NCBI RefSeq assembly: GCF_001562275.1
Contig: NZ_CP014304.1
Span: forward strand, 4,154,001 to 4,218,000
DNA: 64,000 nt
Origin: Hymenobacter sp. PAMC 26628
GTDB taxonomy: Bacteria; Bacteroidota; Bacteroidia; Cytophagales; Hymenobacteraceae
Reading direction: 5' to 3'
Both the position numbers and the translations under genes were made by a program. Below the pieces are notes generated by a model, which was given only the letters and a program-made list of their open reading frames with translations, had not been told where the DNA came from and did not search any database. Positions 1 to 64,000 of the stretch are shown here, in pieces. Numbering within the stretch: position 1 is the first letter of the stretch; each line of letters opens with the position of its first letter.

Positions 1-94
1 GAAAGGGCAGCTACTGGTGCAGTTCAGCTAGGGCCCCGGGGGCTTCAGCGCTGAAGTTTGTTATTTATCTTACTCTTTACCAACGCTTCGCATT
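1..94. other. Left edge, no complete gene
   Basis: Positions 2-31 can be read on the + strand as a short open frame ending in TAG at 29-31 (…GQLLVQFS stop), which could be the tail of a gene lying outside the window. Ten codons are too few to identify anything. The rest is spacer before pyrH. Confidence 0.25.
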
Positions 95-898
95 TTGAAC
101 TACCACCGTATTCTTCTCAAACTCAGCGGCGAAGCCCTGATGGGCCAGCAGCAGTACGGCATCGACGCTGAGCGGCTGATGCAGTACGCCTCCGAAATTA
201 AAGCCGTGGCCGCCACCGGCGTGCAAGTAGCCGTGGTGATTGGCGGCGGCAACATTTACCGGGGCGTGCAGGCCGAAGCGTTTGGCCTCGACCGCGTGCA
301 AGGTGATTACATGGGAATGCTGGCCACGGTCATCAACTCCATGGCTTTACAGAGTGCCCTTGAAAAGCTCGATGTGAGCACTCGGCTGCTTTCGGGCCTC
401 ACCATCCAGCAGGTGTGCGAACCCTACATCCGCCGCCGGGCGGTGCGCCATTTGGAAAAAGGCCGCGTGGTGATTTTTGGAGCCGGCATTGGCTCGCCGT
501 ACTTCACCACCGACTCAGCCGCTTCGCTACGGGCCATCGAGATTGAGGCCGACGTGGTGCTGAAGGGCACGCGCGTGGACGGCATCTACTCGGCCGACCC
601 GGAGAAGAACCCCGACGCCGTGCGTTTCCCATCCATCACCTTCGACGAAGTAATTGCCAAGAATTTGAACGTGATGGACATGACGGCCTTCACGCTGTGC
701 AAGGAAAATAATTTGCCCATCATCGTTTTCGACATGAACACCCCTGGCAACTTGGCGCGCCTGCTGAACGGAGAGCCCATGGGCACCCTCGTGAGCATGG
801 ACGGCACCGCCACGGCCCGCCACGGCAAGGCGCCGGCGCTCGACGCCAAGCACAGCGCCTTGCAGCCCGCTGTGGGGCCCCAGCCAGAACATGCCTAA
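95..898 (+). CDS. pyrH: UMP kinase PyrH
   Basis: Cytoplasmic hexameric kinase that phosphorylates UMP to UDP with ATP in pyrimidine nucleotide synthesis. The amino-acid-kinase fold signatures are all visible: KLSGEA at residues 9-14, GGGN at 50-53, DYMGMLAT at 71-78, and a [12 protein letters not shown] segment near residue 165. The start is a TTG giving [13 protein letters not shown], which matches the family N-terminus; no ATG fits. At 267 aa it is about 25 residues longer than typical UMP kinases. The excess is a low-complexity Ala/Pro/His C-terminal tail. It lies 96 bp upstream of frr on the same strand, the classic pyrH-frr pairing. Confidence 0.96.
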
Positions 899-994
899 TC
901 CTTGGTTGTCCGCCGGCCGTTGTTAGTTTGTACTGGAAAACCAATGACGGCCGACGCCTGACAGCCTGCTAATAACTGACAACCTTAAACTAAA

Positions 995-1558
995 ATGGAC
1001 GAAGAAATTCAGTTCTACCTCGACGATGCGGTAGAGTCGATGGGCAAAGCCCTGGCCCACGTGGGCGTCGAAATGGGCCGCATCCGGGCTGGCAAAGCCT
1101 CACCGGCCATGCTCGAAGGCCTCAAGGTAGATTATTACGGCATTCCCACGCCTATTGGTCAGGTGGCCAATATCTCGGCTCCCGACGCTCGCTCGCTCCT
1201 CATCAAACCTTGGGAGAAAAACATGGTGAGCGAGGTGGCCAAGGCCATTAAAGCCAGCGACCTGGGGCTGAACCCTGTGTCGGACGCCGATGGGGTGCGG
1301 CTAAACATTCCGGCCATGACGGAAGAGCGCCGCCGCGATTTGGTAAAGCAAGCCAAGAACGAATCGGAAGCTGGTAAAATCAGAATGCGCGGCATCCGCA
1401 AGGATGTAAACGAAGCCCTGCGCAAGCTGCTGAAAGACGGCGCTTCGGAAGATGCAATTAAGAGTGCCGAAGAGAAAGTGCAAAAAGCTACCGACAGCTA
1501 CATTATGGAAGTGGAGAAGTCGCTGAGCAAAAAGGAGTCGGAGATTATGACCATCTGA
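995..1558 (+). CDS. frr: Ribosome recycling factor
   Basis: Splits post-termination ribosomes together with EF-G. The 187-aa length and sequence match the family: N-terminal MGKALAHVGVEMGRIRAGKASP, the central VDYYGIPTP hinge strand, LLIKPWEK, and the long C-terminal coiled-coil helices with RRDLVKQAKN and KKESEIMTI at the end. It follows pyrH with a 96-bp gap and is closed by a strong terminator at 1572-1610, so the pair probably forms one transcript. Confidence 0.96.
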   Translation: MDEEIQFYLDDAVESMGKALAHVGVEMGRIRAGKASPAMLEGLKVDYYGIPTPIGQVANISAPDARSLLIKPWEKNMVSEVAKAIKASDLGLNPVSDADGVRLNIPAMTEERRRDLVKQAKNESEAGKIRMRGIRKDVNEALRKLLKDGASEDAIKSAEEKVQKATDSYIMEVEKSLSKKESEIMTI

Positions 1559-1571
1559 AGATTTTTTTCAC

Positions 1572-1610
1572 AAAAAAGCCCTGGCTGCTACGCGCAGTCA
1601 GGGCTTTTTT
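1572..1610. terminator. Bidirectional rho-independent terminator
   Basis: AAAAAAGCCCTG pairs with CAGGGCTTTTTT around a 15-nt loop. It has an A-run on one side and a T-run on the other, so it can end frr transcripts on the + strand and the nadD operon on the - strand. Confidence 0.9.
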
Positions 1611-1640
1611 ATTGGTACTCGGGCCATAGCTGCACTTGTA

Positions 1641-2231
1641 TTAATTCATCGTTTCATCTTGAAAATCAATGGTTACAAGGGCCTGTTCTACCACGGGCGG
1701 CACCAAGTAACGGATGCTTAAACCTGCCCGCAGGCATTCCCGAATGTAAGTCCCCGAAATGTCCAGCAGTGGCGCTTCCAGCACTCGCACCCGTGGGAAG
1801 CCGGCCAAAGGTGGCATTGGGGCCCCAGGACGAGGGTATACGTAAATAGCCGTTTCGGCTAGTAGACGGTCAGCATCGCGCCATTGTGACACGCCCGATA
1901 GGTTGTCTGCCCCCATCAAAAGCACGAATTCGGTACCGGGGTAGCGCGAACGTAGGGCATCGAGCGTTGCAATGGTGTAGCTGGGGCGCGGTAGTTCAAA
2001 CTCAATGGCCTCGACCCGCAACAATGGGTTATCCGCCACCGCTAGCTCGGCCCAGTATAGGCGCTCGGCTTCAGGCAGCAAGCCGCTGGCAGCTTTGAAA
2101 GGATTGTGGGGGGTGACAACTAACCAAACCGCAGCCAAGTCGGTGCGGGTAGCAAAATGCTCGGCCAAAATGAGGTGGCCGGTGTGCACCGGGTTGAACG
2201 AGCCAAAGAGCAAGCCCACACGGCGGCTCAT
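1641..2231 (-). CDS. nadD: Nicotinate-nucleotide adenylyltransferase
   Basis: Adenylates nicotinate mononucleotide to deamido-NAD in NAD synthesis. The nucleotidyltransferase signature is present: GLLFGSFNPVHTGHL with the HxGH motif at residues 16-19, and an ISGTYIR segment near residue 160 equivalent to the ISxTxxR motif. Length 196 aa is normal. Its ATG overlaps the gmk stop by 4 bp, so the two genes are translationally coupled in a leftward operon. Confidence 0.94.
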   Translation of the reverse strand: MSRRVGLLFGSFNPVHTGHLILAEHFATRTDLAAVWLVVTPHNPFKAASGLLPEAERLYWAELAVADNPLLRVEAIEFELPRPSYTIATLDALRSRYPGTEFVLLMGADNLSGVSQWRDADRLLAETAIYVYPRPGAPMPPLAGFPRVRVLEAPLLDISGTYIRECLRAGLSIRYLVPPVVEQALVTIDFQDETMN

Positions 2232-2812
2232 ACAGCTAGCGTTTCAGCCTGTATGAAGTCACGCACGAGTTTTTCGGCCTCAGCCGAAGCCTCATCCAAG
2301 TTGTCGTTAACCACTGTCACGTCGAAACGATCTTCGAAGGCCAATTCAAACGCGGCCTTGTAAAGGCGCGATGAAATGCTGGACTGTGAATCGGTAGCAC
2401 GGGCTTGCAGCCGCTCGCCCAGCGCTTCGATGGACGGCGGCCGCACAAACACGGCCAGGGCCCTATCCTTGTAGAACTCCTTGATGCTGAGGCCACCCTT
2501 CACGTCAACGTCGAGAATGGCGTGCTGGCCATTGGCCCAGATGCGCTCAATCTCAGACTTAAGTGTACCGTAGAAAGCACCTTCGTATACTTCTTCCCAC
2601 TCCACGAATTCATCGTGACGGATTTTCTCTTGAAAATCCTGGGGCGTAATAAAGTGGTAGTCCTTGCCGTTGACTTCAGACCGGCCGCGCCGGTCGCGGG
2701 TACAAGCCGAAATGGAAAAACTAAGCCCCGGCACCCGCTGCATGAGCCGGTGCACAATGGTGGTTTTGCCTGCCCCGGAAGGTGCTGAAAACACAATAAT
2801 TTTGCCTTGCAT
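2228..2812 (-). CDS. gmk: Guanylate kinase
   Basis: Converts GMP to GDP with ATP. The P-loop SGAGKTT lies at residues 12-18, followed by SACTRDRRGRSEVNGKDYHF (GMP-binding region) and the FVEWEEVYEGAFYGT lid region; 194 aa is normal. It lies 19 bp downstream of the small anti-sigma gene and overlaps nadD by 4 bp. A TAGCTTTG box at 2817-2824, just ahead of the ATG, could give it its own near-leaderless promoter, but transcription from the sigma gene is equally possible. Confidence 0.95.
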   Translation of the reverse strand: MQGKIIVFSAPSGAGKTTIVHRLMQRVPGLSFSISACTRDRRGRSEVNGKDYHFITPQDFQEKIRHDEFVEWEEVYEGAFYGTLKSEIERIWANGQHAILDVDVKGGLSIKEFYKDRALAVFVRPPSIEALGERLQARATDSQSSISSRLYKAAFELAFEDRFDVTVVNDNLDEASAEAEKLVRDFIQAETLAV

Positions 2813-2831
2813 CGCGCAAAGCTAGCCGCTT

Positions 2832-3128
2832 TTACGCCATCTCGACGTGCACACGGGCCATGATGGACTGCGACAGCCCAGCCGGTGTAGACTTGCGCCC
2901 AACGCGCAAATTCAAGAACTCGATGAAAACGTGCTGCTTCTCAATGCCATCGAAGCAAGGCGAGCAGTCAGTGCCGTGGTCGTAGAGAAAGTCTTCGTCT
3001 TCGGCCGTAATGACTTGGCCTTCGGCCAGTTGGTCTAGTACAGTGTTCACGCGTTCGCAGTCGGGGCCGCCATCGGGTAGCGAAGCGGGGGCCGACGTAT
3101 TGGTGGAAGTAGTAACGGCTGGGTTCAT
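2832..3128 (-). CDS. Zinc-binding anti-sigma factor (ZAS/RsrA-like)
   Basis: A 98-aa soluble protein with no membrane segment. C24 near the start of the folded part, then H51-x3-C55-x2-C58 (HGTDCSPC), form the ZAS zinc signature of RsrA-type anti-sigma factors. Such proteins hold an ECF sigma factor and release it when the thiols oxidise. It lies 52 bp downstream of an ECF sigma gene on the same strand, the expected partner arrangement. Family membership comes from the motif and the context; redox control is inferred. Confidence 0.75.
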   Translation of the reverse strand: MNPAVTTSTNTSAPASLPDGGPDCERVNTVLDQLAEGQVITAEDEDFLYDHGTDCSPCFDGIEKQHVFIEFLNLRVGRKSTPAGLSQSIMARVHVEMA

Positions 3129-3180
3129 AACAAAAAATGTAGGAGGCTGGAGATAAGGAGATAGTTACTTAGTTGAGAGG

Positions 3181-3825
3181 CTAATCATTCTCATCGTCGG
3201 GAAGTTCCGCCGCCGCGTGCAATTCGTCGTGGCCGTAGCCCATCGATTGGGCGTAGCGCTCCAATTTATCCTTCAGGAAGTTACGAGCCCGGTGCAAGCG
3301 CGAGCGTACCGTACCGATCGGAATATCAAGCACTTTAGCCATTTCCTCGTAGGTAAATCCTTCCAAGTCGCAGAGGATAATAACTGTGCGAAAATCGACT
3401 GGCAAAGAATTGAGGGCCCCGGCTACTTCGTCACCAATTAAATCGCGCGCTGATTGCTGGCGCAGGTCGGACGACGAAGCGCCCACTTCGCCTTCGGCCT
3501 CCACATCGTCGGGGTTATAATAGCCCTCAATTTCGCTGTAATCAACCTTGGCGGGCTGCTTGCTCTTCTTCCGAAAATCGTTGATAAACGAATTTTTGAG
3601 GATGCGGAACAGCCAAGCCTTGGCGTTGGTGCCGGGCTCGAAGTACTCAAAAAACCGGTAGGCTTTGAGGTAGGTCTCCTGCACGAGGTCGTTGGCGTCG
3701 TCTTCGTCCAGCGTCAGGCGGTAGGCAAAATTGTAGAGCGGATCGATGATGGGCATCAACTCGGCTTGAAAGCGCCGGTCTTTTTCTTCTTTGCTCAGTT
3801 TGACCCGTTCGGGAGAATCGCTCAT
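3181..3825 (-). CDS. ECF RNA polymerase sigma factor (SigR-like)
   Basis: A 214-aa sigma-70 family protein. Region 2 is DDANDLVQETYLKAYRFF followed by WLFRILKNSFINDFRKK. Region 4 is GFTYEEMAKVLDIPIGTVRSRLHRAR, the helix-turn-helix reading the -35 element. Together with the ZAS anti-sigma gene downstream it resembles SigR/RsrA thiol-stress pairs. The operon continues into gmk and nadD, so activation of the sigma factor could also raise expression of those two housekeeping genes. Confidence 0.9.
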   Translation of the reverse strand: MSDSPERVKLSKEEKDRRFQAELMPIIDPLYNFAYRLTLDEDDANDLVQETYLKAYRFFEYFEPGTNAKAWLFRILKNSFINDFRKKSKQPAKVDYSEIEGYYNPDDVEAEGEVGASSSDLRQQSARDLIGDEVAGALNSLPVDFRTVIILCDLEGFTYEEMAKVLDIPIGTVRSRLHRARNFLKDKLERYAQSMGYGHDELHAAAELPDDEND

Positions 3826-4174
3826 GATAATGGGGCGGGGAATATAATAGGGTGCAACCTACAAAAGTGCAAGCGTAAAGAGCTAGGGTCATTGCATAAG
3901 CAACAACAGGCGTTAAAGTTGCGGCCGGGCCACCCGTGGTAAGCGACACAGGCCGCCACCCAACACAAGCGCATGACAACGTAACTGCGGATCTAGCAGC
4001 GCACTAGTGCACAATGCTGCGCTAGGCACCACTACAAACTGGCAGATGTACGGAGGGTGACGGGCCCCGGGTTGCACCATTAAGTAGGCCCCCGGGCTTT
4101 TGTACGAAGTGTAGCACCAGCGCTGGGCGGCGGCCAAGGCCGGAGAAGCACGAGATGGGGACCCCAGCCGAGCA
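3826..4174. other. Intergenic region with no recognised gene
   Basis: About 350 bp between the sigma gene start and the end of the GT9 gene. It should contain the sigma operon promoter, but I see no clear TAnnTTTG box on the - strand. No tRNA-like cloverleaf and no convincing coding frame were found; the open frames here are short and have no recognisable motif. Confidence 0.5.
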
Positions 4175-5218
4175 TCATCTTTCACTCAGAAACACGGGCT
4201 GCCACAGCGCCACGCGCGCTGCCACGGCGGCGGCCTCTAGGGCCCGGATGCAAGTGCAGGCCGTGGGCTGGGCGCGGCAGTCCTGGCAATTGGGCCGATT
4301 GAAGACCAAATACTCGGCCCCGGGTCCCAGGGGGCCCCAGCGGCCGGGGTGCATGGGCCGGATAGGCGGGTACAGCCCCAAGGCGTGGCGGCCTAGCGCG
4401 GCGGCCAGGTGCAGGGGTCCCGTACTGCCCGCCACTATGCCATCGGCGGCGGCCAGGAAAGCCAGAAACTGCGGCATGGCCAGTTGGCCGGTAAGGTTGG
4501 CAGCTAGGTAAGGCGCGTTGGCAGTTAGCCACTCGGCTAGCTCGGCACCCTCGGCAGCCGTGCCAGTGACGAATACGCGGTGGCCGGCGGTGTGCAGGCG
4601 CTGCGCCAAGTGGCCAAAATTGTCCAGGCCCCACTCGCGGGCGCTGCCCCGGCTGCGGGGGTGCAGCACCACGTTGAGTTGGCCAGGGCGGCGCTGGGCC
4701 AGCAATTGCTGCCACGGGGCCCCCAGCGGCTCAGGGGCCCGCAGGCGTACCAGGTCGGCCACGGCAGGCAGGGGCAGGGTTTCGGCGCCACCCAAGGGCT
4801 TGAGGAGTTGCAGGTTGAGCTGGGCTTCGTGCAGGGGCGAATGGCGGCGGCTGAGGGCCACCAAGCGGTTGCAGCTCAGCCAGTGCCACCAACGGTTGCG
4901 GGTGCCGATGCGCACCGGAATACCCGCCCGCCGGGCCAGGATGGCCACGGCCCGATTGGGGAACACATGGACGATGGCCAGGGCCCCGTATGCCCGCAGG
5001 GCCTCCACTTGCGCGGCCACGGGCAGCTTTTGCAGCGCGTCGAAGTCCAGTACTTCATCCACCCACGGGCAGGCGGCGGCCACCGGTGCGGTGTAGGCGC
5101 GGCCGATGAATACCACCCGGCACCCGGGAAATAGCTGCTTCAGGCGGCCCGCCACGGGCAGGGTCAGCACTACGTCGCCGATGGCATCGGTGCGGGAGAC
5201 GAGGAAGGTAGGGCTCAT
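4175..5218 (-). CDS. Glycosyltransferase family 9 (heptosyltransferase-like)
   Basis: Predicted 347-aa GT-B fold sugar transferase acting on lipopolysaccharide or another surface glycan on the inner face of the inner membrane. The N-terminus LVSRTDAIGDVVLTLPV is the usual GT9 start. The C-terminal nucleotide-sugar site is GSTGPLHLAAALG. The ATG at 5218 was chosen because it begins at that conserved strand; longer versions run into the upstream gene. It overlaps the GT2 gene by 4 bp (ATGA), so the two are co-translated and probably act in the same glycan pathway. Confidence 0.9.
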   Translation of the reverse strand: MSPTFLVSRTDAIGDVVLTLPVAGRLKQLFPGCRVVFIGRAYTAPVAAACPWVDEVLDFDALQKLPVAAQVEALRAYGALAIVHVFPNRAVAILARRAGIPVRIGTRNRWWHWLSCNRLVALSRRHSPLHEAQLNLQLLKPLGGAETLPLPAVADLVRLRAPEPLGAPWQQLLAQRRPGQLNVVLHPRSRGSAREWGLDNFGHLAQRLHTAGHRVFVTGTAAEGAELAEWLTANAPYLAANLTGQLAMPQFLAFLAAADGIVAGSTGPLHLAAALGRHALGLYPPIRPMHPGRWGPLGPGAEYLVFNRPNCQDCRAQPTACTCIRALEAAAVAARVALWQPVFLSER

Positions 5219-5979
5219 GCTACGGCGCGTTCGGTGCGGGTTTTCAGCTTCGCAAATTTCAGGAACACGCCCCAGGCCGAGATGCCGGCAATGCACAGCC
5301 CAGCAAACCCGTCCAGGAAGCCCAGCCGCAGGAAATAGCCGTGTACGAACTTCCAGAGCGGCTTGAGCAGCAAGTGGAACAACGTAACGCGGGTGCGGCC
5401 TTTCAGGGCCAGTTCCTGGGCCGTAATGCTAGTGAATTTATTCAACTGACTGACGTGCTGCGCAATGGAGTGGTACGAGTAGTGCAGCGCGTCGCCGGCC
5501 AGGGCCCCGGTGGTGTGGCCGGGGCCCACCTCGTAGTGCTCGTGCAGCAGCAGGCCCTCCCAGCGGCCGAGGCGCCGGTCGTAGAGGCGCAGCTTGCGGT
5601 CGGGGTACCAGCCGCCGTGGCGCACCCAGTGGCCGCAGTAGTTGGTGAGGCGGGCCAGGGCATAGGCGGCGTGCTGCCAATCGGCCTTCGCTTGGCGAAT
5701 GCTCTGGCGCAGCTCCTCGGTCAGCACCTCGTCGGCGTCGAGCTGGAGAACGTGGTCGAAGCGGGCCTGGGCGGTGGCGAAGTTCTTCTGTTCGACGTAG
5801 CCGGCGAAGGCATTTTGTACCACCCGGGCCCCGTGAGTTTGGCAGATTTCCACCGTGTTGTCCGTCGAAAAAGAATCCACCACTAGTACTTCGTCGGCCA
5901 CGTCGCCCAGCGCGTCTAGGCACCGGCCAATGTTGGCGGCTTCGTTGAAAGTGATGACGACGACGGAAAGCGAAACCAC
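5215..5979 (-). CDS. Glycosyltransferase family 2 (WaaE/KdtX-like)
   Basis: A 254-aa GT-A fold transferase. It begins SLSVVVITFNEAANIGRCL, then carries DSFSTDNT and the metal-binding LQLDADE (DxD-like) segment. The C-terminus has two hydrophobic stretches, fitting the LPS-core glycosyltransferase subgroup. A GTG at 5979 directly before SLSVVVITFNE is the best start, because all longer forms read antisense or out of frame through pnuC. It lies between pnuC and GT9 on one strand. Confidence 0.88.
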   Translation of the reverse strand: MVSLSVVVITFNEAANIGRCLDALGDVADEVLVVDSFSTDNTVEICQTHGARVVQNAFAGYVEQKNFATAQARFDHVLQLDADEVLTEELRQSIRQAKADWQHAAYALARLTNYCGHWVRHGGWYPDRKLRLYDRRLGRWEGLLLHEHYEVGPGHTTGALAGDALHYSYHSIAQHVSQLNKFTSITAQELALKGRTRVTLFHLLLKPLWKFVHGYFLRLGFLDGFAGLCIAGISAWGVFLKFAKLKTRTERAVA

Positions 5980-6020
5980 GGCGGGCGAAAGGATAAGCGC
6001 AAAAGTCGGGCCCCGGGCCC

Positions 6021-6695
6021 CTAGGCGGCGGGCAACTGGTTGGCGTAGCCGCGGAACTCGCGCGTCCAGTGGTAGGCACCGTAGGCCGCCACGGCGCAGA
6101 ATACCACGTATTCGATGCCCACGAACTTGATGCCCTTCAGAAAGTACACGTAGGTCAGCACCACGTCGGCGAGGAGCCACACGTACCAGCTCTCCACCTT
6201 CTTGCGCATCAGCAGGAAGGTGGCGGCGATGCTGAGCACCGTGGTGAACGAGTCGAGATACGGAAAAGCGCTGGGTTTGCTGAACACCAGCGGTAGCCAT
6301 TGGTGCAGGCGTTGGGCCAGGGCCCCCAGTAGTGCGGTGGCCGCCAGGGCCCCGGCGCTGCCCAGCAGCAGCACAGGCCGCGGGGTGTAGGTGATGCGCA
6401 GCTCCTCCTTCTGGTCGGCCTCGCGGGGGGCCGGGTGCGTCCACTGCCACCAGCCGATGAGGCTGGTCACGAAGAAGAACACTTGTAAGAACGTATCGGG
6501 GTAGAGCTGCACTTGGAAGAACAGGAAGAACGAGAGCACAATGCCCACCAAGCTCAGCGGCCAGCTCCACACGTTGGCTCGGGCCGAGAGCCACACGGCT
6601 ACGGCACCCGTCAGCACCCCGAAGAATTCGAGGTAGCTCATGGGGTAGCCGAGCATGGTAAAAAAAATGGTTTCGACGCGCAAAAAATCAGGCAT
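6021..6695 (-). CDS. pnuC: Nicotinamide riboside transporter PnuC
   Basis: A 224-aa inner-membrane protein with about seven hydrophobic helices. The family motif LIGWWQW appears after the third helix, and the conserved C-terminal SWYVWLLADVVLTYVYFLKG segment is present. PnuC proteins carry nicotinamide riboside (or, in some Bacteroidota, thiamine) by facilitated diffusion. The ATG at 6695 is preferred over one 17 codons upstream because the latter adds only a low-complexity leader. It is 41 bp upstream of the GT2 gene on the same strand. No kinase such as NadR is beside it, so the substrate stays open. Confidence 0.88.
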   Translation of the reverse strand: MPDFLRVETIFFTMLGYPMSYLEFFGVLTGAVAVWLSARANVWSWPLSLVGIVLSFFLFFQVQLYPDTFLQVFFFVTSLIGWWQWTHPAPREADQKEELRITYTPRPVLLLGSAGALAATALLGALAQRLHQWLPLVFSKPSAFPYLDSFTTVLSIAATFLLMRKKVESWYVWLLADVVLTYVYFLKGIKFVGIEYVVFCAVAAYGAYHWTREFRGYANQLPAA

Positions 6696-6800
6696 GGGGC
6701 AAAGTAAACACGGCCCCAGCGCCCGGGGCCCTAAAATATTCGGCACCGCGAGCCGTCGTGGCGCGTATCAGGGCCCAGTACTTTCTCTTTTCCCACCACC

Positions 6801-7670
6801 ATGGCTGACTTAAAAGACCAAATCATTCTCATCACCGGCGCCACCTCGGGCATCGGCAAGGTTACGGCCGAGGCGCTGGCCCGGCAGGGGGCCCACGTTA
6901 TTCTGCTAGGCCGCAACCGCCTGAAAACCGAGCGCACCCGCCAGGAAATCATCGACGCCACCGGCAATCAGCGCGTGGACATGGCCCTGGCCGACCTCTC
7001 GTCGCTGCAAGAGGTGCGCGATGTGGCGGCCGAAATCAACGGCCAGTACCCACGCCTCGACGTACTGGTGAACAACGCCGGCCTCATGCTGGGAGCCCAG
7101 CGCGAAGTATCGGCCGACGGCTACGAGCTGACGCTGGCCACCAACCACCTGGGGCCCTTCCTGCTCACAAGCCTGCTGCTCGATTTGCTGCGCAAAAGTC
7201 CGGCCGCCCGCGTCGTGAACGTAGCGTCGATGGCCTACCGCTTCTCCAAGCCCACGCTCGACGATTTCCAGTCGGAGCGCAGCTACAGCGCCATGTGGGA
7301 ATACGGCACTACCAAGCTCTGGAACATCATGTTCACTCAGGAGCTGGCCCGGCGGCTGCGCGCCCACAGCATCGCCAACGTGACGACCAATTCGCTGCAC
7401 CCCGGCGCCGTGGCCACCGGCTACGGCCAGCAGTCGGGCGGCTGGCTGTCGGCCATGCTGGCGCTGGGCCGGCCCTTCATGCTTTCGCCCGAGAAGGGGG
7501 CCGAAACCAGCATTTTCCTGGCCTCCGACCCCAGCGTGGCCGCAGTCAGCGGCGGGTACTATAGTAAGAAGAAGCCCGAACCCGTGAAAAGCAGCTTCAA
7601 CACGCTGGCCAACAGCCAACGCCTTTGGAAAATGAGCGAGGAACTAACGGGTACGGAGTTTCTGGATTAG
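6801..7670 (+). CDS. Short-chain dehydrogenase/reductase
   Basis: A 289-aa NAD(P)-dependent oxidoreductase. The Rossmann motif TGATSGIG is near residue 13, NNAG near 91, and the catalytic Ser-Tyr-Lys set is VVNVASMAY followed by YGTTK. It resembles retinol-dehydrogenase/WW-oxidoreductase-type SDRs found widely in bacteria, for which the substrate cannot be told from sequence. It stands alone, followed by a bidirectional terminator shared with ahcY. Confidence 0.9.
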   Translation: MADLKDQIILITGATSGIGKVTAEALARQGAHVILLGRNRLKTERTRQEIIDATGNQRVDMALADLSSLQEVRDVAAEINGQYPRLDVLVNNAGLMLGAQREVSADGYELTLATNHLGPFLLTSLLLDLLRKSPAARVVNVASMAYRFSKPTLDDFQSERSYSAMWEYGTTKLWNIMFTQELARRLRAHSIANVTTNSLHPGAVATGYGQQSGGWLSAMLALGRPFMLSPEKGAETSIFLASDPSVAAVSGGYYSKKKPEPVKSSFNTLANSQRLWKMSEELTGTEFLD

Positions 7671-7696
7671 CGGACGCGGTTGATTCCACGAATGCA

Positions 7697-7733
7697 AAAG
7701 AGCCCCGCCAGCGCAATGCTGGCGGGGCTCTTT
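7697..7733. terminator. Bidirectional terminator between SDR and ahcY
   Basis: AAAGAGCCCCGCCAGC pairs perfectly with GCTGGCGGGGCTCTTT around a 5-nt loop. It sits between two convergent genes. Confidence 0.9.
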
Positions 7734-7749
7734 GCGAAGGGCTGGGGCC

Positions 7750-9069
7750 CTAGTAGCGGTACAGGTCTGATTTGAACGGGCCCTCCACCGTCACCTTGAT
7801 GTAGTCGGCCTGGTGGGTCGTCAACTCGTCCAACTCCACGCCGATTTTGGCGAGGTGCAGGCGAGCCACTTTCTCGTCGAGGTGCTTGGGCAACGTGTAC
7901 ACCTGGTTGGTGTACTGGTCGTTGCGCTCCCATAGCTCTATCTGGGCCAGCACCTGGTTGGTAAACGAAGCCGACATTACGAACGAGGGGTGGCCGGTGG
8001 CGCAGCCCAGGTTCACGAGGCGGCCTTCGGCGAGGATGATGACCTCTTTGCCGTCGATGTTGTAGATGTCCACCTGCGGTTTCACCGTGTCCTTGGTGTG
8101 GCCGTAGTTGCCATTCAGCCACGCCATGTCAATCTCGTCGTCGAAGTGGCCGATGTTGCACACAATGGCCTTGTCCTTTAAGCTGCGGAAGTGCTCCTCG
8201 GTGAGGATGTCGCAGTTGCCGGTGGCCGTCACCACGATGTCGGCTTCCTTCACGGCGTTAGCTAGCTTCTTCACGGCGTAGCCGTCCATAGCCGCTTGCA
8301 GGGCGCAAATCGGGTCAATTTCCGTTACGATGACGCGGGCCCCGGCGCCGCTCAGCGAAGCGGCGGTGCCTTTTCCCACGTCGCCGTAGCCAGCCACTAC
8401 GGCCACTTTGCCGGCCATCATCACGTCGGTAGCCCGGCGAATGGCGTCCACGGCCGACTCTTTGCAGCCGTACTTATTGTCAAACTTCGACTTCGTTACC
8501 GAGTCGTTCACATTGATGGCGGGGAAGGCCAGCGTGCCATTTTTCACGCGCTCGTAGAGGCGAAGCACGCCGGTGGTCGTTTCCTCCGACACCCCCCGGA
8601 TGCCAGCGGCTAGCTCAGGATACTTATTTAGCACCATGTTGGTGAGGTCACCGCCGTCGTCGAGAATCATGTTCAGCGGCTGGCGCTCTTCGCCAAAGAA
8701 CAGCGTCTGCTCGATGCACCAATCGAATTGCTCCTCGGTCATTTCTTTCCAGGCGTACACCGGGATGCCGGCGGCGGCAATGGCCGCGGCGGCGTGGTCC
8801 TGGGTCGAGAAGATGTTGCACGACGACCACGTCACCTCGGCGCCCAGCGCTTTCAGGGTTTCGATGAGTACGGCGGTTTGGATAGTCATGTGCAGGCAGC
8901 CGGCAATGCGGGCACCTTTAAAAGGCTGCTGCGCGCCGAACTCCTCGCGCAGGGCCATTAAGCCGGGCATCTCGGCTTCGGCGAGGCGAATCTCTTTGCG
9001 GCCCCACTCGGCCAACGACATGTCTTTTACCTTGTAGGGAACGTAGGTGTTCGTTTTGGTTTCCACCAT
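7750..9069 (-). CDS. ahcY: Adenosylhomocysteinase
   Basis: Hydrolyses S-adenosylhomocysteine to adenosine and homocysteine, removing the product that inhibits methyltransferases. Signatures include the NAD site [13 protein letters not shown], the substrate region [17 protein letters not shown], and [12 protein letters not shown]; the C-terminus ends KSDLYRY as expected. The ATG at 9069 gives 439 aa and the family N-terminus; a 12-codon longer version has no support. metK lies about 3.4 kb away on the other strand, placing two methyl-cycle enzymes together. Confidence 0.96.
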
Positions 9070-9104
9070 GATAGGGGGTTGTTTAGTATGGTCGGGTTCA
9101 ACCA

Positions 9105-9112
9105 CAAAGATA
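9105..9112 (-). promoter_or_regulatory. Predicted ahcY -7 box (TATCTTTG)
   Basis: A perfect Bacteroidota TAnnTTTG element on the - strand, 36 bp ahead of the ahcY start. No clear -33 TTTG partner is present, so this is a motif-based prediction. Confidence 0.5.
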
Positions 9113-9184
9113 TGGCAATTGTTTCGGGGCCCCGGCCGCTAAAAGCGGTAGCTTAAGTAGGTAAAGCCCCCGTATCTTTACTTC

Positions 9185-9808
9185 ATGCAATATTCTATCA
9201 GGGCTTTAAATCCCGCTCTTCACCTATCTTTTAGCGTGTTTTTATTGGCTTTGTCTGCGGCAGCTCCGCGCCCAGCCGTGGCCCAGGCGGCCCCCGCCAC
9301 CATCCGGCTTCAGCCCGACGATGCAGCGCGCGGCCTCAGTGGCCATCAGCACAATTTTTACTTCCTGCCTCCCGGCAAGACGGGCGAAAACTACCAAAAT
9401 GCCGGTTTCTTCGGCCAAAATTTGCGCCCCTACCTGGGCCCCAACGCCGCAGCCCTGGCTAACCTAAACGACTACCGCCGACAGAAAACGCTGTTCCTAG
9501 CTGACCGCCTAGTGGCCGTGGGGGCCCTGGGCCTGTACGGCAGCCAGGTATTTGCCAAAGACGGCGGCCAGCAGTATTTCAACGGTACCCAGCAGGTGGC
9601 GGCGGGCTTATTCGTCGCCAGCCTGCTGGCTACCATCCCCATCAATCGCCACACCAACGGGCACTTGCAGAAAGCTGTGGCGGCTTACAACGGTGGCCTG
9701 ACGGGCGCCTACGGCACGTGGTGGCAGCGGTACTCACCCAGTACGGCGGGCCTGCGCCTGGGGCCCCAAAGCACGCCGCTGCTGGCCCTGGGCTGGGGCC
9801 TGCGCTAG
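9185..9808 (+). CDS. Hypothetical exported protein
   Basis: I do not recognise this 207-aa protein. It starts with a signal peptide-like stretch (hydrophobic core about residues 14-28, cleavage plausible after AVAQA) followed by Gly/Asn/Tyr-rich sequence. Two short hydrophobic patches at about 105-118 and 135-150 could be membrane-associated. Its compact size and absence of cysteines give no functional hint. A weak TATCTTTA box at 9173-9180, just before the ATG, may be its promoter. Its neighbours are ahcY (divergent) and a methyltransferase gene 54 bp downstream. Confidence 0.7.
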   Translation: MQYSIRALNPALHLSFSVFLLALSAAAPRPAVAQAAPATIRLQPDDAARGLSGHQHNFYFLPPGKTGENYQNAGFFGQNLRPYLGPNAAALANLNDYRRQKTLFLADRLVAVGALGLYGSQVFAKDGGQQYFNGTQQVAAGLFVASLLATIPINRHTNGHLQKAVAAYNGGLTGAYGTWWQRYSPSTAGLRLGPQSTPLLALGWGLR

Positions 9809-9862
9809 GCCGCGGGGCACTATTTGTGCTGCCCGCGGCGTTTTCCCCGTATACCCGCCTAC

Positions 9863-11110
9863 ATGGAATTTCCTTTGCCCGAGGCGGCCCGTCGCTACGT
9901 GGCCGCGCATTTGCACGACGACCCTGCTCACTTGGCCCTGCAAGCCCGCCGCCACCCCGGCCTGCCCGTTCCCGAATTGGTGCGCCAAATCCAGGCCCGC
10001 CAGAAGGCCCAGGGCAAGCTCCCCACCTGGGCCGCCAACCCCGACCTGGCCTTTCCGCCCGCCCTGTCGGTTGAGCAAGCCTCGTCGGAACGCACGGCAA
10101 CCTTTAAAGCCGGGCTGGTAGACGGCCAGCGGCTGGCCGACCTCACCGGCGGTTTTGGGGCCGACGCGGCACACTTTGCCGCCCGCGTGGCTCAGGTCGA
10201 TTACGTGGAGCGCAGCCCGCAGCTGGCGGCCGTGGCACGCTATAATTTCCGACTGCTCGGCATTGAGAACTTGGCGGTGCATAACGCCGACGCCTTGGCT
10301 TTTCTTAAGGAAACGCCCCACCACTACGACTGGATTTACCTCGACCCAGCGCGGCGCGACACGGCCTCGCGCAAGATTTTCCGGCTGGCCGACTGCGAGC
10401 CCGACGTGCTGCATCTGCTGCCGCTATTGCTGCACAAGGCCGACCGCGTGCTACTGAAAACCTCGCCCATGCTCGACATCGAGCAGGCCGTGCAGGAACT
10501 GAAGCACGTGCGCCGCCTTTGGGTGTTGGCCCTGGACAACGAAGTAAAGGAAGTGCTGTACGAGTTGGGCCCCGAGGCCGCCGTGGATCCCGAGCGCTTC
10601 GCCCTGAACCTGCGGCGCGACGGCACCCGGCAGGAATTTCGCTTCAACCGGGCCCGCGAGGCCCGGGCCGTGCCGCGCTACGCCGAGGCCCAGCAGTTTC
10701 TCTACGAGCCCAACGCGGCAGTGCTCAAAGCTGGGGCCTTCCGCAGCATCGGCACCGCGTTCGAGCTTTTGAAACTGCACCAGCACAGCCACTTGTACAC
10801 GTCGGCTACGTTGCGTGCCGACTTTCCGGGCCGCATTTTCCGGGTGCTGGCGGTGGAGAAGGCCGACGGCGCCGCCCTAAAGGCCCACTTAGGCCCTGAG
10901 GCCCGCGCCCATGTCACGACCCGTAATTTTCCTGACTCGGTGGCCGATTTCCGGTTGCGCACCGGCATCCGCGAGGGCGGCGACACGTATTTGTTTGCCA
11001 CCACTGACTTGCGCGGCCGGCCCATTGTGCTGGTTTGCGAGAAAGCAATACTGCCCAGTTTCACCGAAGCTACCCCGGCGGGGCCCGCGCCTTCGGGCGG
11101 CGTGGCGTAG
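9863..11110 (+). CDS. THUMP-like class I SAM-dependent methyltransferase
   Basis: A 415-aa protein with an N-terminal helical part, then the Rossmann SAM-binding motif LADLTGGFGADAAHFA and VDYVERSPQLAAVARYN, and an IYLDPARRD catalytic-type motif (DPxR). These features match the Bacteroidota THUMP-like methyltransferase family, probably acting on RNA, though the target is unproven. The ATG at 9863 begins the conserved MEFPLPEAARRYV; the longer reading is out of the spacer. It is directly upstream of metK, which makes its methyl donor. Confidence 0.82.
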   Translation: MEFPLPEAARRYVAAHLHDDPAHLALQARRHPGLPVPELVRQIQARQKAQGKLPTWAANPDLAFPPALSVEQASSERTATFKAGLVDGQRLADLTGGFGADAAHFAARVAQVDYVERSPQLAAVARYNFRLLGIENLAVHNADALAFLKETPHHYDWIYLDPARRDTASRKIFRLADCEPDVLHLLPLLLHKADRVLLKTSPMLDIEQAVQELKHVRRLWVLALDNEVKEVLYELGPEAAVDPERFALNLRRDGTRQEFRFNRAREARAVPRYAEAQQFLYEPNAAVLKAGAFRSIGTAFELLKLHQHSHLYTSATLRADFPGRIFRVLAVEKADGAALKAHLGPEARAHVTTRNFPDSVADFRLRTGIREGGDTYLFATTDLRGRPIVLVCEKAILPSFTEATPAGPAPSGGVA

Positions 11111-11115
11111 TTTTG
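11108..11115 (+). promoter_or_regulatory. Possible metK -7 box (TAGTTTTG)
   Basis: A TAnnTTTG match that overlaps the stop codon of the methyltransferase gene and lies 76 bp before the metK start. There is no good -33 TTTG at the right distance, so confidence is low. Confidence 0.35.
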
Positions 11116-11190
11116 CCGTTCGCCCACGCGTTGGTTTTGACTGCGTAAGCGGTTAGTTTTTTTGCTTTTTATTGCTTCTCTTCCCGTTCT

Positions 11191-12453
11191 ATGCCCTACC
11201 TGTTCACCTCCGAATCGGTTTCGGAAGGCCATCCCGATAAAGTTGCAGACCAGATTTCCGACGCCATCCTGGACGAATACCTGCGGCAGGACCCGGCTGC
11301 CAAAGTGGCCTGCGAAACCCTAGTGACCACCGATTTTGCGCTGGTAGCCGGCGAGATTAAATCGACGGCCCGCGTGGACGCCGAGCCCATCATCCGGGCC
11401 ACCATCCGCCGCATTGGCTATGACAAGCCCGAATACCTCTTCAACGCCGACACCTGCGAGGTAATGAACCGCCTGCACGAGCAGTCGCCCGACATTAACC
11501 AAGGCGTGGTGCGCGCCACGGCCGAAGACCAAGGCGCCGGCGACCAAGGCATGATGTTCGGCTACGCTACCCGCGAGAGCGACAACTACATGCCCCTGGC
11601 CCTCGACCTGTCGCACCGGCTGCTGCAAGAGTTAGCCGCTATCCGGCGCGAGGCCCGCGACATGCCCTACCTGCGCCCCGACGCCAAAAGCCAGGTCACG
11701 ATTCGCTACGCCGATAACGGAACCCCGGAGGCCATCGACACCATCGTGGTGAGCACTCAGCACGACGAGTTCGACGCCGACGAGGCCACCATGCTGGATA
11801 AAATCAAGGCCGACGTGCAATCCATCCTCGTGCCGCGCGTGCTGGCCGGCTTGGGCTCCGACGTGCAGAAGCTCTTCACTAACCAGATTACCTACCACAT
11901 CAACCCCACGGGCAAGTTCGTCATTGGGGGCCCCCACGGCGACTCTGGCCTCACCGGCCGCAAAATCATCGTGGATACCTACGGCGGCAAAGGGGCCCAC
12001 GGCGGCGGTGCCTTCTCGGGCAAAGACTCCAGCAAAGTGGACCGCTCGGCGGCCTACGCCACCCGCCACATTGCCAAAAACCTGGTGGCCGCCGGCGTGG
12101 CCGACCACGCCCTGGTGCAGGTGGCCTACGCCATTGGCGTAGCCGAGCCAGTAGGCGTGTTTGTGGATACATATGGCAGCACCAAGGCCCTGGGCCCCAA
12201 CGGCCAGCCGCTGTCCAACGGCGCCATTGCCGGCAAGGTGAAGGAGCTGTTCGACCTGCGCCCCTACGCCATTGTGCAACGCTTGGGCCTGCAAAATCCC
12301 GTTTTTGGCGAAACTGCGGCGTACGGCCACATGGGCCGCACGCCCGGCACCAAGCAGGTCACCATGCCCAGCGGCGAGGTGAAAACCTTCGAAACCTTTA
12401 CCTGGGAAAAGCTCGATTACGTGCCCAAAATCAAGGAAGCTTTCGGCCTATAG
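11191..12453 (+). CDS. metK: S-adenosylmethionine synthetase
   Basis: Makes S-adenosylmethionine from methionine and ATP. Clear signatures are FTSESVSEGHPDKVADQISD at the N-terminus, GAGDQGMMFGYA, and GPHGDSGLTGRK followed by GGGAFSGKD. The 420-aa length is normal. It ends at a GGGGCCCC-armed terminator. I see no SAM riboswitch in the 80-bp leader. Confidence 0.97.
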   Translation: MPYLFTSESVSEGHPDKVADQISDAILDEYLRQDPAAKVACETLVTTDFALVAGEIKSTARVDAEPIIRATIRRIGYDKPEYLFNADTCEVMNRLHEQSPDINQGVVRATAEDQGAGDQGMMFGYATRESDNYMPLALDLSHRLLQELAAIRREARDMPYLRPDAKSQVTIRYADNGTPEAIDTIVVSTQHDEFDADEATMLDKIKADVQSILVPRVLAGLGSDVQKLFTNQITYHINPTGKFVIGGPHGDSGLTGRKIIVDTYGGKGAHGGGAFSGKDSSKVDRSAAYATRHIAKNLVAAGVADHALVQVAYAIGVAEPVGVFVDTYGSTKALGPNGQPLSNGAIAGKVKELFDLRPYAIVQRLGLQNPVFGETAAYGHMGRTPGTKQVTMPSGEVKTFETFTWEKLDYVPKIKEAFGL

Positions 12454-12480
12454 AACCCACTGCTGATTTTGCGGCAACGC

Positions 12481-12522
12481 AAGGGGCCCCAGCTGATGTA
12501 CTCAGTCGGGGCCCCTTTTTTA
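12481..12522 (+). terminator. metK terminator
   Basis: AAGGGGCCCC pairs with GGGGCCCCTT, followed by a T-run. Further pairing is likely inside the 17-nt loop (CTGA/TCAG). Confidence 0.85.
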
Positions 12523-12566
12523 TGTGAAAGGCCAGCGGCTAACGGCCGGCAGCCGTTGGGTTGGCA

Positions 12567-12869
12567 CTAATGCGTTTGCAAGGTTTTTTCCTTGTGCTTC
12601 ACAATTTGGCGGCGCAGGTTTTCGGTGGCAGCGTCGGTAGCCGCTTCAAACGAAGTGGCGTCTTCCTCGCTAAATAGGGTGCCGCCGGGCACCAGCAGCT
12701 TTATTTCGACGGTTTTGTTAGCCGCGCCGTCCTTGTTATTAACCCGCAAAATGACTTCTCCGCCGGTCACTTTATCGTAAAATGTTTCCAACTTATTGAG
12801 CCGCTGCTGGATAAAATCGAGCAGCTTTTGGTCGGCAGTGAAATGCACCGCATTCATCTGAACTTTCAT
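12567..12869 (-). CDS. hpf: Ribosome hibernation-promoting factor (HPF/RaiA family)
   Basis: A 100-aa short-form HPF that binds the 30S decoding centre in slow growth. It starts MKVQMNAVHFTADQKLLDFI and has the family arrangement FYDKVTGGEVILRVNN, TVEIKLLVPG, and a C-terminal helix with NLRRQIVKHKEK. It is 46 bp downstream of a XerC/D-like recombinase on the same strand, with rpsU just upstream of that; such pairing with small ribosome-linked genes is common in Bacteroidota. Confidence 0.9.
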   Translation of the reverse strand: MKVQMNAVHFTADQKLLDFIQQRLNKLETFYDKVTGGEVILRVNNKDGAANKTVEIKLLVPGGTLFSEEDATSFEAATDAATENLRRQIVKHKEKTLQTH

Positions 12870-12915
12870 AGAGCGAAGAAGGAATTGAGGGTGAAAAAAT
12901 TAACAAGCCCCGCGT

Positions 12916-13794
12916 TTAAGCCCGCGGGTGGGCCTGATCAAATACGGATTTCAGGCGGTCGACGGACATGTGGGTGTACACCTGAGTGGCCGCCAAGCTG
13001 GCGTGGCCCAGTAACTCCTTGATGGCGTTGAGGTCGGCCCCCTTGCCCAGCAGGTGGGTAGCAAAAGCGTGCCGCAGCGCGTGCGGGTGCTGCTGCGCCG
13101 CCGACGTGGTGACGGTGCTCAGGTAGTGCTTCACGGTGCGGTACACGTGCTTTTCGTAGAGCGGTACACCCTTGTCGGTGAGCAGCAGGGGCCCCGGCAG
13201 GGCCCCAAACTCGTGGGCGCGGCGGGCCTGGTACCGGGCCAGCACTTGCAGCAGCGTGGGGTTGAGCGGCACGAGGCGCTGCTTGTTGCCCTTGCCCGTG
13301 ACGCGCACCGTGCCGCCGGGCAGGCTCACGTCGGCCGCCTCCATGCCCAGTAGCTCCGAGAGGCGAATGCCCGTGCCATAGAGCATCTCCAACACCAGCT
13401 GATCGCGCTGCCCGGCAAACGAATCTTCGAACTCAAACGAGTTCAGCATGCCATTCAGCGCCGCCTCGGGCACGAACTCGGGCAGCTTTTTGGCCATTTT
13501 GGGGGCCTTGATGCGCAGCATGGGGTTGGCCGCAATGGCGTTGGTGCGCAGTAGAAACTTGTAGTACGAGCGCAGGCACGCCACCTTGCGGTTCACGGTG
13601 CGCGGGTCCAAGTCCTGCTGCATCAGCGCCACCACCCAGCCCCGGATGGTGTGGTGCGTGGCTTGGCTGGGGCCCTCCGCGTCGCCCTCCGCAATCAGGT
13701 AGGCGGCAAACTGGCCCAAGTCGGTGCGGTACGAGAGCACCGTGTGCGGGCTGTAGCGCCGCTCGAACTGCAAAAAATCAAAAAACGCCTCCAT
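12916..13794 (-). CDS. xerC: Tyrosine recombinase XerC/XerD
   Basis: A 292-aa site-specific recombinase, probably for chromosome dimer resolution. The N-terminal SAM-like core-binding domain starts FLQFERRYSPHTVLSYRTDL. The catalytic set is visible: Arg in YGTGIRLSELLGM, Lys in GKGNKQR, HALRHAFATHLL (HxxR), LLGHASLA (second His), and nucleophile Tyr in TQVYTHM. Length and lack of mobile-element neighbours favour the housekeeping enzyme. Which of the XerC/XerD pair it is cannot be settled here. Confidence 0.92.
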   Translation of the reverse strand: MEAFFDFLQFERRYSPHTVLSYRTDLGQFAAYLIAEGDAEGPSQATHHTIRGWVVALMQQDLDPRTVNRKVACLRSYYKFLLRTNAIAANPMLRIKAPKMAKKLPEFVPEAALNGMLNSFEFEDSFAGQRDQLVLEMLYGTGIRLSELLGMEAADVSLPGGTVRVTGKGNKQRLVPLNPTLLQVLARYQARRAHEFGALPGPLLLTDKGVPLYEKHVYRTVKHYLSTVTTSAAQQHPHALRHAFATHLLGKGADLNAIKELLGHASLAATQVYTHMSVDRLKSVFDQAHPRA

Positions 13795-13807
13795 TTACCT
13801 ACGCCAC

Positions 13808-13835
13808 AAAAAAGCCCGGCCTGTGGGGCCGGGCG
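13808..13835. terminator. Hairpin upstream of the recombinase
   Basis: GCCCGGCC pairs with GGCCGGGC with an A-run on its left, so it reads as a terminator for leftward transcripts from the rpsU side. It lies a few bases before the recombinase start codon. Confidence 0.6.
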
Positions 13836-13888
13836 TCCAAAGTACCATTTTTTTATTTACCCGCGGCACTTGGCCCTAGCGGACGCGA

Positions 13889-13934
13889 AAAAACCGGCTG
13901 GCGGGCCCCAAGGAGCTCACCAGCCGGTTTTTTA
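13889..13934. terminator. rpsU terminator (bidirectional form)
   Basis: AAAAAACCGGCTGG pairs with CCAGCCGGTTTTTT around an 18-nt loop. It lies immediately after the rpsU stop on the - strand. Confidence 0.85.
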
Positions 13935-13950
13935 TCCACAAAACAGGAGC

Positions 13951-14145
13951 CTACTCGTTGGGCGTGCCGTAGGTAGCCAGCTTGTACACGGCCTTCTGCT
14001 TCAGCTTACGGTCCGTCACGCTCGGCTTCTGGAAGAACGTGCGGCGACGCAGTTCTTTCAGCACACCGGTGCGCTCGAATTTCTTTTTAAAGCGTTTCAG
14101 GGCGCGGTCAACCGACTCGTTGTCTTTGATTTGGATGATGATCAT
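13951..14145 (-). CDS. rpsU: 30S ribosomal protein S21
   Basis: A 64-aa basic protein of the small ribosomal subunit. The sequence [20 protein letters not shown], then [20 protein letters not shown], is a standard S21. It has its own promoter (14196-14226) and a terminator directly after the stop, so it is a single-gene unit. Confidence 0.95.
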
Positions 14146-14195
14146 ATCGGGAATTTCGAAAAAATTTCAGGCGGGAAGCCGAGTAAATCGGGCCG

Positions 14196-14226
14196 CAAAG
14201 ATAAGCAGAATTTTTGCCTGAGCAAA
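14196..14226 (-). promoter_or_regulatory. rpsU promoter, full Bacteroidota sigma-A type
   Basis: On the - strand a TTTG (-33) at 14223-14226 and TATCTTTG (-7) at 14196-14203 are separated by exactly 19 nt. This is the best two-part promoter match in the window and helps place the organism in Bacteroidota. Confidence 0.75.
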
Positions 14227-14243
14227 GCTCCTAAATCACAATC

Positions 14244-15383
14244 TTACTTCAGCAACGTGCGTGCAATCACCAGCTTCTGAATTTCGCTGGTGCCCTCGCC
14301 GATGGTGCACAGCTTGGCGTCGCGGTAGAATTTCTCCACCGGATAGTCCTTGGTGTAGCCGTAGCCGCCAAAAATCTGCACTGCTTCGTTGGCCACGCGC
14401 ACGCTCACCTCGGAGGCGTAGAGCTTGGCCATGGCCGATTCGCGGTTCACGTTCAGGCCGGCGTCCTTCATCTCCGCCGCGCGGTAGGTGAGCAGGCGGG
14501 CGGCTTCGATTTCGGTGGCCATATCAGCCAGCTTGAAGGCGATGCCCTGGAACTGGCTGATGGGCTTATTGAACTGTTGGCGCTCCTTGCTGTACTGAAT
14601 GGCTGCGTCTAGGGCCCCTTGGGCAATGCCTAGGCTGAGGGCCGCGATGCTGATGCGCCCACCGTCGAGCACTTTCAACGACTGCACAAACCCCTCCCCC
14701 ACTGCGCCGATGACGTTCGTCACGGGCACGCGGCAGTCAGTGAAGATCATCTCCGTGGTTTCGGAGGCGCGCATGCCCAGCTTGTTTTCCTTGCGGCCAG
14801 CAGCGAAACCCGGCGTACCGCGCTCCACGATGAAAGCCGTCATGCCGTGTGAGTCGCCAACCTCGCCGGTGCGGGCAATAACGACGGCTACGTCGCCGGA
14901 CTTACCGTGCGTAATAAAGTTTTTTGCGCCGTTCAGCACGTAATCGTCGCCGTCAAGCGTCGCCGTGGTGCGCATGTTGCCGGCGTCAGAGCCCGTGTTG
15001 GGCTCGGTGAGGCCCCAGGCCCCCAGCCACTCGCCCGAGGCCAAGCGGGGCAGGTACTGCTGCTTTTGCGCCGCCGATGCGTGCTGCAAGATGTGGCCCG
15101 TACAAAGAGAGTTATGTGCCGCCATGCTTAGCCCAATGCTGCCGTCAATGCGCGATAGCTCGGCGATGGCCGTTACGTACTCGGGGTAGCCAAACCCTGC
15201 CCCGCCGTACTCGGTGGGCACTAGCACACCCATTAGTCCCAGTTCGCCTAATCGGCGAAACACGTCGCGGGGAAACTCCTGGCTTTCATCCCACTCCATA
15301 ATGTGGGGCTGGATGTACTGGGCCCCAAAGTCGCGCACCATTTGCGCAATCAGGGCTTGGTTTTCGGTGGCTACGGCTTCCAT
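14244..15383 (-). CDS. Acyl-CoA dehydrogenase
   Basis: A 379-aa FAD flavoenzyme of fatty acid beta-oxidation. Signatures: [15 protein letters not shown] (FAD/substrate loop), [44 protein letters not shown], and the C-terminal [20 protein letters not shown] then IGEGTSEIQ, in which the Glu is the expected catalytic base position. The ATG at 15383 gives the family N-terminus; a 14-codon longer form is hydrophobic and unsupported. It stands alone with a TACTTTTG box upstream. Confidence 0.95.
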
Positions 15384-15459
15384 AAAGCGGGGATGGGTGG
15401 GAATAAAAAGAAAAAGATACAACAAAACACGTGGCTAACTAACGCTAGTTCGTGTCTGA

Positions 15460-15467
15460 CAAAAGTA
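15460..15467 (-). promoter_or_regulatory. Predicted acyl-CoA dehydrogenase -7 box
   Basis: TACTTTTG on the - strand, 77 bp ahead of the start codon; a TAnnTTTG match without a clear -33 element. Confidence 0.45.
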
Positions 15468-15543
15468 CGCCTTTACCGTTTGAAAATCTTATGGTTGGCT
15501 ATTGTATATAATGTATTCCATCGATAGCATGAAGCAAACGTGC

Positions 15544-15551
15544 TACTTTTG
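15544..15551 (+). promoter_or_regulatory. Predicted promoter box of the exopolysaccharide operon
   Basis: TACTTTTG on the + strand, 81 bp upstream of the Wza-like gene. The 200-bp spacer around it is AT-rich compared with the genome and carries a second, TATAAT-like stretch near 15505-15512. Confidence 0.45.
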
Positions 15552-15631
15552 AGGCTTTTCAGGAGCAATCCAACTATCATTAGTGGGGGCTTCTTTGAAT
15601 TATTCCTATTATCAGCACCTTTTCGGTCTGC

Positions 15632-16516
15632 ATGTTCCCTTCCATTTTTGGCCGCTTTGGGCAGATTCTTCTGAGCTGTTTGCTGACTGCGCTACTGTTT
15701 TCCTCGTGCGCTTCGACGCGCTACTACAACCAGCGCACCATGTTCCGCCTCACCGATGAGCGCGGTCGGGCCATAGATACCGCCAAGCTTCGGGTAGCGG
15801 TGAATCGGACGGCGCGCAATTACCTTATCCAGCCCAACGATTACCTCGAAGTACGCGTCAACACGAACAAGGGCGAGCGAATTCTAGACCCCAACGGCGA
15901 ATTGCAATTTGGGGGAACGGGTGGGGCCCCGCTTTCCAGAACGACCGGTAGCGGCCGGTCGGGCTCGGGAGGCTCTTTTCTAGTCCAAGCCGATGGCACG
16001 GTCACATTGCCTTTGGTGAACCGAGTGCGGCTGAGTGGCCTCTCGCTGCTCCAGGCCGATAGCGTGCTCCAGATCAGCTACGGCAAATATTACATTGACC
16101 CTTTTGTGATGACGCATGTGACCAACAACCGCATCATTTTGCTAGGGGCCCAGGGTGGTCGGGTCATTCCCCTTGAGAACGATAACATGAACTTGCTTGA
16201 AGTGCTTGCTTTAGCCGGCGGTGTAGACGGTAGCGGTGGGGGTGGCAGTAGCTTATACAGGTACGGCGGGCGGGCCGATAACATTCGCATCATCAGGGGC
16301 AACTTAAAGTATCCCCAAATAGAACAGATAGATTTAACAACGATTGCTGGCATGCGGCGCGCCAATTTGCAGGTTGAGCCAAACGACATAATTTACATTG
16401 ATCCCATTCGTCGCCCACTATTGGAGAACCTAACCGATTCGGCGCCTATTCTTGGTTTTACAACCAGCATCATATCGTTGGTCATTACGCTCACCTATTT
16501 ATTTGTTAAACAATAA
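15632..16516 (+). CDS. Polysaccharide export lipoprotein (Wza-like)
   Basis: Periplasm-facing outer-membrane component for capsule or exopolysaccharide export, 294 aa. A lipoprotein signal ends in LFSSC at residues 22-26. The Poly_export domain (LIQPNDYLEVRV…ADGTVTLPLVNRVRLSGLSLLQAD) is followed by an SLBB-like part (ILLGAQGGRVIPLENDNMNLLEVLALAGG). A hydrophobic C-terminal helix (about 272-292) is typical of Bacteroidota versions. It is 63 bp upstream of the Wzc-like kinase and forms a module with it and the phosphatase. Confidence 0.9.
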   Translation: MFPSIFGRFGQILLSCLLTALLFSSCASTRYYNQRTMFRLTDERGRAIDTAKLRVAVNRTARNYLIQPNDYLEVRVNTNKGERILDPNGELQFGGTGGAPLSRTTGSGRSGSGGSFLVQADGTVTLPLVNRVRLSGLSLLQADSVLQISYGKYYIDPFVMTHVTNNRIILLGAQGGRVIPLENDNMNLLEVLALAGGVDGSGGGGSSLYRYGGRADNIRIIRGNLKYPQIEQIDLTTIAGMRRANLQVEPNDIIYIDPIRRPLLENLTDSAPILGFTTSIISLVITLTYLFVKQ

Positions 16517-16579
16517 CTTAACATGAGTTACTTATCCAATTTGTTTTATTTTTAACTACGCATTAGCACAACCATCGCA

Positions 16580-19075
16580 ATGGCCGTAAACGAAAATGCA
16601 GAGCTAGAAGCTCTCATCCGCAACGCTATCGACGGCGGCACGGAGCCGCCTACTGCTGCCACCGTGGGCGCGGCCGCTGACGACGAAGCTGATGGAGGCC
16701 TAGACTTATCTACGCTGGCACTGGTGGCGCGGCGCAGCTTGCTGTGGTTGCTGTTGCTGTTAGCTTTAGGAGGCTCAGCAGCTTGGCTGTACTTGCGTTA
16801 TACAAAGCCAGTATATAAGTCTACTTCGCTGCTCAAAATAGACCAGCGAAGCGAAGCTGGCGTGGTGGGGCTAGGTGGCCAGCTTGCTGCTGCCGACCCC
16901 CGCGCCAGCAGCAAATTAGCAGGCGAGGTCCAACTCATCAAGTCGGAGATTATTTATAAGGAGTTGCGCGACTCTTTGGATTTGTACGTGAACTATTACG
17001 TGCAGGGCACGGTGCTCGAAAGTGAGCTGTACGGCATTTCACCATTCCAGATTGCATATACAATAAAAGATAAAGATCTTTATAACCAGAAGATTAGCTT
17101 AGCGTTTACCAGCCCTACTCGCTACAGCATTAGCTACAGTGGACCGGGTACAGCCTTAGATGGCGAATACGACCTTGAGAAACAGGTATCGCTGCCCGGC
17201 CTCGATTTAAAAGTAACGCCGACGCAGTATTTTGGACCTGCGTCCCTAATCGCGAAATACCATTTCACCATCCAAGACCAAGGTACGGTGAATGCTTATT
17301 TGGAAAAAAATCTGGCCGTTGATATTTCGAGCGCCGATGCTAATACCATCCAGATTTCCTTCACTGATTTTAATCCCAAAAAGGCGCAGCGCATTGTCAA
17401 CAAAGTTGACACTGTATACCAACGGGCCAAAGTGTTGCGCGAGCAGGAGAACACCGCGCGCACGCTACGGTACCTCGACCAGCAACTTGAAGTCAATTAT
17501 GATAACCTGGAACGTGCCGAGAATCGTTACCAAGGTTTCGTTGAAAAAACGAAAACGTACGACGTGAAGTCGGAAGTGGCGGCACTGGCTTCCAGAGGCG
17601 AGGACTTAGAGGAGCAACGACTAAAGCTAAACCAAAACCTTGTGTTGCTGAGTGAAATCTCCCGCATGGTGCAACAAACCCACATTACCCGAAACGAGGA
17701 TGAAACGATAGAGCAAAGCATTCCAGGCCTGGGAGATATTAACGACCCTATTCTGAGCCAGCTATTGAGCCAACTCAACGGCATGCAGTGGGAACAGGAA
17801 CGCATCAGGCGCTCTTATACTGGTGCCACCGAGGCCGTGCAGCAGAAAAACGCTCAGATGGACTATACCTTGAGCAGCATTTTACGGCAGATTACGCAGG
17901 CACGCAAGGCTTTACTCAATAAAATAGCGTTGCTCGACCGGCAGCAAAATAAGCTTGATGCCAAGCAACAAGGGCTGCCCAGCCGGGCCACCGAGCAAGC
18001 CCGCTTGCAACGTCCGCTCGCCTTGGCTGAGGGTACGTATACCATGCTGATGGGCAAAAAGGTGGATTATAATATTCAGAAAGCTGGCACTACTGCTGAT
18101 TTCCAGATTTTGTTTCCTGCTTCGGAACCACGCGTACCCATTTCGCCAGTTCGGCTCATGGTATATGCCATTGGACTGGCTGGAGGCCTATTCTTAGGTC
18201 TAGGTTTGATAGCGGTGCGGTACTTGCTGCACAACACCATTACGAACACGCGCGAGCTGGAACACAGCACCCAGGCCGCCGTATTGGGCGTCATTCCCAC
18301 CTACGATAAGGAGAAAATGGAAGTGTCGCGCTTAGTGGTAAACGACAACCCTAAGTCGGCCATTTCCGAAGCCATCCGCTCCATCCGCACCAACCTGGAT
18401 TTCATCAGCTCTGCGAAAAAACAGCGGCTGATTTCGGTAACGTCCACCATATCGGGCGAGGGCAAAACATTTGTTACGGTCAACTTAGCCGGCATTATTG
18501 CTATGTCGGGGCAGCGCGTTATTGTGCTCGACCTTGACATGCGCAAGCCCAAAGTGAACCTGGCATTCGGGGCGGAGAACCTGAAGGGCGTGAGCACCAT
18601 CCTGATTGACCGGCACTCGGTGGCAGAATGCATTCAGCGCACATCCATCGATGCGCTGCAATTTATTTCGGCAGGCCCCACCCCACCCAACCCATCCGAG
18701 CTAATCCTCAGCCCCCGGTTTGACCAGATGCTGAAGGAGTTGTACGAAAGTTATGACGTAGTGATGATTGATACCCCACCGGTGGGATTGGTAACCGATG
18801 GCATTCTGATTATGCGGCGGGCGGATATTCCAATTTATATCGTGCGGGCTGACTATTCGCGCAAGGCCTTCATCAAGAACATGAACCGCCTGATGCGCAC
18901 CAATAACCTTACCCGCATGTGCACTATCCTCAATGACGCCCAGTCGAAAGGCGCCTACGGGTATGGGTACGGCTATGGGTATGGGTATGGTAGCGGCACG
19001 TACGGCCAAGGGTACTACGAAGACCCAACTGCGCCTCCTACGCTGGCGCAAAAGCTGGGCCGACTCTTCAAATAG
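16580..19075 (+). CDS. Polysaccharide co-polymerase / tyrosine autokinase (Wzc-like)
   Basis: An 831-aa inner-membrane protein that controls polysaccharide chain length and export through cycles of tyrosine autophosphorylation. Order: N-terminal helix near residues 50-75, Wzz-type periplasmic domain with coiled coil (about 280-480), second helix near 530-555, then a cytosolic BY-kinase domain. The kinase shows Walker A SGEGKT, Walker A' VIVLDLDMRKP, and Walker B VVMIDTPP. The tail is a striking GYGYGYGYGYG run plus more Tyr, the phospho-acceptor cluster. The CpsB-like phosphatase gene follows 27 bp later. Confidence 0.93.
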   Translation: MAVNENAELEALIRNAIDGGTEPPTAATVGAAADDEADGGLDLSTLALVARRSLLWLLLLLALGGSAAWLYLRYTKPVYKSTSLLKIDQRSEAGVVGLGGQLAAADPRASSKLAGEVQLIKSEIIYKELRDSLDLYVNYYVQGTVLESELYGISPFQIAYTIKDKDLYNQKISLAFTSPTRYSISYSGPGTALDGEYDLEKQVSLPGLDLKVTPTQYFGPASLIAKYHFTIQDQGTVNAYLEKNLAVDISSADANTIQISFTDFNPKKAQRIVNKVDTVYQRAKVLREQENTARTLRYLDQQLEVNYDNLERAENRYQGFVEKTKTYDVKSEVAALASRGEDLEEQRLKLNQNLVLLSEISRMVQQTHITRNEDETIEQSIPGLGDINDPILSQLLSQLNGMQWEQERIRRSYTGATEAVQQKNAQMDYTLSSILRQITQARKALLNKIALLDRQQNKLDAKQQGLPSRATEQARLQRPLALAEGTYTMLMGKKVDYNIQKAGTTADFQILFPASEPRVPISPVRLMVYAIGLAGGLFLGLGLIAVRYLLHNTITNTRELEHSTQAAVLGVIPTYDKEKMEVSRLVVNDNPKSAISEAIRSIRTNLDFISSAKKQRLISVTSTISGEGKTFVTVNLAGIIAMSGQRVIVLDLDMRKPKVNLAFGAENLKGVSTILIDRHSVAECIQRTSIDALQFISAGPTPPNPSELILSPRFDQMLKELYESYDVVMIDTPPVGLVTDGILIMRRADIPIYIVRADYSRKAFIKNMNRLMRTNNLTRMCTILNDAQSKGAYGYGYGYGYGYGSGTYGQGYYEDPTAPPTLAQKLGRLFK

Positions 19076-19102
19076 GCCTGCTATAGGACCTAACCTACAC
19101 TG

Positions 19103-19885
19103 ATGGCTACTTTTTGGCAACGGCTTTTCGGCCCGGTCGCCGCTCCCGTCGCTGCGGGCCTCGCTCCGGCTGGGGCCCTGGCGGCGCTGGGCGCCGACAT
19201 GCATTCGCACTTGTTGCCGGGCCTTGACGATGGCGCGGCAACGCTGGAAGACTCGCTGGCCCTGTTGCGCGAGCTGCGCCGGTTGGGGTTTAAGCGGCTG
19301 GTGATGACGCCTCACATCATGGGCGATTTCTACAAAAATACACCCGAAGGTATTCGGGAGGCCTTGGCACTGCTGCGCAAGGCCGCCACCGCCGAGGGCT
19401 TGGACGATGTGGTGCTGGAGTGCGCGGCCGAATATTACCTCGACGAGTTTTTGGGCCGCAAGCTGGCGGATGGCACCGAGATGCTCACCTTCGGGGGGGG
19501 CCGGCGCTACTTGCTGTTCGAGACGTCGTACCTAAATGAGCCGCTTAATCTGTACGAAACCATCTTCGAACTGAAATCGCAGGGCTACCAGCCGGTGCTG
19601 GCCCATCCCGAGCGCTACACCTACCTCTACGGGCGGCTGGCCGACATTGAGAAGCTGCGCCGCGACTACGGCGTGCTGCTGCAAATCAACTTGAATTCGC
19701 TGGCAGGCTACTACTCGCCCACCGCGCAAAAGATTGCCGAGCGGCTGATTGACGCGCAACTCGTAGACTTTGTGGGCACCGACACGCATCACTTGCGCCA
19801 CACTTCCACGCTAGGCCGCAAGGTGGCATCGTCCCCCTACTTCCAGCGGCTTTTGGAATTGCCGCTGCTTAATAAAACGCTCTGA
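19103..19885 (+). CDS. PHP-family tyrosine phosphatase (CpsB/YwqE-like)
   Basis: A 260-aa metal-dependent phosphatase that most likely dephosphorylates the tyrosine tail of the upstream Wzc-like kinase. Metal ligands of the PHP fold are visible: DMHSHLLPGLDDGA, MTPHIMGDFY, LAHPERY, and GTDTHHLRH. It follows the kinase by 27 bp and precedes the epimerase by 3 bp, so all four genes probably share one transcript. Confidence 0.9.
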   Translation: MATFWQRLFGPVAAPVAAGLAPAGALAALGADMHSHLLPGLDDGAATLEDSLALLRELRRLGFKRLVMTPHIMGDFYKNTPEGIREALALLRKAATAEGLDDVVLECAAEYYLDEFLGRKLADGTEMLTFGGGRRYLLFETSYLNEPLNLYETIFELKSQGYQPVLAHPERYTYLYGRLADIEKLRRDYGVLLQINLNSLAGYYSPTAQKIAERLIDAQLVDFVGTDTHHLRHTSTLGRKVASSPYFQRLLELPLLNKTL

Positions 19886-19888
19886 GCC

Positions 19889-20875
19889 ATGATTTTTGTC
19901 ACGGGTGGCACCGGGCTTATCGGCTCTTTTCTGCTACGGGCTTTGCGAGCGCGGGGCTTGGCGGTGCGCGCCCTGCACCGGGGCCCGGTGCCCACCGGAG
20001 CAGCACCGGGCGTGGAGTGGCTGGCCGGCGACTTGCTCGATACTGACCTGCTGCGGGCAGCGCTCACGCCCGACGTCACGCACGTGTTCCACTGCGCCGG
20101 GCTGGTGTCGTATGCGCCACAGGACATAGAACTGCTTCAGTCCGTGAACGTGGACGGCACGGCGGGCATGGTGGACGCGTGCCTGGAAAGGCCAGGCATT
20201 CGGCTGGCGCACGTGTCGTCGGTGGCGGCGCTGGGCACGCCCACGGCCCCGGGGCCCCAGGTAGTGACGGAAGCCGCCACCTGGGACCTGGGGGCCGCCC
20301 ACCCCGTCTACGCTACCAGCAAGTACCTGGGCGAGCTGGAGGTGTGGCGCGGCGCAGCCGAGGGCTTATCTGCCGTCGTCGTAAACCCGTCGGTGGTGCT
20401 GGGGCCCGGCGACTGGCATCGCAGCAGCACCCGCTTGCTGCGCTACGCCCACGAGCAGCACCACTTTTATACCCGCGGCCTGGTCAATTTCGTGGACGTG
20501 CGCGACGTGGTGGCCCAATTGCTGGCGCTGGCGCTGGACCTGCCGGCCGTGCGCGACCAACGCTTCATTCTGAGCGCTGGGGCCCTGCCGCTGGCCGAGT
20601 TCTTTGGGCAGGCGGCGGCGGCGATGGGCCGCCGCCCGCCCACGGTGGCCGTGCCCGACTGGGCGGCCGAAGGCATTTGGCGGCTCGAACACGCGCGGGC
20701 CCTGCTAACGGGGGCGCGGCCACTCATCACCCGCGACACGGCCCGTGCCGGCCGCCGCCCCGTTACCTACGCCAGTGCGCGGGTGCAGCAAGCCACCGGC
20801 CTTCCCTTCAAACCTTTAAACGAAACCATTGCTTGGTGCGCTGCAAATTTGGTAATTGCCCCGGCGGCAACTTAG
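19889..20875 (+). CDS. NAD(P)-dependent epimerase/dehydratase (extended SDR)
   Basis: A 328-aa extended SDR. The nucleotide site FVTGGTGLIGSFLL is at the N-terminus, and the catalytic YATSKYLGE (YxxxK) is near residue 140. The substrate is not evident; relatives include nucleotide-sugar epimerases and dihydroflavonol-4-reductase-like enzymes. It begins 3 bp after the phosphatase stop, so it is co-transcribed with the polysaccharide genes, which makes a nucleotide-sugar substrate plausible but unproven. Confidence 0.85.
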   Translation: MIFVTGGTGLIGSFLLRALRARGLAVRALHRGPVPTGAAPGVEWLAGDLLDTDLLRAALTPDVTHVFHCAGLVSYAPQDIELLQSVNVDGTAGMVDACLERPGIRLAHVSSVAALGTPTAPGPQVVTEAATWDLGAAHPVYATSKYLGELEVWRGAAEGLSAVVVNPSVVLGPGDWHRSSTRLLRYAHEQHHFYTRGLVNFVDVRDVVAQLLALALDLPAVRDQRFILSAGALPLAEFFGQAAAAMGRRPPTVAVPDWAAEGIWRLEHARALLTGARPLITRDTARAGRRPVTYASARVQQATGLPFKPLNETIAWCAANLVIAPAAT

Positions 20876-21049
20876 CTTTAGCTGTTGATAGCTGCCTCAT
20901 CCGTGGCGCGGAGTTTTTTCGTTAATCGCACGGATTTTGGGGAATATTGTTAGTAATATTGGTTAACTCCCGGAGCCCACCGGTTGCACCGCGCCCGGCT
21001 TTAGCGGCCGGTCCGGGTCGCACCAGCCCCGGGGTTTAGCGGCGATACT

Positions 21050-22453
21050 ATGCGAATGAACGAACATTATGAAAACCACCGGGCCGTGCTTGACACCGTC
21101 CGGCGCTTCGAGCAAATGCAGGCGCGCCAAGAGTCTGTCTTTTTTGACTTGGAAGACTTTGAATTAATCATTGATCACTACGTCACCAATGCCCGGTTTG
21201 AGGAGGCACTGCAGGCGTGCGAAGCCGCGCTCGGCCAGTATCCGTTTTCCACCGAGTTGCTCATCGACCGGGCGCAGGTCACAGCCATGCGCGGCGACTA
21301 CACCGAAGCCGAACGCCAGATTGACCACGTGGCCACGCTGGACCCTACCAACGCCGACGTGGCCGTGACGCGGGGCATCATCAGCACCCAGCGCGGGCAG
21401 TTTGCTGAAGCTGTGGCGTTTTTCCAAATTGGATTGGAGCAGGAGCCTGAGCGCGACGACATTCACTTCAACCTGGGCCTCGCGTACCAGAGCTGGCAAA
21501 AATTCAAGAGCGCCGCCAAGCACTACAAGCAGAGCCTACGCCTGAACCCCGACAACGAAACCGGCGTGCAGGAGCTGCTGCACTGCCTGGAAATCAGCGG
21601 CCGCCTGGAGGAGCATGCGGAGTTTTTCCAGAAATTCACCGACGACGACCCCTATGCGGCCATGGCCTGGTACAACCTCGGCCAGTATTGGTACCGGCGC
21701 GAGGATTTCACGAAGGCCGCCGAGGCGTTTGACTACGCCATCGTCATCAGCCCCGATTTTTACGACGCCCACCACTGGCTGGCCGACGCGTTTGTGTGCC
21801 AGGAGGAATTCCGCAAGGCCATTGCCGAATTTGAGTTGAGCTACGCGCCCGGCGAGCCTACCGACGAGGCCCTGTGCAACATCGGCGAGTGCTACGAGAA
21901 GCTGCGCGAGTGGGACGCGGCCCGGCGCTTCTACCGCCAGGCCCTGGAGGTGAACCCCGAGATGGACGAAGCCTGGTTTGGCCAGGGCGTGCTGATGCAG
22001 GAGCAGGAACGTTGGATGGAAGCCATCCACTTCTTCCGCAAGGCCACCGAGCTGTACGGCGACAGCGGCGAGTACTGGGCGGCGCTGGGCGCGGCCGAAA
22101 ACCAAGTGGGCAACGTCGTCAGTGCCCTGGAGGCCTACGAAAAAGCCACTGAAGTTGCCCCTGAGGAGGCCCAGGGCTGGGTGAACTGGAGCGCCATTCT
22201 CTACGAGCAAGGCCACTTTGGTGAGGCCGCGGCGCTAGTGCAACACGCCGTGGAGCTGCACCCCCACGAGGCCCATTTCCACTATATGCGCTGCGCTTAC
22301 TTGCTGGCCGACGGCCACTTGCGCGAAGCGTACCAGTCGCTGGAAACGGCCCTGGCCCTGAACTACGACCAGCACACGCTGCTGTTCGACTACTTCCCTG
22401 AGCTGCGCCGCCAGCCGGCCCTGCTGCGCCTCATCGACCAGCACCGGTCGTAG
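21050..22453 (+). CDS. Tetratricopeptide repeat protein
   Basis: A 467-aa soluble protein built almost entirely from TPR units (for example AAMAWYNLGQYWYRREDFTKAAEAFDYA and similar 34-residue repeats, about ten in all). There is no signal peptide or catalytic motif. TPR proteins act as protein-protein scaffolds; the partner cannot be inferred from the neighbours. Two ATGs lie in frame at the start (21050, 21056); either is possible. A terminator follows at 22482-22514. Confidence 0.88.
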   Translation: MRMNEHYENHRAVLDTVRRFEQMQARQESVFFDLEDFELIIDHYVTNARFEEALQACEAALGQYPFSTELLIDRAQVTAMRGDYTEAERQIDHVATLDPTNADVAVTRGIISTQRGQFAEAVAFFQIGLEQEPERDDIHFNLGLAYQSWQKFKSAAKHYKQSLRLNPDNETGVQELLHCLEISGRLEEHAEFFQKFTDDDPYAAMAWYNLGQYWYRREDFTKAAEAFDYAIVISPDFYDAHHWLADAFVCQEEFRKAIAEFELSYAPGEPTDEALCNIGECYEKLREWDAARRFYRQALEVNPEMDEAWFGQGVLMQEQERWMEAIHFFRKATELYGDSGEYWAALGAAENQVGNVVSALEAYEKATEVAPEEAQGWVNWSAILYEQGHFGEAAALVQHAVELHPHEAHFHYMRCAYLLADGHLREAYQSLETALALNYDQHTLLFDYFPELRRQPALLRLIDQHRS

Positions 22454-22471
22454 CGGTGGGGCCCCAGTTGC

Positions 22472-22479
22472 TATTTTTG
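22472..22479 (+). promoter_or_regulatory. Possible comA -7 box (TATTTTTG)
   Basis: A TAnnTTTG match 80 bp before comA but upstream of the hairpin at 22482-22514. If used, the transcript would pass through that hairpin, as in an attenuator; it may equally be chance in a T-rich stretch. Confidence 0.25.
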
Positions 22480-22481
22480 TG

Positions 22482-22514
22482 CCTGCCTGCCCTTCGGGGC
22501 GGGCAGGTTTTTTT
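22482..22514 (+). terminator. Terminator after the TPR gene
   Basis: CCTGCCTGCCC pairs with GGGCGGGCAGG (one G-U pair) around a UUCG-type loop, followed by seven T residues. Confidence 0.85.
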
Positions 22515-22558
22515 GTTTTCTGCCGCGCTTGCTGGCCCATTCTACGCTTGTTTTGCCC

Positions 22559-23389
22559 ATGAATTATTCGATTAACCAACTTCCCGACCGCACCGCTAAA
22601 CCCCGCGAGCAAGGCTACACCATGGTGATGGACAAGGGCATGAGCCTGCGCGAGGTGGAAGACTTTCTGGAAGTGGGCGCCGCTTACACCGACGTGGTGA
22701 AGCTGGGCTGGGCCACGTCGTACGTGGTGCCCAACCTGAAGCGCAAGCTGGAAATTTACCGGGCGGCCGGCATCCCGGTGTACTTCGGGGGCACGCTATT
22801 CGAAGCCTTCATCATCCGCAACCAGTTCGACGACTACCGCCGCCTGCTCGACGAGTACCAGATGGAGTACGCCGAGGTATCGGACGGCAGCATCGACCTG
22901 GCCCACGACCGCAAGTGCGCGTACATCCGCGACCTGAGCAAGACCGTGCGGGTGCTAAGCGAAGTGGGCAGCAAGGACGCCGAGAAGATCATTCCGCCCT
23001 ATAAGTGGATTTCGCAGATGGAGGCCGAGCTGGCCGCCGGGGCCATCAAGGTCATCGGCGAGGCCCGCGAGGGCGGCAACGTGGGCCTGTTCCGCAGCAC
23101 GGGCGAGGTGCGCTCGGGCTTAGTGGAAGAGATTCTGACCAAGATTCCGGGCGAGAAAATCATTTGGGAGGCCCCGCAGAAAGCCCAGCAGGTGTGGTTC
23201 ATCAAGCTGCTCGGGGCCAACGTGAACCTGGGCAACATCGCCCCCAACGAGGTGGTGAGCCTCGAAACCATCCGCCTGGGCCTGCGTGGCGATACGTTCA
23301 CTCACTTCCTTGACATGGACGCGGTGGACCCTATGTTCCACCCGGCCGCCAAAACCGGCAAGCCCGGCACGTCGATGCCCCGCGGCTAA
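22559..23389 (+). CDS. comA: Phosphosulfolactate synthase (ComA family)
   Basis: A 276-aa (beta/alpha)8 enzyme of the ComA family, which adds sulfite to phosphoenolpyruvate to form phosphosulfolactate. Family segments: KPREQGYTMVMDKGMSLREVEDFLEV, DVVKLGWATSYV, GGTLFEAF, EVSDGSIDL, ARE-GGNVGL and LGANVNLGNIAPNEVVSLE. The ATG at 22559 begins the conserved part; a 10-codon longer reading has no support. In Archaea this is the first step of coenzyme M synthesis. Bacteroidota do not make coenzyme M, so here it may feed sulfolactate or cysteate for sulfonolipids; that role is inferred. Confidence 0.85.
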   Translation: MNYSINQLPDRTAKPREQGYTMVMDKGMSLREVEDFLEVGAAYTDVVKLGWATSYVVPNLKRKLEIYRAAGIPVYFGGTLFEAFIIRNQFDDYRRLLDEYQMEYAEVSDGSIDLAHDRKCAYIRDLSKTVRVLSEVGSKDAEKIIPPYKWISQMEAELAAGAIKVIGEAREGGNVGLFRSTGEVRSGLVEEILTKIPGEKIIWEAPQKAQQVWFIKLLGANVNLGNIAPNEVVSLETIRLGLRGDTFTHFLDMDAVDPMFHPAAKTGKPGTSMPRG

Positions 23390-23521
23390 CCCGGGGCCCC
23401 AGCGCGGGCGTTGCGCGCTTCTCCTCACCGAAACGCTGGTCTCTTGGCAGGGGCCAGCGTTTTGGCTGTCCGGGCTTTGCCTCGGAGCCGTTTTCTTTGT
23501 CGTCTATTCTTTTCGCACCTA

Positions 23522-24184
23522 ATGGAAATCATTAAACACTTCTTCGACCTGCTGCTGCACCTCGACAAAACCCTCGTGAACGTGGTGCACGACTACGGCA
23601 GCCTCACCTACCTGATTCTGTTCCTCATCATCTTCACCGAAACGGGCATCATCATTTTTCCTTTCCTGCCCGGCGACTCGCTGCTGTTTGCCGCGGGGGC
23701 CCTGGCGGCCCGCCCCGAAACCGGCCTGAGCGTGTGGGCGCTGATGCCGCTGCTGATTGCGGCGGCCTTCATCGGCGACAACGTGAACTATGCCGTGGGC
23801 GACTACCTGGGGCCCCGGGTGTTTCAGCAGGATTTCCGGTTTTTGAAGCGCAAGTACCTGGAGCAAACCCAGGCGTTCTACGCCAAGCACGGCGGCAAAA
23901 CCATCATCATGGCGCGCTTCGTGCCCATTGTGCGCACGTTTGCGCCGTTTGTGGCCGGCGTGGGCACCATGACGTACCGCCACTTCGCGTCGTACAGCAT
24001 CGTGGGGGCCGTGCTGTGGGTGGTGGTGCTGACGCTGGCGGGCTACCTGTTTGGCAACATCGAAATGATAAAGAAAAACTTCGAGCTTGTCGTGCTCGGC
24101 ATCATCGCCCTGTCGGTGCTGCCCCCGCTGTGGTCGTACCTGAAGGGCAAGCTAGGGGCCCAGTCCGGGGCCCCGGCGAAGTAG
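23522..24184 (+). CDS. DedA-family membrane protein (VTT domain)
   Basis: A 220-aa inner-membrane protein of the DedA/SNARE-associated family, whose members move lipid carriers such as undecaprenyl phosphate or phospholipids across the membrane. Typical segments are FTETGIIIFPFLPGDSLLF, GDNVNYAVGDYLG, and ARFVPIVRTFAPFVAGVGTMTYRHF with the conserved Arg and Pro. The ATG at 23522 starts a normal DedA N-terminus; the longer reading adds an unrelated leader. It is 22 bp upstream of aroE. Confidence 0.9.
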   Translation: MEIIKHFFDLLLHLDKTLVNVVHDYGSLTYLILFLIIFTETGIIIFPFLPGDSLLFAAGALAARPETGLSVWALMPLLIAAAFIGDNVNYAVGDYLGPRVFQQDFRFLKRKYLEQTQAFYAKHGGKTIIMARFVPIVRTFAPFVAGVGTMTYRHFASYSIVGAVLWVVVLTLAGYLFGNIEMIKKNFELVVLGIIALSVLPPLWSYLKGKLGAQSGAPAK

Positions 24185-24206
24185 GCGCCCGTTTTATTCC
24201 TGCCCC

Positions 24207-24953
24207 ATGCGTGAGTTCGGACTCATCGGCCGCTCGCTCGGCCACTCGTTTTCACAAACCTATTTCACCCAGAAGTTCCACGACCTGGGCCTGGCCGACT
24301 GCCGCTACGACCTGCACGAGCTGCCTACCGCCGCCGAGCTGCCGGTGCTGTTGCGCGCCCACCCGGGCCTGCGGGGCCTGAACGTGACGGTGCCCTACAA
24401 GCAGGACGTGCTGCCGCTGCTCGACGAAGTGGTACTTGCCGCGGCCCTCATTGGCGCCGTAAATGTGATTGACGTGCGCCCCGACGGTCGCCTGGTGGGC
24501 CACAACACCGACTACATCGGCTTCCGCGAATCGCTGCGCCGGTTTCTCCCCAGCACCAGAGCCGGGGCCCCAGCGCTGGTGCTGGGCATGGGCGGCGCCG
24601 CCAAAGCCGTGGAGGCTGCTCTGCGCGACTTAGGCATTCCGTACCAGCTGGTGGGCCGCCGCCCGGGGGGCCCCAGCCTCACCTACGCCGACCTGACGCC
24701 GGCGGTGCTGGCCGCACATCCACTCATCATCAATGCCACGCCGGTGGGCACCTTTCCGCACGTGGAAGAAGCGCCGGACTTGCCTTATGGGGCCCTCACG
24801 CCGGGCCACTACCTCTACGATTTGGTGTACAACCCGCGCGAAACCGCATTCATGGCGCGCGGCCGGGCCGCCGGGGCCCAGGTCAAAAACGGCTACGAGA
24901 TGCTGTGCCTGCAAGCCGAAGCCGCCTGGGACATTTGGAACCCACCGGCTTGA
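24207..24953 (+). CDS. aroE: Shikimate dehydrogenase
   Basis: Reduces 3-dehydroshikimate to shikimate with NADPH in aromatic amino acid synthesis. Signatures: GRSLGHSFSQTYF (shikimate-binding Ser), NVTVPYKQDVL (catalytic Lys), NTDYIGF, the NADP-binding GMGGAAKAVEAAL, NATPVG and YNPRETAFM. It is 248 aa, slightly short but complete. It follows the DedA gene by 22 bp and ends at a terminator. Confidence 0.95.
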   Translation: MREFGLIGRSLGHSFSQTYFTQKFHDLGLADCRYDLHELPTAAELPVLLRAHPGLRGLNVTVPYKQDVLPLLDEVVLAAALIGAVNVIDVRPDGRLVGHNTDYIGFRESLRRFLPSTRAGAPALVLGMGGAAKAVEAALRDLGIPYQLVGRRPGGPSLTYADLTPAVLAAHPLIINATPVGTFPHVEEAPDLPYGALTPGHYLYDLVYNPRETAFMARGRAAGAQVKNGYEMLCLQAEAAWDIWNPPA

Positions 24954-24974
24954 ACAGAACTACCGCACAAACAC

Positions 24975-25014
24975 ATAAGAGCGGGCTGCCCATTGCTGGG
25001 CAGCCCGCTCTTAT
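24975..25014. terminator. Bidirectional terminator between aroE and wrbA
   Basis: A perfect 17-bp stem, ATAAGAGCGGGCTGCCC with its complement, around a 6-nt loop between two convergent genes. Confidence 0.9.
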
Positions 25015-25030
25015 GTTGAAAACGTTGCCC

Positions 25031-25642
25031 TTACTTGGCCAGCTTGCTGGCAATTTCGGCCGTGTGGCGGCCTTGGAAGCGGGCGCCTTCCAATTCGTTC
25101 TCGCTGGGCTGGCGCTCGCCTTTGCCGCCGGCCACGGTGCTGGCGCCGTAGGGCGTGCCGCCGGTCACTTCCTCGTGGCCCATCTGGCCCTGCCAGGCGT
25201 AGGGCAGGCCCACGATGACGAAGCCGTGGTGCAACAGCTCGGTGTGGAAGTTGCGAATGGTTTCTTCCTGGCCGCCGTGCTGGGTGGCGGTGCTCACAAA
25301 GGCGCCGCCCACTTTGCCCACCAGGGCCCCCGTGGCCCACAGGCCGCCGGTGCTGTCCATGAACGCCTGCATCTGGCCGCAGAGGTTGCCGTAGCGGGTA
25401 GGCGTACCAAAGATGATGGCATCGTACTGCGTCAGCTCATCGGGGGTGGCCACGGGCACGTGAGCAAAGGCCTGCTGGGCCCCGGTGGCGCCAGTTTTGT
25501 CGAGCACTTCCTTGGGCAGCGTTTCGGGTACGCGCTTCACTACTACTTCATTACCAGCTACCTGACGGGCGCCTTCGGCTACGGCCTCGGCTAATTTCCA
25601 GACGTGGCCATAGGTGGAATAAAACAGAACCAGCGTTTTCAT
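25031..25642 (-). CDS. wrbA: NAD(P)H:quinone oxidoreductase WrbA
   Basis: A 203-aa flavodoxin-like FMN enzyme that reduces quinones by two electrons, protecting against semiquinone radicals. The FMN phosphate loop is [16 protein letters not shown], and the second loop is [39 protein letters not shown] is the family-specific segment. The ATG at 25642 is the conserved start. The upstream region contains a predicted -7 box and an AT-rich palindrome that could bind a redox-sensing regulator. Confidence 0.94.
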
Positions 25643-25690
25643 GGAGTTGGGACTAAGTGGAAAAAAGGGGGACAGGTGAGTGATACAAAA

Positions 25691-25717
25691 CAAATGTATA
25701 TACATTAAATGTACAAA
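25691..25717 (-). promoter_or_regulatory. wrbA promoter region with palindrome
   Basis: TACATTTG (TAnnTTTG) lies at 25691-25698 on the - strand, with TTTG at 25714-25717 only 15 nt further upstream. Between them is the palindrome ACATT-A-AATGT (25702-25712), centred where a repressor would block the polymerase. Function is predicted from position only. Confidence 0.4.
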
Positions 25718-25938
25718 CATGGTTGCGCGATAATATTATTTTTCACTGATCGTCAACTTATTTTAAGGGCAGCGGGCGCGCATGCAACCATTCGGGCGCG
25801 GCCGGCCTCCCGGAAATAGCCCACGGCTTTGCTAGTTCTACCCACCTCGCGCGCCCCTATGCCGGACTTTTCCTTTTTCGCTCCCTTCACCGCTGGTCCT
25901 GCCGGGCACCGGGCCGGTTTTTGCCGCCGGCCCCGCGC

Positions 25939-26568
25939 ATGAGCGCGGCCGCCTGGCCGGCCCGCGGGGCCGGCGAAGCCGCCCTGCCACACCTCACCGT
26001 GAGCCGCACCACCCGCGCCGCGCCCACCGAAGAGGAGTTAATTGCCGGCTGCCTCGAAGGCCGCCAACTGGCTCAAAAGCAGCTTTATGACAAGTACGCG
26101 GCCCGCATGATGGCCGTGTGCCTGCGCTATGCCCAAACCACGTTCGAAGCCGAGGACGTGCTCCAGGAAGGCTTCCTGACCGTGTTCCGGACGCTGGGCA
26201 GCTTCCGGCGCAAGTGCCCACTTGAATTCTGGATTCGGCGGGTGATGGTGAACGCTGCCCTGCGCCAGCACCGCCGCAACGCCCCGCTGGTGGCGGTGAG
26301 CGACGCCGAGTACCCGGCTGCGCTGGCCAGCCCCGAGTTTACGCTCAGCAACTACAGCTTCCAGGAGCTGCTGGGGCTGGTGCAGGAGCTGGCCCCGCGC
26401 TACCGCATGGTGTTCAACCTCTACGCCATCGAGGGCTACAACCACCGCGAAATCGGCGAGCTGATGGGCATCAGCGAGGGCACCAGCAAGTCGCAGTACT
26501 CACGGGCCCGCGCCATTCTGCAAGCCAAGCTGGAGCGCCTGGGTGCCCCGCCCCGCCACGATTCTTAA
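25939..26568 (+). CDS. ECF RNA polymerase sigma factor
   Basis: A 209-aa sigma-70 family factor. Region 2 includes YDKYAARMMAVCLRYAQTTFEAEDVLQEGFLTVFR and FWIRRVMVNAALRQHRR. Region 4 is YNHREIGELMGISEGTSKSQYSRARAILQ. The ATG at 25939 is used; the first ~30 residues are low complexity, so a later start is possible. The next gene, 24 bp downstream, encodes a protein with a short cytosolic N-terminus and one membrane helix, a layout suggesting it regulates this sigma factor. Confidence 0.9.
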   Translation: MSAAAWPARGAGEAALPHLTVSRTTRAAPTEEELIAGCLEGRQLAQKQLYDKYAARMMAVCLRYAQTTFEAEDVLQEGFLTVFRTLGSFRRKCPLEFWIRRVMVNAALRQHRRNAPLVAVSDAEYPAALASPEFTLSNYSFQELLGLVQELAPRYRMVFNLYAIEGYNHREIGELMGISEGTSKSQYSRARAILQAKLERLGAPPRHDS

Positions 26569-26592
26569 CGATTATTTAACTACTCATTCTTT

Positions 26593-28272
26593 ATGGCCTT
26601 TACCGATTCCTCTAGCCCGGCCGGCCACGACGCCGACCGGCCCCAGGGCAGCCTGGAAGACTTGTTCCGCCACCACCTGGCCCATGCCGAGGCGCCCCCG
26701 CGCCCGGTACTATGGAAGCAAATTGACACCGCGCTGCTCGTACGCCAGAACGAAACGTACCGCCGCCGCCTCGCCGCCACCCGCTGGGTAGCGGCCGCCA
26801 GCCTGCTGCTGGCCTCGCTGGCCGGCGGGGCAAGCTGGTGGGCCCACCAGGCCCCCCCGGGGGGGCCCGTGGCCGCTGCCACGCCCAGCTCACCCGCTAG
26901 CCGCAGCACCGCCGAGTGGGCTGCTGGGGCCCCGAGGGCGGGCCAAGCCCATGACGCCGCCTTGGCTGGTGTCGGCACTACCGATGCCAAAACCGTGGCG
27001 AACCAGCTAGCGGCTGGCTCGCCAGTAGGCACGCCGCAACCGACCGCGACCAGCCGCGCCGGTTACGTTACTTACGGCGACGCTGCCAGTGGCCGCGGCG
27101 CCGGCTACGCGGCGCCTGGGGCCCCGGCGGCAGGTACCGGACTGGCTGGAACGCGGGCTAACGCTCAAGTGCTAGCCCGCACGGGCGGCGACCAGGGCGC
27201 GGGTTTTGGGGCACAGGCAGCGGCGGGCGAGGCGGCTTTTGCCAGCTCAACCACCGGCCAGCGCGGCGAAACCTACCGCACGGCCCTGAACACCTACGAT
27301 GCGGCGGGCACCGGAATGAATGCCCAGGGCCCTGGCTACGCAGCAGCGGCTGCCACTGCGCAATTTGCAGCGGGGTGGGATGCCCTGGCCCAACGGCCGG
27401 CAGCGCTGGCGAAGAATTCAGCTGCGTCAGCTTTGCCGGTCCACCTGGCGGCGGTGGCCGTAGTGCCCAACGTGGCCACCGCACCCCTAAAGCGCTGGCA
27501 GTTTGGGGTCAGCGTGGCATCGGGCGTGTTTTCCCCCAACGCCGATTTCTCACAGGCGGGCGGCGCGCCGGCGCCCACAACGGCCAGCATTCCCTACTCG
27601 GTGGCGGCCACCACCAACGCAGTAGCCCTCAACAACCGCTCGGCGGCCGAGTACCGCCAGTACCTGCACGGCGGGCTCGACCAGCGCGTGGCCGTGCGGG
27701 CCACCCGCCTGCTGGGCGGCCGCTGGGCCTTGCGCACCGGCGTAGAGTTGGGCCAGCACGAAGCCCAGTCGGCCACCAGCACCCGCTTCGTGGGCGAGCA
27801 ACTGCCGACTTACTACGCTTACAACAACGCTGCTGCCCTGGCCATGATGGCCCCCGAGCCGACGCTGCGCACCACCTCGTTTCGCTACCGCACCGTGGGC
27901 GTACCCGTGGCGGTGCACTACGCCAACCCCGCCAAGCGTGGGTGGAGCGGCTACGGCCACCTCGGCGCCGTGGTGGGGGCCCTACTGAGCGTGCGCTCGG
28001 AAGTGGCCGGCGAGCCCGACGCCACCAAAGACTACCCACTGGCGGCGGCCGGCTCGCCCTACCGGCGGCTGCTCACCACCCTGCGCGGCGGCGGCGGCGT
28101 GCAGTACCGCGCCGCGGCGGGCCGCTGGACCATCTCGGCGGGCCCCACGGCCGAGATTGGCGTGCTCTCGCTCAACGCCCAGCCAGTGCAGGATTTTGTG
28201 AACCAGCGCCGCCCCTACAGTGTGGGCCTGGAAGCCGCCGTCGATTTCGGGGGCGCTGTGAAAACGCCGTAG
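26593..28272 (+). CDS. Membrane-anchored, barrel-like protein partnered with an ECF sigma
   Basis: A 559-aa protein in three parts. Residues 1-63 are cytosolic with LEDLFRHHLAHAEAPPRPVLWKQID, a pattern seen at the N-terminus of Bacteroidota proteins encoded after ECF sigma factors. A single hydrophobic helix lies at about 65-85. A long Ala/Gly/Thr-rich linker follows (about 90-300), and a C-terminal part resembles a PorT-type outer-membrane beta-barrel (RLLGGRWALRTGVELGQHE, GWSGYGHLGAVVG, VGLEAAVDFGG ending). It may be an anti-sigma factor with an unusual sensor domain; the sigma link rests on the 24-bp spacing. Confidence 0.7.
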   Translation: MAFTDSSSPAGHDADRPQGSLEDLFRHHLAHAEAPPRPVLWKQIDTALLVRQNETYRRRLAATRWVAAASLLLASLAGGASWWAHQAPPGGPVAAATPSSPASRSTAEWAAGAPRAGQAHDAALAGVGTTDAKTVANQLAAGSPVGTPQPTATSRAGYVTYGDAASGRGAGYAAPGAPAAGTGLAGTRANAQVLARTGGDQGAGFGAQAAAGEAAFASSTTGQRGETYRTALNTYDAAGTGMNAQGPGYAAAAATAQFAAGWDALAQRPAALAKNSAASALPVHLAAVAVVPNVATAPLKRWQFGVSVASGVFSPNADFSQAGGAPAPTTASIPYSVAATTNAVALNNRSAAEYRQYLHGGLDQRVAVRATRLLGGRWALRTGVELGQHEAQSATSTRFVGEQLPTYYAYNNAAALAMMAPEPTLRTTSFRYRTVGVPVAVHYANPAKRGWSGYGHLGAVVGALLSVRSEVAGEPDATKDYPLAAAGSPYRRLLTTLRGGGGVQYRAAAGRWTISAGPTAEIGVLSLNAQPVQDFVNQRRPYSVGLEAAVDFGGAVKTP

Positions 28273-28343
28273 CCGCTCGGGGCCCTAGGGCCAATCCATT
28301 CGGCACAAGTGGTTTCTTCCACCATCGCAGCGCGGGACGTTCT

Positions 28344-28709
28344 ATGGTTCAACTTCGACTCTTTTGGCTGGCTGCCCTCGGCAGCTTGCCCCTCTTGGCC
28401 TTCCAGTGCAGCCACGCGGCCAGCGAGCCGGGGCCCCAATGCCGCGCCAACATCCAGACCAAAATTGCGGAATTGCAGGCGTTGCCCAAGGGTAACCCCG
28501 CCTACGAAGTGTGGCAGTACACGTTCCGCGACCAGAAAGTGTACTTGGTCACAGCCTCGTGCTGCGACCAGTACGAAACGCTGTACGATGCGTGCCTGAA
28601 CGTGCTGTGCGCCCCCAGCGGCGGCCTCTCGGGCCAGGGCGACGGCCGCTGCCCAGAATTCTACCGGCTCTCAACCGACCGGCAACTTGTCTGGCGCGAC
28701 CCGCGCTGA
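28344..28709 (+). CDS. Small secreted or lipid-anchored protein, function unknown
   Basis: A 121-aa protein with a hydrophobic N-terminus ending in LLAFQC, an imperfect lipobox often seen in Bacteroidota secreted proteins. The mature part has paired cysteines (ASCCDQY, DACLNVLCAP, GRCPEF) and Trp/Tyr-rich strands (YEVWQYTFRDQKVYLV). I do not recognise a named family. It follows the anchored barrel gene by 71 bp on the same strand and precedes uvrB. Only the ATG at 28344 yields a signal peptide. Confidence 0.65.
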   Translation: MVQLRLFWLAALGSLPLLAFQCSHAASEPGPQCRANIQTKIAELQALPKGNPAYEVWQYTFRDQKVYLVTASCCDQYETLYDACLNVLCAPSGGLSGQGDGRCPEFYRLSTDRQLVWRDPR

Positions 28710-28736
28710 ACGGGGGCCCCGGGTGGCGGCGCGGCC

Positions 28737-28744
28737 TATTTTTG
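28737..28744 (+). promoter_or_regulatory. Predicted uvrB -7 box (TATTTTTG)
   Basis: TAnnTTTG match 75 bp before the uvrB start, followed by TTAAAG. There is no clear -33 partner and no visible LexA-type palindrome. Confidence 0.4.
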
Positions 28745-28818
28745 TTAAAGGCGCAGAAACCCAAGCCCCTGGTTTGGGGTTGGGTAGGTTGGCCTTTTTC
28801 CGCCGCTTTCCCTTCCGC

Positions 28819-30861
<2,043 letters not shown>

Positions 30862-31282
30862 TTTTTTGTTAAACAAATCGAGGCCCGGGGCCCTTGCTGC
30901 GCGCAGGGGCTTCGGGCTTTTTTGCGTATTCAGCAGGGAAGCAATTGGCGGCTTGGGGCCCCAAATCCACCCGGCCAAATATTATTTCTCTTGTTTATCA
31001 ACAAGTTGCTTTAATCTTAATCAATTGCTCACCATTGATTAGCACAAATTAGCGCTACGGAAAGCAGAGAGTAGGCCGGGCCCCGCGGATGGCCGGCGAT
31101 AAAGCACCCCGCTGGCCGCTGCTGGGGCTCGGGCAGTGGCCAGCGGCGAAACATCCGACCAAAAAATGTGGAGCCGCTGGCCATAGTTCGCGCAAAAAAT
31201 TCTCCTTATTTTTTTATCTTCCACTTGCCATCGTTTCTTGTGCCCTTTACCAGACATTTTCACTCACCAAACCAACCAAAAG
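30862..31282. other. Intergenic leader region before susC
   Basis: Holds a weak GC-rich hairpin with T-run after uvrB (about 30884-30922), then an AT-rich stretch. Two perfect inverted repeats are present: TAATCAAT-N8-ATTGATTA at 31018-31041, and an 11-bp pair TGGCCAGCGGC / GCCGCTGGCCA at 31137-31147 and 31173-31183. No TAnnTTTG box was found close to susC. Confidence 0.5.
31018..31041. promoter_or_regulatory. Operator-like inverted repeat upstream of susC
   Basis: Perfect 8-bp arms with an 8-bp spacer, a size that fits a dimeric regulator site; it could also be chance in AT-rich DNA. Confidence 0.3.
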
Positions 31283-34200
31283 ATGAAGCAAATTTTATTG
31301 TTGTTTGTCCTGCTCCTCGGCGGCCTGTTGCAGCAGGCCCAGGCGCAGAACCGAACCGTTTCGGGGAAAATAACCGACCGGGCTACTAGCCAAGGACTGC
31401 CCGGGGTAACGGTGATTGTGAAGGGGCGGCCGACCATTGGCACCACGAGTAACGCGGAAGGCACTTTCGTACTGAACGACGTGCCGGCCGATGCGTCTGC
31501 CCTAGTATTCAGCTTTGTGGGCTACGCCACGCAGGAGCAGCCCATTACCGGGGGGTCACTAAACGTGGCGCTGGCCACCGACGCCAAGCAGCTGAGCGAG
31601 GTGGTGGTGACGGCCCTGGGCCTCCAGGCCAACCGTGACCAACTGGGCACGGCCCAGGCCACGGTGCAGGGCACGGCCCTGGTGAGCTCAGGCGAAACCA
31701 GCGTCGTGACCGGTATTTCGGGCAAAACGCCGGGCGTGCTCATCACCCGCTCGTCGGGCGACCCGGGCGCCAGCGCCAACATTCAGATTCGGGGCGCGGC
31801 CACCATCACGGGCAACTTGCAGCCGCTGATTGTGGTGGACGGCATTCCGATTTCCAACTCGTCGATTGGCAACGACGGCATTGCTTCCAGTAACGGCGGT
31901 GCCAGCTCGAACCAAACCGACGGCGTAGTACAGGCCTCGCGCCTCAACGACATCAACCCTGACGACATCGCCTCGATGGAAGTGCTGAAAGGCGCCGCCG
32001 CCGCCGCGCTGTGGGGCACCCGGGCCGCCAACGGCGTAATCGTTATTACCACCAAAAAGGGCAAGCTGGGTGACCGGATGCACATTGCCGTGCGCTCGGC
32101 TTATAGCTTCGACCGCATTAATAAGACGCCCGCCTTGCAGCTCAACTACGGCCAGGGAGCCGGCGGCCGATATGCTTTCGGCAGCCGCACCAACTGGGGC
32201 GACGAAATCAGCACCCGTACTGGCGGAGCAGATACCCAAATTACTGACCCAACGGCGGCCGGCTATCGCGGCTTCGTGACTTTCCCCGACGGCTCGACGC
32301 AATACGCTATTGCCAATGGCACAGCGGCCAACCCCCACGGCGGCCGAAACAGCCAGCAGACGTATGACCACGGCCGCGACATTTTTGGCACGGGCTACTA
32401 CCACGACAACTCAGTGGAATTTAGCGGCGGCGACGAAAAATCGACCTACTTCCTAAGTGCTGGCAATACCTATACCAAGGGCATTGTGTACAATAACAGC
32501 GACAACAACCGGACGACTATTCGGGCCAACGTGACGCGCAACTTGTCGGACAAATTCAGCTCGGCCGTAAACCTGACTTACGCCCGTACCTATTCCGACC
32601 GGATTCAGCAGGGTTCCAACGTCAGCGGCATCTTCTTGGGCGGCTTGCGCACCCCGGCTGACTACAATAACAGCCAATACTACGGTGACTACACCAATGC
32701 CGCTGGGGCCACTACTACTAACCGCCAGGTAAGCTTCCGCAACCCACTGGGGGCCGCTAACCCTGGCTACGACAATCCTAACTGGACCATCAACCGTGTA
32801 ACGAACAACTCGCTGGTGAACCGCTTAGTAGGTTCGGCCGAGCTTAATTACCATCCCACTGAGTGGTTGAGCTTCCTCAACCGCACGGGCGTGGACACCT
32901 ACAACGACCGGCGCGAGGCTTTCTTTCCCCGGCAATCGGCGGCTAACCTGACCGGCGCGCTGACGGAAGAAAATATCACTGAAACGCAGGTAAACAACGA
33001 TTTCATCGTGCGGGCCAACCACAATTTCAGCGAGAATTTCTCGATTTCGGCGATTGTGGGCAACAACCTGAACGAGCGGCGGGCCGACCAGGTTGGTGCT
33101 TCGGCCACCAACATCGTGAACGTACTCTCGCCTCCCCAGCTCAACAACTCGCCGGCTACGGCTCGCACGCCCTACAACCTAAAAACGGTGCTGCGCACGG
33201 CAGCCGTGTACGGCGAAGTGGACGTGGCCCTGTTGAACCAGTTCTTCCTGACGGGTACGTTGCGCGGCGAAGCCGCTTCTACCTTCGGCACCGCCACTGC
33301 TAACACGTTTTACTTCCCGTCGGGCACATTCGCCTGGCAGTTCACCAAAGTGGGGGCCCTAGCCGACAAGCAGGGTCTGACCTTTGGCAAATTGCGGGTG
33401 GCTTACGGCCAGGTGGGCGTGCAGCCGGGCCTGTACCAGACCCAGACGTACTACATACCCGCCAGCGGTTCGCTGGTGGACGGCTACGGCCCCGCACTGG
33501 ACGTAGCGGCTTACGGCGGTGGCTATATCCGCAGCACTACTCAGGGCAACAACTTCCTGAAACCCGAGCGCAAGCAGGAGGTAGAAACCGGACTTGACCT
33601 GCGCTTTCTCAAAGACCGCATCAGCTTCAGCGCCACGTACTACAACAACAAGACAACTGATGCTATTCTGGCTATTCCGAAGCCTTACACAACGGGTTTT
33701 GCGTCGCAGTACCAGAATGCGGCCACCATTACTAACAAGGGTATTGAGCTTCAGTTGGACGGGGCTATCGTCAAAACCCAGGATTTTGGTTTTAACCTGA
33801 ACGCTAACTTTTCGCAGAACAAAAACAATGTGGCCAACTTGGCCGGCGTAACTTCGGTGTTTCTCAACGGCTTCAGCGGCAACTCCGTTAACTCCTCGGC
33901 TATTCAGGGCCGCCAGTTGGGCGTGCTGTACGGCTCACGCTTCCAGCGCGCCACCGATGGTACCAATGCACTGGTACTCGATGCCCAAGGCTTTGCGCAA
34001 CTCGATCCGGCCAACGGCGTGGTGGGCGACCCCAACCCGCAGTGGCGCGGTGGCCTCGGTGCCACCATTCGCTACAAAGGCTTGTCGCTGTACGCTCTCG
34101 TTGATCACGTGCACGCCTTTGACGTGTGGAACGGTACCCGCGGCATCCTGAACTACTTCGGCACTTCGGCCATTACCGGCACGAAAACTACGCTGAGCGC

Positions 34201-34660
34201 CGCTGACGCCGCCAACACCAAAACCTATGGCGGTGGCACAGTAGCTTCCAAAGTGGGCCAGAACTCGGCTTACGTGCTTAATGCCGACGGCAGCGTTACT
34301 TTCCGCGGCACCGTGGGCAACTACGGCGGGGGCCCGGTGGCTCTAGACGAGGATTGGTATTCGAGCGGGGCCGGCAGCGGCTTCACTGGGGCCGGCGAAC
34401 AGTACGTGGAGCACGTGAACACAACCCGCCTGCGCGAAGTCACGCTCTCTTACTCGCTCAACGGCCAGGGCTTCCGCGACGCCACCAAGCTGCAATCCAT
34501 CGATTTCAGCCTGACTGGCCGCAACCTTTACTTGTGGACAAACTATTCGGGCGTGGACCCAGAAACTAACCTGACGGGGGTATCGAACGGCCGCGGCCTG
34601 GACTACTTCAACAACCCGAGCACCCGCTCGGTCTTGTTTTCCGTCCGCCTCACGTACTAA
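31283..34660 (+). CDS. SusC/RagA-type TonB-linked outer-membrane protein
   Basis: A 1125-aa outer-membrane importer that works with the SusD lipoprotein encoded next. Signal peptide 1-22 ending AQA; CarboxypepD_reg-like domain (VSGKITDRATSQGLPGVTVIVKG); TonB box region (LSEVVVTALG); plug domain (RGAATITGNLQPLIVVDGIPI, MEVLKGAAAAALWGTRAANGVI); then the barrel ending in SVRLTY with a terminal aromatic. The substrate cannot be read from the sequence, and no glycoside hydrolase or peptidase lies nearby. Confidence 0.93.
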   Translation: MKQILLLFVLLLGGLLQQAQAQNRTVSGKITDRATSQGLPGVTVIVKGRPTIGTTSNAEGTFVLNDVPADASALVFSFVGYATQEQPITGGSLNVALATDAKQLSEVVVTALGLQANRDQLGTAQATVQGTALVSSGETSVVTGISGKTPGVLITRSSGDPGASANIQIRGAATITGNLQPLIVVDGIPISNSSIGNDGIASSNGGASSNQTDGVVQASRLNDINPDDIASMEVLKGAAAAALWGTRAANGVIVITTKKGKLGDRMHIAVRSAYSFDRINKTPALQLNYGQGAGGRYAFGSRTNWGDEISTRTGGADTQITDPTAAGYRGFVTFPDGSTQYAIANGTAANPHGGRNSQQTYDHGRDIFGTGYYHDNSVEFSGGDEKSTYFLSAGNTYTKGIVYNNSDNNRTTIRANVTRNLSDKFSSAVNLTYARTYSDRIQQGSNVSGIFLGGLRTPADYNNSQYYGDYTNAAGATTTNRQVSFRNPLGAANPGYDNPNWTINRVTNNSLVNRLVGSAELNYHPTEWLSFLNRTGVDTYNDRREAFFPRQSAANLTGALTEENITETQVNNDFIVRANHNFSENFSISAIVGNNLNERRADQVGASATNIVNVLSPPQLNNSPATARTPYNLKTVLRTAAVYGEVDVALLNQFFLTGTLRGEAASTFGTATANTFYFPSGTFAWQFTKVGALADKQGLTFGKLRVAYGQVGVQPGLYQTQTYYIPASGSLVDGYGPALDVAAYGGGYIRSTTQGNNFLKPERKQEVETGLDLRFLKDRISFSATYYNNKTTDAILAIPKPYTTGFASQYQNAATITNKGIELQLDGAIVKTQDFGFNLNANFSQNKNNVANLAGVTSVFLNGFSGNSVNSSAIQGRQLGVLYGSRFQRATDGTNALVLDAQGFAQLDPANGVVGDPNPQWRGGLGATIRYKGLSLYALVDHVHAFDVWNGTRGILNYFGTSAITGTKTTLSAADAANTKTYGGGTVASKVGQNSAYVLNADGSVTFRGTVGNYGGGPVALDEDWYSSGAGSGFTGAGEQYVEHVNTTRLREVTLSYSLNGQGFRDATKLQSIDFSLTGRNLYLWTNYSGVDPETNLTGVSNGRGLDYFNNPSTRSVLFSVRLTY

Positions 34661-34704
34661 CCTCCAGCTTACTTTATTCGCAGACGTTACACGTCGCTGC
34701 TTAT

Positions 34705-36177
34705 ATGAAAAAACAATTAAGATTCCTTGTGCCCGGGCTTTTGGCCGCAACCGCACTGGCGGGTTGCGAGAAATTCACGACCGGCTACGACATCAGTCCA
34801 AACTTACCCCTAGCGGCTTCTACTCCGCTGCTGCTAACTTCAGTAGAGGTGGCCACGGGCTTGCAGGAAGAGGCAAACGCGGCCCGTCTGTCAAGCATCT
34901 GGACCCAGCAGTTCACCGGGGTGGCGCGTCAAGCTGCTGGCCTGAATGTGTACCAGACCCTAGCTTCCGACTACGACAGTGATTGGGCCAACTACTACTT
35001 GTACGTAACCAACAATGCCCGCCTAGCTGAAGCCAGCGCTGACGTTGACAAAAATCCCCTAGTAAAAGGCATTGTCCAGACCCTGGAGGGTTTGTCTATC
35101 GGCCAAGCCACTGCTTTATGGGGAGATGTTCCGTATTCGGAAGCTTTTACCCCGTTGACTATTCCCCAGCCTAAGTTCGATGCGCAGAAGGACGTGTACA
35201 CCAGTGTGCAAACCTTGCTGACAGATGCCGCCGCTAATTTGGCGAAGCCCGGCATCAGTCCGGGAGCGGCCGATATTTTCTTTGGTGGCACAAGCGCGTA
35301 CTGGTTAGGTGCAGCCAATACATTGCGTGCCCGCTATTATCTGCACACCAAAGATTATACCAACGCTGCTAAATACGCAGCCTTGGGCGTGGCACGCCCA
35401 GGCGGCACACCGGCCACGAACACCGAGTTGATTATCGCTCACCCAGGTACAGCGGTCCACGTTGACATGAACCTAATCTATTCCTTTCTTGATCAGGACC
35501 GTTCCGGCGACATTACTGCTGATGCCGCCTTTGCAACCAAACTGCTGGCAACTGGCCACACCAACACTAAAACCAACGAAACTGGCCGACTCAATTATTT
35601 CTATACTAAGACGTTCGTCAACGGTGTTCAGAAAGGATATGCCACTATCGATTACGAGCCTAACATCTACAACGGTGCTTTTACCCCTGGCAGTTCTTAC
35701 CCTATCGTCACCTATGTCGAAACGCAGCTGATTTTGGCTGAGGCACAGCTTCGACTTGGTAATTTCACTGCGGCTCTGGCGGCCTTAAATGCCGTGCGCG
35801 CTTATCATGCTGGTAGCACCAGCCTCTACGCTGCTAGAGGCACGGCGCAGTACGACGCTTATACAGCGGCCGATTTTGCCGCCGGTGGCATCGCGGTATA
35901 CGGCACGGCCAACGCCAATGAGGCCCTGTTGAAGGAAATTCTGACGGAAAAGTATCTGAGCATGATTGGCCAGATTGAGCCCTTCAACGACCAGCGCCGC
36001 GCTCGGCCGCTAGCCGGCGGCAGCGTGCTGGCACAAAGCGTGGTGGGCGTGACGCCCAAGAAGGGCGCTGTGCTCCCCCAGCGCTTCCTCTACCCGCAAA
36101 GCGAAATAACGACCAACTCCAACACGCCCGCTCAGACCAATGCGGACTTGTTCACGCCCACCAGCGTGAACCAGTAG
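34705..36177 (+). CDS. SusD/RagB-family nutrient-binding lipoprotein
   Basis: A 490-aa surface lipoprotein that caps the SusC channel. The signal peptide ends in the lipobox LAGC (C21). It belongs to the SusD-like subgroup with TPR-like helices: YYLYVTNNARLAEA, GIVQTLEGLSIGQATALWGDVPYSEAF, ANTLRARYYLHTKDYTNAA, QLILAEAQLRLGN and ILTEKYLSMIGQIEPFNDQRR. It starts 45 bp after susC and ends before a strong terminator, so the pair is one unit. Confidence 0.93.
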   Translation: MKKQLRFLVPGLLAATALAGCEKFTTGYDISPNLPLAASTPLLLTSVEVATGLQEEANAARLSSIWTQQFTGVARQAAGLNVYQTLASDYDSDWANYYLYVTNNARLAEASADVDKNPLVKGIVQTLEGLSIGQATALWGDVPYSEAFTPLTIPQPKFDAQKDVYTSVQTLLTDAAANLAKPGISPGAADIFFGGTSAYWLGAANTLRARYYLHTKDYTNAAKYAALGVARPGGTPATNTELIIAHPGTAVHVDMNLIYSFLDQDRSGDITADAAFATKLLATGHTNTKTNETGRLNYFYTKTFVNGVQKGYATIDYEPNIYNGAFTPGSSYPIVTYVETQLILAEAQLRLGNFTAALAALNAVRAYHAGSTSLYAARGTAQYDAYTAADFAAGGIAVYGTANANEALLKEILTEKYLSMIGQIEPFNDQRRARPLAGGSVLAQSVVGVTPKKGAVLPQRFLYPQSEITTNSNTPAQTNADLFTPTSVNQ

Positions 36178-36204
36178 TAACTAACTACTGTAGTTGGCCA
36201 TTTT

Positions 36205-36236
36205 AAGGGCCCCGCACCGCTTGGTGCGGGGCCCTT
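36205..36236 (+). terminator. susD terminator
   Basis: AAGGGCCCCGCACC pairs with GGTGCGGGGCCCTT around GCTT, followed by a T-run. Confidence 0.9.
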
Positions 36237-36294
36237 TTTGTGCATTGGCCAGTCTGTTCCACCGTTCTTTGGGTCCCACTTGCCCCGCCCGCCC

Positions 36295-36980
<686 letters not shown>

Positions 36981-37059
36981 TGTAAGCTTCCCCTGTAAGT
37001 AGGCCAGTGTAAACTAGTAGGATAAATCTAGTATCTTGTCGGGTAAAATGACCTGACAA

Positions 37060-37527
37060 ATGGCGAAGTATTATGTCTTAGCGCTGAGGGCCGAAGAACA
37101 GGCCTCGCTAACGGAACTCGTGCAGCAGCGGCGCGTGGCCAGCGCCCGGCTTGTGCGGGCTCAGTGCCTGTTGGCCGTAGCTACAAACGGCTTGAACTGG
37201 AGCGACACCCAGACTAGCCAAGCCTACGGCGTGAGTACGCGCACCCTGGAGCGCCTGCGCCAACGCGCCTGCGAGGCGGGCGTGGAGGCCGCCCTGCTGG
37301 GGCAGCCCCGCCAGCAGTGGCCGGCCAGTAAGTACACCGGGGAGGTGGAGGCGCACCTGGCCGCGGCGGCCTGCTCCACCCCGCCCGAAGGGTACGCCCA
37401 CTGGACATTGCGCTTGTTGGCCGCTCACCTGGTCACGCTGCAGGTGCTGCCCGAGGCCAGCCCGGCGATGGTGGGGCGGGTACTAAAAAAAATGCGTTAC
37501 AGCCCTGGAAGCGACAGATGTGGGTGA
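37060..37527 (+). CDS. IS630-family transposase, N-terminal frame (OrfA)
   Basis: A 155-aa frame with the helix-turn-helix DNA-binding part: RLVRAQCLLAVATNG, SDTQTSQAYGVSTRTLERLRQR. It ends shortly after a run of eight A residues (37485-37492). Re-reading one A shifts translation to -1, joining it to the catalytic frame and restoring the usual sequence LKKNALQPWKRQMW. So the two frames most likely make one full-length transposase by programmed frameshifting. Confidence 0.85.
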   Translation: MAKYYVLALRAEEQASLTELVQQRRVASARLVRAQCLLAVATNGLNWSDTQTSQAYGVSTRTLERLRQRACEAGVEAALLGQPRQQWPASKYTGEVEAHLAAAACSTPPEGYAHWTLRLLAAHLVTLQVLPEASPAMVGRVLKKMRYSPGSDRCG

Positions 37528-38183
37528 TTCCACCCGCTCAGAACGCGGCCTTCGTCTGCGCCATGGAACGGGTGCTTGACGTCTACCAACGCCCGTACGA
37601 CCCAGCCCAGCCAGTCGTGTGCCTGGATGAGTCGCCCAAGCAATTACTACGCGAAAGCCGCGTGCCACTCCCGCTGCCCGATGGCAGCACCCGCTACGAC
37701 TGCGAGTACCACCGCCAGGGCGTGGCCCAGGTGTATATGCTGCACGAGCCGCTGGCCGGTCGCCGCCGGGTGCAGGTCGAAGACCGCCATGACCGACTCA
37801 CGTTTGCCCGGGCGGTAGCCCGCCTGCTGGAGGAGGACTACGCCCAAGCGACGCGCGTGACGCTGGTGCTCGACAATTTGTCGGCGCACCAGCCCGCCGC
37901 TTTTTACGAGATTTTTGACCCGGTACGGGCGCACGCCCTGTTGCAGCGCGTGGAATTTGTGTTCACCCCCAAGCATGGCTCGTGGCTCAACATGGCTGAA
38001 ATCGAGTTTGCCGCCCTGCTCACCCACGGCCTGCCGCAGCGCGTGCCCGACCGGCCGACGCTGGAAGCGCACTGCTACGCTTGGCAACTAGCGCGCAACC
38101 AACTGGGGGCACCCACCAACTGGCAGTTTACAACCGAGAAGGCCCGCATCAAACTCAAACGGTTGTACCCGACAACCGGCTAG
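37518..38183 (+). CDS. IS630-family transposase, catalytic frame (OrfB)
   Basis: A 221-aa DDE domain: VVCLDESPKQ (first Asp), VTLVLDNLSAHQPAAFYE (second Asp), and FVFTPKHGSWLNMAEIEFAAL (final Glu). These are the IS630/Tc1-mariner catalytic signatures. It is in the -1 frame relative to OrfA and overlaps it by 10 bp; an internal ATG exists at 37518, but the active protein is expected to be the fusion. Confidence 0.88.
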   Translation: MWVIPPAQNAAFVCAMERVLDVYQRPYDPAQPVVCLDESPKQLLRESRVPLPLPDGSTRYDCEYHRQGVAQVYMLHEPLAGRRRVQVEDRHDRLTFARAVARLLEEDYAQATRVTLVLDNLSAHQPAAFYEIFDPVRAHALLQRVEFVFTPKHGSWLNMAEIEFAALLTHGLPQRVPDRPTLEAHCYAWQLARNQLGAPTNWQFTTEKARIKLKRLYPTTG

Positions 38184-38240
38184 ATTTGACCTACTAGAGG
38201 AAGGTGGTATTTTTCATCCCCCCCTTTTTTTACCAGCCCT

Positions 38241-38504
38241 ATGAAAAAGAGTCGATTTAGTGAAGCCCAAATAGTGGGTATGTTGCGTCAGCAGGAACAA
38301 GGGCAGACCGTCGCCCAGAGTTGCCGGGCGCACAGCATCAGCGAAGCCACGTTCTACGCGTGGAAAAACAAGCTCGGCGGCATAAGCACCAGTGAGTTGC
38401 AACGCCTTAAGCATTTAGCGGACGAAAACCGCCGCCTCAACCAGCTCTACGCCGAGTTGAGTCTGGAAAACCAGGTTATCAAGGAGGTGTTGCGAAAAAA
38501 GTAA
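38241..38504 (+). CDS. IS3-family transposase OrfA
   Basis: An 87-aa protein with a helix-turn-helix ([36 protein letters not shown]) and a leucine-zipper-like tail ([22 protein letters not shown]). It ends at the slippery heptamer A-AAA-AAG at 38495-38501 followed by TAA, the classic -1 frameshift site that yields the OrfAB transposase. Confidence 0.9.
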
Positions 38505-39337
38505 CCACCCCCACGGCCCGGCGCCAAGTAGCGCACTACGCCTGTGAGCGGGGGCTGAGCCAGCGCCAGGCGTGTCGACTCGCGGGTCTGGCCCGCGACC
38601 GCTATGCCACCCCGCCGGGCGGGGGCCGTGGGGGACTGCAAGCCACCGACGCCGACCTGGTCACCCGCTTGCGGGCGCTGGTCAAGCGGCACGGGGGCTG
38701 GGGATGTTGGAAATACTACTACCGGCTGCGCAAGTTGGGGGTACTGGTCAATCACAAGCGGCTATGGCGTATCTACCAGCTCCTGAGCTTACAACTGGGT
38801 AAGGGGCGCAAAAAGAAGCGGTTGCCTGAACGGGTCAAGCAGCCGTTGGAAGTCCCCATCCAGCCCAATGTCTGCTGGTCGCTCGACTTTATGAGCGAGG
38901 CCTTAACCGATGGGCGGCGCTTCCGCACCTTGAACGTAGTCGAAGATTGGAACCGGGAAGTGCTCGGTATTGAAGTCGATTTCTCGCTGCCCGCCACGCG
39001 GGTAGTGGCCCTGCTCACCACCCTGGTCAGCCGCTACGGCTCGCCGACCCGGATTCGGGTGGATAACGGCCCTGAACTTATCAGCCAGGTGCTGCAGACC
39101 TGGTGTGAAGACCAGCACATCGAGTTGCACTGGATTCAACCCGCTAGCCCGACCCAAAATGCCTATATTGAACGCTTTAACGGTTCGTTTCGCCGCGAGC
39201 TGCTCAATGCCTACCTCTTTACCACGCTACGGCAGGTGCGCGAACAATGCCAGAGCTGGCAGTACGATTACAATCATTTGCGCCCGCATGAGGCCCTTAA
39301 CTTTCTAACCCCCATTGAGTTTCGTCAAGCTGCCTAA
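38501..39337 (+). CDS. IS3-family transposase OrfB (frameshift product part)
   Basis: Integrase-type catalytic domain read in the -1 frame after the slip at 38495-38501. Internal ATG starts exist only from 38669, so 38501 marks where the fused protein enters this frame. The HTH_21 region [21 protein letters not shown] is followed by the DDE set: [19 protein letters not shown], and [19 protein letters not shown]. The stop codon abuts the right terminal repeat. The frame is intact, although the left end of the element is broken. Confidence 0.88.
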
Positions 39338-39376
39338 CTCTAGTTTTGACTGGCCTACTTTGAGGGGGAGCTTACA

Positions 39377-39447
39377 GGCGGCTGTGGGTCGAGAGCGAGC
39401 TGGGCAGCGGCAGCGCCTTCCACTTCACCCTGCCCATCGCCGGGTAG
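39377..39447 (+). pseudogene. C-terminal remnant of a histidine kinase
   Basis: Right after the IS3 end, one frame reads RLWVESELGSGSAFHFTLPI-AG-stop, the last ~22 residues of a HATPase_c domain (G2-box region). Nothing else of the kinase is present. It is on the same strand as the truncated response regulator at 36295-36980, but not in its reading frame even if the IS and one GGC copy are removed. The two remnants therefore look like the outer ends of a two-gene regulator-kinase operon whose middle was lost. Confidence 0.8.
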
Positions 39448-39484
39448 CCCGTTCGGAATGTTCTACCCGCCACCGCCCGCGCCA

Positions 39485-39523
39485 CCGCCTGTCATCCTGA
39501 ACGCAGTGAAGGATGACAGGCGG
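39485..39523. repeat. Palindromic repeat, GTCATCCT family
   Basis: Perfect 14-bp arms CCGCCTGTCATCCT and complement around an 11-nt loop (GAACGCAGTGA). It lies between the kinase remnant and a convergent outer-membrane protein gene. It resembles the REP-like GTCATnCT repeats at 57079-57175 and 63069-63124 in its core word. Confidence 0.7.
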
Positions 39524-39578
39524 GCCGTTGGGGTACCACCCGTTGGGGCAAGCCAGTGGGCACGCATCCGCCGGGGCC

Positions 39579-40256
39579 CTAATTCCCGAAGCCGAAGCCC
39601 AGGTACACCTCCAGGCTGCGGGTGTAGATGTTGTTGTTGGACAGGAACACGGCGCCGCTGTTGTACTGCACGTTGGCGTCTTGCTGGTAGAGGCGGCTGA
39701 AGCTCAGGTTGTAGCGCGCGCCGAGGCGGGCGTTGCCCACCCGGTACTCAAGACCGCCCACGCCGCCCAGGGCGAAGCGCTGGTAGCGGCCGCCGAGCGG
39801 CACGTTGTCGCCGTCGCGGGCCACGTCGAGCAGCACCGACGCCTGGGGCCCCGCGTGGAAGCTGAGGTTGGGCGTGAGGTTGCCCACGAACAGCACCGGC
39901 AGGTCGAGGTAGTTGAGGCGCGTGTTGTAGGCCGCGGTGCTGCCCAGCGTGGTGCGGTAGCCGCGGCGGGCGTACAGCAGCTCGGCCTGCACCGAGGCAA
40001 ACTTGTTGATGCCCAGCTGCCCGTACGCCCCCAGGTGGAAGGCGGGCAGGCGGTCGGCGTTGGGCAGGGCGCTGGCCCCGTCGCCGGTGATGGACGAGAG
40101 CGAGTAGCCGGCCTTGAGGCCCACGCTGGTGCGGGTGGCGGGGCGCGGCGCGGGGGCGGGCGGCGTGGGCTTGGCGGGGGCGTCGGCATCGGCCTGGGCG
40201 CGGGCGGCGGGGGCCGCAGCGGTGCCCACGAGCAGGGCCAGGAGAAGTTTTTTCAT
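39579..40256 (-). CDS. Outer-membrane beta-barrel protein (porin/PorT family)
   Basis: A 225-aa protein with a signal peptide (MKKLLLALLVGTAAAPAARAQ) and a Pro/Ala-rich linker, then alternating strands typical of Bacteroidota OMP_b-brl proteins: SVGLKAGYSLSSITGD, FHLGAYGQLGINKFASVQAELLY, YLDLPVLFVGNLTPNLSFHAGPQ and a final strand LEVYLGFGFGN. The ATG at 40256 is the one that gives a signal peptide. The function is unknown beyond outer-membrane location. Confidence 0.85.
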   Translation of the reverse strand: MKKLLLALLVGTAAAPAARAQADADAPAKPTPPAPAPRPATRTSVGLKAGYSLSSITGDGASALPNADRLPAFHLGAYGQLGINKFASVQAELLYARRGYRTTLGSTAAYNTRLNYLDLPVLFVGNLTPNLSFHAGPQASVLLDVARDGDNVPLGGRYQRFALGGVGGLEYRVGNARLGARYNLSFSRLYQQDANVQYNSGAVFLSNNNIYTRSLEVYLGFGFGN

Positions 40257-40366
40257 GAAACGCAAAACGTAACGGGGGTGATGGGCCGAGCCGGGAGGCC
40301 CGGCCGGCGCGCAAATAGTGCGGGGGCCCCAGCTTTTCATATGAAGCCCGCCGGGCCAATCGCCCA

Positions 40367-42363
40367 ATGGGCAAAAATCCCCGACCAACCCCGCCAAACA
40401 TGGTCACGCTCGGCATCATTTTCGGCGACATTGGCACCTCGCCGCTCTACGTGTTTCAAACCATCATCGGGCCCCGGCCGGTGAGCGAGCTGCTGGTGTA
40501 CGGCGGCGTGTCGGCCGTTTTCTGGACGCTCACGCTCCAGACCACCACCAAGTACATCCTGCTGACGCTGGAGGCCGACGACCACGGCGAGGGCGGCATT
40601 TTCTCGCTGTTTCCGCTGGTGAAGAGCCGGGGCCGCTGGCTGCTGTTTCCGGCCATCATCGGGGCGGGCACGCTGCTGGCCGACGGCATCATCACGCCGC
40701 CCATCTCGGTCACATCGGCCATCGAAGGCCTGAAAATTCTGTACCCAGCGCTCAACCAGGGAACCATCGTCGTCGTGGTGCTGGTCATCATCAGCCTGCT
40801 GTTTGGGTTCCAGCAGTTCGGCACCAAAATCGTGGGCGCCGCCTTCGGGCCCATCATGCTGGTCTGGTTTTCGGTGATTGGCACGCTGGGCCTCGTCCAG
40901 ATTGCGCACCACCCCGGCGTGCTGGCCGCCCTGAACCCCGTGTACGCCGTGCGCCTGCTGACGGAGTACCCCAAGGGCTGCTGGCTGCTGGGGGCCGTGT
41001 TTCTCTGCACCACCGGGGCCGAGGCCTGTACTCGGACCTGGGCCACTGCGGCCGCAAGAATATCCGCACGTCGTGGGTTTTTGTGAAAACCACGCTCGTG
41101 CTCAACTACCTGGGCCAGGCCGCCTGGACGATGGGCCACGTGGGCGCGCCACTGGCCAGCAACCAAAACCCATTTTTCATGATTGCCCCGCCGTGGGCCC
41201 TGGTGCCGCTCATTATTTTGGCCACGATGGCCACCATCATCGCCTCGCAGGCCCTCATCTCGGGCTCCTACACGCTTATTTCGGAGGCCGTGAGCCTGCG
41301 CTTCTGGCCCAAGGTGCGGGTGCTGTTCCCCACGGACCAGCGCGGGCAGATTTACGTGCCCAGCATCAACTGGCTGCTGTGGTTTGGTTGCGTGTGCGTG
41401 CAGCTGCACTTCCAAACCTCCGAGGCCATGACGGCGGCTTACGGCTTCTCCATCACGGTGGCCATGCTGATGACCAGCATCTTGCTGTCGCAGTACCTGC
41501 GCGGCGTCAAGCACTGGGCCGTGCCGGTGGTGGCGGCTATTATGCTGGTGTTCTTCACCGTTGAGACGTCGTTTCTCATCGCCAACATCACCAAGCTGCT
41601 GAACCGGCTCGGCATTTTGGTGTTCGAGTGGGGCCTGATTTTCATGATGTACCTGGGCTGCAAGGGCCGCGAAATCAAGAACCGCCTGCTGGCCACCGTG
41701 CCCGTGGCCAGCAGCGTGCCCACGCTGGAAGAGCTGAGCGCCGACACCTCGGTGCGCCGCTACGCCTCCAACCTGGTGTACCTCACGCACAGCAAAACGC
41801 CCGGCGCGCTGGAGAGCGAAATCCTCTACTCCATCATCCGCAAGCAGCCCAAGCGGGCCGACCGCTACTGGTTCATCAACATGAGCACCCTCACCGACCC
41901 GTACTCGACGCGCTACAGCGTGGAGGAGCTAGTGCCGGGCGTGGCGTACAAAATCAACTTCCGGCTCGGCTTCCGGGTGCAGCCCCGCCTCAACCTGCTG
42001 TTCAGAAGGGTACTGGAGGAAATGGCCGCGCGCGGCGAAATCGACATTACCTCGCGCTACGACTCGCTGGCCCGCCACCACCTGCCCGGCGACTTCCGCT
42101 TCGTGGTGCTCGAAAAGGTGCTCAGCTACGACAACCAGCTCACTTGGTAGGAGCGCTTCTTCATGAACGGCTACTTCTTCATCAACCGCTTCGCCATCTC
42201 CGACCAGCAGCTTTTCGGCCTGGACACCAGCGACGTGGCCGTGGAGAAAGTGCCGCTCACCATCAAGCCCGCCGCCAACAACTACGACCTGCTGCGCGAC
42301 GCCCCCGAGCTGGCCCAAGACCCCGTGCCCGCCGCCCTGGTGCCCGCCGGGGCCCCGGCGTAG
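40367..42363 (+). pseudogene. kup: KUP-family potassium transporter, disrupted
   Basis: Three pieces of one KUP protein. The first (40367-about 41028) carries the N-terminal signature GIIFGDIGTSPLYVF and ADGIITPPISV. After TTGAEA a C appears to be missing in GAGGCCTGTACTCGG, which throws the frame; the expected ALYSDLGHCGRKNIRTSW resumes in the -1 frame and runs to 42147. There an in-frame TAG (42148-42150) interrupts QLTW-stop-ERFFMNGYFFINRFAIS, and the last part runs to 42363. A frameshift plus a nonsense codon makes a true pseudogene more likely than a sequencing error. Confidence 0.88.
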
Positions 42364-42402
42364 GGCCCCGGGCGCGGGCGGCGGGGCCCCGGGGCCCTGG
42401 CC

Positions 42403-44712
42403 CTACGCCACCGGCAGCACCAGGAACACGCCCGTGCCCTGCCCCGGCCGCGAGCGAACGGTGAGCGTGCCGCCCAGCAGCCCCACCCGCGTGCGGATGC
42501 CGGCCAGCCCCAGGCCCGGCGGGGGCCCCGGCGCGTCCGCGTCGAAGCCCACCCCGTTGTCTTCCACGCTCAGGTGCACCTCGGGGCCCTCGCGGGCCAC
42601 TTGCACAAACACCTCGCGGGCGCGGGCGTGCTTCATCACGTTGTTGAGCAGCTCCTGCACCGTCCGGTACACGGCCGTGGCCAAGGGGGCGGGCAGGGGC
42701 GCGTCGAGGTTGCTCAAGTTCAAGTCGACGGCGAGCTGGTTGGCGGGGATGCGGCGGGCCAGCTCGCGCAGGGCCGCGGGCAGGCCAAAGTCCTCCAGGA
42801 TGCTGGGCGTCAGCTCGAAGGCCATGGTGCGGGTGGCCCGGATGGCGTCGCTCAGCAGCTCCTGGCCGGCGCGCACCGCCGCCGAGGGCGGCAGCGCGTC
42901 GAGGTGCAGGCGGGTGGCGTACAGCAGCTGGCCCACGCCGTTGTGCAGGGCCTCGGCAATGCGGCGGCGCTCCTCCTCCTGGGCCGTGAGCACGGCCACT
43001 AGCAGCACCTGCTGCTGGCGGGCCACCGTCTGCTTCAGCAGTTCCGACTCGGTGACGTCGAGCGCAAACCTGACCCCTTCGCGGTAAATGGGGTCCCAGA
43101 AGCTGTAGGTGAGGAAGTAGGCGGGCTGCTCGGGGGTGCCCAGCACCGCTAGGTGGTTATCGTCGTGGCCCGCCAGCAGGCGCCCGATGGCCGCGGCTTC
43201 GCTCGGAAACACCTCAGCGGCCAACTGCCCTACCAAGCCATTGTCGGCCAGGCCCAGGCGGCGCAGGCCGGCCCCGGCCAGGCTGAGGTAGCGGCCCTCG
43301 GGGTCGAAGCGGATCAGGGCCACGGGCAGGCTTTTCAGGATGTGGTCGAGCAGGCGGTTTTTGTAGTGCAGCTCTTCTTCGGCGGCGTACAGGGCCGTCA
43401 CGTCGCGCAGCACGCCGGCCAGGCTCTTTACCTGGCCGTGCGCGTCGGCCACCGCCCGGCCCGCCGCCGACACGTGGTGCACCGAGCCGTCGGGCCACAC
43501 CGCCCGGTAATCGATGGCGAGCGGGGCCTGCGCCGCAATGGCCGCCTCCGTGGCCGCCCACACCCGGGGGGCATCGTCGGGGTGCAGGCGCTCGCCCAGC
43601 ACGGCGGCGGGCACGGGGGCGGGGTCGAAGGCCCGGCCGAACACGGCCTGGGCGCGGGCGTCCCATTCGAGGCGGTCCTGGGCAATATCCCAGGTAAAGA
43701 CGCCAGTGGCCGAGGCTTCCAGCGCCAGGTTCAGGCGGGCTTCGTTTTCCTCGATGCGCTGGCGGCTGAGCTTGCGCTCGGTGATGTCGCGCAGGGCCAC
43801 GTGCAGCAGCGGCTCGCCCACCACCAGCACCGGGTTGAAGGACAGCTCGTCCCAGCGCGGCTGGCCGGCCGCGTCGTAGCGCCGCCACTCGTGGCGGCAC
43901 CAGCCGTGCGCCTGGGCTTCGCGGGCGCAATAGTTCAGCACTTCCCGCAGCGGGCGGCCGTCGGGCTGGTCGTCGGGCCAGAACCCGGCCAGGTGGCGGC
44001 CCAGCACTTCTTTTTTATCGGCGGCCCCCAGCAGGCGCAGGGCGGCGGCGTTGGCGTCCACCAGGCACTGGCCGCGCAGCAGCAGCACGCCGTCGTGGCT
44101 CTGCTCGAAGGTGGCGCGGAAGCGGGCCTCGCTGGCGGCCAGGGCATCGGCGACCTGGCGGCGGGCCGTCACGTCGGTGAGGGCCAGGCGGCAGCCGGCG
44201 GGAGCATGGTCGCCGCCGCCGGGCCCGGTGCCCACCAGGCCTTCGAGCTGGGCAAAAAACGGCGCTTCGCCGGGGCCCTGCATGGCCACCTCGCAGGTGT
44301 GGCGCTGGCCGGGCGCGGCCCACAGCCGGGCCAGAAACTGGGAAAACGCCAGCCGCTCGGCGGGCGCCACGTACAAGTCCAGGCGCCGGCCCAGCAGCTG
44401 CTGGCGCACGGGGCCCAGCTGCTGGGCCAGGCGCAGGTTTAGCTGGGCCAGGGTGCCGTCGGGGGCCAGGGTGCAGTAGCCCACCGGCGCAAAGTCGTAC
44501 AAATCGACGTACTGGGCGCGGCTGGCTTCGGCGTCGGCCTGGGTCAGCAGCAGCTCTTCGTACTGCATTTCCAGCTCAATCTGGTGCACTTGCAGCTCCT
44601 GGGCCAGGCGTTGCGCGTCGGCGGGGGCCAGGGGCGCGGCGGCGGCCAGGCGCTGGCGCTCGGCGCGGGCGCGCAGCTGGGCTTGGGCGGTGCGGGGGTC
44701 GGGGGGGGTCAT
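42403..44712 (-). CDS. Multi-PAS sensor histidine kinase (HisKA_3 type)
   Basis: A 769-aa soluble kinase without transmembrane helices. An N-terminal helical segment (HQIELEMQYEELLLTQ) is followed by about four PAS units, for example YDFAPVGYCTLAPDGTLAQLN and ASEARFRATFEQSHDGVLLL, with PAC-type DVTARR and DITERK ends. The HisKA_3 dimerisation helix has the phospho-His in EEERRRIAEALHNGVGQLL, and the ATPase domain shows VEDNGVGFD and GLGLAGIRTRV. No DNA-binding response regulator is adjacent. The ATG at 44712 starts the conserved part; the 90-codon longer reading runs back through the divergent kinase promoter. Confidence 0.9.
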   Translation of the reverse strand: MTPPDPRTAQAQLRARAERQRLAAAAPLAPADAQRLAQELQVHQIELEMQYEELLLTQADAEASRAQYVDLYDFAPVGYCTLAPDGTLAQLNLRLAQQLGPVRQQLLGRRLDLYVAPAERLAFSQFLARLWAAPGQRHTCEVAMQGPGEAPFFAQLEGLVGTGPGGGDHAPAGCRLALTDVTARRQVADALAASEARFRATFEQSHDGVLLLRGQCLVDANAAALRLLGAADKKEVLGRHLAGFWPDDQPDGRPLREVLNYCAREAQAHGWCRHEWRRYDAAGQPRWDELSFNPVLVVGEPLLHVALRDITERKLSRQRIEENEARLNLALEASATGVFTWDIAQDRLEWDARAQAVFGRAFDPAPVPAAVLGERLHPDDAPRVWAATEAAIAAQAPLAIDYRAVWPDGSVHHVSAAGRAVADAHGQVKSLAGVLRDVTALYAAEEELHYKNRLLDHILKSLPVALIRFDPEGRYLSLAGAGLRRLGLADNGLVGQLAAEVFPSEAAAIGRLLAGHDDNHLAVLGTPEQPAYFLTYSFWDPIYREGVRFALDVTESELLKQTVARQQQVLLVAVLTAQEEERRRIAEALHNGVGQLLYATRLHLDALPPSAAVRAGQELLSDAIRATRTMAFELTPSILEDFGLPAALRELARRIPANQLAVDLNLSNLDAPLPAPLATAVYRTVQELLNNVMKHARAREVFVQVAREGPEVHLSVEDNGVGFDADAPGPPPGLGLAGIRTRVGLLGGTLTVRSRPGQGTGVFLVLPVA

Positions 44713-44884
44713 GGGGCCAACGGGCAGGGAGCGCGGGTAGTGCAAGCAAGGTAGGCCCGGGGCGGGGCATTGGCGCGGGCAGGCCCCTCTGGATAACAAG
44801 TATTTATCCGATTTTTTATCGTTCAGCTTGCGTTTAACGTTCAGCCTATTGCGCCGTTGGCGCCCCCGGTTTCCACCACTCCTT

Positions 44885-46024
<1,140 letters not shown>

Positions 46025-46058
46025 CCCGGCCGCGCAGCGGTGCGCGGGGCCCCGGCCG

Positions 46059-49133
<3,075 letters not shown>

Positions 49134-49295
49134 CGAGCCAAAAACAAATTTTTCCGCGGCGCACCAAGCAGGTAACAAAACGCATTATCCTACCAAAATT
49201 GCGCATAATTTGGCTAACGCCCCGCCCGACGGGCCGTATAGCTAGGCCCCGGCCCGCGCGGGCCGGGGTCCTTCCTCTACTTTCCTTCCACTATT

Positions 49296-50309
49296 GTGGC
49301 CGCCCCTACTCACCTCATCGTCATCGGCACGTCGGCCGGCGGCATGCCCGCCCTCACGCAGCTCGTGGCCCAGCTGCCCGCCGCCCTGCCCGCCGCCGTG
49401 CTGGTGGTGCAGCACCTCGCCCCCGACGCCGACACAGAAGCCTTGGTGACGCGGCTGGCCGCCCACACCGGCTTGCGCTGCCAAGTGGCCGGCCACGGGG
49501 CCCCGCTGCTGGCCGGCCACCTGTACCTGGCCCCGCCCGAGCGCCACTTGCTGGTGAAGGAAGACCGGGTGCTGGTGACCAAGGGCCCCTTCGAGAACGG
49601 CTACCGCCCCTCCGCCGACGCACTGTTCCGGGCGGCGGCGGTGGCCTTTGGCGCGCAGGTGGTGGGCGTGGTGCTCACCGGCATGCTGCACGACGGCACC
49701 GCCGGCCTGGAGTTCATCAAGCGCTGCGGGGGCACGGCCGTGGTGCAAGACCCCGCCGAGGCCGAGTTCCCAAGCATGCCCGAAAGTGCCCTGCGCAACG
49801 TGGCCGTGGACCACGTGCTGCCCGTGGCCGCCATGGGGGCCCTGCTGGTGGGGCTGGTGGGCCCCGCCCACGCCGGCCCCGCCCATGCCCTGAGCATCCC
49901 GCCCGACTTGCGGCTGGAAGCGGCCATTGCCGAGCGCACGGTGGGCACGGCCGGCCAAATGGGCGAGTTGGGCACCCTGGTGCCCTTCACCTGCCCCGAC
50001 TGCGGCGGCAACCTTTGGGACGTGACCCAAGGCGAGGTGCTGCGCTTCCGCTGCCACACCGGCCACGCTTACACCGCAGCCTCCATGCTGGAGGGCTCGC
50101 AGCGCAAAATGCAGGAAACCCTGTGGGTGGCCCTGCGCATGATGGAGGAGCGCAAGAACCTGCTCGCCAGCCTCGCCGCCCGCGACGAAGCCTACGGCAC
50201 TGGCCGCCACACCGAGCGCCTCGACGACCTCAAGCGTCACGTCAACCGCATGCGCGAATTCTTGCTCGACGAGTACGAAGGCGAAACCGAGGACACCGCC
50301 ACGGATTAG
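49296..50309 (+). CDS. Stand-alone CheB-type methylesterase with zinc-ribbon-like tail
   Basis: A 337-aa protein lacking a receiver domain. The catalytic set is GTSAGGMPALTQL (Ser), VVQHLAPDAD (His) and LTGMLHDGTAGL (Asp). After residue about 215 a C-terminal module has CPDCGGNLWDV and FRCHTGHAYT, a four-ligand zinc-ribbon-like pattern, and a charged helical end. The start is a GTG directly before AAPTHLIVIGTSAGG. It is divergent from the CheB-CheR fusion with a 162-bp shared promoter region. Confidence 0.88.
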   Translation: MAAPTHLIVIGTSAGGMPALTQLVAQLPAALPAAVLVVQHLAPDADTEALVTRLAAHTGLRCQVAGHGAPLLAGHLYLAPPERHLLVKEDRVLVTKGPFENGYRPSADALFRAAAVAFGAQVVGVVLTGMLHDGTAGLEFIKRCGGTAVVQDPAEAEFPSMPESALRNVAVDHVLPVAAMGALLVGLVGPAHAGPAHALSIPPDLRLEAAIAERTVGTAGQMGELGTLVPFTCPDCGGNLWDVTQGEVLRFRCHTGHAYTAASMLEGSQRKMQETLWVALRMMEERKNLLASLAARDEAYGTGRHTERLDDLKRHVNRMREFLLDEYEGETEDTATD

Positions 50310-50327
50310 GGCCCCGGAACCCTAAGC

Positions 50328-50480
50328 CTACTTCACCGCACCGGGCACGTAGTCCCGGGGCAGGGTTTCGCCTACTTTCTCGAAGCCCCAGAAGCCGTAT
50401 AGCCGCACGCTCAGCGGGTTGGCAAGGCAGCCGTTGGGCAGGATGAGTGCCGGGGGCCCCAGCAAGTAGGCGCCGGGCCC
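50328..50480 (-). pseudogene. Possible C-terminal remnant of a GNAT acetyltransferase
   Basis: A start-less frame of about 50 codons ends LANPLSVRLYGFWGFEKVGE, then about 15 more residues and a stop. The pattern N-x3-A/V-x-x-LY-x3-GF-x-x-VG is the usual GNAT end. It is in the same frame as, and directly after the TAG of, the next gene upstream, but the upstream protein shows no GNAT features. It may be a decayed gene. Confidence 0.4.
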
Positions 50481-50897
50481 CTACGATAGCAACCGCGCCT
50501 GGTGGGCGGCGTTGAGGAGGGCGGGCGCGTTTTTGAGGGTGGCCAGCGCCACTTCTTTAGCGGCCTGCTTTAGCTCGTCGGGACTGATGTCGCGAGTTTC
50601 TTCGCGCACCAAGTAGGCCAGGGTCTGGAAGGCGTGAGCTAGGGTCCGGCAGCGTGGCCGCTCCGCCTGCAACTCTTTGTATACCAAGGCCAAGTGCACC
50701 TGAATTTTCTTGCGCCGCACGCGGAACACTGATTCCTGCGCCGCCGCTGGCTGCACGGCGTCGAGCAGGGCCACGAGCGGCAGCAACTTGGTAGCGGTGG
50801 TGGCCGCCGCCCCGGCCAGGCGCTGGCGCCGGCCGCGGGCTGTAGCGGATGCGGCGTCCTCGGAGGTTTCGTGGTATTCAGCTGGCATTCTGGCCAT
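50481..50897 (-). CDS. Hypothetical helical protein
   Basis: A 138-aa protein I do not recognise. It is predicted helical and charged (FRVRRKKIQVHLALVYKELQAERPRC; ISPDELKQAAKEVALATLKNAP), with no signal peptide, membrane helix or metal motif. The ATG at 50897 is used; another three codons later is equally possible. It ends in TAG directly before the GNAT-like remnant and is 52 bp downstream of an outer-membrane protein gene on the same strand. Confidence 0.55.
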   Translation of the reverse strand: MARMPAEYHETSEDAASATARGRRQRLAGAAATTATKLLPLVALLDAVQPAAAQESVFRVRRKKIQVHLALVYKELQAERPRCRTLAHAFQTLAYLVREETRDISPDELKQAAKEVALATLKNAPALLNAAHQARLLS

Positions 50898-50949
50898 CGA
50901 AAAAGTAGCGTACGCCGGCCAAGATAAGGGCAACTGGGGCCCCAGCGGC

Positions 50950-51621
50950 TCAGAGGCGGCGGGCCAGCGTGAGGGTTTCGGAGGGCACGTCGGTTACGCC
51001 GCCGGCGCCCTTTTGCTGCGCCACCCGCAGGCCCACCAGCCAGCGCTGTTGCGGGCCCAGGGCCACGTCCAGGTTCAGCGAGGCCAGGTAGCCGCCGTAG
51101 ACTCGTTGTTCCGAGAGCAATTGGTAAGCAACAACGTTGCCGTCCAGCAAGCTCGCCGAACTGAAACCGTTGAGTTTATAGTAACCCGCGAAGCCGCCGG
51201 CCCCAACCGCAAAGCGTATCCGCTTGGCATTGCCAAAGGGGTAGAACAGCACTTCGGCTTCCGCGTGGCCGGATTTGTAGTTCTGGTTCGGCAGCTGGTA
51301 GATCCAAGGCCCGAAAGGCCCTGAGTCTGAAGGCGTGCCCGCCACGCCCACCAGGCGCCCGGCCAGCCCCACGTGGCGCGTCAGCATCGGGGCGTACTCC
51401 ACCGCGAGGCGGGTGCAGCGGTAGGCTTTGTAGGCATCGAACGTGGTGCCGAGGCCAATGCGCAGGTAGGCCACCTGAAAGGGCCGCGCTGGAACCGGCG
51501 CGGCGGACGTAGCAGGCACAGCTTCCAGCGGCGTCGCGCGTTCGGCCTGGGCCAGGGCCCCGGGGGCGTGGCTCAGCGCCACCAACAAGACGGGGAGCGT
51601 GGTGTAAAAGTGGATTTTCAT
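50950..51621 (-). CDS. Putative outer-membrane protein
   Basis: A 223-aa protein with a signal peptide (hydrophobic core about 8-20, cleavage near GALAQA), followed by alternating hydrophobic and polar strands: FQVAYLRIGLGTTFDAY, LAVEYAPMLTRHVGLAGRLVGVAG, HAEAEVLFYPFG and VYGGYLASLNLDVALG. This fits a small beta-barrel, but no named family is recognised. The ATG at 51621 is the only start giving a signal peptide; the longer open frame on this strand runs antisense-like through the CDF gene and is not real. Confidence 0.7.
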   Translation of the reverse strand: MKIHFYTTLPVLLVALSHAPGALAQAERATPLEAVPATSAAPVPARPFQVAYLRIGLGTTFDAYKAYRCTRLAVEYAPMLTRHVGLAGRLVGVAGTPSDSGPFGPWIYQLPNQNYKSGHAEAEVLFYPFGNAKRIRFAVGAGGFAGYYKLNGFSSASLLDGNVVAYQLLSEQRVYGGYLASLNLDVALGPQQRWLVGLRVAQQKGAGGVTDVPSETLTLARRL

Positions 51622-51755
51622 AGCGAAGTAGAAAGGAGGTTGTAGCACAAGAGCCGTGGGTGACCGGCCGGGTTGCAAACGTACCACATATAGTTGGCCG
51701 TTGCCCCCGTGCTGCGCGTGAAGCCTCCTTCCGCCGCTCATCAAATGCCTTTTTC

Positions 51756-52742
51756 CTACAGCCGGTGGCGCTCGTTGCGCACGGCGTTGTGCAGGTCCCA
51801 CACTACGGCGTGCTCGAAGGGGTGCTCGCGCACCGGGCAGTCGGCCACGCGGCAGAGCGAGCAGGCGGCAAATGTGCACGGGTCGGCGTGGACGAACATC
51901 TCCACTTCCACCGCAAACTTCTCCCGAATCAGCTCCTCGATGTCGTGCAGCTCGGTGTGCACGTGCTCCAGGCTGAAGTAGTAAGGCATCTGCATGTGGC
52001 AGTCGATGTGCAGGTTGGCGCCGTAGCGCTGCACGCGCAGGTTGTGCACGTCGATCCAGGGGGCCCGGCGGTGGGCTTGCAGCTCGGCGATGACCTCCGT
52101 GACGACGGCCGTGTCGGTTTCGTCCATCAGGCCCGCCACCGAGCGGCCCACCATGCGCCCGCCGTTCACCAGAATGAAGCCGCCCAGCAGCAGCGCCGCT
52201 CCGCCGTCGATGCGCACCACGCCAGTGGCCGCCACCAGCAGCAGCGCCCCCGACGACACAATGGACGTCAGGGCGTCGATGTACAGGTGCTGGCCGTCGC
52301 CCACCAGAGCCACCGAGTTCAGCGCCCGGCCCTGGCGCACCAGGTACAAGCCCAGCCCCAGGTTGGCCACCGCCGTGGTGGCCAGCAGCGCCACGCCCCA
52401 GCTGGGCCGGGCCACGGCGTGCGGGTGCAGCAGGCTGCCCGTGGCCGAGTACAGGATGTAGGCCCCGGCTATAAAAATTAGGGCCCCTTCGAAGCCCACC
52501 GACAGGTGCTCGATTTTGCCGTGGCCGTAGGGGTGGTTCTCGTCTTTGGGCAGGCCGGCCAGGTACAGACTGTACAGGGCAAAGCCGCTGGTGAAGATGT
52601 TGATGATGCTTTCCAGGGCATCCGTCAGCACCACTTGCGAGCGGGTGAGGTGGTAGGCGTAGAATTTGATGGCCACCAGGGCCACGCTCACCACGAGGGA
52701 AAGCAGGCCGAGGCGGGTTTTGGTTTGAGCCAGCGCAGTCAT
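51756..52742 (-). CDS. Cation diffusion facilitator (CDF) metal efflux protein
   Basis: A 328-aa inner-membrane proton/metal antiporter with six helices. Metal site residues are visible: D41 and E44 in LTDALES, the histidine loop HPYGHGKIEH (71-79), and DGQHLYIDALTS in helix V. The cytosolic C-terminal domain has HNLRVQRYGANLHIDCHMQMP and then an unusual cluster of four cysteines with histidines, DPCTFAACSLCRVADCP, absent from many CDF proteins. It diverges from mntH, so one region may control Mn/Fe import and efflux. Confidence 0.9.
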   Translation of the reverse strand: MTALAQTKTRLGLLSLVVSVALVAIKFYAYHLTRSQVVLTDALESIINIFTSGFALYSLYLAGLPKDENHPYGHGKIEHLSVGFEGALIFIAGAYILYSATGSLLHPHAVARPSWGVALLATTAVANLGLGLYLVRQGRALNSVALVGDGQHLYIDALTSIVSSGALLLVAATGVVRIDGGAALLLGGFILVNGGRMVGRSVAGLMDETDTAVVTEVIAELQAHRRAPWIDVHNLRVQRYGANLHIDCHMQMPYYFSLEHVHTELHDIEELIREKFAVEVEMFVHADPCTFAACSLCRVADCPVREHPFEHAVVWDLHNAVRNERHRL

Positions 52743-52850
52743 GTATAAAAGCAAAACGGGCCGACAAAGGTCGCGCTTTGGGGGCCCCCGGCCGCCGGCC
52801 AGCCCGCAACTTTTCCCCAGGTTCGGCGTATTTTAGGTCGTTTAAAATTA

Positions 52851-52872
52851 ATTTTTAGACTAACCTAAAAAT
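52851..52872. promoter_or_regulatory. DtxR/MntR-type operator ahead of mntH
   Basis: ATTTTTAG-N6-CTAAAAAT with perfect 8-bp arms and spacer ACTAAC. The whole reads close to the TTTAGgCTAACCTAAA style of DtxR/IdeR/MntR sites. It lies where the -33 region of the mntH promoter should be, so a metal-loaded repressor would block transcription. A second half-like match, TTTTAGG, is at 52831-52837. Confidence 0.65.
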
Positions 52873-52878
52873 CTGCCC

Positions 52879-52886
52879 TACCTTTG
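52879..52886 (+). promoter_or_regulatory. mntH -7 box (TACCTTTG)
   Basis: A perfect TAnnTTTG only 9 nt before the mntH ATG. Transcription would begin within a few bases of the start codon, giving a leaderless or near-leaderless mRNA. Confidence 0.6.
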
Positions 52887-52895
52887 TAGTGTACC

Positions 52896-54278
52896 ATGAC
52901 TGAGTTTGCTTCTTCCACTGCCGTGCCCGCCGTTTCCACTGCCGTTGCCAATCCCGCCGATGCTGGCTGGCGCCACGCCCGCCGCGCCAACTCGCTGAGC
53001 GAGGTGCACGGCAGCATTGCGGTGCCCGAAGCGGGGGCCTCGTTTTGGCGGAAGTTCCGGGCCTACTGGGGCCCCGGCTTGCTGGTGGCCGTGGGCTACA
53101 TGGACCCCGGCAACTGGGCCACCGACCTGGCCGGCGGGGCCCGCTACGGCTATACGCTGCTGTCGGTGGTGTTGGTTTCCAGCTTGTTTGCCATGTTTTT
53201 GCAGCACTTGGCCGCCAAGCTGGGCATCGCCACGGGCCGCGACCTGGCCCAAGCCTGCCGCGACCACTACTCGCGCCCCGTGAGCCTGGGGCTGTGGGCC
53301 ATGTGCGAAATTGCCATCGCCGCCTGCGACCTGGCCGAAGTCATCGGCTCGGCCATTGCGCTCAACCTGCTCTTTGGGCTGCCGCTGGCCTGGGGCGTCG
53401 TCCTCACCACGCTGGATGTGCTGGTGGTGCTGTTTTTCCAGCACAAAGGTTTTCGGCTCATCGAAAGCCTGGTTGGGGGGCTCATTCTCCTGATTTTTTT
53501 CTGTTTCCTCTACGAAATCATCGCCTCGCGGCCCGATTGGCGGGCCCTGGCCGGCGGCCTGCTGCCCCGCCCCGAAGTGGTGATGAACCCCGGGATGCTC
53601 TACGTGGCCATCGGCATCCTGGGGGCCACTGTGATGCCCCACAACCTGTACCTACACTCCAGCATTGTGCAAACCCGGGCCTTCGGGCAGGACGAAACGG
53701 CCAAGCGCACGGCCATCAAGTTCTCCACCATCGACTCGACGGTGGCGCTGTTCCTGGCGTTTTTCGTGAACGCGGCCATCCTCGTCACGGCCGCCGCTGC
53801 CTTCCACGGCAAGGGCCACGACAGCGTAGCTGACATCGCCGACGCCCACAAGCTGCTCACGCCGGTGCTGGGCGCGGGCGCGGCCTCGGTGCTGTTTGCC
53901 GTGGCGTTGCTGGCCTCGGGCCAAAACTCGACGCTGACCGGCACGCTGGCCGGCCAAATTGTGATGGAAGGCTTCCTCGACCTCAAGCTCAAGCCCTGGG
54001 TGCGGCGGCTCATCACGCGGCTCATTGCCGTGGTACCGGCCCTGGTGGTCACCATCTTGTACGGCGAGCGGGGCACCGGGCAGCTGCTGGTGCTCAGCCA
54101 GGTCATCCTGTCGTTGCAGCTCAGCTTTGCGGTGGTGCCGCTGGTGCTCTTCACCGGCGACAAGCTGAAAATGGGCGTGTTCGCCAACCGCCCCGGCGTG
54201 CAAGTGGCCGCCTGGGCCGTCTCCGCCATCATCATCGTGCTGAACGTGTACCTGCTCTGGCAAACCGCGGTGGGCTAG
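52896..54278 (+). CDS. mntH: Nramp-family divalent metal importer (MntH)
   Basis: A 460-aa inner-membrane proton-coupled importer of Mn(II)/Fe(II). Helix 1 carries DPGN (70-73) and helix 6 carries MPHN (247-250), the two metal-binding motifs including the metal-contacting Met. About eleven helices are visible, and the N-terminus is a 50-residue cytosolic tail. The ATG at 52896 lies right after a TACCTTTG promoter box. A DtxR/MntR-like palindrome upstream suggests repression when metal is plentiful. The CDF exporter is divergent. Confidence 0.93.
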   Translation: MTEFASSTAVPAVSTAVANPADAGWRHARRANSLSEVHGSIAVPEAGASFWRKFRAYWGPGLLVAVGYMDPGNWATDLAGGARYGYTLLSVVLVSSLFAMFLQHLAAKLGIATGRDLAQACRDHYSRPVSLGLWAMCEIAIAACDLAEVIGSAIALNLLFGLPLAWGVVLTTLDVLVVLFFQHKGFRLIESLVGGLILLIFFCFLYEIIASRPDWRALAGGLLPRPEVVMNPGMLYVAIGILGATVMPHNLYLHSSIVQTRAFGQDETAKRTAIKFSTIDSTVALFLAFFVNAAILVTAAAAFHGKGHDSVADIADAHKLLTPVLGAGAASVLFAVALLASGQNSTLTGTLAGQIVMEGFLDLKLKPWVRRLITRLIAVVPALVVTILYGERGTGQLLVLSQVILSLQLSFAVVPLVLFTGDKLKMGVFANRPGVQVAAWAVSAIIIVLNVYLLWQTAVG

Positions 54279-54305
54279 GGCCCCGGGGGTGGCTAGGCTT
54301 TTCAC

Positions 54306-54480
54306 TGGCCGCAATTTAGCGCGGAGCGCGTAACTGCTGGCTGGTAAATGGGGCGAGTTTGCAACTCGCAAAGTGGAACGACCTATTTGCGCAACCTGCC
54401 TGGCCGTTACGCGGCCGTGAGTTGCAAACTCACCCCGTACCACGGCTCGCAGTTACGCGCTCCGCGCTAAACTGTGGCCA
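54306..54480. repeat. Long imperfect palindrome (MITE-like), 175 bp
   Basis: Outer arms of 32 bp (54306-54337 and 54449-54480) share a 23-bp perfect core from TTTAGCGCGGAGC to TAACTGC. A second nested pair lies inside: 54350-54367 with 54419-54436, GAGTTTGCAACTC type, one mismatch. It fills the spacer between mntH and the TonB receptor. No coding frame is evident. The form suggests a non-autonomous mobile element or a large RNA hairpin. Confidence 0.75.
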
Positions 54481-54576
54481 GCGAACAAGCACAGCCGCTC
54501 GATCACCTATCTCCTACTTCCCCCGCTCCACGGCGGGTCGGCTTCGTCGTGCCTCTTAATATCTAAGAAAATATCT

Positions 54577-57042
54577 ATGAGAATATTATTCCTCGCCTTG
54601 CTTTTTATTTCTCAATTGACTTTTGCCCAAAGCGTTGAGGTGAGCGGCACCGTGCGCGACGGCCGGCACCAGTCGGTGCCGTTTGCCGGGGTGGGCGTGG
54701 TGGGCACGGCCCTGGGGGCCACCGCCGACGCGGCCGGCCGCTACCAGCTGCGCGGGGTGCCGCCGGGGCCCCAGCGGCTGCGGGCCAGCGCCGTGGGCTT
54801 CGCGCCGGCCGAGCGGGCAGTGGCCGTTTCGGGGCCGGCCGGGGCCCCTGTCGCCGTTGACTTTGTGCTGGTGGCCGCGCCCGCCGGCCTGGGCGAGGTG
54901 GTGGTGACGGGCGTGGGCCGGGCCACCGAGCTTCGGCGCAGCCCCGTGCCCATTGCCGCCCTCAGCCGACGCGAAATGCAGCTTAATGCCAACACGAACG
55001 CCATCGACGCGGCGGTGCGCGGCGTGCCCGGCCTGAGCGCCGTGACCACGGGCCCCAACATCAGCAAGCCGTTCATCCGCGGGCTGGGCTACAACCGGGT
55101 GCTGACCCTGTACAACGGCCTGCGCCAGGAAGGCCAGCAGTGGGGCGACGAGCACGGCCTGGAGGTGGACGGCTACGACGTGGAGCGGGTGGAGGTAGTG
55201 AAGGGCCCCGCCAGCCTGCTCTACGGCTCCGACGCGGTGGCCGGCGTGGTGAACCTGCTGCCCGCCCTGCCCCAGGGCCCCAGCGGCGAGCTGCACGGCG
55301 AAGCCCTGGCCGAGTACCAGAGCGTCAATGGATTAATTGGCACCTCGCTGGGCCTGAACTACCAGCAGAACGGCTTCCAAACCAGCCTGCGCGCCAGCCA
55401 CCACCTGGCCCGCGACTACCGCAACGCCGCCGATGGCCCGGTGTACAACACCGGCTACCGCGAGCTGGCCCTCACCGGCATGGTGGGCGTGCAAAAAAGC
55501 TGGGGCAGCGCCCACGGCTACCTCACGGCCTACGACAACCGCCAGGAAATTCCCGACGGCAGCCGCGACTCGCTCAGCCGGCGCTTCACGCGGCAGGTGC
55601 TGGAGAGCGGGGCCGACAATATCAAGAACCGGCCGCTGGTGACGGACGACGAACTGAACCGCTACGTCCTCAGCGACTTGCGCCAGCGCATCCGGCACTA
55701 CCGGGCCTTTGGGCGGGGCACCGTGCGGCTGGGCGGCGGCGAGCTGCGCCTGCTACTGGGGGCCCAGCGCAACCACCGCCAGGAGTTCAACCACCCCACC
55801 GCGCCGGCCCAGGCGGGGCTCGATTTGCAGCTCACCACCTACAGCTACGAGACACGTTACCTGCTGCCAGCCTGGCGCGGCTACGAGCTGACGGTGGGCG
55901 GCAACGGCATGACGCAGCTCAATAAGCACCTCAACGCCACCGACTTCCCCATCCCCGCCTACCAGCTCTTCGACCTGGGCGGCTTTGGGGTGCTGAAGAA
56001 AACGCTGGGCCCCCTGGAGCTGACCGGCGGCCTGCGCTACGACACCCGCGCGGTACGCTGGGACGATTTTTACGTGGCCCCGAACCCGGCCACGGGCTTC
56101 GCGGGGGCCGCGGGGGCGGGCGCGGCGGGGGCCGATTTGCCGTTTCCGGCGTTTCGGAACCGCTACCGGGGCGTGTCGGCCAGCCTGGGCGGCAGCTACG
56201 CGCTGGGGCCCCGGCTGGTGCTGCGGGCCAACGTGGCGCGCGGCTACCGGGCCCCCAACATCCCCGAAATCGGCTCGAACGGCCTCGACCCCGGGGCCCA
56301 CATCGTGTACCTGGGCAACCGCGGCTTCGGCCCCGAGTTCAGCTTACAGGAAGACGTGGGGGCCCTGTGGCAGTCGCCGGCCGTAGACGCCAGCGCCGAA
56401 ATCTTCCACAACCACGTCGATAATTTCATTTACCAGGCCCGGCTCTACGACGCCGCCGGCCAGCCCGTGGAGGTGGTGCCCGGCAACGCTACCTACCAGT
56501 ACCAGCAAGCCGCCGCCCGCCTCTACGGCCTGGAAATCAGCGTGAACGTGCACCCCACCGCCCTGCCCTGGCTGAGCTGGCGCACCGGCGCGGCCCTGGT
56601 GCGCGGCCTCAACGACAACGCCGCGCTGCTGGAGCGCCTGGGGCCCCCGGCCCGCTACCTGCCGCTTATTCCGGCCCCGCAGGCTCGCACCGAGTGGCGC
56701 GCCACGGCCCCCGCCCGGCCCGGGCGGGTGGCCGGCGCCTACGTCCGGGTGGGGCTGGACGCCACGGCCCGCCAAACCCAGTTTTACGCCGTGGACGGGG
56801 CCGAAACCGCCACACCCGGTTACGTGCTGCTGGGCCTGGGGGCCGGCGCCACCTGGCGCACCCGCGCCGGGCGCGAGGCCGTGCAGGTGTTCGCGCAGGC
56901 CGACAACGTGCTCAACACCGCCTACCAGGCCCACCTCAGCCGCCTGAAGTACTTCGAGTACTACGCCACCACGCCCACCGGCCGCACCGGCATTTTCAAC
57001 CCCGGCCGCAACGTGGGCCTGAAAGTGGTGGTGCCGTTCTGA
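54577..57042 (+). CDS. TonB-dependent outer-membrane receptor
   Basis: An 821-aa active importer. Signal peptide about 1-18 (ending FAQS); a CarboxypepD_reg-like domain (VSGTVRDGRHQSVPFAGVGV); a TonB-box-like VVVTGVG; the plug with RGLGYNRVLTLYNGLRQEGQQWGDEHGLEVD and VEVVKGPASLLYGSDAVAGVVNLL; then the barrel ending NVGLKVVVPF with terminal Phe. Its position 3' of mntH and among metal genes suggests a metal or metallophore substrate, but this is inferred. It differs from SusC in length and has no SusD partner. Confidence 0.92.
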   Translation: MRILFLALLFISQLTFAQSVEVSGTVRDGRHQSVPFAGVGVVGTALGATADAAGRYQLRGVPPGPQRLRASAVGFAPAERAVAVSGPAGAPVAVDFVLVAAPAGLGEVVVTGVGRATELRRSPVPIAALSRREMQLNANTNAIDAAVRGVPGLSAVTTGPNISKPFIRGLGYNRVLTLYNGLRQEGQQWGDEHGLEVDGYDVERVEVVKGPASLLYGSDAVAGVVNLLPALPQGPSGELHGEALAEYQSVNGLIGTSLGLNYQQNGFQTSLRASHHLARDYRNAADGPVYNTGYRELALTGMVGVQKSWGSAHGYLTAYDNRQEIPDGSRDSLSRRFTRQVLESGADNIKNRPLVTDDELNRYVLSDLRQRIRHYRAFGRGTVRLGGGELRLLLGAQRNHRQEFNHPTAPAQAGLDLQLTTYSYETRYLLPAWRGYELTVGGNGMTQLNKHLNATDFPIPAYQLFDLGGFGVLKKTLGPLELTGGLRYDTRAVRWDDFYVAPNPATGFAGAAGAGAAGADLPFPAFRNRYRGVSASLGGSYALGPRLVLRANVARGYRAPNIPEIGSNGLDPGAHIVYLGNRGFGPEFSLQEDVGALWQSPAVDASAEIFHNHVDNFIYQARLYDAAGQPVEVVPGNATYQYQQAAARLYGLEISVNVHPTALPWLSWRTGAALVRGLNDNAALLERLGPPARYLPLIPAPQARTEWRATAPARPGRVAGAYVRVGLDATARQTQFYAVDGAETATPGYVLLGLGAGATWRTRAGREAVQVFAQADNVLNTAYQAHLSRLKYFEYYATTPTGRTGIFNPGRNVGLKVVVPF

Positions 57043-57078
57043 GTAGGTGTTGGAAAGGCCTTTGGGAACGTACTAGTT

Positions 57079-57175
57079 AGAACGTCATGCTGAGCGTAGC
57101 CGAAGCATCCCTACTGCTTAACTAATCATTTAGTGAGCGGGAGAGATGCTTCGGCTGCGCTCAGCATGACGTTCT
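57079..57175. repeat. REP-like palindrome, GTCATGCTGAGCG family
   Basis: Arms of 32 bp (57079-57110 and 57144-57175) starting AGAACGTCATGCTGAGCG differ at two positions and enclose a 33-nt centre that can pair further. It sits between the TonB receptor and the next gene. Confidence 0.75.
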
Positions 57176-57279
57176 GGTTAGTCTCAGACCCATTTCCTTA
57201 CGTCATCCAACTGTTTTCAGCCGCTGGGGCGGGCGCTGCGTATTGGGGGCAAATTTTAATGTCCTTTTAATCTGCCGCC

Positions 57280-58179
57280 ATGAAGCTGTTCTATCTATCC
57301 CTGGGCCTGGCGCTGGCGGGGGCCCGCCCGGCGGCCGCCCAAAAAGCCCCCGTGACCCACAAAACCAGCGGGGCCAACAAGGCCTTGCTGAACGATACCG
57401 TCTCCGTCGACAAAAGTCACTATACCATTTTCAAGCCCACGCCGCGCAAGTTTATGCGGCCCATGGTGCCCGACCGCCCGGGCATCACCGAAAGCCCGTA
57501 CTCGGTGGACGCGGGCCACTTCCAGTACGAAACCGACGCCTTGCGCCTGCTGACGCGGCGCGAGGGCAGCACCTACGGCCACGACTGGTACGTGAACCAC
57601 GCGCTGGCCAAAATCGGCCTCACCGACCGAACCGATTTCCAGGTCGGCATCGATTCATACACCGACACCCGCAACTACGACAACAGCGACCCGGGTCAGT
57701 CGCAGCTGTACCACGGCTTCGGCGACGTGCGGCTGCGCATTAAGCACACCATCGCCGGCGACGACAACAGCCGCTGGGCCCTGGGCCTGATCGGCTACGT
57801 GACGCTGCCCACCGGGGGCCCCCGCGGCGACGGGGCCGTGGAGTACGGGGCGGTGCTGCCCGCGGTGTTCCAAATCACCAAGCCCTGGAGCATCGGCGGG
57901 CAGGTGGCGGGGTCCGTGTACTGGGACCGCGACACCCAGTCGCGCTACCTTCAGCTCACACCCACGCTCACCACCGATTATCAGTTCAGCAAGGTGGTGC
58001 AGGCCTTTGTGGAGCTGGTGGGCTATTGGGACGTACGCCAGAGGTCGTGGGGCAGCTCCATCAACGTGGGGCCCCAGCTCGACATCAACGACAACGTGCA
58101 GCTCGATTTTGGTGCCCACTTGCCCGTTACCCACGGCGTCGACCGCGAGTATTTCCTGGGCGTCAGCTTCCGGCGCTAA
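57280..58179 (+). CDS. Outer-membrane transporter-like protein (MetA-pathway/phenol family)
   Basis: A 299-aa protein with a signal peptide (MKLFYLSLGLALAGARPAAAQ) and a predicted beta-barrel. The segment MVPDRPGITESPYSVDAGHFQYE is typical of the family annotated as putative MetA-pathway-of-phenol-degradation transporters. Later strands (DFQVGIDSYT, ALGLIGYVTLPTGG, LDFGAHLPVTHGVDREYFLGVSFRR) end in Arg after an aromatic. The family name is historical, and phenol need not be the substrate. It stands between two palindromic repeats. Confidence 0.75.
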   Translation: MKLFYLSLGLALAGARPAAAQKAPVTHKTSGANKALLNDTVSVDKSHYTIFKPTPRKFMRPMVPDRPGITESPYSVDAGHFQYETDALRLLTRREGSTYGHDWYVNHALAKIGLTDRTDFQVGIDSYTDTRNYDNSDPGQSQLYHGFGDVRLRIKHTIAGDDNSRWALGLIGYVTLPTGGPRGDGAVEYGAVLPAVFQITKPWSIGGQVAGSVYWDRDTQSRYLQLTPTLTTDYQFSKVVQAFVELVGYWDVRQRSWGSSINVGPQLDINDNVQLDFGAHLPVTHGVDREYFLGVSFRR

Positions 58180-58198
58180 TTGTTTAGCATTTATCAAT

Positions 58199-58342
58199 CA
58201 GAAGCTATCCAAATTAGGAAGTATCCGACTAGGGGCTGTTCTGCTGACGCAGAAAGCAGCCTATCAAGGTAGAACAAGCCGTTCAGCGGTGATAAGCTGC
58301 TTTCTGCGTCAGCACGATAGCCCCTAGTCGGACAGCTTCTGA
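58199..58342. repeat. MITE-like inverted repeat, 144 bp
   Basis: Arms match in blocks: CAGAAGCT (58199-58206) with AGCTTCTG (58335-58342); TCCGACTAGGGGCT (58224-58237) with 58319-58332; and TGCTGACGCAGAAAGCAGC (58242-58260) with 58296-58314, the last two perfect. The left arm carries a 17-bp extra segment. The 35-bp centre has no gene. Confidence 0.75.
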
Positions 58343-58404
58343 ACAACCAGCGGCGAGCAATGCCATTGCATGGGGCCCAGTCCGTCGCTGGTTGTTAAAT
58401 GGTA

Positions 58405-58671
58405 TTACTTGTCCGACCTGCCGTCGTGGTTGCTGTCGGTGCGGGTATCGGCGGCCTCGTATCCCTGCTCCTGGCTGGGCGCTTTGCCGGGGCGGCGCAG
58501 GCCGGCCACAATGGAGTCGCCGCTGGGGTTGGCCTGGATAATGTCGCCGTGCTTGGGGCCGCTCTCCTCCACGTGGGTCGAGCCGTATTTGTTCGAATCG
58601 CCGCACGCGCTGACGCTGAGGCCGGCGGCCACGGCGGCAACCAGCAGGAGGGGACGAAAAAGGGTTTTCAT
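58405..58671 (-). CDS. Small lipoprotein, paralogue of its neighbour
   Basis: An 88-aa protein with a lipoprotein signal ending VSAC (C23). The mature part is short, polar and Gly/Asp-rich, contains GDSIVAGLRRPG, and ends DSNHDGRSDK, a calcium-loop-like acidic motif. The next gene upstream (58728-59003) has the same layout with DSAVAGLHR and NHDGKADH, so they are tandem paralogues. Function unknown; export to the outer membrane is likely. Confidence 0.7.
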   Translation of the reverse strand: MKTLFRPLLLVAAVAAGLSVSACGDSNKYGSTHVEESGPKHGDIIQANPSGDSIVAGLRRPGKAPSQEQGYEAADTRTDSNHDGRSDK

Positions 58672-58727
58672 AAGGTAAGCGAAAATAGGAAAAGCCGTGG
58701 GTAACGGCGTGGGTAAACAGCGTGGCG

Positions 58728-59003
58728 CTAATGGTCGGCCTTGCCGTCGTGGTTGTGGTCTACGTGCTCGTCGGCGTGCTCATAAAGCTGCTCGCCGGTG
58801 GGGCGGCCCGGCGCGTTGCGGTGCAGGCCGGCCACGGCCGAGTCGCCGCCGGTAGGAGGCGCCGTTTCCCGCGGCACGATGGACTTGTCGCCCCCGTTCT
58901 CGACGTTGGTTTCGCCGGGGTGGTCGGGGTTGCTGCAGCTGGCCAAGGCGCCAACGAAAGCAACGGCCAGCAAGACGGGGAGGGGGCGCAAGCAGTTTTT
59001 CAT
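58728..59003 (-). CDS. Small lipoprotein, paralogue of its neighbour
   Basis: A 91-aa protein with signal and lipobox LASC (C23). The shared core is GDSAVAGLHRNAPG, and the tail YEHADEHVDHNHDGKADH is rich in His and Asp. Compared with its 58405-58671 paralogue it has more histidines, which could bind metal ions; that is a guess from composition. The two genes are 56 bp apart on the same strand. Confidence 0.7.
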   Translation of the reverse strand: MKNCLRPLPVLLAVAFVGALASCSNPDHPGETNVENGGDKSIVPRETAPPTGGDSAVAGLHRNAPGRPTGEQLYEHADEHVDHNHDGKADH

Positions 59004-59142
59004 GGCGACAAAGCAAAAAGATTAAAACCAGCCCGGCGGTAACTCCCCGGTGCAAAGGTAAACGTAACCTCTGGCCTCGGGTTGGGTTAACTCACCGGCC
59101 GCCGGTTAATTTGCCCGGCTCTTTCGCCCCACGTCCCCGTTC

Positions 59143-59742
59143 ATGTCCGCTTCTTCCGCTTCCGCTACTTTGCCGGCCCCTGCCCATACTTACGCCGAGT
59201 TCCGGGCCCTGGTGGGCACGCTGGCCGCCGAGCGCCGCACCACCGGCCCCGACCAGGGCCCCGCCCTGGTGCGCTTCACCGAGCAAAACCAGCAACACCT
59301 CGACAATGCTTACGCCCTGCCCCTGCTGCCCGAGCTGGTAGACCGCCTGCGCCACCTGCCCGCTCCCCAGCGCTGGCTGGTGCTGGCCGAGGCCTGGTGC
59401 GGCGACACCGCCCACGAGCTGCCCCTGCTGGCGCACCTGGCCGAGGGCAGCGGCGGCCGCGTGACTTTGCACGTGCTGCTGCGCTCCGAGCACCCCGCCT
59501 TCATGGCTGCCCACCAAACCAACGGCAAAGACAGCATTCCCAAGCTAGTGATGCAGGACGCGGCCACCGGCGCCACCGTGGCCGAGTGGGGCCCCCGCCC
59601 GGCCGAAGCGCAGGCGCTGGCCCACCGCCTGCACTCCGACCCTGAGCAGCACACCGCCGCCATCGTGCGCCAAATGAACGAGTGGTACACCGCCGACCAG
59701 GGCAAATCGTTGCAGCGCGAGCTGCTGGCGGTGCTGGCGTAG
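59143..59742 (+). CDS. Thioredoxin-fold protein with a single active-site Cys
   Basis: A 199-aa cytosolic protein. The segment LVLAEAWCGDTAHELPLL sits where thioredoxins have WCGPC, so only the first Cys remains (WCGD). The downstream DSIPKLVMQD contains the cis-Pro typical of the fold. Such WCGD proteins form a known thioredoxin-like family in Bacteroidota, whose reaction is unclear; without the second Cys a normal disulfide exchange cycle is unlikely. No signal peptide is seen. Confidence 0.8.
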   Translation: MSASSASATLPAPAHTYAEFRALVGTLAAERRTTGPDQGPALVRFTEQNQQHLDNAYALPLLPELVDRLRHLPAPQRWLVLAEAWCGDTAHELPLLAHLAEGSGGRVTLHVLLRSEHPAFMAAHQTNGKDSIPKLVMQDAATGATVAEWGPRPAEAQALAHRLHSDPEQHTAAIVRQMNEWYTADQGKSLQRELLAVLA

Positions 59743-59839
59743 CGGTGGGCACTATTCCGGGGCCGGGGCACGTTGTAGCGGCCCGGCCCGCGGGGCCCTT
59801 ATAAATTTCCGTGTAATTTCACCTGCCCAATTCCCCTCC

Positions 59840-60202
59840 ATGCCCCAGTTGCCGCGCCTGCGCTTTGCCCGTTTCCTGGCCCCTGGGCCGTGGCGGCGGG
59901 TGAGCGTGCTGGCCGCCGTCAGCCTGGGGCTGGCCCTGGCGCTGGTGGGGTACGTATTTGGGGCCGACGGGCATTTCTTTGGCCGGCTAGCCCCGGCGTT
60001 CTTTATCTTTTTCTGGCTGTTGGCTGTTACCTTCCTGGCCGTGGTGCCCTTCGTGAGCTGGGCCACCGAGCACTGGTTTGGCCGGGGCTGGGCGGCATCG
60101 TCGCCGGCTCCGGCGGCCCGCCGCTCCCGCCCGGCTCCGGCCCGGGGGCCCGTTCGTTCCACATCTTCCACCGCCGCCGCAAGGCGGTCTTCAACACGTT
60201 AG
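59840..60202 (+). CDS. Hypothetical small membrane protein
   Basis: A 120-aa protein with a basic N-terminus, two hydrophobic helices (about 22-42 and 50-72) and an Arg/Ser/Pro/Ala-rich C-terminal tail. No family is recognised. It ends 4 bp before the HMA-AraC regulator gene, so the two are probably co-transcribed. An AT-rich TATAAATTTCC stretch lies about 40 bp upstream, but it is not a TAnnTTTG match. Confidence 0.5.
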   Translation: MPQLPRLRFARFLAPGPWRRVSVLAAVSLGLALALVGYVFGADGHFFGRLAPAFFIFFWLLAVTFLAVVPFVSWATEHWFGRGWAASSPAPAARRSRPAPARGPVRSTSSTAAARRSSTR

Positions 60203-60206
60203 TTAT

Positions 60207-60776
60207 ATGTCTACGAACTTGCTATACATCAAAAACATGGTGTGCCCACGCTGCGTCGAAGCCGTGCACAACCTGCTGGAGCGCGCCGGTTACAAGACCA
60301 AAACCGTGACGCTGGGCACCGCCGAGCTCGACGCCACCACCCCCGTCGACCCTGAAACCGTGGCCCCGCTGCTCGAAGCCGCCGGCTTCGAGCTGCTGCG
60401 CGGCCGCGCCGAGCAGCTCACCGAACAAATCAAAACCCTGCTCGCCGACTACCTCGAGCACCTGCGCACGGCCCGCTCGCCGCTCACCACCTCGGCCTTC
60501 CTCACCGAGCGGCTGGCCGCCACCTACTCGCACCTCAGCAAGGTGTTTTCGCGCACCGCCCACCTCACCATCGAGAAGTACCTCATCCGCCTCAAAATTG
60601 AGCACGTGAAGGAGCTCCTTAGCTACGGCGAGCTCACCCTAAACCAGATTGCCGACCAGATGCGCTACAGTTCGGGCCAGCACTTAAGCAACCAGTTTCG
60701 CCAGGTCACGGGCCACTCCGTGAGCGAGTTCCGCCGCCAGGTCCTGCCCCCCCGCCTCTCGCTCGACGCGCTGTAA
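60207..60776 (+). CDS. AraC-type regulator with an HMA-like metal-binding N-terminus
   Basis: A 189-aa protein. The first ~65 residues resemble a heavy-metal-associated (HMA) domain, with YIKNMVCPRCVEAVHNLL giving the CxxC pair C13 and C16, followed by a beta-alpha-beta pattern. The C-terminal half is an AraC DNA-binding domain: LAATYSHLSKVFSRTAHLTIEKYLIRLKIEHVKELL then LNQIADQMRYSSGQHLSNQFRQVTGHSVSEFRR. The ATG at 60207 starts the HMA part. With a copper-storage-like protein and a Met-rich outer-membrane protein downstream, it is a candidate copper-responsive regulator. Confidence 0.85.
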   Translation: MSTNLLYIKNMVCPRCVEAVHNLLERAGYKTKTVTLGTAELDATTPVDPETVAPLLEAAGFELLRGRAEQLTEQIKTLLADYLEHLRTARSPLTTSAFLTERLAATYSHLSKVFSRTAHLTIEKYLIRLKIEHVKELLSYGELTLNQIADQMRYSSGQHLSNQFRQVTGHSVSEFRRQVLPPRLSLDAL

Positions 60777-60796
60777 AGCCCCGATTTCAGGCATAT

Positions 60797-60834
60797 AAAA
60801 GGGGCCCCCACCAAATCGGTAGGGGCCCCTTTTT
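60797..60834 (+). terminator. Terminator after the HMA-AraC gene
   Basis: AAAAGGGGCCCC pairs with GGGGCCCCTTTT, and the CACC/GGTA part of the loop can extend it; a T-run follows. Confidence 0.85.
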
Positions 60835-60846
60835 GGTTCATAGCTA

Positions 60847-60988
60847 TAGAGACGCGATACTTCGCGCCTCTATAAATGCCCGATTCGCGCCTCGGCCAAT
60901 ATCCGGTTGAACACTGCCCGGCTTGAGCTGACCGATACAGCATTGCCACGACCGAGCAGCGATTGAGGCGCGAAGTGCCGCGTCTCTA
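60847..60988. repeat. MITE-like inverted repeat, 142 bp
   Basis: Arms of 24 bp (60847-60870 and 60965-60988), TAGAGACGCG then ACTTCGCGCCTC, with two mismatches, enclose a 94-bp centre without coding capacity. It lies between the HMA-AraC terminator and the end of the Csp-like gene. Confidence 0.75.
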
Positions 60989-60996
60989 CAGGGCAA

Positions 60997-61338
60997 TTAT
61001 TTGTAGGATTTGCAAGCTTCCAGGCAGGCTTTGCAGGCGGCGGCACATTGCTGGCAGTGGGCGTGCTGGTGCTGGGCGCATTCGTCGTGGCACTTCTGAC
61101 AGATTTCGATGCACTCCTTGAGCACGTGCGGAGCGTGGTCGGAGCCGCGGGCGATGAAGGCGGCGGTGAGGCGGCAGATGTCGGCGCAGTCGCGGTCGAG
61201 CCGGATGCAGGGCACCATCATCGCAAGGTTGTCTTCGCCGAGGCAGGCGGTGGCGCAGTGCTCGCAGGCGGCTACGCAGCGGGCGAGGGCATCGAGGACG
61301 TCTTGGTGGGCGGGACGGGGGTCAGTGGAAATGGCCAT
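60997..61338 (-). CDS. Four-helix bundle copper-storage-like protein (Csp/DUF326)
   Basis: A 113-aa cytosolic protein with 16 cysteines in helical spacing: CVAACEHCATAC, CADICRL, ECIEICQKCHDEC, HCQQCAAACKACLEAC. This is the Csp3-type pattern in which Cys line the inside of a four-helix bundle and hold many Cu(I) ions. No signal peptide is present from the ATG at 61338 (MAISTDPRP); a longer reading adds a non-conserved leader. It is divergent from the Met-rich outer-membrane protein. Confidence 0.88.
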   Translation of the reverse strand: MAISTDPRPAHQDVLDALARCVAACEHCATACLGEDNLAMMVPCIRLDRDCADICRLTAAFIARGSDHAPHVLKECIEICQKCHDECAQHQHAHCQQCAAACKACLEACKSYK

Positions 61339-61439
61339 GTACTGAGGCAGGAATAAGTTGAATAAATAAGCGGCAACGCGCTGCTTGGACTGGTTTACGG
61401 GGCCCCGGCCGCCGGGGTGGTGCAGCATTCGGCCAAAAG

Positions 61440-61496
61440 CCTACACCATTCGGCGGGGGCCCCAAATCCTGTTGATGCCAGGCCGAATGGTGTTGG
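61440..61496. promoter_or_regulatory. Palindrome in the divergent csp / Met-rich protein promoter region
   Basis: ACACCATTCGGC (61443-61454) and GCCGAATGGTGT (61482-61493) are perfect 12-bp arms, extendable by GCC/GGC with one mismatch. A further CATTCGGC copy lies just to the left (61427-61434). The position between two likely copper genes makes it a candidate operator, though it could be an RNA hairpin. Confidence 0.4.
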
Positions 61497-61538
61497 CCCG
61501 GGTGAAAACCGGGCGGGGAAACCGAGCGTTATAAGGCC

Positions 61539-63035
61539 ATGCACACACCGTTACATCCTTCCGCCGCCCGGGGCCCCAAGCGGGCCGCCGCCAGCCTGGT
61601 GGCCGCCGGCCTGGTGGCCCTGACCGGGGCCCCCGCGCACGCCCAGCAGCCCGGCGCCATGCCCGGCATGGCCATGCCCGCCGACACCGCTCGCCCCAAA
61701 AAACAAATGGAGCACATGCCGGGCATGGACCACGCGGGCATGGACATGGGCGGCGCCGACGGCGGGCCCACCATGTCGGCCGCCACCTCGCGCAACCTGC
61801 CCATGAGCCGCAACGGCTCGGCCACCAGCTGGCAGCCCGACGCCACGCCGATGTACATGTGGATGACCCACAAGGGCCCCTGGATGGTGATGGCCCACGG
61901 CGGCGCCTACGGCCGCTACACCAGCCAGAACTTCAACCACAGCGGCGGCCGCGGCCACGCCAACGCCGTGGACGGCCCCAACTGGGGCATGGCCATGGCC
62001 CAGCGCAACGTGGGGGCCCACGGCCTGCTGAACCTCACGCTGATGATGTCGCTCGACGCGCTAACGGAAACCCGCGGCGGCTACCCGCTGCTGTTCCAGA
62101 CCGGCGAGAGCTACAAGGGTCAGCCGCTCATCGACAAGCAGCACCCGCACGACCTATTTTCGGGCCTGAGCGTGGGCTACGTGCACGCCGTGAGCCAGGA
62201 CGTGGACGTGAGCCTGTACCTGGGCTACCCCGGCGAGCCGGCCATCGGGCCGGTGGCCTTCATGCACCGCATTTCGGCCATGCCCAACCCCGACGCGCCC
62301 CTCTCCCACCACTGGACCGACGCCACGCACATCGCCTTCGGGGTGGCCACGCTGGGCGTGCGCTACAAGCAGTTTAAGCTGGAAGGCAGCAACTTCACCG
62401 GCCGCGAGCCCGACGAGCACCGTTACAATTTCGACAAGCCCCGGGCCGACTCCTGGGCCGCCCGCCTGAACTGGAACCCCGGCCGCGAGCTGGCGCTGCA
62501 AGTGAGCCGCGCCTTCATCAAAAGCCCTGAAGACTTGCACCCCGACGAGAACGTGACCCGCACCACGGCCAGCATCCTGCACAGCCACCACTTTGGCGAT
62601 GCCCGCCACTACATCGCCTCGGCCCTCATCTGGGGCATGAACCAGGGCTCTACCCCGCACCCCGAGCACGCCGTGCTGGCCGAAACCAACCTCACCCTGG
62701 GCCGCCCCACGTTCTACGGCCGCTACGAGTTCGTGCAGAAAGACAGCGAGGAGCTGGGCTATTACTTGCAGGGCCCCGCCGATGAGCCGCTGGCGGCCGT
62801 GTTCAACGTGCACGCCCTCACGCTGGGGGCCAGCTACCGCCTCACCGCCGACGATTTCCGGGGCCCCGAGGTGCACGTCGGCGGCCAGCTTACGGGCTAC
62901 GTGCCGGCCGCCGCGCTGCGCCCGCTTTACGGCCAGGTGCCGCTTTCGGCCTCGGTGTACGTGCGCCTGAACGCGCCCTGGATGAGCATGGGCAAAATGA
63001 TGGGCGGCAGCAAGATGGGCGGCATGAAGATGTAG
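61539..63035 (+). CDS. Met/His-rich outer-membrane protein, probably copper-related
   Basis: A 498-aa protein with a signal peptide (cleavage near AHAQQ) and a Met/His-rich mature start: MPGMAMP, HMPGMDHAGMDMGG. The rest looks like a beta-barrel (GVRYKQFKLEGSNFTGRE, AARLNWNPGRELALQVSRAF, GRYEFVQKDSEEL), and the C-terminus ends in more Met motifs (MGKMMGGSKMGGMKM). Such Met motifs bind Cu(I). It resembles the function of CopB/PcoB-type outer-membrane proteins, but homology is not claimed. It is divergent from the Csp-like gene. Confidence 0.75.
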   Translation: MHTPLHPSAARGPKRAAASLVAAGLVALTGAPAHAQQPGAMPGMAMPADTARPKKQMEHMPGMDHAGMDMGGADGGPTMSAATSRNLPMSRNGSATSWQPDATPMYMWMTHKGPWMVMAHGGAYGRYTSQNFNHSGGRGHANAVDGPNWGMAMAQRNVGAHGLLNLTLMMSLDALTETRGGYPLLFQTGESYKGQPLIDKQHPHDLFSGLSVGYVHAVSQDVDVSLYLGYPGEPAIGPVAFMHRISAMPNPDAPLSHHWTDATHIAFGVATLGVRYKQFKLEGSNFTGREPDEHRYNFDKPRADSWAARLNWNPGRELALQVSRAFIKSPEDLHPDENVTRTTASILHSHHFGDARHYIASALIWGMNQGSTPHPEHAVLAETNLTLGRPTFYGRYEFVQKDSEELGYYLQGPADEPLAAVFNVHALTLGASYRLTADDFRGPEVHVGGQLTGYVPAAALRPLYGQVPLSASVYVRLNAPWMSMGKMMGGSKMGGMKM

Positions 63036-63068
63036 GAGGTGTTCAGGAATATGGAGATTCAAAGTTGA

Positions 63069-63124
63069 ACGTCATGCTCATCTGGCGTACGCTTGTCGAA
63101 GCGTACGCCAGACGAGCATGACGT
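63069..63124. repeat. Near-perfect hairpin, GTCATGCT family
   Basis: Arms of 26 bp (63069-63094 and 63099-63124), starting ACGTCATGCTC, with one mismatch and a GTCG loop. The outer ACGTCATGCT matches the repeat at 57079-57175, while the inner sequence differs. Confidence 0.75.
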
Positions 63125-63235
63125 GCCATTAACTCCCCAAACAGCTTGGCAAAAGGTACAGCCCCGCACCCGCAAATCCCGCCCGACCTTTGCGGCCACT
63201 GAACCCGGGGCCCCCTGGCCGGGTTGAAGGCTACC

Positions 63236-64000
63236 GTGTCGCTCGTCGCTCCCAAAATCCTGCTCATCACCCCGCCGCTCACGCAGCTCAACACCCCGTA
63301 CCCGGCCACGGCCTACATCAAGGGGTTTTTGAAGGGCCGCGGCTACGACGTGGCGCAGGCCGACCTGGGCCTGCAGCTGGTGCTGCGCCTGTTTTCGGTG
63401 GATGGGCTGAAGCGGGTGTTTGCCGAAATCGAAGCCGGCGATTTCAATCTCAGCGACAACGCCAAGCGGATGCTGCGGCTGCAAAACCGCTACCTGGCCA
63501 CCGTGGCGCCGGTGGTCAGGTTCTTGCAAAACAAGGACTTGACGCTGGCCCCGCGCATCTGCCACGGCCGCTTTCTGCCCGAAGCCAGCCGCTTCGACAA
63601 CGTGGCCGACCTCGAATCCGCCTTCGGCACGATGGGCCTCACCGACCAGGCCCGCCACCTGGCCACGCTCTACCTGGAGGACCTGGCCGACCTCATCAAG
63701 GAAACCGTGGGGCCCCACTTCGGCTTCTCCCGCTACGCCGAAAAGCTGGCCCTCTCCGCCACCAGCTTCGAGCCGCTGCATCAGGCCCTGCAAGCCCCCG
63801 CTAACTTATTGGATGCGTTACTATTGGAAGAGCTGGACGCGCTGCTGGCCCGCACGCAGCCCGACGTGGTGGGCTTCACGGTGCCCTTCCCTGGCAACCT
63901 CTACGGGGCCCTGCGTCTGGCCCAACGCATCAAGCAAACCTGCCCCGAAACGCGGACCATCATGGGCGGCGGCTACCCCAACACAGAGCTGCGCACCATC
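63236..64000 (+). CDS. B12-binding domain protein, probably radical SAM (partial)
   Basis: At least 255 residues, open at the right edge. It begins with a GTG followed by SLVAPKILLITPPLTQLNTPYPATAYIKGFLKGRGYDVAQADLGL, the usual start of B12-binding radical SAM proteins. The B12-binding Rossmann half appears later as TQPDVVGFTVPFPGNLYGALRLAQRIKQT and IMGGGYPN. The radical SAM Cys motif would lie beyond the window, so the catalytic part and product are not seen. It follows a hairpin repeat and has no clear TAnnTTTG box. Confidence 0.75.
   Translation, partial: MSLVAPKILLITPPLTQLNTPYPATAYIKGFLKGRGYDVAQADLGLQLVLRLFSVDGLKRVFAEIEAGDFNLSDNAKRMLRLQNRYLATVAPVVRFLQNKDLTLAPRICHGRFLPEASRFDNVADLESAFGTMGLTDQARHLATLYLEDLADLIKETVGPHFGFSRYAEKLALSATSFEPLHQALQAPANLLDALLLEELDALLARTQPDVVGFTVPFPGNLYGALRLAQRIKQTCPETRTIMGGGYPNTELRTI

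Follow-up and report, generated by a model that had tools for sequence, protein, structure and literature searches.

What does a protein that joins a metallochaperone-like domain to an AraC-type DNA-binding domain control, and is the copper-related locus around it a system of its own? The question arises from a window of 64,000 nucleotides of Hymenobacter sp. PAMC 26628, the whole stretch of DNA analysed here. A preliminary description had proposed a copper locus built around an AraC DNA-binding domain fused to a CxxC HMA-like domain, with a 16-Cys Csp3-type protein and a Met/His-rich outer-membrane protein as partners. These three genes are present, with small differences in coordinate details, and the interval 59840-63035 holds four genes in all: a small putative membrane protein, HMA-AraC, Csp (- strand) and the outer-membrane protein (+ strand). 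The features used below, in window coordinates, are as follows.

59143..59742, + strand: thioredoxin-fold protein (PF14595; Trx9), conserved upstream neighbour of HMA-AraC
59840..60202, + strand: small putative membrane protein, 120 aa, with HMA-AraC directly downstream; conserved neighbour
60207..60776, + strand: putative HMA-AraC regulator, 189 aa, with an HMA-like ferredoxin-fold sensor domain (residues ~3-65) and an AraC-type DNA-binding domain (residues ~66-180)
60243..60254, + strand: CPRC, residues 13-16, within the signature IKNMVCxRC seen in alignments; presumed Cu(I) site
60997..61338, - strand: Csp3-type four-helix-bundle copper storage protein, 113 aa, 16 Cys, by inspection without signal peptide
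61422..61450, - strand: candidate HMA-AraC operator facing the Csp gene, AATGGTGT-N13-AATGCTGC, a 21-bp direct repeat
61465..61493, + strand: candidate HMA-AraC operator facing the porin gene, AATCCTGT-N13-AATGGTGT, ending 45 bp before the porin ATG
61539..63035, + strand: outer-membrane porin-like beta-barrel, 498 aa, with a Met/His-rich disordered N-terminal tail at about 61647-61778

The HMA-AraC protein and its neighbours

The open reading frame at 59840-60202 is a gene separate from HMA-AraC, its stop lying 4 bases before the HMA-AraC gene, and is probably co-transcribed with it. Csp and the outer-membrane gene are transcribed away from each other across a gap of 200 bp. A tandem pair of small lipoprotein-like genes that are related to each other and carry a C-terminal EF-hand-like DxNxDGxxD motif (58405-59003, - strand) is kept upstream of the Trx9 gene in relatives, and 63224-64000 holds the start of a B12-binding, radical-SAM-like gene that lies downstream of HMA-AraC genus-wide.

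The C-terminal part of HMA-AraC matches Pfam HTH_18 at 2e-15, above the gathering score, and its two-HTH AraC DNA-binding domain places the protein in the AraC/XylS family. The Pfam HMA profile (PF00403) gave no match to the protein above cut-off, and NCBIfam returned a sub-threshold CopZ match over residues 6-62; a profile of the N-terminal domain built from 19 homologs found ATP7B (2e-14), CopZ (9e-6) and other copper HMA domains in the PDB. In an AlphaFold model built with 43 homologs (pLDDT 90.7), residues 3-65 overlay gold-bound GolB, the best structural match (Z score of 8.6 over 60 residues, 1.8 Å), and Atx1 (Z score of 8.2), values that taken alone are compatible with a mere common fold, and residues 66-189 overlay AraC DNA-binding domains (Z score of 13.9). 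The predicted fold is beta-alpha-beta-beta-alpha-beta, with the CPRC motif at the start of helix 1. By sequence profile, CxxC position and predicted fold, which concur, the N-terminal domain is an HMA fold of the Atx1/CopZ type, and the fusion first read from the DNA is borne out.

The signature IKNMVCxRC hardly varies over a range that runs from Hymenobacter to Bacteroides, Prevotella and Balneolaceae, and both cysteines are present in nearly all homologs across the phylum; one of the two anchors of the locus search included L[HY]IKNMVC, so that conservation of the first cysteine is partly ascertained, while the second is free of this bias. The CPRC domain would bind Cu(I), and the protein would activate transcription. 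A subgroup of HMA-AraC proteins carries CxxG in place of CxxC (CSRG, CRRG; G000:C2:2876515-2877042, also seen as L073 and L077, and L070:2105-2695), the first of these adjoining a Csp gene. They may be paralogs that bind no metal or are differently tuned.

Read from the ATG at 61338 (- strand), the Csp protein has 113 aa and 16 Cys; the longest open reading frame begins at 61428. It matches the solved cytosolic Csp3 structures, which are Cys-rich four-helix bundles, with E values of 1e-17 (6ei0) and 7e-17 (5fig), in agreement with the Csp3-type assignment made initially. The 113-aa frame begins MAISTDPRPAHQDVL and by inspection has no Tat/Sec signal sequence, as expected of a cytosolic protein and unlike Csp1. 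On sequence, it is an ordinary cytosolic Csp3 homolog. Csp3 proteins are described as binding much Cu(I) and protecting against copper toxicity (PMC5171941).

The outer-membrane protein contains 30 Met, 27 His and 0 Cys among its 498 residues. A signal-peptide-like start is followed by the disordered Met/His tail and then by a barrel, which in a modest model (pLDDT 66.7) is predicted to resemble OmpF. Searches of the protein for the CopB Pfam family gave no match up to an E value of 1, a weak TonB-barrel match being the only one, and the protein constitutes a conserved family of its own. Relatives on Sphingobium plasmids have a MerR regulator nearby and, in one of two cases, a heavy-metal P-type ATPase, which extends the metal link of the porin-like protein beyond Bacteroidota. 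The Met/His tail may face the periplasm, preceding the barrel, and the protein could act in copper handling by import, export or binding; the "surface trap" of the preliminary description is an unproven reading.

A 21-bp direct repeat upstream of copper genes

A de novo motif search in the upstream regions of 23 copA-type genes, all from Bacteroidota families other than Hymenobacteraceae, returned a 21-bp direct repeat with a score of 336, against 225-229 for shuffled sequence. The learned repeat approximates AATTnTRTAA-N11-AATTnTGTAA and lies mostly about 45 bp upstream of the start codon. We describe the candidate operator in general form as a 21/22-bp direct repeat of AATNNTRY, and for counting used the strict core AATNNTGY-N13-AATNNTGY. 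The window contains exactly two perfect strict dyads, at 61422-61450 (- strand) and 61465-61493 (+ strand), where shuffles predict 0.02; both lie in the divergent Csp/porin promoter, one facing each gene. Because the half-site had first been spotted by visual inspection of upstream regions, those of this window among them, this match is not fully blind, and the more independent support for the operator comes from the de novo copA search and from the presence/absence comparison in separately drawn genomes described below.

In an intergenic alignment of close relatives, the dyad core positions have a mean conservation of 0.90, compared with 0.78 elsewhere. Conservation is best in the site that faces Csp and in the proximal half of the one that faces the porin gene, whose distal half is less well kept. 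Outside the window, the CusCBA locus has a perfect dyad with 22-bp spacing before an HYC_CC_PP gene that precedes cusA, and copA itself has an imperfect, hand-scored 10/12 site, AATTATGC-N13-TATTCAGT. Seventeen relaxed dyads occur genome-wide, most of them without a visible copper link; among those inspected, all but the Csp/porin pair and the Cus site are located inside unrelated genes or next to them. Further metal transport genes (a CDF cation exporter, an Nramp transporter and a TonB-dependent receptor) stand at 51756-57042 of the window, and no perfect dyad was found near them.

A weight matrix derived from the AT-rich copA promoters did not rank the window sites highly, its best scores in this GC-rich genome falling on AT-rich spots, and the core pattern was therefore used instead. 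A Gibbs motif from Csp upstream regions was discarded, having converged on coding repeats at the ends of neighbouring HMA-AraC genes. The same kind of search in porin upstream regions recovered one half-site, placed about 20 nt ahead of the -7 box, and not the full dyad.

In many cases the dyad itself precedes the -7 box by about 20 nt and falls close to the -33 region, as it would if it were a general Bacteroidota promoter element, or the site of another factor, found with HMA-AraC by coincidence. We think this very improbable: the 5.37-Mb genome contains only 6 perfect strict copies, and in separately sampled genomes the dyad at copA depends on the presence of HMA-AraC.

That dependence was seen in genomes drawn from the phylum separately from the motif training set. 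A dyad matching at least 11/12 lies upstream of copA in 15 of 23 genomes with HMA-AraC versus 2 of 13 without it (Fisher p=0.005, kinship ignored), and a 12/12 dyad in 9 of 23 versus 0 of 13 (Fisher p=0.009, kinship likewise ignored). In 1.92 Mb of HMA-AraC neighbourhoods, which include sequences that served to define the motif, 27 of the 73 perfect dyads precede a CopA, Csp, porin or CusA gene by at most 400 bp, with 2.2 expected.

Copper-gene neighbourhoods across Bacteroidota

An HMA-AraC homolog is present in all 200 family genomes (200/200), usually as one close ortholog accompanied by paralogs. The N-domain profile finds a match with an E value of 1e-3 or below in 192 of 296 genomes from the phylum as a whole; the weakest of these matches may be HMA domains of ATPases, and the strong ones listed are almost all in frames of ~180-315 aa. 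Within the genus the order lipoprotein, Trx9, membrane protein, HMA-AraC, Csp, porin, B12-radical-SAM is largely kept, Csp and porin being variably present. A porin-like gene follows HMA-AraC in many genomes of the genera labelled g1, g4 and g5, two Csp genes with dyads follow it in g6, and both Csp and porin are missing beside it in many relatives. The link of Csp and porin to HMA-AraC is thus recurrent and not obligatory.

Beyond the family, genes for HMA-AraC, Csp and the porin occur together in Spirosoma and Siphonobacter. Among 55 HMA-AraC loci outside the family, CopA is encoded in the retrieved flanking sequence, which extends to at most 8 kb on either side, in 26 and any copper gene in 34; with one to a few copA per 4-Mb genome, we estimate that chance would place CopA there in fewer than one of the 55. 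Coordinates read off in 24 genomes sampled across the phylum, and chosen for having HMA-AraC, put it within about 5 kb of copA in 17. Plasmid Paks1 of Pontibacter akesuensis (L258, NZ_CP014767.1) gathers HMA-AraC, CopA, a Met-rich lipoprotein-like protein, porin and Csp in one cluster, with a single 11/12 dyad at the head of the HMA-AraC/CopA/porin operon and Csp alongside. This plasmid is mobilizable. The conserved neighbourhood sought in related genomes is therefore found, as in g6, Spirosoma, Siphonobacter and the Pontibacter plasmid, and the association with copper genes supports the initial idea of a copper locus centred on the regulator.

These partners bear on the identity of the signal. 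CxxC in HMA folds binds several soft metals, gold-bound GolB heads the structural matches and a thioredoxin-like gene lies upstream, all of which would suit a regulator whose CPRC responds to redox stress or to a soft metal other than copper (Ag, Au, Hg or Zn/Cd). The recurrent partners are instead a copper P1B-1 ATPase (TIGR01511), Csp stores and CusCBA-like efflux, and we regard a signal other than copper as improbable.

The Hymenobacter genome itself has two further HMA-AraC genes, one on each side of a gene for a copper P1B-1 ATPase (CopA, TIGR01511 above cut-off), and this group adjoins a second Csp gene and the CusCBA locus. Transposase-like genes separate the cus operon from the Csp/HMA-AraC/copA genes (L077:7950-9992, G000:C2 about 2873950-2875992). 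The reported absence of a P-type ATPase thus holds for the interval but not for the genome, and the absence of CueR holds genome-wide at the cut-off (TIGR02044, best 21.9 bits against 147.4 required); CsoR (PF02583) likewise gave no match in this genome. With CopA and CusCBA in the same genome, and candidate operators there too, the earlier picture of a self-contained sense-store-surface-trap system without efflux is abandoned.

The flanking of copA by two paralogs allows another assignment, in which the dyad is the operator of those paralogs and the window ortholog does housekeeping duty, regulating the thioredoxin/membrane-protein operon to which it belongs, with Csp merely adjacent; every family genome has the ortholog, including those that lack Csp and porin genes next to it, as such a role would predict. 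However, seven g1 genomes, in which one HMA-AraC homolog is detected, keep dyad-like sites upstream of copA (best 10-12 of 12), so that the window's ortholog can plausibly serve copA, and in g6 it is the ortholog itself that is followed by Csp genes with dyads. We consider the paralog assignment unlikely, while giving it some weight.

Proposed mechanism and comparison with known systems

Our preferred reading, which we hold to be probable, is that HMA-AraC is a cytosolic Cu(I)-sensing activator acting on the 21/22-bp direct repeat before Csp, porin, Cus and copA genes. Cu(I) would be taken up by the CxxC of the Atx1/CopZ-like domain; the AraC-type domain would then bind the repeat just upstream of the promoter and recruit polymerase, as position and family suggest. 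In the window, HMA-AraC would drive two divergent genes, one for a cytosolic Csp3 store that would soak up Cu(I) and one for the outer-membrane porin-like protein with its Met/His tail, and outside the window the same type of operator would also serve the CusCBA locus and, through a less perfect copy, copA. The domain architecture with its predicted fold, the recurring gene neighbourhoods, the operator sequence common to these genes and its correlation with the presence or absence of HMA-AraC come from the data presented here; which metal is sensed, in which direction the genes are regulated, whether the protein itself contacts the DNA and what the porin does are parts of this scheme that we infer. 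The window locus is one branch of the HMA-AraC copper regulon and not a stand-alone system.

The same 21-base repeat before Csp, porin and the copper-export pumps of Bacteroidota points to an undescribed, phylum-wide copper sensor. We also lean, with less assurance, to the wider view that the IKNMVCxRC HMA-AraC proteins form a new metal-sensor class and act as a main cytosolic copper regulator in much of Bacteroidota, filling the role of CueR, CsoR or CopY through a 21/22-bp operator common to copA, cusCBA, csp3 and the Met/His porin. With a candidate sensor, DNA site and targets named, copper regulation in many gut, oral and soil Bacteroidota becomes testable; if the proposal is correct, a metallochaperone-domain design joins the known metal sensors and regulons could be predicted from sequence.

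A 2024 genome study of copper handling in Bizionia argentinensis found MerR- and CopY-like proteins without copper sites and gave ArsR proteins as cytoplasmic regulators, AraC being absent from its main text (PMC11213822). No published account of an HMA-AraC copper regulator was found in the literature searchable here, which leaves most subscription journals outside it.

The window Csp resembles Csp3 of M. trichosporium, B. subtilis and S. lividans in its Cys-rich four-helix family, its 16 Cys and its lack of a signal peptide, with no marked difference beyond its placement here behind a dyad operator. CopB and PcoB are outer-membrane copper proteins that combine a barrel with a Met-rich N-terminal segment. 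The porin-like protein shares this layout and the copper cluster setting, but has no CopB Pfam match and belongs, with its predicted OmpF-like barrel, to a separate conserved family. With AraC/XylS activators of the MarA/Rob/AraC type, HMA-AraC has in common the C-terminal fold and sequence and a direct-repeat operator beside the promoter, whereas its sensor domain is HMA-like and not a cupin-type ligand domain, in a total of 189 aa. CueR is an activator, and CueR, CsoR and CopY are cytosolic Cu(I)-thiolate sensors over copA and copper stores, as we propose for HMA-AraC; the latter belongs to a different protein family, with a metallochaperone-fold sensor set on an AraC DNA-binding domain, and the new element is the operator together with its dependence on HMA-AraC.
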